A stretch of DNA of 37,054 nucleotides, from assembly GCA_902500785.1 (NCBI GenBank), contig CABVRW010000025.1, positions 1-37,054 on the forward strand, given 5' to 3'. Source of the DNA: an uncultured Nitrospira sp. Its GTDB lineage: Bacteria; Nitrospirota; Nitrospiria; Nitrospirales; Nitrospiraceae. Shown here piece after piece: positions 1 through 37,054 of the stretch. The notes beneath the pieces are model-generated. The model saw nothing but the letters and a program-made list of their open reading frames with translations, was not told the DNA's origin and searched no databases. Position numbers and translations under genes: made by a program. Each line of letters opens with the position of its first letter. Positions within the stretch are counted from its first letter, which is position 1.

Positions 1-1
1 C

Positions 2-337
2 TCCTGCTGGTTCAATAGCCTCTACAGCCGCGTCCTGCCGAGCCATGCCATCGAAATGACCTCCGCCCTGCTCGATCGCGCCGTGGCACACGCGATCGGA
101 TCACATCGCAGGCCCCGTCCCACGTTCCAGCAGAAACAGGAGCTGGCCGCGCTGATTCATCTCTGCGGCGCCGGCGCCGGTCACGCGTACGTGGCGCGCG
201 GCTTTCGGTTGACTCCGCATCAACGATGCGGCGACCACAGTGCCAAGAGCTATCTGGATCGAGTCAATGACCTGAAACGAACGTTCTCCAGGCTGGCCGC
301 CGGGGGGAACCTGCTCCGCTTCGTTCGTCCTCGGTAA
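2..337 (+). CDS. C-terminal part of an unknown protein (5' truncated)
   Basis: An open frame enters from the left edge and ends at TAA 335-337, giving the last 111 residues of a longer protein. The first in-frame ATG (56) follows 18 codons that already look coding, so the real start is probably outside the window. The visible part contains a Cys-Gly-Ala-Gly-rich stretch, a second Cys in RCGDH, and a basic C-terminus ending RFVRPR. I do not recognise a family. The next gene on the same strand begins 57 bases later. Function unknown; the coding call rests on codon-like composition and the continuous frame. Confidence 0.6.
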   Translation, partial: SCWFNSLYSRVLPSHAIEMTSALLDRAVAHAIGSHRRPRPTFQQKQELAALIHLCGAGAGHAYVARGFRLTPHQRCGDHSAKSYLDRVNDLKRTFSRLAAGGNLLRFVRPR

Positions 338-394
338 CCGATCTCGACAGCGATGCCCAGGTCGCACGAGCGATGAGTTCTATCGTGAGCAGGC

Positions 395-1264
395 ATGGTA
401 GAGTGGCCCATGTCCGTCACACCCTTTTTCCCATGCCCTGTCACCGGAGATGCGTTCATCGGACGCCAAGGGCTCGTCCGAAACCTGCGCGGACGCCTCA
501 TGAACGGCGAATCCGTGGCGGTGATCGGCGGACCGAAGCTCGGGAAAACGTCGCTGGTCAGAAGTTCGCTGGCAGACCTGCCTGACCACCGAGTGATCGA
601 GGTGGATCTTCGCCAAGCGCCGCCGCCCAATGAAGAGGCGACATCCGGCGCGATGCTCGTCCTGGACAATCTCGACCATCTGTCCGACGAAGCGATCGAC
701 AGGCTGCTCCGGCAGGTTTCGATTGCCCGCCCCAGGAACCTGATTCTCACCGGAAGCCGCCGATTGAGAACCGTGTTGGACAATGCGTCCACGTTGGCCG
801 CGCTGTCCATTCGCCTCTATCCGCTCTCCGTCCTGCTGGATGGAGAACTGCGTCGGTTGGTCGGCCACGATAGGGCGGCACCGATCGCCAAGTGGACGGG
901 CAACCACCCCTATCTGAGCCAACTCTTCCTGCACTACGGAGAGGCCGCGCTTTCCGAAGGCCGGCCGCAATGGGAACCGTTCGTTCGCGGGCTGGCGGAG
1001 GAGATCGGTGAGGGAGCGGAGCGTCGACTCTTGAACTACCTGATCACATGTGGGAGACCGGTGAACCCTACGAAGGCAGGCGCGGAGACCGGAATCGAGG
1101 ACATCAAGGCGGTAGCAGACCGACTCGTCTATCTGGGAGCCGTCAGCCGTTGGATCAGACAGGACGAAGCCACACTCTTTGCGGGTTGTCGGCTGCTCAA
1201 CGACTTCCTTGCCGGCGACTCGCCTGACCAGGTGGATGAGAAGACCTGCTCCGTCGAGCCGTGA
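395..1264 (+). CDS. AAA/STAND-like P-loop ATPase with C-terminal helical domain
   Basis: A 289-residue soluble protein. The N-terminus carries FIGRQ, typical of AAA_16-type ATPases that mark the start of the nucleotide-binding domain, followed by a Walker A motif GGPKLGKTS (about residues 45-53). A Walker B-like AMLVLDNLDHL lies near 87-97 and a sensor-like LILTGSRR near 115-122. The C-terminal third (about 200-285) looks like a winged-helix or STAND-type helical domain. Such ATPases are often signalling or regulatory switches, but no effector domain is fused here. An alternative start is Met6 at 410; neither site has a strong Shine-Dalgarno. Neighbours give no clear functional clue. ATPase assignment is fairly firm; the biological role is unknown. 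Confidence 0.75.
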   Translation: MVEWPMSVTPFFPCPVTGDAFIGRQGLVRNLRGRLMNGESVAVIGGPKLGKTSLVRSSLADLPDHRVIEVDLRQAPPPNEEATSGAMLVLDNLDHLSDEAIDRLLRQVSIARPRNLILTGSRRLRTVLDNASTLAALSIRLYPLSVLLDGELRRLVGHDRAAPIAKWTGNHPYLSQLFLHYGEAALSEGRPQWEPFVRGLAEEIGEGAERRLLNYLITCGRPVNPTKAGAETGIEDIKAVADRLVYLGAVSRWIRQDEATLFAGCRLLNDFLAGDSPDQVDEKTCSVEP

Positions 1265-1364
1265 TCGCTCACCATGCCCCGATACTCTTATCGCACGCCA
1301 TTCTCGCCCAAACCCCTTCAGTTCTTCATTGAAAAATCCGACATGGTGAGGAGGCCTTCTCGCT

Positions 1365-2216
1365 ATGCCGACAACCCCCTCAGCCGCGTTCCATTCCTCA
1401 CGCGAGTCGCCGGCTCCTGTTACCGACCTCCCATCGCCCACCCATCACTACTCTCTCGGCCAACGATGCCGTTCGCTCTATCATGAGCTAGGGTATCGCC
1501 TCTCCGAGCGGGTGCGCTGGTCCAGAAGACCGTATCATGAAGTCCCCGTGGAACGCCTTACCGACCTGGCGTCCTGGCAGACGGCGCTTATCGATCGCCT
1601 CCAGGCTCGTTATGAGATCCGTTTCGAGTCGCGTTACGGACAACACACGTCCCTGGCCAACTACGCCTATCTCGATCTATTGGATCAAGCCTGGACATCA
1701 ACCGGCCGGACCATTCCTCGGAGTGGCCTCGTCACGGATGTGGGCTGTGCGAACTTCTGGTATGCGCGGACACTTCACCGGTTTTTCCGTCCGGCGACAC
1801 TGACCGGCGTGGATGTGGAAGGATTCCGCCTCTATCCCACCGGCTACAGCCGCTACGATGCCGCCGCCGGATACATCGCGGATCTCCCGCACACCTCGTT
1901 TGCGATTGCGAACTACTGCGAGAGGAACGAGCAGGTTGATGTGATCACGGCCTGGTTTCCGTTTGTCACGCCGGCGCCAGTCCTCGCCTGGCGGCTCCCG
2001 CTGACGGTCTTTTCCCCTGAGCGACTCTTCGCGCGCATTGCGCGCAATCTTGCGCCGGGAGGCACCTTCGTGATGGTGAATCAAGGCACGGAGGAAGCGG
2101 CTATCGCGGCAGACTACTGCCGTCGGGTGGGACTTCATTCACAAGGCGAATGGATGCATCCTCGTCCCTTGCGTCCGCGGCCTCACCCCCCGGTCGCCTC
2201 CTGGTGGACGGCCTGA
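1365..2216 (+). CDS. SAM-dependent methyltransferase-like protein
   Basis: A 283-residue protein. The central segment VTDVGCANFWYA (about residues 122-133) matches the glycine-containing motif I of class I methyltransferases, followed by LTGVDVEGFR, the acidic end of strand beta-2. Further on, VDVITAWFPFV and a late LAPGGTFVMVNQG resemble motifs IV and post-II/VI of the Rossmann methyltransferase fold. The first 40 residues are Ser/Pro-rich and may be disordered. AGGAGG lies about 10 bases before the ATG. Substrate is not predictable. It could be a degenerate methyltransferase, because motif I has only one Gly (usually GxGxG). Confidence 0.6.
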   Translation: MPTTPSAAFHSSRESPAPVTDLPSPTHHYSLGQRCRSLYHELGYRLSERVRWSRRPYHEVPVERLTDLASWQTALIDRLQARYEIRFESRYGQHTSLANYAYLDLLDQAWTSTGRTIPRSGLVTDVGCANFWYARTLHRFFRPATLTGVDVEGFRLYPTGYSRYDAAAGYIADLPHTSFAIANYCERNEQVDVITAWFPFVTPAPVLAWRLPLTVFSPERLFARIARNLAPGGTFVMVNQGTEEAAIAADYCRRVGLHSQGEWMHPRPLRPRPHPPVASWWTA

Positions 2217-2316
2217 CAGGATCCTACCGTCGCGCGCGGTTCACCGGCTCAGGACCAGACCAGCCACCGCCCATCTGCTGCGGCGGCTGAGTATGTCTCA
2301 TGGATAGGCGGTCACC

Positions 2317-2634
2317 TCATTTGCGGCTGAGCCCCTGAGGATCAGATTCGGGAGTTTGGACCACTTTCACGATGTTGACGATCTGGTCGTCGAGATCGAC
2401 TTCGATGGTGACGAGATCCCCTTTGTGCAACGGCTCGCGTCGCATCGCCGTCGAATCAGCCACTCGCAACATTCGAAGCTGACCGTCCTGAGTCTTGAAG
2501 GTCAACAGTTGATTGCGAAGATCCACGTGCTCGACCCGGCTGGTGGGAAAGACCGCGGCGGTCTGAAACCCGATGACTGGGCCGACCGTCCCCATCCAGA
2601 TGAGCGTGAACGCCATCAGCATACGCATGTTCAT
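2317..2634 (-). CDS. Small exported protein, unknown function
   Basis: A 105-residue protein with an N-terminal signal peptide (hydrophobic core AFTLIWMGTVGPVIGF, about residues 9-24). The mature part looks like a small beta-rich domain (HVDLRNQLLTFKTQDGQLRML then a second strand-rich stretch ending VVQTPES). The start is supported by AGAGGAGC six bases upstream of the ATG. Its short beta-barrel character resembles small periplasmic OB-like or DUF1344-type proteins, but this is only an impression. It lies 281 bases downstream of the branching enzyme on the same strand, so co-transcription is uncertain. Confidence 0.65.
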   Translation of the reverse strand: MNMRMLMAFTLIWMGTVGPVIGFQTAAVFPTSRVEHVDLRNQLLTFKTQDGQLRMLRVADSTAMRREPLHKGDLVTIEVDLDDQIVNIVKVVQTPESDPQGLSRK

Positions 2635-2915
2635 CGTGAGCTCCTCTCAATTGCAGGTGTACGGTCGCACATGAACGGCGGGTTGGGCACACCGGCACTC
2701 TACCGCCCATCGCGCTTCCGGTCTGTCGCGCTTGCTGCCATTCTTCGGCAGAGATAGGGCCGCAGCCTGCGGTCGGCCGTTCTACGAAGAACTCTTGTGG
2801 CATGGGACCATCCCGGCGCCTGCCGTCGAGAGACGGACCGGGCGACGGCTCCCCCGGAGACGGTGCCGGTGGCTCAGGGAGCAGCGTCGACGACGGGAAA
2901 GGACCGCGAAGGAAG

Positions 2916-4826
2916 TCAGCGCGCAAACACCAGCAGGCTATTGGCCGGGAGCACGACCGCTGCCGAATAGGCAAAATCGTGCAGAGGCTCTGGAACGGCA
3001 GTCACATGCCCGCCGTTGCCGACCACGCCGGCATTGAGCCAATTCTCATACGCATCACTATTGAAGACTTCACGCCAGTCTCCATCCCAGGGAAACCCGA
3101 GACGATACCCGACCCGGGTGAAGTCGGCGAGATGCACGATCACCATCACATCGTGGCCTGCGCCTTCGACCCAACGATGGAAGGCCAGGACACGGTTCTG
3201 GTCGTGCACATGCACGACCCGAAACCCCTGCCCCTGCAATGCGGGAAGTCGGCGACGCAGGCTCACGAGGTCTCGCGTAAACCGCAGGTGGTCAAGCATC
3301 TGCTTGTCGCCCTGATCGAGGCCGGCCCAATAGAGCAGCAAGTCGCGATGCGTCACGAAGTCGTCCGACCACTGTTTGTCCTCCAGAAACTCCTGTCCCA
3401 TGAAGAGCATCGGAATGCCCGGCGCAGTGAGACTGAGGCCGGTGGCGACGCGCGCCCGGCTGCGGGCGAACCAGGAGCGCGGATGCTCGGGATCGCCCAG
3501 TCGAGCAATACGCTCCTCGCGACCATGATAGACGATGTCATGGTTCTCCGGCCCCTGCACGAATCGCCACGCCTCGTGGAACCCTTCAGGCCACAGACTG
3601 CGTGCCAGGCCCGTCATATTAAGCGGCCGCTCATTCGGCGCGCCCGCGCTGCCGATGACCTCGCGAATAGCCATGCGCAGACCGTCGGTGAGCGTGGTGT
3701 CGAAGCCGGCACCGACCGGCAGGGGTTGGACCACGAACGGATTCACCTCCCAATATTCGGCATGGTGGAGCGTCTCCGGCCGCTGCGCATGCAGCGTGGC
3801 CGTGAGGTCCTGACAAAATCGCCAGCCTTCCGGCGCTCCGTCATGATCAATCACGCTGACTTGATCGTACCGAAATCCGTCCACGCGGTATTCATCGAGA
3901 AAGAATTTCGCGTTCTGAATCAGGAAGTCGCGCACCTCGGGTTTGGCGAAATCGAACACGAGGCCGCCGGCATGCCCCATCTCGGTGAAATACAGCGAGT
4001 TCCGTTGCCCGCCGGCCGGATCTTGCCGATCGAAAAAGTACAGGCTCTGGTCGCCGAAGTCTCCGCCGGCATGGTTGTAGACCACATCAAGCAGCACGGC
4101 CAGGCCATGGATATGGGCCAGATCGATCAGCGCCTTGAGCTGATTCATTTCTCCCCGCAGCTCCTCCGCCTGGTACCGGCGCTGGCCCTTCGCATCGAGC
4201 AGTGCGTTGACTTCCGCGACGTAGGGAGGCAGGTCCGCATCTGCCACGGCAAAATCCATCTCGGGCGAAAAATAGTCGGTCCCGTTGTAGCCAAGGCTGA
4301 AGGCGGTTTGAAATTCCTGAATGGGCATGAGCTGCAAGGCGGTCACACCGAGCTCAGCAAGATAGGGCAGCTTGCGCGCCACGTCGAGAAAGGTGCCGCC
4401 CTTGTGGGGCAGGTTCGGCGTATAGAAGGTGCCCACGTGGAGTTGATAAATGACGAACTCGTGGAAACGCGGCGTGATGTAGCTGCTCGCGTGCCAGGGA
4501 AAGTCGGGATGGCGGATGATACATTCGCTGGGGAACGGCGACTCCAGCTCTCGGGCATAGGGATCACGCTTCAGGCCTTCACTCCGCTCGCCGACCACGT
4601 AGAACATGTAGCGCTGACGGTCCTTCACGCCAGGAATGAAGCCCCGCCAATGCCCCTGCGCATCTCGCGTGAGTAAACTCGCGTCGTCGCGAACCCGATG
4701 ATTGAAGTCGCCGACCACATGCACTGACTTGGCGTGCGGGCCCCAGCAGCGAAACGTCGCGCCGGCGGCGACAAGGTTCGCCCCCATCGGAGTACCGGAA
4801 TGAATGTGATCCAGTGACGCGGGCAT
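2916..4826 (-). CDS. glgB: GH13 1,4-alpha-glucan branching enzyme-type protein
   Basis: Belongs to glycoside hydrolase family 13; most likely transfers alpha-1,4 chains to alpha-1,6 positions during glycogen synthesis in the cytoplasm. An N-terminal CBM48-like domain (about residues 15-95: FRCWGPHAKSVHVVGDFN) precedes the catalytic barrel. The conserved GH13 regions are intact: DVVYNH (247-252), GFRYD with nucleophile Asp321, HAEYWE with acid/base Glu357, and ENHD (427-430). A short all-beta C-terminal domain ends the protein. The chosen start (636 aa) has GAGGG five bases upstream; an in-frame ATG at 4865 would add 13 residues but lacks a good Shine-Dalgarno. No other glycogen genes are nearby, so a maltooligosyltrehalose trehalohydrolase or another GH13 activity is an alternative. 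Confidence 0.85.
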   Translation of the reverse strand: MPASLDHIHSGTPMGANLVAAGATFRCWGPHAKSVHVVGDFNHRVRDDASLLTRDAQGHWRGFIPGVKDRQRYMFYVVGERSEGLKRDPYARELESPFPSECIIRHPDFPWHASSYITPRFHEFVIYQLHVGTFYTPNLPHKGGTFLDVARKLPYLAELGVTALQLMPIQEFQTAFSLGYNGTDYFSPEMDFAVADADLPPYVAEVNALLDAKGQRRYQAEELRGEMNQLKALIDLAHIHGLAVLLDVVYNHAGGDFGDQSLYFFDRQDPAGGQRNSLYFTEMGHAGGLVFDFAKPEVRDFLIQNAKFFLDEYRVDGFRYDQVSVIDHDGAPEGWRFCQDLTATLHAQRPETLHHAEYWEVNPFVVQPLPVGAGFDTTLTDGLRMAIREVIGSAGAPNERPLNMTGLARSLWPEGFHEAWRFVQGPENHDIVYHGREERIARLGDPEHPRSWFARSRARVATGLSLTAPGIPMLFMGQEFLEDKQWSDDFVTHRDLLLYWAGLDQGDKQMLDHLRFTRDLVSLRRRLPALQGQGFRVVHVHDQNRVLAFHRWVEGAGHDVMVIVHLADFTRVGYRLGFPWDGDWREVFNSDAYENWLNAGVVGNGGHVTAVPEPLHDFAYSAAVVLPANSLLVFAR

Positions 4827-4925
4827 GGGCGCCCTCATGGTGAGTGATTGCGGTAACGGACTCATCCTAGCGAAGGCCGCTCAACTGAGCAAGGGCCTGA
4901 ATCACGATGCGACGGCGAAACCGTA

Positions 4926-5453
4926 TTACGGACGACGACCAGAACGGACCAGCAGAAAAATCTGTTCGGCTGCGGCGTCCGAGGACACCACTGTGGTGTC
5001 GATGGCCAACGCCGGCGAGAGCGGCGCTTCATAGGGTTCTTGGAGCCCCGGGACCGTGGACGACTCACCGTGCATCCCTCGCTTGTACGTTCCCTTCTTA
5101 TCGCGCTGCATACAGACGTCCAGCGGACAGACAATCGACACTTCCTGCAGCGGCGGAATCAAGGAGCGGGCAAAGTCTCGATAGACTCGCCGACTCGCCG
5201 TCGCGTCGAAAATCACGTTCACGCCATGGGCCCACAACCGCGCGCCCATATAGGCCAAGGCGCGATAGAACAGATCGCGTTCTTCCTTCGAGTAGCCGGC
5301 CTCCGGCGTCAGAATGCGCCGGACGGCATCGGACTCCAGGACTTCGACAGCGGCTCCCGATGACTCAATCTTGGGTAGCAAGCGCGCCACAATCGAACTT
5401 TTCCCGGAAGCGGGAAGACCGGTGAGCCAAATAGCGAACGGAGTGTGCGTCAT
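4926..5453 (-). CDS. Adenylylsulfate kinase-like P-loop kinase
   Basis: A 175-residue P-loop kinase of the APS kinase (CysC)/predicted-kinase type. Walker A is GLPASGKSS (residues 12-20), followed by LESDAVRRIL (39-48), which corresponds to the LDGDNVR region of CysC, then GYSKEERD. The late motif PYEAPLSPALAIDT is close to the PYEAPENPE...DT signature of CysC. The open frame extends further upstream but overlaps the preceding kinase gene; the ATG at 5453, eight bases after that gene's stop, fits an operon. CysC would phosphorylate APS to PAPS, but no sulfate-activation genes are nearby and it may act on another substrate with its APH-like partner. Confidence 0.8.
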   Translation of the reverse strand: MTHTPFAIWLTGLPASGKSSIVARLLPKIESSGAAVEVLESDAVRRILTPEAGYSKEERDLFYRALAYMGARLWAHGVNVIFDATASRRVYRDFARSLIPPLQEVSIVCPLDVCMQRDKKGTYKRGMHGESSTVPGLQEPYEAPLSPALAIDTTVVSSDAAAEQIFLLVRSGRRP

Positions 5454-5461
5454 CACAACAC

Positions 5462-6547
5462 CTACTCGCAGTAGCGGTTCACGTCCGCCGGGTCGAACCG
5501 CGGCACCGCCAATACATTCTCGATGAACCGGAAGATTTTCCGCCGCACGGTCGTCGTCAGGTTCGGATACCAGAGGGGACTCGCAAGCACCAACCCGCGG
5601 AAGGCAAAGAACGGCGCCGTCGCATCCAGCACCTCGCGATCGCGGCTCCGGACAAGATAGGTATCCCAAAACGAACGAAATACCACTTCCAGCGCCCCCT
5701 TCAACGTCCCATGTCGGCACAGGGAGAAAAACAGATAGTTGATCGACATCGAGGTGACATCATCGGCCGGTTCGCCCCACTCCCCGCGCGACCGGTCCAG
5801 CACGGAGAAATCCGTCCCGCGACGAAACAGCACGTTCCATGGATGAAAATCCCCATGCACCTGCGACAATCGAGCATGTCGGCCGCGTAGCCGCCACCGC
5901 CATTCGTTGCAGGCCACCTCAATGCGTTGCAACAGATCTTCCGTAATGAAGGCAAAGCGATCGGGGTAACTATCGGTGAGCCCCATGATGCATTCGCCAT
6001 GACCGAGCAACTCCCGTAATCGTCGGCGATACAGGTCGGGGTCATGATGCGTTACCCGATGGATGCCGGCCAGATATCCGGCCAACGCCTCGGTCCGTTT
6101 CCGATCCAGCGCGGTCGGCTTGCGCGCAGCGGCAAGGCGTTCCAGGTCCCTATGGTAGGTCTCCCCCTCGGACCATTGGGTGAGTAAAAAGAATTCTTTG
6201 GCGGAGGCTACGGACATCAACTCGCCGCGCTCGGTAAAGGCCCCCACATCCAGCGCCGCGATATGCTTCGGCAGACGGCCGTAACAGTCATAGTCCCACA
6301 ACATCGCCTGAGCCCGGTCGGACGAATGCTCATGCCCGAAGGGGCCGGGACTCATGGTGCCCAACACCACCTGGCGGGTCTTGCCCTTCTGGCGAAACGT
6401 CAACCGGACCGGCGCGCCATACCCGTATTGCTTATATCGCGCGCCGCTCGTCTCCTTGCCGATCGGTCCATAGGCACGCAACACCGTCGTGGGACCGAAC
6501 CGGTCTTTGAGGTAGGCGTCCAGGGCGGATTTCTTCAACACCGGCAT
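5462..6547 (-). CDS. APH-family phosphotransferase (kinase-like)
   Basis: A 361-residue protein with the aminoglycoside phosphotransferase/choline-kinase fold. The catalytic loop HGDFHPWN (residues 231-238) and the Mg-binding Asp251 in FSVLDRSRGEWGEPADD are present. The N-terminal lobe includes VRLTFRQKGKTRQVVLGT, compatible with beta strands of the nucleotide-binding lobe. Start chosen at 6547 because GGGAAG lies five bases upstream; an ATG at 6622 would add 25 residues. It sits eight bases upstream of the APS-kinase-like gene and is almost certainly co-transcribed. The substrate is unknown: families with this fold phosphorylate sugars, amino alcohols, antibiotics or proteins. An antibiotic-resistance role should not be assumed. 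Confidence 0.75.
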   Translation of the reverse strand: MPVLKKSALDAYLKDRFGPTTVLRAYGPIGKETSGARYKQYGYGAPVRLTFRQKGKTRQVVLGTMSPGPFGHEHSSDRAQAMLWDYDCYGRLPKHIAALDVGAFTERGELMSVASAKEFFLLTQWSEGETYHRDLERLAAARKPTALDRKRTEALAGYLAGIHRVTHHDPDLYRRRLRELLGHGECIMGLTDSYPDRFAFITEDLLQRIEVACNEWRWRLRGRHARLSQVHGDFHPWNVLFRRGTDFSVLDRSRGEWGEPADDVTSMSINYLFFSLCRHGTLKGALEVVFRSFWDTYLVRSRDREVLDATAPFFAFRGLVLASPLWYPNLTTTVRRKIFRFIENVLAVPRFDPADVNRYCE

Positions 6548-6767
6548 ATGGGCTTCCCACGCAAGACATGTTCCTGAAAAATGCCCGCGCCGGCCATGCA
6601 ATTCCGCCGGCAACTGGCGCATTGAGCTTCAGCTCGGCTCAGATAGTGAGGAATTATGCGCCAGTCCCCCGATAGGCCACCGATCTCTCCCTTCCCCCCA
6701 GACGTGCAAATGCTCCACTTTCAGCTGTTTCCACCCCAGCTCCACCCAGTTCGCCCGCCGACGGCAA

Positions 6768-6783
6768 GGGCACGTGCTTTGCT
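6768..6783 (+). promoter_or_regulatory. Candidate sigma-54 (-24/-12) promoter of the HPF-cold-shock gene
   Basis: GGGCACGTGCTTTGCT matches the sigma-54 consensus TGGCACG-N4-TTGCW at every fixed position except the first T. The GG and GC dinucleotides have the required ten-base spacing. The predicted start point is near 6794, giving a leader of about 36 bases before the ATG at 6830. Hpf genes are linked to RpoN loci in many bacteria. Confidence 0.55.
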
Positions 6784-6829
6784 GAGACAGTAGATGAAGC
6801 AGTCTCCATCTGAGCCGAGAGGAGGACGC

Positions 6830-7378
6830 ATGAACCTGGAAGTTGAGAGCCGCAACATTGCCATGACTCCGCGCTGGAAATCCGAGATCGAGGAACGCAT
6901 GGCCGCCTTGCAGCATGGCCACGACGACATCATTCATGGACGTGTCACGCTGACAAAAAATCGCCATCATAAAAAACAGGCCAATGTTGCAGAGGCGCTC
7001 GTGCTGGTCACGATTCCGACCCGTCACACCCTGACCTCCCGCAAGGAGGACAAGACGTTCGAGGAAGCCATCCGGGCGGCCTTCGACGCCGTGGCGATCG
7101 AATTGCGGAAATATCGCGAGAAACGAGCCGGCACCGTCGTGCGAATCGAACCGCTCCCGCAGCTCCGGGGCGTGGTGAGTAAGGTCTTCCCTCAACAAGG
7201 TTATGGCTTCATCCTGAACGACGGCGGGGGCGAAGTGTATTTTCACAAGAATGCCGTGAAGGGCATCCCGTTCAATGACATGGAAGACGGACAGGACGTG
7301 ATCTTCGAGAACGAACCGGGGGAGAAGGGCCTACAGGCCACCATCGTGCAACCACCACCCACGCTGGAACTGTCGTGA
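6830..7378 (+). CDS. HPF/RaiA ribosome-hibernation domain fused to a cold-shock domain
   Basis: A 182-residue protein. Residues 1-100 match the HPF/RaiA (YfiA) beta-alpha-beta fold, starting MNLEVESRNI and ending in the basic helix ELRKYREKRAG; this family binds the small ribosomal subunit at the mRNA/tRNA channel and keeps ribosomes inactive. Residues 112-175 form a cold-shock domain with RNP1-like GYGFI (124-128) and RNP2-like VYFHK (136-140), which would bind RNA. The C-terminal dimerisation domain of long HPF is absent and replaced by this domain. The start is set by GAGAGGAGG five bases upstream; an ATG at 6794 falls at the predicted transcription start. A sigma-54-like promoter lies upstream. 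It is followed 10 bases later by a zinc-ribbon gene. Confidence 0.85.
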   Translation: MNLEVESRNIAMTPRWKSEIEERMAALQHGHDDIIHGRVTLTKNRHHKKQANVAEALVLVTIPTRHTLTSRKEDKTFEEAIRAAFDAVAIELRKYREKRAGTVVRIEPLPQLRGVVSKVFPQQGYGFILNDGGGEVYFHKNAVKGIPFNDMEDGQDVIFENEPGEKGLQATIVQPPPTLELS

Positions 7379-7388
7379 GGGGTTGCCC

Positions 7389-7553
7389 ATGCCTATGTAT
7401 GATTACACCTGTCTGGATTGCGGAAAAAAATCACTGATCATCGTGACGCTGAAGCAACACGAACACGGTGAGGTCCAATGCCCGGCCTGCGGCAGCACAA
7501 AACTGCAGCAACATTTTTCGTCGTTCATCGCCCACACGACCAAGAAAAGCTGA
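7389..7553 (+). CDS. FmdB-type small zinc ribbon protein
   Basis: A 54-residue ORF beginning MPMYDYTCLDCG and containing two Cys pairs, CLDC (8-11) and CPAC (about 31-34), then a Lys/Ser-rich tail. The opening (M-P-x-Y-x-Y-x-C-x-x-C) is the hallmark of the FmdB/CxxC-CxxC regulatory-protein family of putative zinc ribbons. The family is thought to be regulatory, but its function is poorly defined. It starts 10 bases after the HPF-cold-shock stop and ends 17 bases before the cytochrome start, so it is probably in the same operon. Confidence 0.75.
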   Translation: MPMYDYTCLDCGKKSLIIVTLKQHEHGEVQCPACGSTKLQQHFSSFIAHTTKKS

Positions 7554-7570
7554 AGGAGACACTGAGCCCC

Positions 7571-7951
7571 ATGCAGATTGCCATGGCCACCGGCATCCAG
7601 CATTCATTCCTCGTCTCTCTCTTCATGACCATTGCGGCCGCCTGTGGCTCTGCGGCGGCACAGGATTTCCCGCCGGATGTCACCAAAGGGAAGGCTGTCT
7701 ACGAGCGCCATTGCCTCGCCTGTCATGGCAGCGGTGGACGGGGCGATGGTCCCGAGGCGGCCGCATTGACGGTTCCGGCGGCCAACTTCCACCGGTTCAA
7801 ATCCTTCCTCAAATCCGACGAGGAGCTGCTCAGAACGATCGAGCACGGCGTCGTCTTCAGCCCGATGCATGCGTGGTACGGGCAGCTGACCGAAACGGAG
7901 ATGCAAGACGTACTGGCCTACATCCGCCTGCTCGTGCAACAGGGTCGATAG
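7571..7951 (+). CDS. Exported mono-heme cytochrome c
   Basis: A 126-residue protein with a signal peptide (hydrophobic stretch SFLVSLFMTIAAACGSAAA, cleavage likely after about residue 30). The mature domain has one heme-binding motif CLACH (48-52) in the context GKAVYERHCLACHGSGGRGDGP, a typical class I cytochrome c start, and a possible axial Met in FSPMHAWYGQ. The end LTETEMQDVLAYIRLL matches the C-terminal helix of the fold. It is a periplasmic electron carrier or a domain partner; the redox partner cannot be named. AAGGAG lies 12 bases upstream, rather far; an in-frame ATG at 7583 is an alternative. Confidence 0.85.
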   Translation: MQIAMATGIQHSFLVSLFMTIAAACGSAAAQDFPPDVTKGKAVYERHCLACHGSGGRGDGPEAAALTVPAANFHRFKSFLKSDEELLRTIEHGVVFSPMHAWYGQLTETEMQDVLAYIRLLVQQGR

Positions 7952-7987
7952 GATGTCGGGCGGACGAATCATGCGAAGGGACTCCGT

Positions 7988-8569
7988 ATGAATCCTCTTC
8001 ACGCAGGCGATGCACTGCTCATCGTGGACGTGCAGAACGATTTCCTTCCGGGTGGCGCCCTGGCGGTGCCCAGCGGCCAACAGGTGATTGCTCCGTTGCG
8101 ACGGTATCTCACCCTCTTTATCCACAGCGGCCTGCCGGTGTTTGCGACCCGCGACTGGCACCCGCCGGACCATTGCTCCTTCCGCGCACAAGGAGGCCCC
8201 TGGCCGACACACTGCATCGGGCAAAGTCCCGGGGCACAATTTCCGGAGGAACTCAAGCTGCCTGCATCGGCCATCGTGATCTTCAAAGGCACCGACTCCG
8301 CCCAGGAGGCCTACTCCGGCTTCCAGGGCACTCCGCTGCATGCTCGCCTCCAAGCGGCTCGCGTCACGCGATTGTTCATCGGGGGACTGGCCACGGACTA
8401 TTGTGTGCGCGAAACCGTACGGGAGGCTCGCAGCCTCGGATATGAGGTGTGTCTCTTGATCGACGCCATACGAGCCGTGAACGTCCTGCCTGAAGACGGT
8501 CGACGGGCCGAAGCCGAGATGGTGTCGGCCGGTGCGATGCCCCTTCGGGTGGAGCAATTGGCCGCATGA
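7988..8569 (+). CDS. pncA: Nicotinamidase
   Basis: A 193-residue enzyme of the isochorismatase-like hydrolase fold; converts nicotinamide to nicotinate and ammonia in the cytoplasm. The catalytic triad is visible: Asp14 (LLIVDVQNDFLPGG), Lys100 (IVIFKGT) and Cys139 (GLATDYCVRETV). The metal-binding residues Asp56, His58 and His62 lie in RDWHPPDHCSF. Length is normal for PncA. Its TGA overlaps the start of the nicotinate phosphoribosyltransferase gene (ATGA), so the two consecutive steps of NAD salvage are translationally coupled. AAGGGA upstream supports the start. Confidence 0.95.
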   Translation: MNPLHAGDALLIVDVQNDFLPGGALAVPSGQQVIAPLRRYLTLFIHSGLPVFATRDWHPPDHCSFRAQGGPWPTHCIGQSPGAQFPEELKLPASAIVIFKGTDSAQEAYSGFQGTPLHARLQAARVTRLFIGGLATDYCVRETVREARSLGYEVCLLIDAIRAVNVLPEDGRRAEAEMVSAGAMPLRVEQLAA

Positions 8570-9900
8570 ATAGCACCTCAGACGCCCTCCTCATCGACCT
8601 CTATGAACTCACCATGGCGCAGGCCTACCTGGACCAGAGGATGACGGAAGTCGCCGTCTTTGAATTTTTTGTCCGGAAACTGCCGCCGCAACGAAACTTC
8701 TTCATGGCCGCTGGGCTGGAGCAGGTACTGACCTATCTGGAGGAGTTTCAGTTCTCAGACGGCGACATCGACTGGCTCGACCGGGCAGGCGGATTTACTC
8801 CGGCGTTCCTCGACACCGTCCTCGCGATGCGTTTCACAGGTGCCGTCCATGCCATGCCGGAGGGGACCCTCTTCTTCCCGAACGAGCCGATCCTTCGCAT
8901 TACCGCACCACTTCCGCAGGCGCAACTCGTGGAAACACGGGTCATGAATCTGCTGAACTTTCAAACAATGGTCGCTTCCAAGGCCTGCCGTTCGGTGTTG
9001 GTTGCGGACGGCACACCCCTGATTGATTTCGGCCTACGCCGCGCGCATGGCGTGGAAGCCGGTCTCTTCGCCGCCCGGGCCGGCTACGTCGCCGGACTGG
9101 CGGGCACGTCGAACGTGTCGGCCGGCGCCCGCTTTACCATCCCGATTTACGGCACCATGGCCCATTCCTTCGTCCAGGCCCATCTCGACGAAATGCAGGC
9201 CTTCACGCACATCGCCCAGGCCCAACCAGGCAACGTCGTACTCCTCATCGATACCTACGAGACGGAAGCCGCTGCGGGAAAAGTGGTCGCTCTGGCGGCT
9301 CGATTGAAGGAGCAGGGCATCTCGATCCACGGCGTCCGGCTCGATAGCGGAGATCTGGCCGAGCATGCGCGGAAGGTTCGGCGCATTCTCGATCGCGGAG
9401 GCCTTACGGCAACCAAAATTCTCGCCAGTGGGAATCTTGACGAGGAACGCATCCACGCGCTAGTGGCGGGCCAGGCTCCGATCGATAGTTTCGCCATCGG
9501 CACGGCTATGACCACGTCAGCCGATGCCCCATACCTGGACTGCGCGTACAAACTCCAGGAATATGCCGGCAGGCCTTGCCGAAAACGGTCCGAAGGCAAA
9601 GCCACCTGGCCCGGCCGCAAACAGGTCTACCGCCGCATCGGCACAGACGAACGACTGAACGGTGATATCATCACGATCGAGGGCGACTGCCAGGAAGGAC
9701 GGCCCCTGCTGGGCCACGTCATGCAAGGGGGCCACCGCCTGACCTCCCCCCCATCGCTCGAAGAAATTCGCAGACATGCCCGGCTCTCTTTAGCACAACT
9801 TCCGGACCCATTGCGCCGCATCGACCGATCCGCGCCCTACGACGTTCGCATCTCGACCCTCCTCACCGAATTGGCGCACCAGGTCGATCGGCACACGTGA
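8566..9900 (+). CDS. pncB: Nicotinate phosphoribosyltransferase
   Basis: A 444-residue NAPRTase; converts nicotinate and PRPP (with ATP) to nicotinate mononucleotide. Family features include the opening LLIDLYELTMAQAY, the FGLRRAHG segment, GTMAHSF containing the His that is phosphorylated in this family, GVRLDSGDLAEHARKVR, and ILASGNLDEERI with FAIGTAM in the PRPP-binding part. The start codon overlaps the pncA stop by four bases. Product of PncA is the substrate here, so the pair forms a complete nicotinamide-to-NaMN module. No amidated or truncated features are seen. Confidence 0.95.
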   Translation: MNSTSDALLIDLYELTMAQAYLDQRMTEVAVFEFFVRKLPPQRNFFMAAGLEQVLTYLEEFQFSDGDIDWLDRAGGFTPAFLDTVLAMRFTGAVHAMPEGTLFFPNEPILRITAPLPQAQLVETRVMNLLNFQTMVASKACRSVLVADGTPLIDFGLRRAHGVEAGLFAARAGYVAGLAGTSNVSAGARFTIPIYGTMAHSFVQAHLDEMQAFTHIAQAQPGNVVLLIDTYETEAAAGKVVALAARLKEQGISIHGVRLDSGDLAEHARKVRRILDRGGLTATKILASGNLDEERIHALVAGQAPIDSFAIGTAMTTSADAPYLDCAYKLQEYAGRPCRKRSEGKATWPGRKQVYRRIGTDERLNGDIITIEGDCQEGRPLLGHVMQGGHRLTSPPSLEEIRRHARLSLAQLPDPLRRIDRSAPYDVRISTLLTELAHQVDRHT

Positions 9901-9967
9901 ACCGGATCATGATCTCTCAGGCATGCGATGCACCGAGGCACCGAATCTTCTTGAAGGAGGCCAGTTC

Positions 9968-11398
9968 ATGAAACAGAATTCCCTGTCCATCACCATCGCC
10001 GCGGGTGGGGTGGCGGCCATGCTGCTCGCTCTTTCGACCGGTGCCGACGCCGCGCCGAAGTCTCCCCCCAAACCCACACCTGCCAGTGTCTGTGAGAGCC
10101 CCCTCAAACAGCAGCGCCCTTCCGCCAAAGCACTGGACAAGGTGCTGCAATCCCATGCGCGTTGGCTGGACGACCGAGAATCTCCCGATGGCCGCCGCGC
10201 CAATCTCTGCCGGGTAGACCTTCGTCACCTTCGCCTGGTGGGAGCGAACCTTGAACGGGTCAATCTTGAAGGGGCGATCCTAAGAGGCACCAATCTGCGC
10301 GCAGCAGATCTTGTGCAAGCGCACCTGAAAGGCGCCGACCTCTCTCAGGCCGTCCTCGATGACGCCAATCTTGAGGGAGCCGACCTGCGCAAGGCCTTGC
10401 TGGTCAAGGCCCATCTCAATCGCGTGGCGGCCGATGAAGCCGCATTCTACGGAGCCGACCTTCAAGGCGCGTTCTTCCGAGAAGCGCTGTTGGAGCGGGC
10501 CCATTTTGAGGATGCGGATCTGCGGCTTGCGGATTTCAGCAACGCGACCCTGCTGGACGGCTATTTTTACGGAGCGAATCTGTCGAAAGCCAATCTGACG
10601 GAAGCCGACGTGGCCGGAACCGACCTGCGCCGGACCGACTTGCGACAGGCCAATCTGCGCCGGGCCAATCTGCAAGGCGCCTTGTTGGACAGCGCCAACC
10701 TCGACGGCGCGTCACTCATCGAAGCGGATCTGGACAGCGCCTATTTGGACGACGCCTCCCTCAGGAATGCGGACCTTCACGAGGCCAACCTTCGAGGCGT
10801 GGATCTTCGCTATGCCCAGCTTGGCGGTGCCAACCTGCAGCGGACCAATCTGGAACATGCGAACCTGGAAGGCGCGAATCTCGTCAAGGCCCGGCTGGAC
10901 TCCGCGACGATGACCATGACGGTCTTGTACAAAGCCAATCTGTCTGGCGCCAATCTCCACGGGGCCAGACTTTCTCATGCCGTCATCATCGGTGCGCAAT
11001 TCGCGATCGCCGATCTCCGAAAAGCCGACCTCACCGACAGCTACGGTCCGAAAGCCCGCCTGTCGCAGGCCCGCCTCAGTGAAGCCAATTTGGAGTCGGC
11101 CAATCTGGTAGCCGCCGACCTGAGTCAGGCCGACATCAGCCACGCCCTCGTGGTCCAAACCAATCTACAGGAGGCCAATCTGCGCGGGACGAATCTGAGC
11201 GCGTCGGATTTGACGGGAGCCCAACTGAACGATGCCGATCTGCACCATGCCGACTTGCGAGGAGCAAACCTCAGCGGCGCACTCGGACTGGTGCAAGCAC
11301 AATTGGATACGGCCTGCCTCGATGAGGCGACCCAGATTCCATCCGACCTGAAGCGACCGAAGCCTTGCTCGCAACATCAGCCGCGGCAACGACGATGA
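9968..11398 (+). CDS. Exported pentapeptide-repeat protein
   Basis: A 476-residue protein. A Sec signal peptide (residues 1-30, ending STGADAAPKS) is followed by a linker containing CESPLKQQRPSAKALD, and then about 340 residues of continuous A(D/N)Lxx pentapeptides, roughly 68 units, such as ANLEGADLRKALL. This family folds as a right-handed quadrilateral beta-helix about 4 residues per side; here it would be unusually long. A Cys-containing C-terminal tail ends the repeat. AAGGAGG lies seven bases before the chosen ATG; an upstream ATG at 9923 lacks this. Most studied family members are cytoplasmic, so a periplasmic location is notable. Binding partner unknown. Confidence 0.85.
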   Translation: MKQNSLSITIAAGGVAAMLLALSTGADAAPKSPPKPTPASVCESPLKQQRPSAKALDKVLQSHARWLDDRESPDGRRANLCRVDLRHLRLVGANLERVNLEGAILRGTNLRAADLVQAHLKGADLSQAVLDDANLEGADLRKALLVKAHLNRVAADEAAFYGADLQGAFFREALLERAHFEDADLRLADFSNATLLDGYFYGANLSKANLTEADVAGTDLRRTDLRQANLRRANLQGALLDSANLDGASLIEADLDSAYLDDASLRNADLHEANLRGVDLRYAQLGGANLQRTNLEHANLEGANLVKARLDSATMTMTVLYKANLSGANLHGARLSHAVIIGAQFAIADLRKADLTDSYGPKARLSQARLSEANLESANLVAADLSQADISHALVVQTNLQEANLRGTNLSASDLTGAQLNDADLHHADLRGANLSGALGLVQAQLDTACLDEATQIPSDLKRPKPCSQHQPRQRR

Positions 11399-11419
11399 CG
11401 TGCCGCAGGAAAGCACCAC

Positions 11420-11947
11420 ATGAAGCGGCAGCACTTACCCCTCCTGCTCATTGCCGGGCTGGCGGCGATGGCCGTCGTAATGTCTCTTGTCTGGTGCCCG
11501 CCGGCCGCCTGCCGTGTCCTCCATATCCAGACCTATACCATTTCGAGTTTGGATGAATATCGTCAATTCCTACGCGACGAAGCGGCATTTACTGCGTTGC
11601 ACCATGTCCGAGCGGTTCGGATGAATTGTTCAGACCTGCGCGAGGCTGTCGTGACCGCGCTGAACACGAATCGACTGATGTCGGGGGCGAGCAAGCCGAA
11701 TGGCATCACATTTGAGAGCGCCCCATCCGGCCCCGTCCAAGCTTGGCAGCAGGGCCGACTGTTACATCTGTCGACGTCTGCGCATCACCAGGAATTCGAC
11801 TCCTGGGCGATGAGAGTTCGAGAGCGCCTGACCGACCGCATCCCACATGACCTCTCCTTCTTGACGCGATTGTTCGGTGGTGTGGTTCTTCATGCTCAGA
11901 AGAGAACGCTTCCCATCGTCCTCTTTTCCGACCAGCCCTGCGACTAG
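11420..11947 (+). CDS. Exported or membrane-anchored protein, unknown
   Basis: A 175-residue protein with a strong N-terminal hydrophobic segment (LPLLLIAGLAAMAVVMSLVW) that may be a signal peptide or anchor, followed by CPPAAC. The rest is a mixed soluble domain containing SSLDEYRQFLRDEAAFTAL and two further Cys (Cys69 region and near the C-terminal DQPCD). AGGAAAG precedes the ATG. It follows the pentapeptide-repeat gene by 21 bases and is probably co-transcribed. I do not recognise a family. Confidence 0.6.
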   Translation: MKRQHLPLLLIAGLAAMAVVMSLVWCPPAACRVLHIQTYTISSLDEYRQFLRDEAAFTALHHVRAVRMNCSDLREAVVTALNTNRLMSGASKPNGITFESAPSGPVQAWQQGRLLHLSTSAHHQEFDSWAMRVRERLTDRIPHDLSFLTRLFGGVVLHAQKRTLPIVLFSDQPCD

Positions 11948-12107
11948 GGGCGCCGCGCCGGTATGAGCCTCTTCCTGCGCATCGTCCCCCACGCTTGTAT
12001 GTCGATCGCGCCCCATAGTAGATCAATGGTTCTATCAACTGAGCCAGGACGGGCACGACAGATGAAAATCCTTCAGGGTCTTGGCCTAACCTCCATGTGG
12101 AGCCCCG

Positions 12108-12446
12108 ATGATGTCATTCGCCCTGTCGATCAGTCTTTTCGTCATTGCCGGACTATGTGAAATCGGCGGCGGCTATCTCGTCTGGCTGTGGCTCCGTGAA
12201 GGCAAGCCGTTCGGATATGCGGTGGCGGGAGCAGCCCTATTGATACTCTACGGCCTCATTCCCACGTTACAGACCACGCATTTCGGACGGGTATACGCGG
12301 CCTATGGCGGGATGTTCATCATCCTGTCACTGCTGTGGGGATGGGGCGCGGACGGGACCAGGCCGGATCGATTCGATGTGGCAGGGGCTCTCATCTGCCT
12401 CGTAGGCATGGGCATCATCATGTACACCCCCCGTCATTCCCTCTGA
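12108..12446 (+). CDS. YnfA-type (UPF0060) small membrane protein
   Basis: A 112-residue protein with four predicted membrane helices. It shows the family signatures [20 protein letters not shown], a second helix ending [16 protein letters not shown] in helix 3 and a C-terminal [17 protein letters not shown]0060 belongs to the small multidrug resistance/DMT-type transporter superfamily; some members are reported to export drugs, but the natural substrate is not established. GTGGAG lies five bases upstream of the ATG. The next gene, a 12-helix MFS transporter, starts 24 bases later. Confidence 0.88.
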
Positions 12447-12470
12447 GTACCCGTCGGAGCATCCTGACAC

Positions 12471-13682
12471 GTGTTCATGCCACACCGATCTCCACAGTCC
12501 TCTCTCCGCCAGATGCCGCCCGGCATCTGGGTTCTGGGCTTCGTCAGCCTCTTGATGGATATTTCTTCGGAAATGATCCACAGCCTCCTGCCGTTGTTTA
12601 TGGTCACGACACTCGGAGCCGGGACGATCGCGGTCGGCATTGTAGAGGGACTGGCCGAGTCCCTGGCGCTCGCGGTCAAAGTCTTTTCCGGGACGTTGAG
12701 CGATTACCTCGGCAAACGGAAGGGACTGGCCCTGGCCGGCTATGCCCTGGGCGCGCTGACCAAGCCGCTCTTCGCGATGGCCCCGGACATCGGCACCCTG
12801 TTGACCGCCCGTTTGCTGGATCGGGTCGGCAAAGGTGTACGAGGCGCGCCGCGCGATGCCTTGGTAGCGGACATCGCGCCACCGGCGCTCCGCGGCGCCG
12901 CGTTTGGTCTGCGACAATCACTCGATACGGTGGGGGCGTTCCTCGGTCCCTTGCTCGCGGTGGGATTGATGCTGCTCTGGGCCGACGATTACCGGGCCGT
13001 CTTCTGGGTGGCCGTCATACCGGGCATGATGGCCGCCGCGCTCCTGCTGGTCGGCGTCCGGGAACCAGCGACCCGGCAGTCCACGCACAGGATTAATCCG
13101 ATCAACCGGGACAATTTCTCACGTCTTGGATCGACCTATTGGTGGGTGGTAGGGATCGGCTCCAGCTTCACCCTGGCTCGGTTCAGCGAAGCGTTTCTTG
13201 TCCTGCGCGCACAACAAAGCGGTATTCCAGTCGCCTTTATTCCTCTCGTCATGGTGGCCATGAACCTCGTGTATGCGTCCTCGGTCTATCCATTCGGCAA
13301 ACTTTCCGACCGAATAAGTCACACCAAGCTTCTCACGCTCGGCCTGGAGGTACTGATTGCGGCGGATCTGGTGTTGGCCATGGACAACCATTGGAGGGTG
13401 CTCATGCTGGGCGTCGCCCTCTGGGGTGTTCACATGGGGATGACGCAAGGCCTGCTGGCGACCATGGTGGCGGACCACGCACCAGCCGATCTGCGCGGAA
13501 CGGCCTTCGGCTGCTTCAACTTGGCTTGTGGGCTCGCGATGCTCATGGCCAGTGTGCTGGCGGGATTCTTGTGGGATCGACTCGGCGCGGCGGCCACGTT
13601 CTATGCGGGAGCGCTGTTTTGTATCATCGCAATCGTCGGAACCCTATCCTCCCCCCTGGCACGAACCAGACGCGCCGGCTAA
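12471..13682 (+). CDS. Major facilitator superfamily transporter
   Basis: A 403-residue inner-membrane protein with about 12 hydrophobic segments. The loop after helix 2 carries the MFS motif A-like GTLSDYLGKRKG, followed by LDRVGKGVRGAPRDALVAD, a signature of a widespread uncharacterised MFS subfamily. The second half repeats the topology (KLSDRISHTKL). The start is GTG at 12471; an ATG two codons later (12477) is possible. It is 24 bases after the YnfA-type gene. Substrate unknown; likely a small-molecule efflux or uptake carrier. Confidence 0.85.
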   Translation: MFMPHRSPQSSLRQMPPGIWVLGFVSLLMDISSEMIHSLLPLFMVTTLGAGTIAVGIVEGLAESLALAVKVFSGTLSDYLGKRKGLALAGYALGALTKPLFAMAPDIGTLLTARLLDRVGKGVRGAPRDALVADIAPPALRGAAFGLRQSLDTVGAFLGPLLAVGLMLLWADDYRAVFWVAVIPGMMAAALLLVGVREPATRQSTHRINPINRDNFSRLGSTYWWVVGIGSSFTLARFSEAFLVLRAQQSGIPVAFIPLVMVAMNLVYASSVYPFGKLSDRISHTKLLTLGLEVLIAADLVLAMDNHWRVLMLGVALWGVHMGMTQGLLATMVADHAPADLRGTAFGCFNLACGLAMLMASVLAGFLWDRLGAAATFYAGALFCIIAIVGTLSSPLARTRRAG

Positions 13683-13791
13683 GGATTGGATCATCCCACT
13701 TTCCCGCCTTCGGGACAGTGCCGAGACGGAGTTTCGGCCGCCAAGCCCCAGATGGACGTGGAGCCGTTCAGAGCAGTGCCCGACTTGGGGA

Positions 13792-14226
13792 CTATGACCA
13801 GTACTCCGACGCTTTCATATAGCCGTGCAACAAATCTCGCCTCGCCACGATCCCGACGAGTTGCTTGTCTCGCACCACGGGCAAGCGCGTCACGTACCGG
13901 TCTTGGAACAGGTTCGCGACCTCTTCAAGCGTCATGTTTTCCCGAGCTGTCAACGGCTGAGTCGTCATAATTTCCGAGGCCAGCACCTTGCGCAGATCCC
14001 GCCCTTCGATCATGGCCTGCAGAAGATCGTATTCCGTCACCAAGCCGACCAGCGTTCCGTCCTCTCCGAGCACCGGCAAACCACCGAAATGTTGTTTCGT
14101 CATCAGCCGCCCGATCGTGAGCGCATCCGTCCGCGCCGTGCAGGTAAACAACGCATCCTGCATCAGCTGGCCTACCGTCAGCGTTTTCGGATCACAAGGG
14201 TGAGTGAGCGAGTCGATATGCCGCAT
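13792..14226 (-). CDS. Tandem CBS-domain protein
   Basis: A 144-residue cytoplasmic protein consisting of two CBS motifs (about residues 15-70 and 83-140), which pair to form one Bateman module that binds adenine nucleotides. Characteristic motifs are VGQLMQDAL, GGLPVLGEDGTLVGLVTEYDLLQ, ASEIMTTQPLTARENMTL and TRLPVVRDKQLVGIVARRDLL. No enzymatic domain is attached, so it may regulate a partner. The chosen start has GAGAGGGG seven bases upstream; an ATG at 14265 adds 13 residues. It is a close paralogue of the gene at 32901, sharing the CDPKTL N-terminus and a YW C-terminus, and lies next to another CBS gene. Confidence 0.88.
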   Translation of the reverse strand: MRHIDSLTHPCDPKTLTVGQLMQDALFTCTARTDALTIGRLMTKQHFGGLPVLGEDGTLVGLVTEYDLLQAMIEGRDLRKVLASEIMTTQPLTARENMTLEEVANLFQDRYVTRLPVVRDKQLVGIVARRDLLHGYMKASEYWS

Positions 14227-14272
14227 CCTTGGTCCCCTCTCTTCGAACGTCTCAGGTCGGTTCACGCAGGCC

Positions 14273-14737
14273 TTACGCCCGCCGCCTCACAGCCGGCCGA
14301 AGCGCGGCCCGCACCACGTCACGACGCGTGACCACACCCACGAGCCGATTGCCCGCGTTCACGACCGGCACCGACATGAGATCGCTCTCCGTCAGTACAT
14401 GCACCAGGGTGGACAGCGTGGTTTCCGGCGGCACCGAATAGGGGTTTTCGCTCATGAGGTCCTTCGCCGTCCGGGCGCTCCACACCTGCCCCTCATCGAG
14501 CGCCAACAACAGATCATGTTCACTCACGACCCCCATGAGCTGTTTCGCCTTGTCCACGACCGGTACCACGCCGCCCTCTTTCAGAAACAACGCCGCCACG
14601 CGGTCGCCTTTCATGTCGAGACGTACCGATTGGACGCGTGTGTTCACGATGTCGCCGACCGTGAGGTCCTCGAATGTCACGTGTTTGCGCCTCGCGCCTG
14701 CCGGTCGTCTCGCCGGGACCTTGCGTTTCTTCGCCAT
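14273..14737 (-). CDS. Tandem CBS-domain protein with basic N-terminus
   Basis: A 154-residue protein with a Lys/Arg-rich N-terminus (MAKKRKVPARRPAGARRK) followed by two CBS motifs: VGDIVNTRVQSVRLDMKGD with VVPVVDKAKQLMGVVSEHDLLLAL, and AKDLMSENPYSVPPETTL with MSVPVVNAGNRLVGVVTRRDVV. The Bateman pair probably binds AMP/ATP or a related ligand. AGGAGGAGAGG precedes the chosen ATG. The basic tail could bind nucleic acid or acidic partners; this is inference. It lies 46 bases upstream of the other CBS gene, in the same direction. Confidence 0.85.
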   Translation of the reverse strand: MAKKRKVPARRPAGARRKHVTFEDLTVGDIVNTRVQSVRLDMKGDRVAALFLKEGGVVPVVDKAKQLMGVVSEHDLLLALDEGQVWSARTAKDLMSENPYSVPPETTLSTLVHVLTESDLMSVPVVNAGNRLVGVVTRRDVVRAALRPAVRRRA

Positions 14738-14785
14738 ACACCCTCTCCTCCTTGTCGACACAGGCCCTTCGCGCGCCGGCCACAC

Positions 14786-15382
14786 CTACTCTGCTTGAAC
14801 AGACAGGGCAGGGCTCCGGTCCTCGGCCCAACGAACATGCTGCGTGGTCACCTGTCCTCGCCTGACCTTGACCCCTCGCACCTGTTGAATGTGACCGCCC
14901 AACGTGGCCTCCACGTCATACGTACCATCGGGCAGGTCGATAAAGAGCCAGGGGCCTGTCACCTGCTCCTGAGGTACCGTCAACACCGTGGCGCCGTCGC
15001 TGTTCCTGAGCACCACCCCTGCACCCACGACAAAAGGCTTCCCGCCCACCGTCAACACCAGCTTCAGCGAAAACGCAGGATACAGCGCCTCACGCTCGGC
15101 CTGACCGATGCCGGCACTGAAGTAGGGGATGTTCCCACCCCGGTACAGCGGGATGAGGTCTTTCTGCGGACCGATCTCGGTGGGAATCTCCAGTTCGATC
15201 GCGTCGCCGCCTAGAGTCATACGCGCCAGGACTTCCGCGGAGATCGGCTCTGCCCACACCAGCGCCAGACTCGCCCCCACGATCCCCACCAACATGCCCC
15301 TTAAAAGGACGCGGAAAAATTCCGCCGGCGGATTGCTCAACCATCGAGTTTTTCCCCAGCCCGCGAGGCCTCTCTGCACCAT
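14786..15382 (-). CDS. Exported protein with beta-rich domain, unknown function
   Basis: A 198-residue protein. An N-terminal hydrophobic segment (LLRGMLVGIVGASLALVWA) acts as a signal peptide with a basic n-region. The mature part is beta-rich, with LKLVLTVGGKPFVVGAGVVL, LTVPQEQVTGPWLFIDLP and DGTYDVEATLGG, which resembles carboxypeptidase-regulatory-like or similar immunoglobulin-like beta domains. The longer open frame upstream is not needed: AGGAGA lies eight bases before ATG 15382. It is divergent from the universal stress protein gene and precedes the two CBS genes. Function not recognised. Confidence 0.7.
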   Translation of the reverse strand: MVQRGLAGWGKTRWLSNPPAEFFRVLLRGMLVGIVGASLALVWAEPISAEVLARMTLGGDAIELEIPTEIGPQKDLIPLYRGGNIPYFSAGIGQAEREALYPAFSLKLVLTVGGKPFVVGAGVVLRNSDGATVLTVPQEQVTGPWLFIDLPDGTYDVEATLGGHIQQVRGVKVRRGQVTTQHVRWAEDRSPALSVQAE

Positions 15383-15699
15383 TGTGGCATTCTCCTGTAG
15401 ACAGTCTCCTACACACGCAATCGTGATGCCTGAGCAACGATGGATCCGCCGACCTACACAAGCGCAGGATCCACTCAGCCATCCCCCTGCCAGTTTGCCC
15501 TCCGACTGATGCCAATTACCCCAACCTGATGCCGGACACTGCTGCAAAACGCCGCACCTCCAGGAACGGTGGGAATCGGCGATGCCCGCCAACCGTCTGT
15601 CGTCGCATAGAATCGACGACCCGCTATTGGAGAGCGCACAGGCATATCCGATGCAGACCCTATTCCAGCACGGAGCATGACCAACCAGGAGAACCCAAT
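15383..15699. other. Divergent intergenic region with no supported gene
   Basis: About 317 bases between the exported-protein gene (minus) and the universal stress protein gene (plus). I see one sigma-54-like motif on the minus strand (15417-15431) and no convincing sigma-70 or sigma-54 promoter facing the stress-protein gene. Open frames across it lack Shine-Dalgarno sites and are shadows of neighbours. Confidence 0.5.
15417..15431 (-). promoter_or_regulatory. Weak candidate sigma-54 promoter of the exported-protein gene
   Basis: On the minus strand, AGGCATCACGATTGC retains GGCA and TTGC at the exact sigma-54 spacing but lacks the initial T and the C at the sixth position. The predicted start point is near 15405, about 23 bases before the ATG at 15382. 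The short leader still includes the AGGAGA Shine-Dalgarno. Confidence 0.3.
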
Positions 15700-16605
15700 A
15701 TGAAGATGATGATCGCGGTAGATGGATCGGAGTTCGCGGAGTGGAGCGTGCAGATGCTCGAAGCTGTCGCAAGCCGCCCTCCCGACTCCGTGACATTGGT
15801 CCACGTCGTGGACAGCGCGTCGCTGAAATCCTCCGCGCGCAAACATGCGGCCCTCTCCAAACAGGCCATTGCCGCCATGACGAAAGCCGGCGATCACATT
15901 CTGCGCCGTTTCGAAGGCCTGGCAAAAATTGCATTGAAGCAGGCGGCCACAAAACCACGCACCGCCATCGACACGATCCTCGCCCATGGCCGTGTGGCCG
16001 ATACCGTCACGAAGCTGGCCAAACAGAAGAAAGCCGACCTGCTCGTCCTCGGCTCACGTGGCCTCAGCGATGCAGAGCATTACCTCCTGGGCAGTGTGTC
16101 CCGTAAGGTCAGTGCGTTGGCTTCCTGCCCGGTGCTGGTTGTGAAGCGGCCGCTCACGACGCTCTCCCACGTACTTTTTGCGGCCGACGCCTCACGACAC
16201 ACCCACGTCGCCGGTCGGTTTCTCTGCGAGCGATTGCTTCCGGAATCCGCGCACCTCACGGTGTTGTCCGTCGTCCAACCAGCCCTCACGGAATTGGCGG
16301 CGAAGTATCTCTCGAAGGATCAACTGGAACAGATCTCGGCCCCGAAACGCCAGGCCGCCGAACAGCTGGTGGAAAAATTGCGCGCCCGTTTTCTGGCCGA
16401 AGGCTATGCCGTCACGACACAGGTTCGAATTGATTCTGTGACCGACACGATCCTCCGACAGGCCACCTCGAGCAAGGCGGATCTGCTCGTGGCCGGCTCA
16501 CGAGGCTTGACGGGATCCGAACGGCTTGAGTGGGGCAGCGTGTCGGAAACGCTGCTGAAGTATGCCCCCTGTTCGGTGCTCATCGTACGAGGATGGCGTG
16601 CCTGA
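15700..16605 (+). CDS. Tandem universal stress protein (two USP domains)
   Basis: A 301-residue cytoplasmic protein with two UspA domains. Domain 1 (about 1-148) begins MKMMIAVDGSEFAEWSV and carries the ATP-binding loop LGSRGLSDAEHYLLGSVS. Domain 2 (about 155-301) has AGSRGLTGSERLEWGSVS. Both loops match G-2x-G-9x-G-(S/T), implying nucleotide binding by both halves. AGGAG lies eight bases upstream of the ATG. It overlaps the start of the P-type ATPase gene by eight bases, so the two are likely co-translated; a regulatory link to the pump is inferred. Confidence 0.92.
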   Translation: MKMMIAVDGSEFAEWSVQMLEAVASRPPDSVTLVHVVDSASLKSSARKHAALSKQAIAAMTKAGDHILRRFEGLAKIALKQAATKPRTAIDTILAHGRVADTVTKLAKQKKADLLVLGSRGLSDAEHYLLGSVSRKVSALASCPVLVVKRPLTTLSHVLFAADASRHTHVAGRFLCERLLPESAHLTVLSVVQPALTELAAKYLSKDQLEQISAPKRQAAEQLVEKLRARFLAEGYAVTTQVRIDSVTDTILRQATSSKADLLVAGSRGLTGSERLEWGSVSETLLKYAPCSVLIVRGWRA

Positions 16606-19396
16606 ACTGACTGCGTTAGAGATCTGTCGTCTGGCACCCGAACAGGTGTACCGCGCACTCGCCACCACACCGCAAGGGCTCTCTTCTGACGACGTGCGGC
16701 GGCGAACTCTCCGGTATGGACCGAATAGTCTGCAGGCGTTGCGCGGGCTGCCGCTCATCAGCCGGTTTGCCCGTCAATTCACGCACTTTCTGGCGCTCCT
16801 GCTGTGGGTTGCCGCAGGCTTGGCCTTCCTCGCCGACACCCTCCACCCCGGCGAAGGCATGGGAACGTTGGGGTGGGCCATCCTCGGCGTGATTCTCATC
16901 AACGCCATCTTCGCCTTCCTGCAGGAATACAAGGCTGAACGCGCAGTTCAAGCCTTGCGTGGCATGCTGCCGGCCAAGGCTTGGGTCCTTCGCGACGGTC
17001 AACAGCAACAAGTCGCCCGTAGCGAACTGGTGCCGGGCGATGTGCTCGTGCTGGAAGAGGGCGAACAGATTCCCGCCGATGCGAGACTCACTGAAGCCGT
17101 CGGCCTGCGCGTCGACAACTCCTCGCTCACCGGCGAATCGAAACCGCAACGTCGTTCAACGGAACCCATCACGAGCGGCCATCCGCTCGACCTCGCAAAT
17201 CTGACCTTTGCCGGAACCACGGTCCTTTCCGGTCATGGCCAGGGGGTGGTCTTTGCCACCGGCCTCCACACCGAGTTCGGGAAAATCGCGCATCTGACCA
17301 CGAGGGTCCAGACAGGTTTGAGCCCGCTCCAACGGGAAATCGTGAAGGTCACGCACGTCGTCGCCGGGCTCTCGCTCCTGATGGGACTGATCTTCTTCAC
17401 CATCGGCGTCGGCATGGGATTGGGGTTCTGGACCAGCGCAATTTTCGGGATCGGTATCATCGTGGCCAACGTGCCCGAAGGACTCCTGCCGACCGTCACC
17501 CTCGCTCTCGCGATGGGCAGCCAACGCATGGCCACACGCAAGGCGCTCATCAAGCACCTTGCCTCCGTCGAAACGCTGGGGTGCACCACCGTGATCTGTA
17601 CCGACAAGACCGGGACGCTGACGGAAAACCGGATGCGGCTTGATAAGTTGTATGTGGACGACCTCGTCGTGGAATCCCGCGAGGGCTGCTTGTTCACGAA
17701 GAACCGACTCATTTCCGCCGCGGAAGCCGAACGTTGGCGCACCCTCTTCGACGCGATGATCCATTGCAGCAATGCCAAACGCGTACGACGTCCGGACGGC
17801 CGCAGTCAAACCACCGGTGATCCCACCGAAACGGCGCTGTTGGAGTTCGCCGCCGACCACGGGCTGCTCCATCGACCGCCCCTGCGGCGCATGGGCGAAT
17901 TACCCTTCGATGCGGATCGGAAACGGATGACGACGCTCCATTGGAACGAGGGCCGATTGCTCGCCTTCACCAAAGGCGCACCGGAATCAGTGCTGCCGCT
18001 GTGTACCATGCAGCAAGGGTCAGCGACGCCTTCGGTGCTCACCGTGGACGGGCGCAAAAAGATCCTCGCCCAGAGTCAAGCCTTCGCCCAGCAGGCGTAC
18101 CGCGTGCTCGCCGTGGCCATGCGCGACGTGGAGCGCGACGTAGACCAATTGGAGGCCGAGACCCTCGAACAGAAACTGACGTTTCTCGGCCTGGTGGCCA
18201 TGATGGATCCGCCGCACCGCGAGGTGCCGGACGCAATCCAACAATGCCGGCGGGCCGGTGTCCGTGTCGTCATGATTACCGGCGACCATCCCCTCACAGC
18301 GCTGGCCATCGCACGCAAGATCGGGCTGGCTCCGGAAACCGTACCCACGTCACCGGGTCGTTTCGTGCCGGTGATCGAGGGCGCGCAACTCGACGGCTTG
18401 GGCGACGAGCAACTGCGTCAACTGCTCACTCCGACTGCTCCGGGGGAACCGGACCCAATCTTCGCCCGCATGGCGCCACGGCATAAAATGCGGCTCGTCT
18501 CGGTGCTCAAGGACATGGGCGAAGTCGTCGCCGTGACCGGCGATGGGGTGAACGATGCGCCCGCCTTGAAAATGGCCGACATCGGCATCGCCATGGGACT
18601 GACCGGCACCGACGTCGTCAAAGAAACCGCCTCAATGGTTCTCCTCGACGATAATTTTGCGACCATTGTCCATGCCATTGAAGAAGGCCGAGCCGTCTAT
18701 ACCAATATTCGCAAGTTCGTCACCTATGTGTTGGCCAGCAACGTCCCCCAGATCGTACCCTACCTGGGATTCGGACTCGCGTCGATGCCGCTCGCCCTCA
18801 CGGTACCGCAAATCCTAGCCATTGATCTGGGGACGGACATGGTCCCGGCGCTGGCACTGGCGGCTGAACAGCCCCAAGGCAGTATCATGGACGAGCCCCC
18901 ACGACCGCGGACCGCACGACTCCTCAGTCGGGAGGTCCTCCTGCGAGCCTATGGCTTTCTGGGATTGATCGAAGCCGGCATTGCGATGGGAGGATTTTTT
19001 CTGTATTTATTCCACCAAGGCTGGACTTGGGGAACTCCGCTCGACTGGAGTGCTCCGCTCTATCAGGAAGCCACCACCGTCACCTTTGCCGGCATCGTGG
19101 CGGCCCAAGTCGCGAATGTCTTTGCCTGCCGGTCCGACCGGCTCTCGGCGTTCCGGCTTGGCTGGTTCAGCAATCCCCTGATCCTGCTGGGAGTCGCCGT
19201 CGAATTGACCCTCCTGTTCATCATGATCTACAGTCCGTTGGGCCACCAGATTGTGGGCACCGCCTCACTCCCCGCCTGGATCTTCGGGCCGCTGGTCCTC
19301 GGAGCCGCCGGTTTGCTCCTGGCAGACGAACTTCAGAAGCTCATCCGCGGGCGAATGAGCACGCGACCATTATCCGCAGCAAGCCGAGGAGCGTGA
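16598..19396 (+). CDS. P-type cation-transporting ATPase, Na,K-ATPase-like (P2C-like)
   Basis: A 932-residue inner-membrane P-type ATPase. Key sites, counted from GTG 16598: TGES (178-181, dephosphorylation), M4 VANVPEGLLPT (289-299), phosphorylation site DKTGT (Asp336), hinge GDGVND (648-653), M6 DLGTDMVPA, and a C-terminal DELQKLIRGR. The membrane motifs resemble animal Na,K-ATPase alpha (VANVPEGLLATV, IDLGTDMVPAISL) rather than SERCA (VAAIPEGL). M5 has ASNVPQI where Na,K-ATPase has TSNIPEI, so the M5 Glu is replaced by Gln. GAGGA lies five bases before the GTG; an ATG at 16562 is deep inside the USP gene. Ion specificity (Na, K, H or Ca) cannot be decided from sequence alone. Confidence 0.9.
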   Translation: MPELTALEICRLAPEQVYRALATTPQGLSSDDVRRRTLRYGPNSLQALRGLPLISRFARQFTHFLALLLWVAAGLAFLADTLHPGEGMGTLGWAILGVILINAIFAFLQEYKAERAVQALRGMLPAKAWVLRDGQQQQVARSELVPGDVLVLEEGEQIPADARLTEAVGLRVDNSSLTGESKPQRRSTEPITSGHPLDLANLTFAGTTVLSGHGQGVVFATGLHTEFGKIAHLTTRVQTGLSPLQREIVKVTHVVAGLSLLMGLIFFTIGVGMGLGFWTSAIFGIGIIVANVPEGLLPTVTLALAMGSQRMATRKALIKHLASVETLGCTTVICTDKTGTLTENRMRLDKLYVDDLVVESREGCLFTKNRLISAAEAERWRTLFDAMIHCSNAKRVRRPDGRSQTTGDPTETALLEFAADHGLLHRPPLRRMGELPFDADRKRMTTLHWNEGRLLAFTKGAPESVLPLCTMQQGSATPSVLTVDGRKKILAQSQAFAQQAYRVLAVAMRDVERDVDQLEAETLEQKLTFLGLVAMMDPPHREVPDAIQQCRRAGVRVVMITGDHPLTALAIARKIGLAPETVPTSPGRFVPVIEGAQLDGLGDEQLRQLLTPTAPGEPDPIFARMAPRHKMRLVSVLKDMGEVVAVTGDGVNDAPALKMADIGIAMGLTGTDVVKETASMVLLDDNFATIVHAIEEGRAVYTNIRKFVTYVLASNVPQIVPYLGFGLASMPLALTVPQILAIDLGTDMVPALALAAEQPQGSIMDEPPRPRTARLLSREVLLRAYGFLGLIEAGIAMGGFFLYLFHQGWTWGTPLDWSAPLYQEATTVTFAGIVAAQVANVFACRSDRLSAFRLGWFSNPLILLGVAVELTLLFIMIYSPLGHQIVGTASLPAWIFGPLVLGAAGLLLADELQKLIRGRMSTRPLSAASRGA

Positions 19397-19440
19397 AGTA
19401 GGCCTGGATTGATGACGATGAGTAAGCGACAATCGACAAT

Positions 19441-19463
19441 GTGCGCGAGACGAGCCCGCGCAC
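19441..19463 (+). other. Small hairpin between the P-type ATPase and CBS genes
   Basis: Inverted repeat GTGCGCG / CGCGCAC with a 9-base loop, between the ATPase stop and the Shine-Dalgarno of the next gene. No T-run follows, so it is unlikely to be an efficient intrinsic terminator; it may affect message processing. Confidence 0.35.
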
Positions 19464-19488
19464 CTCATGATGAAGAAAAGGAGCGCCT

Positions 19489-20334
19489 ATGACGACCGTA
19501 TCGGGCCAGCACGTCAGCGACTACATGCATCGCCAATTGGAGGTGGTCCCGCAGGATACCTCGGTGGTCACCGTCGCCACCAGAATGCGGTCGCGCAGCA
19601 TCGGCTCGGTGCTGATTGAAACCTTCGACCGCCCGCACAATGATTGCCGAATCGCGGGGATCGTCACCGAAACCGATCTCATTGCGAAGGTGCTGGCGCC
19701 CAGCCGTGTGCCCTCATGCACCAGCATGACGGACATCATGAGCAGTCCGCTCATCACCATCGCACCGAATCGTCCGATGGTCGATGCCAGTCACCTCATG
19801 CAAAGCAAAAACGTGCGGCACCTCGTGGTCACCGAAGGGACGGACGTGCTCGGCATCATCTCGATACGCGATCTGGTCAGGCATTTCGTCGATGCAGACG
19901 GCGGGCCCGTGCAGGCGCTCACGAATGTCTACCGCCCGTTGAGTGTCCTCATGAAAACCGCCATTGAAACCATCGGGAGCGACGCCACGGCGCTCGAAGC
20001 GGCGCAACGAATGGCGGATAAACACATCGGAGCGTTGTTTGTGATGGAAGCCGAAGAACTCGTGGGCATCATCACCGAAGGCGACTTGGTACGCAAACTG
20101 CTGGCCTACCAGCTCGATCCGGAGACGATGCGGGTGGGCGCGCTCATGAATTCGCCGTTGATCGACATCGACATCAATCGCACCATCCGCGATGCCAGTG
20201 AACGCATGGCGTCGAAACGAATCCGCCATCTGGCCGTCACCGAACACGAAAAGGTCGTCGGAGTGCTCTCCATTCGCGACTTGGTCAAGATGGTCGCAGT
20301 CCGTGATCGACCGGATTTTCTGCGACGGACATGA
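19489..20334 (+). CDS. Four-CBS-domain protein
   Basis: A 281-residue cytoplasmic protein with four CBS motifs in two pairs (about 8-65, 76-130, 148-205, 210-268). Visible signatures include VSDYMHRQLEVVPQDTSV, MTDIMSSPLITIAPNRPM, HLVVTEGTDVLGIISIRDLV and VGALMNSPLIDIDINRTI with HLAVTEHEKVVGVLSIRDLV. Two Bateman modules could bind two or more adenine nucleotides. No catalytic domain is attached. AAAGGAGCG precedes the ATG. It follows the P-type ATPase by 92 bases on the same strand; nucleotide sensing linked to the pump is a plausible inference. Confidence 0.9.
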   Translation: MTTVSGQHVSDYMHRQLEVVPQDTSVVTVATRMRSRSIGSVLIETFDRPHNDCRIAGIVTETDLIAKVLAPSRVPSCTSMTDIMSSPLITIAPNRPMVDASHLMQSKNVRHLVVTEGTDVLGIISIRDLVRHFVDADGGPVQALTNVYRPLSVLMKTAIETIGSDATALEAAQRMADKHIGALFVMEAEELVGIITEGDLVRKLLAYQLDPETMRVGALMNSPLIDIDINRTIRDASERMASKRIRHLAVTEHEKVVGVLSIRDLVKMVAVRDRPDFLRRT

Positions 20335-20339
20335 TCGTA

Positions 20340-20371
20340 GGGTCGCGGGGACGGCGCCGTCCCCGCGACCC
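20340..20371. repeat. 32-bp perfect palindrome (REP-like or bidirectional hairpin)
   Basis: Sixteen-base arms with no spacer, starting GGGTCGCGGGGACGGC and continuing as its exact reverse complement. It starts six bases after the CBS-protein stop codon. No run of T follows on either side, so it is not a typical rho-independent terminator, though it would form a very stable stem. GC-rich palindromes of this kind often belong to dispersed REP-like families. Confidence 0.7.
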
Positions 20372-20505
20372 GGCTTGTCTCATCCCCACCTTTTGATTGC
20401 GCCGACGCCCGCGGGACGCTAGACTTCCTCGATATCTGTGTCTGTGTCCGACCCTCGCATGACAAATCGACTCGCTGCCCTTCTCTTTTACCAATGGAGC
20501 TGCTG

Positions 20506-21261
20506 ATGCTGGACTGGCTGGCCAATCCGCAAATATGGATCGCCCTCGGAACCCTTACCGCGCTGGAAATCGTCCTTGGAATCGACAACATCATCTTTCT
20601 CTCCGTCCTCGTCGGACGACTCCCCGAGCACCAGCGCGCCGTCGCGCGCCAGGCGGGACTGGGACTCGCCATGATGGCGCGCCTGGGCCTCTTGTTTTCC
20701 ATCTCGTGGGTAATGGGCCTGACTCACCCCTGGGTCACGATCCTCGGTCATGGGATTTCGGGGCGCGATCTGATTCTGGTCGGGGGCGGTCTGTTCCTCA
20801 TGGCCAAAGCGACGCATGAAATCCACAACAGCTTGGAGGGAGTGGAGAACGGCGACACCCCGACCGCCGCGGCGAGCCTGGGGATGGTGCTCGTTCAGAT
20901 TGCGCTCCTGGACATCGTCTTTTCGCTGGATTCAGTGATCACGGCGGTCGGTCTGGTCGACCATGTCTCAATCATGGCGACGGCGATCATCCTCGCCGTC
21001 GTGGTGATGTTGATGGCGGCCAAGGCCATCGGAGATTTCGTCGATGCGCATCCCACGATCAAGATCCTGGCCCTGTCGTTTTTGATTCTGGTGGGCGTGA
21101 CCCTCATGGTCGAAGGGTTTGATGTGCACGTGCCCAAGGGCTACATCTATTTCTCCATGGCCTTTTCCGTGACGGTCGAGATGCTCAATATTCGCATGCG
21201 TAAAAAACGGGCCGCGCCGGTCAAACTCCACAGTCGTTTTACGGCAGACCGACAACCCTAG
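20506..21261 (+). CDS. TerC-family integral membrane protein
   Basis: A 251-residue membrane protein with seven or so hydrophobic helices. TerC-family hallmarks are the acidic pair in LEIVLGIDNIIFLSVL near the N-terminus and DIVFSLDSVITAVG in the middle, both with membrane-embedded Asp residues. The family includes putative metal exporters (Mn export in some bacteria) and tellurite-resistance proteins. The start is placed at the second ATG (MLDWLANPQIW) because GGAG lies six bases upstream; the first ATG at 20494 has no ribosome site. No tellurite-resistance genes are nearby. Confidence 0.88.
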   Translation: MLDWLANPQIWIALGTLTALEIVLGIDNIIFLSVLVGRLPEHQRAVARQAGLGLAMMARLGLLFSISWVMGLTHPWVTILGHGISGRDLILVGGGLFLMAKATHEIHNSLEGVENGDTPTAAASLGMVLVQIALLDIVFSLDSVITAVGLVDHVSIMATAIILAVVVMLMAAKAIGDFVDAHPTIKILALSFLILVGVTLMVEGFDVHVPKGYIYFSMAFSVTVEMLNIRMRKKRAAPVKLHSRFTADRQP

Positions 21262-21305
21262 GACGACGGATCGGATACGCCGGACCCCCAATAGGCTGCG
21301 GCGTC

Positions 21306-21836
21306 TCACTCGCCATGGAGGCCTTCCGGCACGGAGAGCAGATAGTTCGCATCGACCGATTCCTCCCATGCGCTCCCTTGCTGGGCCTGTCCCATCGTCC
21401 ACCCTCGCATGAATAACAAGGTCAGCACCGGCTCCGACGTCGGCTCGATCGATTTGGGATCCATGACTCTCGCCACCACCGTGACTCGCGTCCAGTGCTT
21501 CCAGTGGTGAGGCAAGGCGGAGACATTCGGCACCACGATCCAATAGTGCCCGGCCTCCGGCCCGGCATTGACGGTCGGACGATGCGGCCGATAGTCCTTG
21601 TCCAGCGGGCGATTCTTCAAATGGAGCCACAATCGCTCGCCCTCCTGCTTCTGATCGACCACCACTCCACCCAGGATGACCGTCTTCCCCTGATAGGATT
21701 CCGGCGACTCCGTCAAGGAGGTCAATGTCACCCCGGTCTCCGCCTGCCGCACGTATCGAGAGGGCAGGGAACTGCATCCCACGAAGAGAGAAAGCCACAG
21801 GACTGCCGCGACCGTTCGAGTAAGCTGGACGTTCAA
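21306..21836 (-). CDS. Slp-family outer-membrane lipoprotein
   Basis: Resembles the starvation-inducible Slp lipoprotein family. After a hydrophobic stretch VAAVLWLSLFVGC the Cys is a lipobox acceptor; the mature domain contains ESYQGKTVILGGVVVDQKQEG, then LWLHLKNRPLDKDYRP, typical of this family. The chosen start is a TTG at 21836 with GGAGG exactly five bases upstream, giving a 7-residue basic n-region (176 aa in total). Alternatives are ATG 21848 and ATG 21878; the latter overlaps the preceding methyltransferase stop (ATGA) but would give an unusually long n-region. Probably outer-membrane, facing the periplasm. Confidence 0.8.
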   Translation of the reverse strand: MNVQLTRTVAAVLWLSLFVGCSSLPSRYVRQAETGVTLTSLTESPESYQGKTVILGGVVVDQKQEGERLWLHLKNRPLDKDYRPHRPTVNAGPEAGHYWIVVPNVSALPHHWKHWTRVTVVARVMDPKSIEPTSEPVLTLLFMRGWTMGQAQQGSAWEESVDANYLLSVPEGLHGE

Positions 21837-21874
21837 ATCAGCCTCCATTCTCCCCTGCTTCTGCGCACCACCCC

Positions 21875-22684
21875 TCATTCCTGGCCTCGCTTCCAGCCGC
21901 TGAGGACACAGCGTTGCGCGAGCAACGGCGTCATGCTCTCCAGGTCCAGCGAGACCCGCGTCATCACCTCATCGGCAAGCCGCCCATCGTCGAAGCATTC
22001 ATAGGCATCGTCGAGAAACCCGCCTCGCAGGAGCGGATGCTGAAGAAACCGTGAGCCGGGGCCACTCGAAATTTCGAGCGGCCGTTCGACGACGACGATC
22101 CGCTCCATCTCCAACCGCTCCAACCATCCACGCGCGTCTTTCGCCGACGGACGCTCTGCCACATGGTCGGCTAACCGCTGCCGTTCGGTGCTCAGCCCGT
22201 GCCGGTCCATTTCCCGATCGATCCGTTGCCACATGGAGTCGAACGTGCCGAGGGAGGGAAACGTCAGCACCAATTGGCCGCCCGGCTCCAGATGTTCGAT
22301 CAGTCCGCGCACCACCTCAAAGCGGTGAGGCCGAAAGAACATGACGGAGAGATTGCCGGTGATCCGTTGAAAGGTGGGAAGGGACAGGGGCAAGTCCCGC
22401 ATGTCGTGGCATTCGAATCGGAGCCAAGGCAGTTCGTTCCGTTGAACGGCCCGCGCACTCGCCACTTGGCTCCGGCTGACATCGATGCCGACGACGGCGC
22501 CTGTCGGCCCGACCTGCTCGGCCAGATAGAAGGCCGGAATCCCATAGCCGGAGGCGACATCGAGAATCGTGAGGCCCGGACACAGATCGAGCTGCTCCAG
22601 CAAGACCTCGGCAAACGGAGTCGACCAGTCATCCTGCTTGGGAAGGGGCCAACGCGGAGAGACGAGCGAGGAAGGTTTGTTCAT
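21875..22684 (-). CDS. Class I SAM-dependent methyltransferase
   Basis: A 269-residue methyltransferase. Motif I LTILDVASGYGIPAFYLAEQ (about 38-57) and motif post-I VVGIDVSRSQV are clear, followed by FECHDMRDLPL (motif II) and LEPGGQLVLTFPS. This is a UbiE/MenG-like Methyltransf_11/25 arrangement, so a small-molecule substrate is most likely. AAAGGA is six bases upstream of the ATG. Its stop lies next to the Slp lipoprotein gene; the genes are in the same direction and probably co-transcribed. Substrate not predictable. Confidence 0.82.
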   Translation of the reverse strand: MNKPSSLVSPRWPLPKQDDWSTPFAEVLLEQLDLCPGLTILDVASGYGIPAFYLAEQVGPTGAVVGIDVSRSQVASARAVQRNELPWLRFECHDMRDLPLSLPTFQRITGNLSVMFFRPHRFEVVRGLIEHLEPGGQLVLTFPSLGTFDSMWQRIDREMDRHGLSTERQRLADHVAERPSAKDARGWLERLEMERIVVVERPLEISSGPGSRFLQHPLLRGGFLDDAYECFDDGRLADEVMTRVSLDLESMTPLLAQRCVLSGWKRGQE

Positions 22685-22774
22685 GAAATTCCTTTCGCCG
22701 GAACATGAGTCACTCCCGCATCTTAACTGAGACGCAAGGAATAAATCAGTTCGGCGGCAGCCGGTCGCTCCCCC

Positions 22775-23599
22775 TCACAACCGATCGAGCAACTGTCGTT
22801 TCTTCGCTTGATACTCCTCCTCTGTGATCAACTCCTGCTCATGCAGCCGCTTCAATAGACCAAGCTGTTCTTCCAACGACCGGGAATCGGAGGGCTGCTC
22901 GGGCCTCGTTGATGAAGCAGGCGGCGACGAGGGAGCGCTCAGAGCAGGGTACTCGATCGTCAGTTCAACCAGCTCCGTACGGAATGGATTCCTGCTCTCC
23001 CGGGACCCCGCGACAAGTTTCTGGCGTTCGCCGGGGACCAGTTCGTAGAACGTCCCGGCCTGCGCGAACAGCGGATCGATCCAGATTTGCTTCCGGATCG
23101 AAGGCATGGTCACGGCGACCCAACAGTTTGCCAACCGGAGATGGATTCGGTCTGCCTCGACGAACCAGGCGCCGGAGGTCACCTGCTCCACTCCCGCCTC
23201 CGAGGGCCGCGCCAACGCGAAGAGAACCTGTTCTTGAGCCGTCGCCTGCTGAAACGCTCGCCGCAACGAGGCGCCCAAGTATCGGACTTCTTCTTCGGAG
23301 AATGCCGGCTCCGCGGCTCCTTGGTATGACGGTCCGAGCATGGGCCTGTGGATGCGGCGCACCATCACGCTCCGTACCGCCGCCTCCCATTCCGTTTGCG
23401 TCAGATCCAACGGCTGCTGAAGCCGCTGACCCGGCTCAAGCGCCGAATCTTTTGTAACAGGTACGATCCGTACCAGCCGCTGGTCGTCGCACGAGACGCA
23501 GGTCTGTTCCCTGCCCTTTTCTAGTGGCGAACAACCGAACAGCAGCATGCACCCTGCCAACACAGCCGCAGCCTGGCATCGAACGGCTCGGTTCTTCAT
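22775..23599 (-). CDS. Exported lipoprotein with C-terminal SHOCT motif
   Basis: A 274-residue protein. The signal peptide ends at the lipobox LLFGCSP (Cys23), and a Cys pair CVSC follows. The middle contains an uncharacterised beta-rich domain. The last 35 residues (LEEQLGLLKRLHEQELITEEEY...) match the SHOCT short C-terminal domain, which has a two-helix hairpin and is often found at the ends of secreted or membrane proteins. A Ser/Pro-rich linker separates it. It lies 32 bases after the heme-porin gene in the same operon, but no direct functional link is evident. Confidence 0.75.
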   Translation of the reverse strand: MKNRAVRCQAAAVLAGCMLLFGCSPLEKGREQTCVSCDDQRLVRIVPVTKDSALEPGQRLQQPLDLTQTEWEAAVRSVMVRRIHRPMLGPSYQGAAEPAFSEEEVRYLGASLRRAFQQATAQEQVLFALARPSEAGVEQVTSGAWFVEADRIHLRLANCWVAVTMPSIRKQIWIDPLFAQAGTFYELVPGERQKLVAGSRESRNPFRTELVELTIEYPALSAPSSPPASSTRPEQPSDSRSLEEQLGLLKRLHEQELITEEEYQAKKRQLLDRL

Positions 23600-23631
23600 G
23601 TGGGGTAACGCCTTTCCTCTCGCTTCAACAC

Positions 23632-25101
23632 TCAGTAGGCAAAATCCAATCCGACCAGCAGGGTTTGTCCCGTCAGGTCACCGCCGTTAGGACCGACGGC
23701 TTGCGTGCGATAACTATTGTATTCCGCGTGTAAGGCCAAATCGGTTCGCGTGGAATGATGAATGAAGTACCGCGCCAGCACCGTATGGGCATCGACGTCG
23801 TTATAGTTTCCTCGAAATCCATCGGTATTTCCGTCGCCCTGCCGATCGTTTCGGATCACATCGTAGCGATAGGCAAAAAACCAATCCGGCATGTCGAAGA
23901 ACAGGGCGGGATAATAATCCAACTCGACGAACGCCCCGTGCCAGGAGGCGTTCTGAGGAGTCGGAATCCCCTGCGACGCGAACAGTTGCGCGCTGTCATG
24001 TCCGTGCATGAGCGCGCCGAACAGATTCCACTCTCCATTGAAGGTCAAGCTCACATCGACCCCGATCCGGGTGAACGGCTGCCCGCTCCCCGCCACTCCC
24101 TGGCAGGTCGGACATGTAGCATTGACCATCGTCGGCGCTTGGCCGTAGGCTCCGAAGATTCCAACCCGATTCCCGGTTACGATACCGTATCCTCCGAATG
24201 ACTGGGTGATATGGCCATAGAAATTCACGTTTCGTCCACCGGTTCCGCAGGGTGTATCGGGAGGACAACCTCCTAACGGCCCTGAAAACGTGTTGGTGGC
24301 GAGCGCGGTCAGAGAATATCGAAAGTAGCCTTCCGTCGAAGGGGTTTTCGTGATCCCCGACAGTTCCCCGCCGGGCTGATTGTCTCCCAACAAAAAGGTA
24401 TTGGGATTCAAATAGGAACTGGTCGAGGTCCCGCCGATGGTCGCAGTATACGGCACCCCCGGCGTGTAATGGTACATGACGAACGGCGTATTCAAGGTCG
24501 GACTGCGTTTTTCGCTGAACGGAAGATCGAGCTCAAATTTCCCGACTCGTAAGTTCAGTAAGTAGCGACCGGGCTCCTCCTTGACGCCGAAATAGCGTTC
24601 CAGTCGCATCAGGCGCACGAAGGCACTTTCAAGGTCTCCGTCCGAGGCCCCGGTCCCGAACCCCGCGCTGCCCAGTGCCGGCGTATAGACCACGCCGAAC
24701 GCGATATCTCGATGCAGCGTGCCGAAACTTAAGAGATCCAATCCCGTGAAACCAAACCCGCCGGTCGTCAGGCCGCTCCCTTCCGTCCGCACCTGCGCGG
24801 ATTGATATCCGACCGTCGTCCGGATCGACACAGGCCAGAAGCCCATGCCGATCCCTTCGTACACGGGCGAATCCGCTTCAGAACCCAACTGATACCCGCG
24901 GTCCCTGAAGAGGTTGCCGAAGTCGTTGAGTTTTGGAAACCCCGGCACATGGCAGACATTGCATTTGAAATCATATTTGCGGGCGAAGGCCGGAATGGCC
25001 TCGGCCTTTTGCACCAACCCGCTCAGCTCGTAACTCACCAGCGCGCAGAGGACGAGCAGCGCGACGATCACGACTCTCGCTTGAAACGTAGCGATCTTCA
25101 T
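23632..25101 (-). CDS. Cyc2-like outer-membrane cytochrome-porin fusion
   Basis: A 489-residue exported protein. After a signal peptide (about 1-36) comes a single heme motif CNVCH (47-51) in the context AIPAFARKYDFKCNVCHVPG, followed by FPKLNDFGNLFRDRGYQLG. The remaining 400 residues alternate short strands and Gly/aromatic-rich turns and end in LLVGLDFAY, with a C-terminal aromatic residue typical of outer-membrane beta-barrels. The arrangement (signal, one CXXCH, barrel) is that of Cyc2/Cyt572-type cytochrome-porins, which carry electrons across the outer membrane in iron oxidisers. The function here is inferred; Fe oxidation is not demonstrated. It is downstream of a possible copper protein. 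Confidence 0.7.
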   Translation of the reverse strand: MKIATFQARVVIVALLVLCALVSYELSGLVQKAEAIPAFARKYDFKCNVCHVPGFPKLNDFGNLFRDRGYQLGSEADSPVYEGIGMGFWPVSIRTTVGYQSAQVRTEGSGLTTGGFGFTGLDLLSFGTLHRDIAFGVVYTPALGSAGFGTGASDGDLESAFVRLMRLERYFGVKEEPGRYLLNLRVGKFELDLPFSEKRSPTLNTPFVMYHYTPGVPYTATIGGTSTSSYLNPNTFLLGDNQPGGELSGITKTPSTEGYFRYSLTALATNTFSGPLGGCPPDTPCGTGGRNVNFYGHITQSFGGYGIVTGNRVGIFGAYGQAPTMVNATCPTCQGVAGSGQPFTRIGVDVSLTFNGEWNLFGALMHGHDSAQLFASQGIPTPQNASWHGAFVELDYYPALFFDMPDWFFAYRYDVIRNDRQGDGNTDGFRGNYNDVDAHTVLARYFIHHSTRTDLALHAEYNSYRTQAVGPNGGDLTGQTLLVGLDFAY

Positions 25102-25175
25102 TGGGGTACCTCTCCGAATTCACGATGAATGAAGCAGGTCTATCGAACGTCATGACCGTGAGGCGTGGTCCTCGC

Positions 25176-26039
25176 TCATTCCGGGAGCAGTTCTCCAGCC
25201 TCGCCGGCAATCTTCCAGTCAACCTCGACCGGTCGGACAGGGAATTCAAACCGGCTCTCGATCTGCGCCTTCGGGGTGATCTCGACCTGTTGGCGTAGGA
25301 TGTGCGGCTCATCGTAGACGGGACGAGACGCCTGAAATTTGACGATGTTGTATCCCTGGTGCCAGGCGATCACCGTATAGTTCCCCGGTGGGATGCCGCC
25401 GATTTCGAATCGCCCTTCTGCATCGGTGACGGCGAAGTAGGGATGGTCGAACGCGGCAGCCCAGGCGTTCATGTGCACGTGCACGTCACATTGCACACGC
25501 AGCCCGATGCCGCGCGCCCGGACCAACTTCGTCTCAATCTCTCGGTCGGCCGTCGGCATGGCGATGTTGAACAGGCTGTGTTTGTCGTTAAAAAGATGCG
25601 GATTGTGCAGAATCGGCTCGTAATTAATGAAGGCGATCTCGGAGGTGCGGACAAAGGGACTGACCTGCTGTTCGAACTGGCAGGCACGACCAGCGGGATG
25701 CGCCGCGCTCTTTCCCATGCGCAACGGATAGGCCGCCTCGGCTGCCTTCCCCTTCTCCACCCGCTCCAGATATATGAGGACCTCGTGAACCCCCTTCGTA
25801 GCCGGATCGATCTGCAGAACCGGCGACGGCACCTGCGTCCCGCACGTGTCGATATCGGCAAACACCTTGAGCGGCGGGATCTTGGGGATGTCTCCCTTCC
25901 AGATTGCTTGGCCCTTGATCGTGCCGCCATCGGTGACCTCGATCACCTCATAGACCGCAAAGACCGGTGACACCTCGACACATAATGCGAGACAGAAGGC
26001 GAACAGCAGGCTGTATCCGCAATGGCCTCGTCGAAACAT
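25176..26039 (-). CDS. Exported carboxypeptidase-regulatory/cupredoxin-like protein
   Basis: A 287-residue periplasmic protein with a signal peptide (core GYSLLFAFCLALCVEVSPVFA). The N-terminal beta domain is followed by CDVHVHMNAWAAAFDHPYFA and a carboxypeptidase-regulatory-like stretch DAEGRFEIGGIPPGNYTVIAWH. The combined pattern (NYEPILHNPH, CxxHxHM, then HPYF...VPPG-type) resembles methylamine-utilisation or plastocyanin-like periplasmic proteins, with His, Cys and Met residues that could bind copper. GAGG lies six bases before ATG 26039; an ATG at 26051 has no ribosome site. It is followed 74 bases later by the heme-porin gene. Confidence 0.7.
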   Translation of the reverse strand: MFRRGHCGYSLLFAFCLALCVEVSPVFAVYEVIEVTDGGTIKGQAIWKGDIPKIPPLKVFADIDTCGTQVPSPVLQIDPATKGVHEVLIYLERVEKGKAAEAAYPLRMGKSAAHPAGRACQFEQQVSPFVRTSEIAFINYEPILHNPHLFNDKHSLFNIAMPTADREIETKLVRARGIGLRVQCDVHVHMNAWAAAFDHPYFAVTDAEGRFEIGGIPPGNYTVIAWHQGYNIVKFQASRPVYDEPHILRQQVEITPKAQIESRFEFPVRPVEVDWKIAGEAGELLPE

Positions 26040-26058
26040 GAGACACCTCATCGACTGA

Positions 26059-26078
26059 CTTGGGCCGGCGTGCCCAAG
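26059..26078 (-). promoter_or_regulatory. Second leader hairpin upstream of the cupredoxin-like gene
   Basis: CTTGGGC / GCCCAAG (7-bp stem, 6-base loop) lies between the terminator hairpin and the Shine-Dalgarno of the gene starting at 26039. With the preceding terminator it gives two consecutive stem-loops in the same leader. Confidence 0.45.
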
Positions 26079-26090
26079 ACACGGGACAAT

Positions 26091-26128
26091 AAAAAAGCCC
26101 GAACCACCATGGACAGGCGGTTCGGGCT
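26091..26128 (-). terminator. Rho-independent terminator
   Basis: On the minus strand, AGCCCGAACCGCC pairs with GGTGGTTCGGGCT (13-bp stem with one G-U) around a 7-base loop and is followed by a run of T (TTTTTT). It lies 144 bases after the O-methyltransferase stop (26272) and 52 bases before the start of the next gene on the same strand. Confidence 0.85.
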
Positions 26129-26171
26129 CTGGAGTCGTTGCTCTCTGGCCGCTAGGAGAAAATTTTTCAGC

Positions 26172-26201
26172 TATCTACCATAGGATCCGAGACGACGTCA
26201 A
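26172..26201 (-). promoter_or_regulatory. Candidate sigma-70 promoter upstream of the leader terminator
   Basis: TTGACG, 18 bases, TAGATA on the minus strand. The -35 matches the consensus at five of six positions, the -10 at three of six. If active, transcription would begin near 26165 and run through the terminator hairpin before the gene at 26039, as in an attenuated leader. Confidence 0.35.
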
Positions 26202-26271
26202 CGGATGCCGCAGGGGGATGATCGCACACAGCATCAGTCGGTCCGTGGACAGCTGCCGCCGAACCGCTGCG

Positions 26272-27285
26272 TCACTTGATCCCGATCACCATCGAATCCG
26301 GTCCCGCTAGCGGTTCCACCTTCGTACGTTTGAAGCCGGCCTTCTTCATCCACCGGGCGCAATCCGCGCCGGTGAAATCGAATCCGCCGGGTGTCTCGAT
26401 GAGCATGTTCAGGCTCATCAGTAATCCGAAAACATTCTGCTTCCGCGCATCGTCGATCAGAGCCTCGTGCACGATCAACGCCCCGCCGGGCGGGAGCGCC
26501 TTATACGCTTTGCGCAACAGCATCATCTTCTCGCCGAGATCCCAGTCATGGAGAATGTGCCCCATGATGAGGACATCAGCCTTCGGAAGCGCGTCCTTAA
26601 AGAAGTCACCCGGATAAAACGCCACCCGCTTCTCGAGTTTCTTGGTCCGCGCATAGGCCTCGAACACCGGCTGCACCACGGGGAGGTCCATGCCCTGCCC
26701 GGTGAGATGCTTGTGCGCCAGCGCGATCTCTGCCGCCACACCGCCCTGTGCGCAGCCGACATCGACGAAGGAGCGATATTTCTTCCAGGGAAACTTCCCG
26801 GCGATGGCGCGCGCCGTGCCCTGGCTGAGTCCGGTCATGGCCTTGAGAAATCCCTCCAGCCGTTGCGGATCCGCGTAGAGGGTACCGAAAAAATCTTCGC
26901 CCGTCTTCACCTCGTTCTGCGGCTTCCCGGTGCGGAGCGCTTCCGTCAGCGACCCCCAGAAGCGATACAGCCTGGCGTTGCACATCTCCAGCATGCCGCC
27001 GGCATAGGAGGGCTTCGCGCGATCCAGAAACAAGGCGGTCTCGGAGGTATTAGCGTACCGCGTGCCGACGCGCCTCAGCATCCCGAGTGCCACCAGGGCA
27101 TCGAAGAAATCCTGCGCGCTGCGCGGATGCAGCTTCAGCCGTTGTGCGAGGGTCTTGGCATCGAGCGATCGTTTGGCGAGTTCCGTGAACAGCCCCAGCT
27201 CGACCGCGCTGAGCAACGTCTTCGATCCCCAAAATCCAAGTCCAAGCTGCATGATTCGGTCAGGAACCAATTGCCGAGCGGCCAT
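26272..27285 (-). CDS. O-methyltransferase (Methyltransf_2 family)
   Basis: A 337-residue protein with an N-terminal winged-helix dimerisation domain (about 1-95, with [20 protein letters not shown]) and a C-terminal Rossmann methyltransferase domain. SAM-binding motif [16 protein letters not shown] (about 171-186) is followed by [20 protein letters not shown], containing the HDW segment that holds the catalytic His in this family, then [13 protein letters not shown]. The motif I pattern DVGCAQGG differs from the usual DVGGGxG. The family methylates hydroxyl groups of secondary metabolites, carotenoids or quinone-like rings. GAAAGGA precedes the ATG. Substrate unknown. Confidence 0.87.
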
Positions 27286-27321
27286 GATGACGTCCTTTCG
27301 ATGGGCGGAGAAAATGCAACG

Positions 27322-27350
27322 AGGCTACGCGGCGGAGTGCGCGCTGTCAA
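27322..27350 (-). promoter_or_regulatory. Sigma-70-type promoter of the O-methyltransferase gene
   Basis: A perfect -35 TTGACA on the minus strand, a 17-base spacer and a weak -10 TAGCCT. Predicted start near 27315, about 30 bases before the ATG at 27285. Confidence 0.5.
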
Positions 27351-27374
27351 CCGGGCGTCGGGGCTCCCCGCTGT

Positions 27375-27422
27375 CGATCGTATCTCTTTCGTTACGAACC
27401 GTATCGAGAGAGATACCGATCG
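27375..27422. repeat. Long imperfect inverted repeat between divergent genes
   Basis: CGATCGTATCTCTTTCG and CGAGAGAGATACCGATCG are near-perfect reverse complements (about 17-base arms) separated by 13 bases. It lies upstream of the -35 of the O-methyltransferase promoter and before the divergent gene at 27573, so it could be an operator or a structured RNA element. Confidence 0.5.
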
Positions 27423-27488
27423 GCATGGGGGCGTCCGGCGTGCTCCCCGGCCACGCATGAACAGGCGCCATTCCCGCACATGCCAGTG

Positions 27489-27504
27489 AGGCAAGGACTT
27501 TGCT
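27489..27504 (+). promoter_or_regulatory. Candidate sigma-54 promoter of the exported tail-fibre-like gene
   Basis: AGGCAAGGACTTTGCT keeps GGCA and TTGCT at the correct sigma-54 spacing but lacks T at the first position and C at the sixth. Predicted start near 27515, 58 bases before the ATG at 27573. Confidence 0.35.
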
Positions 27505-27572
27505 CTCCATCAGAACATCACTGAGTGACCACAGGTCGGAATTCGATGCTCATCTCATGGAGGAGGTCCCGC

Positions 27573-28322
27573 ATGGGTACGTACCATCATCGCAGAACAG
27601 TCTTCGCGGCAATCCTGCTGCTCGGCACGCTCACCACAGTCAGCCACGCGGAGCAATGGAACGGGTCGCAGAATCCGAATGGCGCCATCTCGAGACCGGG
27701 AAGCGTCGCGCTCGGATTTGAACCCTCCGGCGGCAAGGGCACAAAACCGCTGCTTGAAATACAGCGTCCCCTGACAGGCGATGAAGATGTGCTGCTCAGC
27801 CTCCGCTCCACGTTCAGAGACGCCGTTTCCACCGTCTTCCAGGTCGATACCAAGCGGGTCTACATCGGAGGCGCTGCCAACAAATCATCACTGGTACCGG
27901 ACGAGGTCTACGACTTGGCCGTAGGACGCGGAATCGCCATCGGCCTCAACAGTCTCACCGAACGGCTCCCCACCGACTACAAACTCGTGGTAGGCGGGGG
28001 AATCCTAGCGGAAGAAGTCCGGATCAAGCAGATCAAGGATTGGGCGGACTATGTGTTTCAGCCCGACTATCAATTGAAGACCTTGCCGGAGGTCGAGGGT
28101 TTCATCAGGGCCCATCATCATCTGCCGGACATTCCCAGCGCCTCCGAAGCGGAGCAGCAGGGTATCGGCCTTGGCGACATGCAAGCAACGCTTCTACGCA
28201 AGATCGAGGAGTTGACCCTGCATATGATCGAGCAGCACAAGACCATTGAATCGCTGCAGCAGAACCTCGCGCGGTTGGAAGACACGCGTTCCCGTTCACA
28301 ATCTCACAAGGATCAGCCCTGA
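27573..28322 (+). CDS. Exported protein with tail-fibre-like C-terminus
   Basis: A 249-residue protein with a signal peptide (FAAILLLGTLTTVSHAEQ). A beta-rich central region (GFEPSGGKGTKPLLEIQRP, then VYIGGAANKSSLV) precedes a C-terminal segment with IKDWADYVFQPDYQLKTLPE, HHHLPDIPSASEAEQQGIGL and a terminal coiled coil (IEELTLHMIEQHKTIESLQQ). That segment is characteristic of tail-fibre or S74-chaperone-linked cell-surface proteins, common in Bacteroidota. GGAGGAGG lies six bases upstream of the ATG; an upstream ATG at 27525 lacks it. Likely a surface or periplasmic trimeric protein, but the self-cleaving endosialidase-chaperone residues are not evident. Confidence 0.75.
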   Translation: MGTYHHRRTVFAAILLLGTLTTVSHAEQWNGSQNPNGAISRPGSVALGFEPSGGKGTKPLLEIQRPLTGDEDVLLSLRSTFRDAVSTVFQVDTKRVYIGGAANKSSLVPDEVYDLAVGRGIAIGLNSLTERLPTDYKLVVGGGILAEEVRIKQIKDWADYVFQPDYQLKTLPEVEGFIRAHHHLPDIPSASEAEQQGIGLGDMQATLLRKIEELTLHMIEQHKTIESLQQNLARLEDTRSRSQSHKDQP

Positions 28323-28353
28323 GCGTCCACGGACGACACAGAGAGGACATGCC

Positions 28354-29046
28354 ATGTATCGAACACTCCTGACCTTGCTCTCGATCGTTCTGACTTCGAT
28401 CGGAATGGCCTCGATGTGCGGGGCTACTGAACTCACGTTGAAACACACCGTGACTGCAGGCACCAGCGCCTACTATGACCATCACGAAGGGGTCGTGCTC
28501 ACCGACGGCTTTTGGGCTCAGGCCGGATCCGATATGACCGCGACGATTCATCAAGCGACGGGCTATTACCTCGACAAAAGCCCACTCGATGCGAAGGACA
28601 AGCAATACACTGCCACCGAAGGCCGCACCTTCATCATCGCCGGCTGTGTGCCAAAGAATCTCCCCGTGCGGAGTCCTGTGGGATCGATCTGGGTGGCCTG
28701 TAACGATCTGGACTATGTGAAGGATAAAGTGGTCGAGAGCAAGTTCATCTCCTGCCTCGACCTGTTTGAGAATGGGATTGTCTCCGGAGCCTCAATCAAG
28801 GAAATCAACAACCGAACGTGGGAATCGTTCCGGTTTTCCTGCCGAGATTTGGGAACCGATGGAAAACTGCGGTCCCCAGGTCAGAAGGCCGACTTTCTAT
28901 TCAACTTCACACGAGAAGGAACGCTTCACGAGGTGAGCGCGGCCGACATCGAACTCTTCTACGGAATTAAGGAGTACCAGAATTCGCCTCAGATGAAGAA
29001 TCACTCTCTGGATTTCGTTTCCTCCATGGCCCCGCTTCCAAGCTGA
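28354..29046 (+). CDS. Exported protein, unknown; reading frame may be broken
   Basis: A 230-residue protein with a signal peptide (LLTLLSIVLTSIGMASMCGA). The body has Cys-containing segments GCVPKNLPVRSPVGSIWVAC and ISCLDLFENGIVSGASI followed by TWESFRFSCRDL. Start chosen at 28354 because GAGAGGA lies six bases upstream. The frame stops at TGA 29044-29046, but the next frame continues with sequence (29047-29285) that resembles the 185-220 region of this protein, suggesting a frameshift in a longer gene. Follows the tail-fibre-like gene by 31 bases. Family not recognised. Confidence 0.65.
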   Translation: MYRTLLTLLSIVLTSIGMASMCGATELTLKHTVTAGTSAYYDHHEGVVLTDGFWAQAGSDMTATIHQATGYYLDKSPLDAKDKQYTATEGRTFIIAGCVPKNLPVRSPVGSIWVACNDLDYVKDKVVESKFISCLDLFENGIVSGASIKEINNRTWESFRFSCRDLGTDGKLRSPGQKADFLFNFTREGTLHEVSAADIELFYGIKEYQNSPQMKNHSLDFVSSMAPLPS

Positions 29047-29285
29047 AGGACGGCGAGCGGTCGGATCCACCCAAGACCAGTCTGAACTATTTTCGCGAAA
29101 CCGAGGTGATCCCCAGCTACCCACCGGGGATTCCACTCGTCAAAATGGTCACCCACGATTGGATGTGCCCACCGACCATGGTCATGACCGGCGCGGCCAT
29201 CGGCCACAATCCGGACAACAAGGGGAACGATACGCGGCCGATCTATATTCTGGCCGAGTGCCGGACGCTGTTGCACAACCCCTAA
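29047..29285 (+). pseudogene. Frame-shifted continuation of the exported protein
   Basis: In the -1 frame, codons from 29043 to TAA 29283-29285 read without a stop. The tail contains MCPPTMVMTGAAIGH and PIYILAECRTLL, which align with ISCLDLFENGIVSGASI and WESFRFSCRDL in the upstream product: C, V-x-G-A-x-I and CR-x-L fall in the same order. No in-frame ATG with a Shine-Dalgarno is present before 29145. The simplest reading is one longer gene (about 310 residues) broken by a single-base indel near 29041, or a sequencing error. Confidence 0.45.
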
Positions 29286-29327
29286 ATCAATGAAGGTTTT
29301 TATGGCGACGTCCGAGCGCGCGATGCT

Positions 29328-30785
29328 TCACTTGGTGGGACCCCTGCCCGAGCCACCTCCGTTGCCTTCTCCGACTTCGCCGGGACCAGGTCCGACTCCG
29401 GGCTGCCATTCCACCGCGCCGATATCACACTGCGCGCCACCCTGCCCATCTCCATTGACCGGACGCGTGCGCCCGCGCTGATCCCTGGCAGAGCAGCTTC
29501 CGCCGGCGTCAATGACGACGCTCCCCTCCGACGGCAAGAGATTGTCCGTGGTTCCGCCATTGAGGGCCAAATTGTTACTCAGTTGAGGATCGCGCAGCTG
29601 GCCATCGGTCCCGGTAAGATCGCTTCCCTGCGTCTGCACCTCGCAGCCGTCGATCGTCCCGATCAGATTAAACCCGTCGGACGTGAGGGCGCCGTCACAG
29701 TCACGGTGAGCAGGGCTGCTATTCCCGGCAAGGATCGTGTTGCGCAGGCGAACGACACCATCGGCATCGACGAAATGCCAGAGTCCGCCCGCCTGAACCT
29801 CGGCTTGATTGCCCACCAGCGTGACATCCCGGAGCGTCACATCTCCTCCCAGCACCGCAATCCCGCCGCCCGTATTCGCTGCCACATTCTGGGCAATCGT
29901 GCTCTGTCCGATCACAACCGTTCCCTGCTCAATCCTGAGTCCGGCGCCGTTCCCGCCATGATTCTGCGTGATGGCGGATCGAAAGATGTCCGCGTCCTTG
30001 ACCAAAAGGAGCAACCCACCTCCCTGCCCACCGTCGATCGTGCCCGTGACGGTCACCCGCGTGAGCCCGAGATATCCGACCTTCGCCCAGATGCCCCCGC
30101 CGCCGCCCTGGCCTCCGCCGCCCGCCTCGTTGTTGCGAATCATGCTATCCGAGATGAGGAGCGCCGAGTTGTCGCCGGCTTCCACGTAAATGCCTCCCCC
30201 CCGCCAGGAGGCGGCATTATTTTCAATTACAGAATTCGTGATCTCCACCCGTGGCGCATTCCCTTGGATCGACAGCGCACCGCCTCGACCGTCTGTACCA
30301 TCCACACCGCCCTGGGTCAGCGTCAGGCCGGACAGCCGCACCAAGGCATCCTCGATCGTGAACAGTCGTGACCCATGCACGCTGGCTGGTCGAATGATGT
30401 GATCGGCCGGATCGTTCCCCGCGAACAGGTCCACGACACGCCCGCCCCCGATGAACAGACTGTTCCCCGCGCCGTCGCGACCGGAAGGTAGGCTCAACTC
30501 AAAGGTGCCGGAGACAGTGAAGTTGACGGCGATCCTGCTCCCGGGGTCAAAGGCATTCGCCTCCTCAATCGCCGCCCGCAGCGAACATTGCGAGCCGCCT
30601 TGGGTCAAATTGATATCACAGAGTCCATCACCCAGCTGGGCATCATGAAGATCGACGACCGTGTTCACGTTGAAAGACGCGACCGTCTGGCAACCGTGCA
30701 GGAGACCGGCACAGAGGACGAGTAGCGATAATCCGAGAACCATGCGTGTGCGGCGCATTCGTCCGGAACCGTCATATCGAATCAT
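29328..30785 (-). CDS. CSLREA / choice-of-anchor-Q beta-helix lipoprotein
   Basis: A 485-residue exported protein with a lipobox GLLHGC. After it, DLHDAQLGDGLCDIN and CSLRAAIEEANAF form the CSLREA motif. The centre has right-handed beta-helix repeats such as ITNSVIENNAASWRGGGIYV and ISDSMIRNNEAGGGGQGGGG. A C-terminal block, LALNGGTTDNLLPSEGS then VIDAGGSCSARDQRGRTRPV and CDIGAVEW, is the choice-of-anchor-Q signature, after which a Gly/Pro-rich tail ends the protein. GGGAGG precedes ATG 30785; an ATG at 30896 adds 37 residues. Probably a surface-exposed polymorphic beta-helix; ligand unknown. Confidence 0.85.
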   Translation of the reverse strand: MIRYDGSGRMRRTRMVLGLSLLVLCAGLLHGCQTVASFNVNTVVDLHDAQLGDGLCDINLTQGGSQCSLRAAIEEANAFDPGSRIAVNFTVSGTFELSLPSGRDGAGNSLFIGGGRVVDLFAGNDPADHIIRPASVHGSRLFTIEDALVRLSGLTLTQGGVDGTDGRGGALSIQGNAPRVEITNSVIENNAASWRGGGIYVEAGDNSALLISDSMIRNNEAGGGGQGGGGGIWAKVGYLGLTRVTVTGTIDGGQGGGLLLLVKDADIFRSAITQNHGGNGAGLRIEQGTVVIGQSTIAQNVAANTGGGIAVLGGDVTLRDVTLVGNQAEVQAGGLWHFVDADGVVRLRNTILAGNSSPAHRDCDGALTSDGFNLIGTIDGCEVQTQGSDLTGTDGQLRDPQLSNNLALNGGTTDNLLPSEGSVVIDAGGSCSARDQRGRTRPVNGDGQGGAQCDIGAVEWQPGVGPGPGEVGEGNGGGSGRGPTK

Positions 30786-30847
30786 CGGCCACCTCCCAGG
30801 ATTGTTTACGCCACACGACAAGACTGATCGCGGGTCGACGGTAACCC

Positions 30848-30869
30848 ATACCGTGACGCGCCACGGTAT
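30848..30869. repeat. Inverted repeat upstream of the beta-helix gene
   Basis: ATACCGTG / CACGGTAT (8-bp stem, 6-base loop), 63 bases upstream of the beta-helix start. No T-run follows, so it may be an operator or processing site rather than a terminator. Confidence 0.4.
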
Positions 30870-30934
30870 CTTGATCGGAAGGCAGTCAGGTTTCAAGCGC
30901 GGAGAGGAGAGCGGAGGGTCGGAAAGGGCCTGGA

Positions 30935-31570
30935 TTAGTCAAACAGTCGCCGGAACGCCGTTTTGATCTGCGCCAACCCTTCTCGCAAATCGATCTCAAA
31001 TGTATCGGCTCTGGCCCGAATCGTCTGACGTTTCGCGTTCAGATCCTCCCGATAAGCGCGCAATTTCTGCAGCAGTTCCTGCTTGGTTACCTCGACCCTC
31101 GTGAGTTGCTGCCTGCTCTCAGCCATGAATCCGTGTCTGAGGGCTTCAAACTCGGCTTCAAGGGCGCCCGCCCGCCCCACGAGATCTTCCCAGACCCGTC
31201 CCGACTTGAGTACCACCCCCGTCAATTTCTGATCCGCCAGAGACTCGAACTCGGTCAGGGCCTTCGTAATCTTCTCCCGCTGTTCCTCGAAGGCATCACG
31301 AGCCTCCGCCTTGCCCAGCGCCAATTGCACCTGCAGGTGGTCGAGCTTGGTCTGCGCTTCGGCCTTCACATCGTCGGCCAGATCCTTGGACGCCCGGAGG
31401 TCGGCCTGCACCGCAGTCACCACGTCTCGCAGCTGCTGCTTCCCTTGCTCCAACCGCTGGATTGCCTGATCCTTGCTCTGAGTGAGCTGCGCCTCCAATG
31501 CCAACGCCTGATGTTCCAACGCATCTATCTTTCGCTCGATCGACGCTCTGAGTTCCTTGATCTTCGACAT
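30935..31570 (-). CDS. Cytoplasmic coiled-coil protein, unknown function
   Basis: A 211-residue protein with no signal peptide. Nearly the whole sequence is alpha-helical with heptad patterns (for example ALEHQALALEAQLTQSKDQ and LRASKDLADDVKAEAQTKLD), indicating long coiled coils; a less regular segment around LTGVVLKSGRVWEDLVGRA divides two helices. Highly charged and lacking Cys. It lies 45 bases downstream of the flavodoxin-fold gene and likely belongs to the same operon. No specific family recognised; structural or scaffolding roles are possible. Confidence 0.7.
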   Translation of the reverse strand: MSKIKELRASIERKIDALEHQALALEAQLTQSKDQAIQRLEQGKQQLRDVVTAVQADLRASKDLADDVKAEAQTKLDHLQVQLALGKAEARDAFEEQREKITKALTEFESLADQKLTGVVLKSGRVWEDLVGRAGALEAEFEALRHGFMAESRQQLTRVEVTKQELLQKLRAYREDLNAKRQTIRARADTFEIDLREGLAQIKTAFRRLFD

Positions 31571-31615
31571 AGCTCCTCCCTCTTATCCTCACACTGACGA
31601 ACCACGATCCCGCGC

Positions 31616-32203
31616 TCACTGTCCCGCATGACCCAACTTCCTCATTGCATCCAACCAGCTTGCCCGCTGCTGCTCAGTCATTCCTTCCACCTGCCCGATC
31701 AAGGTCGCCCTTGCCGGCCTGATGCCGCAGAAGCCGAGAATGTTCCGCTGGAGACTCTTCAGGCTGTGAGCGAAGAACAACCAGCGATACACCAATGCCG
31801 GCATACCCATGGTCACCACGATGCGCGCCGACTTCCCCGTGAAGAGTTTCTTGGCCATCGTTCCGGACGCCTGATATTCAAAGGCCACGCCGGGGCGAAA
31901 GACCTGTTCGAGAAAGGCTTTGAGCATCGCCGGCATCGATCCAAGCCAGAGGGGATACAGAATGACGAGATGATCCGACCACTTGATGGCGTCCTGAACC
32001 TGTTTGATCGAATCCGGCGGCACACCCTGTTCGAACTCCACTTTGGTCCGCAGCAAAGGAAACTCCAGCCGCGCAACCTCCACCCGTCTCACTTCATGCC
32101 CCCCGTCCTCGCAGCCCTTCGCATACTCGTCCGCCAATGCATGGCCGAAATGACGAGCCTGGGCATCCGGATGGCCCTGAATGATGGTAATGCGTTTGCT
32201 CAT
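31616..32203 (-). CDS. Flavodoxin-fold NAD(P)H:quinone oxidoreductase-like protein
   Basis: A 195-residue cytoplasmic protein of the Flavodoxin_2 (NQO1/MdaB/KefF-like) family. The opening ITIIQGHPDAQARHFGHALA holds the FMN/FAD-binding loop, and LVILYPLWLGSMPAMLKAFL is the second signature, which forms the cofactor-contacting strand and following helix. Such enzymes reduce quinones or act as regulatory subunits of K+ efflux systems (KefF). No Kef transporter is adjacent. It starts six bases after the mini-lipoprotein gene, so the two are co-transcribed. Confidence 0.88.
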   Translation of the reverse strand: MSKRITIIQGHPDAQARHFGHALADEYAKGCEDGGHEVRRVEVARLEFPLLRTKVEFEQGVPPDSIKQVQDAIKWSDHLVILYPLWLGSMPAMLKAFLEQVFRPGVAFEYQASGTMAKKLFTGKSARIVVTMGMPALVYRWLFFAHSLKSLQRNILGFCGIRPARATLIGQVEGMTEQQRASWLDAMRKLGHAGQ

Positions 32204-32209
32204 GGCGTA

Positions 32210-32404
32210 TTACAAAGACCAGCCTGCCCCGGACACAACACGACGGAATAATCCGTCTTGATCGCGAACCGGCTCGAGGAATTCCCGTTGGATAGTTTGC
32301 ACAGCGATCGACGGCTCGACTTTCGGAGTCGGCGGGGCACAAGCGGACACCGACAGTCCTTCTGCCGCGATCAGCACCAGCACCATGTGGTATGCGGTTG
32401 TCAT
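32210..32404 (-). CDS. Small lipoprotein, unknown
   Basis: A 64-residue protein. Signal sequence (MVLVLIAAEGLSVSAC) ends in a lipobox-like LSVSAC, and the mature part of about 40 residues (PPTPKVEPSIAVQTIQREFL...) is Pro/charged-rich. GGAGG lies five bases before the ATG at 32404 (two ATGs are consecutive). It is the first gene of a probable operon, six bases upstream of the flavodoxin-fold gene, behind a near-consensus sigma-54 promoter. Confidence 0.65.
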   Translation of the reverse strand: MTTAYHMVLVLIAAEGLSVSACAPPTPKVEPSIAVQTIQREFLEPVRDQDGLFRRVVSGAGWSL

Positions 32405-32500
32405 CATGGCCTCCACTACTCAAATCGCTCAGTCCCGGCCAACGCTCCGCACCCGCTTCGGCCACCGTTCATCCGATACCTCGCACGCATTCAGAAGAAG

Positions 32501-32517
32501 CGCAACAGACGTGCCAG
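32501..32517 (-). promoter_or_regulatory. Near-consensus sigma-54 promoter
   Basis: Minus strand CTGGCACGTCTGTTGCG matches YTGGCACGrNNNTTGCW with only the last base and one flexible position off. The predicted start is near 32490, giving an 86-base leader before ATG 32404 of the mini-lipoprotein/flavodoxin-fold/coiled-coil operon. The best such site in the window. Confidence 0.65.
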
Positions 32518-32588
32518 AGTGTATACATTCCTGATATCCGCGGATTGACCGACTCCACTTCACCCGGGGTCTCGTGACACAACCAAAC

Positions 32589-32607
32589 TGCGGAGAATTT
32601 CCGCAGC
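32589..32607. repeat. Short hairpin in the divergent regulatory region
   Basis: CTGCGGA / TCCGCAG (7-bp stem, 5-base loop), between the two sigma-54-like sites. No T-run; possible activator-binding palindrome. Confidence 0.35.
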
Positions 32608-32806
32608 TCCGGCGCTGCGCCTGGTGCAAATATCCACAATGATGCGCGTCGAACCAAGAAGGGAGCGACTGCCCACGCAGCATGCGATCGAGCGTCCTCA
32701 TAGGCTTCTCTGACAACCGCTATTGTTTCAAACGGTTCGCGCAGGACCTGTCCGAGCCGACCGGTCAAGTCCCCCCTCGCCCCTGAGGTCCGGCGGAAAT
32801 CTGCAG

Positions 32807-32822
32807 CGGCATCAAGCTTGCT
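32807..32822 (+). promoter_or_regulatory. Candidate sigma-54 promoter of the CBS-domain gene
   Basis: CGGCATCAAGCTTGCT keeps GGCA and TTGCT at the sigma-54 spacing but lacks the leading T and has T for C at the sixth position. Predicted start near 32833, 68 bases before ATG 32901. Confidence 0.4.
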
Positions 32823-32900
32823 CCTATCTGAAGGGATGCGGTACGCCTGAATCATAGCATCCTGTCTCTTCACTCCACGGAGGAACAGAAGGAGGGGCCT

Positions 32901-33338
32901 ATGAGAGCCACAGAATATTTCGTCCGCGCCTGTGATCCGAAGACACTGGTCGTTCGCCAGATCATGGAAGATGCGGTCGTCACGGTCAGCCCGACATCCA
33001 GCGCGATGGTTGTCGCGGAACTCTTGAGTGAGCACAATTTCGGGAGTGTCCCTGTCACAGAGACCGATGGAACCTTGCGAGGGTTGGTGACGGAGTTCGA
33101 TTTATTAAAAGCCGTCGAGCAGGGAAGGGATCTTCGTGAAGTACGAGTCGCTGAAATCATGACCAGTGAAGTCGTCACGACCACCGAAGACATGCCGCTG
33201 ATGAACCTGATTCATGTCTTACAGGAACGGCACCTGATCCGGCTCCCTGTCGTGAATGGTCAGAAACTCGTCGGCATGGTCGCCCGAAGAGATATCGTTT
33301 TCGCCTACGTCAAGGCTCGCGCGAACTATTGGCCGTAA
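32901..33338 (+). CDS. Tandem CBS-domain protein
   Basis: A 145-residue protein built of two CBS motifs (about 15-70 and 80-138): VRQIMEDAVVTVSPTSSA with GSVPVTETDGTLRGLVTEFDLL, and VAEIMTSEVVTTTEDMPL with IRLPVVNGQKLVGMVARRDIV. The Bateman module probably senses adenine nucleotides. AAGGAGGGG precedes the ATG. It is a clear paralogue of the CBS gene at 13792 on the opposite strand 19 kb away, with the same CDPKTL lead-in and YW end. Stands alone, with its own sigma-54-like promoter; the regulated partner is not evident. Confidence 0.88.
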   Translation: MRATEYFVRACDPKTLVVRQIMEDAVVTVSPTSSAMVVAELLSEHNFGSVPVTETDGTLRGLVTEFDLLKAVEQGRDLREVRVAEIMTSEVVTTTEDMPLMNLIHVLQERHLIRLPVVNGQKLVGMVARRDIVFAYVKARANYWP

Positions 33339-33449
33339 CGACCTGAGCGCTGCACGGATGACGCCGTGTCGCGAGGGTAAGGAACTATGACCGAGGCGGA
33401 GCGAAGCCAGTGGGAGTGGATTTCCTGACTCTCGGTCGTTGGGCGAAGG

Positions 33450-33623
33450 TTATTGCACCGGCGTGGGAAGTGGCTCCGGAATGATCGCACCGCATTCCAA
33501 ACAACGGACGGTGCCCGTTACTTCACCCTTCTCCGTGAGGACGCGGTCAACGAGGCGTCTATGGCGGCATGTTGCGGTTGGTGCGGCAGCAGTCGGCGGT
33601 TGATCGAATCGTGGAGTGTTCAT
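33450..33623 (-). CDS. Mini zinc-binding protein (CxxH/CxxC), paralogue A
   Basis: A 57-residue protein. A disordered Pro/Ala/Thr-rich N-terminus precedes TCRHRRLVDRVLTEKGE and VRCLECGAIIPEP. The residues C-x2-H and C-x2-C, spaced about 23 residues apart, suggest one structural zinc site. GGAGGG lies five bases before the ATG at 33623; an in-frame ATG at 33668 is possible. Downstream of the tandem membrane-protein genes, on the same strand. It is a paralogue of the gene at 35264. Confidence 0.65.
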   Translation of the reverse strand: MNTPRFDQPPTAAAPTATCRHRRLVDRVLTEKGEVTGTVRCLECGAIIPEPLPTPVQ

Positions 33624-33685
33624 GGCACCCTCCGAGGTGGGCATAAGCCGGCAACGCATCATTCCCAAAGCTGGAATCGATCCGG

Positions 33686-33694
33686 ATCATAGCA
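33686..33694 (-). promoter_or_regulatory. Extended -10 promoter of the mini zinc-protein gene
   Basis: TGCTATGAT on the minus strand matches TGn-TATAAT at all but one -10 position; TGGAAT lies 17 bases upstream as a weak -35. Start would be about 55 bases before ATG 33623. Confidence 0.4.
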
Positions 33695-33714
33695 GAATCA
33701 TGTGATTGATTCCA

Positions 33715-34362
33715 TTAGGTAGAGGAACGTTGGGGCTGAGGCTTGAACAGCGTCATCGTCAGAGCCATGGTCAGGAGTGAGCCAACGAAAGCCGCGGCCA
33801 TATCCTTCTGCGCATCCCACTCGTCCCCTTGAGTTCCCAAATACAAATTCCCCAATTCAGGGCTGACGAGCATGGCGACGATGGCTTCGATCACTTCGAA
33901 AAACCCGCTCTGAGCCAGAATAACGCTGACAGACAGAGCGGTGGCCCACAGCCCCCGCACGCCCGCCAAGCGCACGAGCATCTCCCGGAGAGGATAGACC
34001 AGGAGGGCCCCATAAGCGAAATGCACGATGCGATCGAATGGGTTTCGAGTCAGCTCCCACGCGTCTTTCAACCAGAAGCCAAAGGGAACTTCCGCATAGG
34101 TATAGTGGGCGCCGATCGCATGGAGTACCAGGAAGGCCGTAATCAGATAGTAGGACGGAAGAGAAAACGGGAATCGCCGATAGGTCGCGATGAGAACCGT
34201 CACGAGCGTCACTGCGAGGAGGTTTTCCAGGAACCAATCACCTCGGTCGACCGGCTCGATCGCGAGCCAGATCCAGATCAACCCATAGGCCAGGAGCAGG
34301 CCCAACACGACAGGGCGATTGTCCCTTCCCTCTCCGCGCTGATCTCTCGCCTCGACAACCAT
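33715..34362 (-). CDS. YjdF-type (DUF2238) membrane protein, copy 1
   Basis: A 215-residue integral membrane protein with about six hydrophobic helices. Family signatures include HAIGAHYTYAEVPFGFWLKD, FDRIVHFAYGALLVYPLREM and the polar TQGDEWDAQKDMAAA after the helix FFEVIEAIVAML. DUF2238/YjdF proteins have no established function; conserved charged residues within helices hint at transport or catalysis. Start ATG 34362. It lies 10 bases after a clear paralogue on the same strand, so the two form a tandem duplication. Confidence 0.88.
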   Translation of the reverse strand: MVVEARDQRGEGRDNRPVVLGLLLAYGLIWIWLAIEPVDRGDWFLENLLAVTLVTVLIATYRRFPFSLPSYYLITAFLVLHAIGAHYTYAEVPFGFWLKDAWELTRNPFDRIVHFAYGALLVYPLREMLVRLAGVRGLWATALSVSVILAQSGFFEVIEAIVAMLVSPELGNLYLGTQGDEWDAQKDMAAAFVGSLLTMALTMTLFKPQPQRSST

Positions 34363-34372
34363 GGCGTGCAGA

Positions 34373-35011
34373 CTATTCTGAGAGGGCCGCCTCGGATTCC
34401 AATGCCGACTCCGCTCCGCGCAGCGCGCGCGTCACCAGGAGTAGCGTCATGCAGAGTAACGCGCCGTAGAGCGCGGCCGCCATGTCCTTCTGTGCATCCC
34501 AGATATCCCCCTGCGAACCGAGATAGGTGACGCCCAGTTCCGGATGCACGGCGCGAGCCACCCACGATTCAATGATTTCCCAGAGGCCGCTCAGCCCAAG
34601 AATAGTCATGACGGGAAGGTAATACACCACCCACCCCCGGATACTCGCGCTCAGGCGAAACAGCTCTTCCATAGGATAGGCCAACAAGAACCCGAAACTG
34701 AAGTGCACGATCCGATCGAAGTGATTGCGCCCGAAATGCATCCCCTGATCCATCCAGATGCCGATCGGCACCTCGGCGTAGGTGTAGTGAACGCCGATGG
34801 TGTGCAGGGTGAGAAAGGCCGTAATGAGCGCGTAGGAGGTATGGGACAGTGGAAGCAGCCGATGAGTCGCGACCAATAAGACGACAAAGAGCGCCGGCAG
34901 GATGCTGGCCAACATCCAGAACTGCGGATCGACCGGAGCCTGCGCCATCCAGATCGACACCGCTAAATACCAGACTAACAGCCCTATGAAGACCAACTTA
35001 TTGCGACCCAC
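34373..35011 (-). CDS. YjdF-type (DUF2238) membrane protein, copy 2
   Basis: A 212-residue membrane protein with the same family signatures as its neighbour: HTIGVHYTYAEVPIGIWMDQ, FDRIVHFSFGFLLAYPMEEL and SQGDIWDAQKDMAAA. It starts with GTG (35009-35011), preceded eight bases upstream by AGGAGA. Conservation of the HYTYAEVP, FDRIVHF and QGDxWDAQKDMAAA blocks in both copies while the rest diverges suggests these segments are functional. The pair is probably translated from one message. Confidence 0.88.
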   Translation of the reverse strand: MGRNKLVFIGLLVWYLAVSIWMAQAPVDPQFWMLASILPALFVVLLVATHRLLPLSHTSYALITAFLTLHTIGVHYTYAEVPIGIWMDQGMHFGRNHFDRIVHFSFGFLLAYPMEELFRLSASIRGWVVYYLPVMTILGLSGLWEIIESWVARAVHPELGVTYLGSQGDIWDAQKDMAAALYGALLCMTLLLVTRALRGAESALESEAALSE

Positions 35012-35263
35012 CGTCGGTTCTCCTGATGAGTGGTTTCAGAGATCGACGCCTGCTGACTGCAGACGTGCCAAGACAGTATTACTCTACTGGACGATGGTCA
35101 TGGCTGCAACCACTCTGCGGCAGGGAGAAACGGCATGAAGCGTGGAGACGAAAGAATTGGAACGTTGATGATCAGATGTCTGGACTCCGAGCAGGCCGTC
35201 GAACTGATCGTGAGCGGAACTGCGCGTTAGCCTGGATCCCCAGCAACAACCAGAGCTGTATGG

Positions 35264-35434
35264 TCATGTGGAAGGCCTGATTCCAGACACCGACTCTTTA
35301 ATGACCGCCCCGCATTCAAGGCACCGATAGCGAGGAGGCTGCGTGTCATCCTCAGAACGGATGCGATCGATGAGTCGCATATGGAGACAGGTGAGTGTCC
35401 GTGTGTTGATCGGATCGAGTTGAGGACTAATCAT
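35264..35434 (-). CDS. Mini zinc-binding protein (CxxH/CxxC), paralogue B
   Basis: A 56-residue protein: TCLHMRLIDRIRSEDDTQPP then YRCLECGAVIKES. The C-x2-H ... C-x2-C pattern and the shared RL-x-DR and RCLECGA-x-I blocks make it a paralogue of the gene at 33450 despite a different N-terminus. GGGGAGG lies exactly five bases before the ATG. It sits upstream of the tandem YjdF-type genes on the same strand, so the two zinc proteins bracket them. Function unknown. Confidence 0.65.
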   Translation of the reverse strand: MISPQLDPINTRTLTCLHMRLIDRIRSEDDTQPPRYRCLECGAVIKESVSGIRPST

Positions 35435-35903
35435 AGCGACCTCCCCGAATCACGGCGGACCATGAACGATCTTTTGCCGAATTGAGCCCAACCCTACCAG
35501 ATCTATACAGACTTCACACTACGAATTTTCGATGGGAATCAGTAGAATCGCATAGCCACAACCATTCGTGGCCCACATAATTCTACCCTCTACATATAGA
35601 GTCGTTGCATAGCTTGGATTCCAGTATGCAGGAAACCATGAACCATGGTTCACTCTCCAACGGGTCGAGATCCAACCGAACTCCGACAGCCGTCAGGGAT
35701 TTCCTATCTGTCTCCGTCTCAGGCCTCTCTATCACCGTCTGATAACGGAGCGACCCCCACTGATTGGGAAGACCCATCACGACGCGCCTCATTAACCCAT
35801 GGCAACTCTCATCGATTCCGACCGGCGTATGCCTGCTGAGAGCACCCTTGCAGTCTTAGAAAGAAACGAAAACAGGATCCCTTCCTTGGTCCCGAAACGA
35901 TAC
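35435..35903. other. Intergenic stretch without a supported gene
   Basis: About 469 bases, visibly less GC-rich than the surroundings. A 69-codon minus-strand frame (35583-35792) and others lack Shine-Dalgarno sites, though some parts read protein-like and may be decayed coding sequence. A small palindrome CTCTACATATAGAG lies near 35589. No tRNA or terminator seen. Confidence 0.5.
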
Positions 35904-36035
35904 CTACACTCGCAGTAGGTGTTGCGTCCACTGCTTGAATCCACCGATGTGCGATTCGCACGTCTCGATGAACAAGCGCACATTCAACAGGATGAACGTA
36001 GGGAGAGCTTCGAAGGGACCTGCGTTCACGTTCAC
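35904..36035 (-). CDS. Possible 43-residue protein overlapping the basic repeat gene
   Basis: A short frame beginning with GTG (36033-36035), whose first two bases form the last two bases of the preceding gene's TGA (GTGA overlap). It encodes about 43 residues with plausible composition (for example ALPTFILLNVRLFIETCE) and ends at TAG. The overlap geometry fits translational coupling; no family is recognised. It could instead be a frame-shifted extension of the basic protein. Confidence 0.35.
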   Translation of the reverse strand: MNVNAGPFEALPTFILLNVRLFIETCESHIGGFKQWTQHLLRV

Positions 36036-36433
36036 GCGCCCCGTTGAGTCAACCGGCGTTGTGATTCTTCCAAGGCTGCCGTGATCACGGCTTTCTTCCG
36101 TAGACGCACGCCGACGGCGACCGTTCGCGCCAAAGCCTCCGATGAACGTGGATTCGTCGAAGTTTCGGCGGTTCGTTGTGATTGCTCCATAGCCCCTGTA
36201 ATTGCCTGCTTCTCACGCCGGAGCTTTGCAGCTTCGACGGTACGAACCAAGGCGGCAGAAATATTTGCCGTGACCTCGGAGGCTCCTCTTCGTTGCGATT
36301 TCTCGATGGCCGAGGTGATAGCCGCCTTCTTCTTCTCGCGTGTTATCGCCGAGGCCTTGCGAGCCAGCGGGCTGGACGACGCTTTATTCTTCGTACCCTT
36401 TCCTGTCGTTGACCTCCCTCTTTGTGCTTTCAT
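36032..36433 (-). CDS. Basic three-repeat protein, unknown
   Basis: A 133-residue, Lys/Arg/Ala/Ser-rich, helix-prone protein. Three tandem units of about 38 residues end in AITSAIEKSQRR (38-49), AITGAMEQSQR (77-87) and VITAALEESQRR (116-127), each preceded by a (A/P)L(A/V)R segment. The basic charge and regular helices suggest nucleic-acid or polyanion binding, which is inference. AAGGAGAG precedes ATG 36433. An extended -10 promoter lies 97 bases upstream. Not recognised as a known family. Confidence 0.7.
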   Translation of the reverse strand: MKAQRGRSTTGKGTKNKASSSPLARKASAITREKKKAAITSAIEKSQRRGASEVTANISAALVRTVEAAKLRREKQAITGAMEQSQRTAETSTNPRSSEALARTVAVGVRLRKKAVITAALEESQRRLTQRGA

Positions 36434-36529
36434 GATGTCTCTCCTTCCTGGTTGTGAGTATTGTTGCCCTCGCCCCCTGAGCACCCTTCGATATTTCCCA
36501 TTCGAGGTAATGGTCTGCATGGCGACCCC

Positions 36530-36538
36530 ATTATATCA
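36530..36538 (-). promoter_or_regulatory. Extended -10 promoter of the basic repeat gene
   Basis: TGATATAAT on the minus strand is a perfect extended -10 element (TGn-TATAAT). No good -35 is seen, which is common for this class. The start would be near 36523, leaving a leader of about 90 bases. Confidence 0.5.
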
Positions 36539-36669
36539 AGGCACCAGGCCGACGGCGGTCGGTAATTCCTGGCTCGACGAGAGGGATGTGGACCTTCGCC
36601 GGGATTGTGTTATCGGGATCGTCACGGCATACTGAGCCTGCCCCCGAGGCCCTCATGAGGAATCACGCC

Positions 36670-37054
36670 ATGCGCGCACACCAACATCTTCCTGGAATAG
36701 TTCTGGTCGCCCTACTGCTGCCCGTGGCCGCCGTCAGTTGGGCCGAGTCGTCCGACAAGAGTTCTGCCACAAAGGGCGATGCCGCGCAGGGAAAAGTCCT
36801 GTTCAACGGCAAGGGCATTTGTCACTACTGCCATGGAATCGACGGGGTGATCGACAAGAAGCCCTCCCTCACGTCTGACACGGCAGCGGTCATCGCGCGA
36901 CTGGCTGCACCCGCCCCCGATCTTCGCAACCGCGCCGCGCTGACATTGAAGGACAACAAAGCCCGCTTTCGAGCCATACGTGAAGGGCATCCGGGGAGCG
37001 GAATGTTTCCAGACACCACGCTGAGCGACCAGGACATCAGAGACGTGCTCGCCT
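36670..37054 (+). CDS. Exported cytochrome c, 3' truncated at the window edge
   Basis: An open frame from ATG 36670 runs off the right edge (128 codons visible). A signal peptide (PGIVLVALLLPVAAVSWAES) precedes a class I cytochrome c domain with heme motif CHYCHG (after GKVLFNGKGI). GHPGSGMFPDTTLSDQDI near the end contains a plausible axial Met and the start of the C-terminal helix. An in-frame ATG at 36655 adds five residues. Probably a periplasmic electron carrier; it diverges from the basic repeat gene. Confidence 0.85.
   Translation, partial: MRAHQHLPGIVLVALLLPVAAVSWAESSDKSSATKGDAAQGKVLFNGKGICHYCHGIDGVIDKKPSLTSDTAAVIARLAAPAPDLRNRAALTLKDNKARFRAIREGHPGSGMFPDTTLSDQDIRDVLA

Follow-up and report, generated by a model that had tools for sequence, protein, structure and literature searches.

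Does this stretch of a Nitrospira genome encode two proteins that together carry electrons across the outer membrane? A sequence-only reading of the window (the whole 37,054-nucleotide stretch of DNA analysed) had proposed a Cyc2-like heme-porin beside a possible copper protein. The reading we favour, to which we give a probability of roughly 65%, is that the porin acts as a conduit of the Cyc2/Cyt572 type, by which iron oxidisers take up electrons, with Fe2+ as its most likely donor and the adjacent cupredoxin as its periplasmic acceptor.

The host genome belongs to the genus Nitrospira (3.9 Mb in 129 contigs, 99.6% complete). Five genes make up the locus, all on the minus strand and in the following order:

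26272..27285, minus strand: O-methyltransferase-like protein, 337 aa (Methyltransf_2 and Dimerisation domains)
25176..26051, minus strand: putative periplasmic cupredoxin with a carboxypeptidase-regulatory-like beta-sandwich around it, 291 aa, probable redox partner; cupredoxin domain at about residues 105-202 (His149, Cys188, His191, Met194), sandwich at about residues 38-55 and 205-275
23632..25101, minus strand: Cyc2/Cyt572-type monoheme cytochrome-porin, 489 aa; signal helix, CNVCH at residues 47-51, predicted 16-stranded beta-barrel at residues 92-488
22775..23599, minus strand: likely lipoprotein with a C-terminal SHOCT domain, 274 aa
21875..22684, minus strand: class I methyltransferase, 269 aa

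The porin and cupredoxin genes lie 74 bp apart on the same strand. The sequence-only reading had correctly placed an open reading frame upstream of the porin; the end it assigned to that gene, 26039, is the second in-frame ATG, and the full frame reaches 26051. The SHOCT protein, which has a CxxC-like motif at its N-terminus, stays beside the porin in further Nitrospirota genera as well. The O-methyltransferase-like gene is syntenic in most loci of the genus (it was not found within the flank of locus L023) and was not seen with the porin outside the genus loci, and synteny of the class I methyltransferase is restricted to the genus; neither gene is probably part of the redox module. No terminal oxidase was found near the porin locus, and no oxidase or diheme cytochrome c gene adjoins it. 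Elsewhere in the window, two tandem DUF2238 predicted membrane proteins are encoded at 33715-35011.

The porin and its family

The porin frame starts with ATG and encodes, as originally described, a 489-residue protein with a signal peptide, one CNVCH motif and some 400 residues of barrel-like sequence with an aromatic end (...GLDFAY). A hydrophobic signal helix opens the protein, with likely cleavage after A-E-A, directly before IPAFARKY, and the single heme motif (residues 47-51) lies within AIPAFARKYDFKCNVCHVPGFPKLNDFGNLFRDRGYQLG. Four features define Cyc2 (Keffer et al., PMC8406198): AXPXFAR[Q/K][T/Y] ahead of CXXCH, PXL behind it, a barrel of 16 strands and a length of at least 365 residues. 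The window porin has AIPAFARKY ahead of its only CxxCH, PKL about 4 residues past it (CNVCH-VPGF-PKL) and 489 residues in all; the spacing from AIPAFARKY to CNVCH is 3 residues, against a published spacing of 5 (PMC8406198).

Neither Pfam nor NCBIfam holds a family that matches the porin, and searches of PDB sequences with it gave no match. The proposed Cyc2 kinship was instead borne out by this motif signature, in place of Cyc2 profile HMMs, together with full-length homology: BLASTP aligned the porin end to end (residues 9-489) with a Leptospirillum-type protein (L099; E 2e-36, 28% identity), so named by its 84% identity to its closest named relative, a Leptospirillum sp. protein (L109). Of 28 other genomes in the genus, 21 carry the porin at full length and 80-99% identity, and the CxxCH motif is invariant in an alignment of 38 homologues from several phyla, so the reading frame is not a product of chance. 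Across phyla, no other part of the family is as constant as this motif with its flanks; the barrel is variable. No relative of the porin was found among viral contigs.

An AlphaFold2 model built from the 38 sequences (pLDDT 80.9, pTM 0.81) predicts exactly 16 strands over residues 92-488 and short helices in the heme domain. The 16-strand barrel that had been anticipated is thus what the model contains, and its best solved matches are informative: Foldseek ranked OprP (2o4v) and OprO (4rjw) first, and VIA-align gave Z values of about 24 to PorB (4aui/3wi4) and other 16-stranded porins. The predicted barrel is that of a 16-stranded OprO/OprP-like porin. OprO and OprP are also the structural templates of Cyc2 from PV-1 (PMC8406198), and PorB (4AUI, 3WI4) served as template for the published Cyt572 model (PMC10654088). 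Given the motif, length, homology, predicted barrel and shared templates, membership of the Cyc2/Cyt572 cytochrome-porin family is secure, heme loading and activity excepted.

Within that family, the window porin resembles Cyt572 (Cyc572) of Leptospirillum, a member of Cyc2 cluster 3, in its signal peptide, its one CxxCH just past AxPxFARxY, its 16-stranded barrel and PorB as best PDB match. The Leptospirillum-type proteins differ from it in being longer (about 545-560 aa, with longer loops) and only 28% identical. The partner published for Cyt572 is Cyt579, and the two genes are not clustered, whereas the window porin adjoins a cupredoxin. Motif, length, monoheme cytochrome-porin layout and OprP/OprO-like barrel are also shared with Cyc2 of Mariprofundus PV-1 (cluster 1) and A. 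ferrooxidans (cluster 2); the window porin probably belongs to a different cluster from these. In our tree, where deep branches are long and we therefore make no claim of transfer between phyla, it was placed among Nitrospirota and Nitrospinota sequences.

The porin homology as such is not new: Cyc2 homologues are present in Nitrospirales (PMC9040806), 'Ca. N. defluvii' is among the genomes to which FeGenie assigned iron oxidation potential via cyc2 or sulfocyanin homologues (PMC7005843), and Leptospirillum Cyt572 clusters with homologues from Acidobacteria and Nitrospira (PMC10654088). Of the named loci, the closest to the window is in Nitrospira sp. RBC_NOB1, whose porin is 99% identical. 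The same genus set includes Nitrospira sp. UBC2 (L125) and 'Ca. Nitrospira defluvii' (FP929003.1, L186). The porin of CAADGJ010000166.1 (L147), titled uncultured Nitrosospira, isolate NOB2, also groups with Nitrospira porins and probably comes from a misnamed MAG. At locus L084 an in-frame TAG breaks the porin, and the neighbouring cytochrome is also broken, through decay or assembly error. The host genome itself has an orphan C-terminal fragment on another contig (C17:27928-28053, L011). This frame of 62 aa shares 58% identity with porin residues 453-488 and is probably what remains of another porin copy.

The adjacent cupredoxin

The upstream gene had been read as cupredoxin/carboxypeptidase-regulatory-like, with clustered His, Cys and Met. 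Both halves of that description held up. Its C-terminus matches Pfam CarboxypepD_reg (E 6.5e-7, slightly under the gathering score), a match to fn3_3 is also present, and His, Cys and Met are clustered in the sequence. Thirty porin-linked homologues, drawn from three phyla, were aligned, and C70, C124, H149, N150, C188, H191 and M194 are invariant among them. A profile made from this alignment finds amicyanin over the middle part of the protein (E = 2e-4), with the copper ligands in register: H149-N150 falls on HN, and C188-x2-H191-x2-M194 on C-x2-H-x2-M. Of 79 homologues, 77 retain the full set of ligands; the other two entries are the two halves of one interrupted gene (L196), broken by decay or assembly error.

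Structure prediction agrees with the profile. The AF2 model (pLDDT 82.5) retrieved pseudoazurin and amicyanin in Foldseek (E 4e-4 to 8e-4), and its residues 105-202 superpose on plastocyanin and amicyanin with VIA Z values of 8-9 (rmsd about 2.3 Å over some 85-90 residues), consistent with the cupredoxin Greek key. Residues 38-274 of the model match carboxypeptidase D/N regulatory domains, with only about 80 residues aligned. The simplest reading of the model is a cupredoxin nested in a regulatory-type sandwich. An amicyanin-like ligand set in a predicted cupredoxin fold strengthens the guess that this is a copper protein. We had also considered that the CarboxypepD_reg and fn3_3 matches mark a protein that does not bind copper, a reading we rejected on the profile and fold comparisons.

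The protein shares with amicyanin the His...Cys-x2-His-x2-Met spacing, the HN motif and the cupredoxin fold; it differs in the second beta-sandwich domain around the cupredoxin, in two more invariant cysteines (70 and 124) and in having no link to methylamine dehydrogenase here. The family is multicopy, with about seven genes in the host genome (from eight profile matches, of which two are fragments of a single reading frame on contig C3). It is therefore not exclusive to porins, and must also do things unconnected with them. The named Leptospirillum genome (G431) contains no member.

Co-occurrence of porin and cupredoxin across genomes

All 21 other loci of the genus have the cupredoxin gene immediately upstream of the porin. 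Among 80 named loci, which were the best matches to the porin query, 20 from Acidobacteriota and three from Gammaproteobacteria carry a cupredoxin homologue close to the porin. A diheme cytochrome c usually accompanies the two, in the orders porin-diheme-cupredoxin and cupredoxin-porin-diheme; the porins concerned are divergent Cyc2-like proteins.

Since that set consisted of best matches, we drew a second sample of 199 Acidobacteriota genomes, with a porin profile as the sole query. It yielded 40 loci with flanks, 37 of them with a recognisable heme-porin, and a cupredoxin was found on the same strand within 4.5 kb in 20 of the 37, mostly directly downstream. Gene density alone predicts 0.2 to 0.6 such cases, a comparison whose significance is not exact, as deeper kinship among the loci remains. 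Five of the 20 fall in groups more than 90% identical, which leaves about 17 independent loci, still with deeper relatedness.

The 50 Nitrospirota porin loci from outside the main genus set, or representing second modules, give a different picture: a cupredoxin lies on the same strand in only 14, and a c-type cytochrome of related type is present in 34. The place that the cupredoxin takes beside the porin in this genus is usually occupied, in sister genera of Nitrospirota, by a small c-type cytochrome, with the SHOCT protein kept. Such small monoheme c-type cytochromes often have a lipoprotein-like start (examples are L033, 633-1340; L034, 3027-3593; and L040, 3037-3822). With nearby genera mostly carrying cytochrome c, the cupredoxin pairing might have been a habit of one genus, an explanation rejected by the wider survey. 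Cupredoxin genes stand next to Cyc2-type porins in at least three bacterial phyla; the pairing, whose spread the earlier reading had left to a genome survey, recurs in several gene orders.

Nitrospira also has a second module. In N. defluvii and other Nitrospira (L191-L197), a second, divergent Cyc2-like porin is followed by a diheme cytochrome c and another cupredoxin homologue; in N. defluvii (L191, 780000-794000) this module is intact and additionally includes a hybrid histidine kinase. The two Nitrospira porins fall in separate clades of the tree. In the host genome a contig break appears to divide the second module: its genes run off the end of contig C20 (L189) and resume where contig C107 (L190) begins, with a reading frame there that closes on a barrel-like ...FFVGIDVAY before its stop. 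The intact loci of other Nitrospira are the basis for joining the two pieces.

Proposed electron path and alternatives

Taken together, the porin and the cupredoxin probably form one electron-transfer module. In the path we propose, the porin would be an outer-membrane conduit with its mature N-terminus at IPAFARKY and a small helical domain that carries a single c-type heme and is placed at, or within, the mouth of the 16-stranded barrel. This heme would take electrons from a small soluble donor on the cell exterior, with Fe2+ the likeliest candidate, and pass them inward, directly to a periplasmic cupredoxin loaded with copper at an amicyanin-like type 1 site. The cupredoxin may then reduce the periplasmic c-cytochrome pool, from which electrons would go on to an oxidase. 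Its part would be that of rusticyanin, or of Cup plus Cyc1, in Acidithiobacillus; in sister Nitrospirota genera a small cytochrome c apparently takes the same part.

In the rus operon, the order of the first genes is cyc2-cyc1-cup, and Cyc2 reduces rusticyanin (PMC10654088). Many of the homologous loci, with their porin-diheme-cupredoxin order, resemble the operon of Acidithiobacillus (cyc2-cyc1-cup-coxBACD-rus). Of the genes that together define it (cyc2, cyc1, cup, coxBACD and rus), the window has counterparts of porin and cupredoxin only, and with the diheme and oxidase genes absent it does not belong to the rus operon. Its cupredoxin is, moreover, amicyanin-like and sits inside a carboxypeptidase-regulatory-like domain; the analogy with the operon implies no kinship to rusticyanin or Cup/AcoP and concerns mode of action rather than descent.

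The strongest alternative keeps conduit and partner and changes the donor, which might be Mn(II), reduced organics, minerals or partner cells, or else has the electrons exported. We regard it as unlikely, though it is the first of the rivals. Cyc2 also occurs in the Mn-oxidising Ca. Manganitrophaceae and has been proposed to act there (PMC9040806), Ca. Tenderia expresses Cyc2 on cathodes, and the module is common in Acidobacteriota, which nothing in our data marks as iron oxidisers; against this, all three Cyc2 members tested biochemically oxidise Fe(II) (PMC8406198).

A further alternative, which we rate as distinctly improbable, assigns the cupredoxin/regulatory-domain protein to metal handling: it would bind, store or assemble copper or iron for the outer-membrane protein and carry no electrons. 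Sandwiches of the CarboxypepD_reg type are usually binding or structural modules, and the metal-transport-related EfeO and FtrB are among the solved cupredoxin-like chains that match the model; the multicopy nature of the family points the same way. Such a role sits poorly with a complete amicyanin-like ligand set in almost all members, and with the diheme or monoheme cytochrome c encoded in the same cluster at many loci. That the porin is an ordinary solute porin with a structural, vestigial or chance CxxCH we reject as very improbable, for although its barrel is folded like those of general and anion porins, the heme motif and its flanks are conserved where the barrel is not, the protein is homologous to Leptospirillum-type (Cyt572-like) proteins, and it adjoins c-cytochromes and cupredoxins.

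Our verdict on the electron-conduit reading is that the conduit family is a known one and that its recurrent copper partner is new. A literature search returned no description of a Cyc2-type porin/cupredoxin pairing, which is weak evidence, as most subscription literature lay outside its scope. The closest reports concern cupredoxin clusters in Sideroxydans and a cupredoxin complex in Tenderia, neither of them presented there as Cyc2-linked. A wider proposal, which we advance only tentatively and hold to be somewhat doubtful, is that the porin and amicyanin-like cupredoxin, whether or not joined by a diheme cytochrome c, constitute an undescribed, rus-like module of extracellular electron uptake across phyla, and that its two versions in Nitrospira may let these bacteria use Fe(II), or some other extracellular donor, as an electron source in addition to nitrite.

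Nitrospira drive nitrite oxidation worldwide. If the inlet works as proposed, it would add a lithotrophic input besides nitrite to their metabolism. For most Cyc2 homologues the periplasmic step is open, above all in cluster 3, to which Cyt572 belongs and whose function is described as least certain (PMC8406198); a recurrent, genetically linked copper partner provides a concrete pair of proteins at this step. The cupredoxin neighbour may, in addition, serve as a mark of neighbourhood by which Cyc2 homologues of doubtful role can be ranked.
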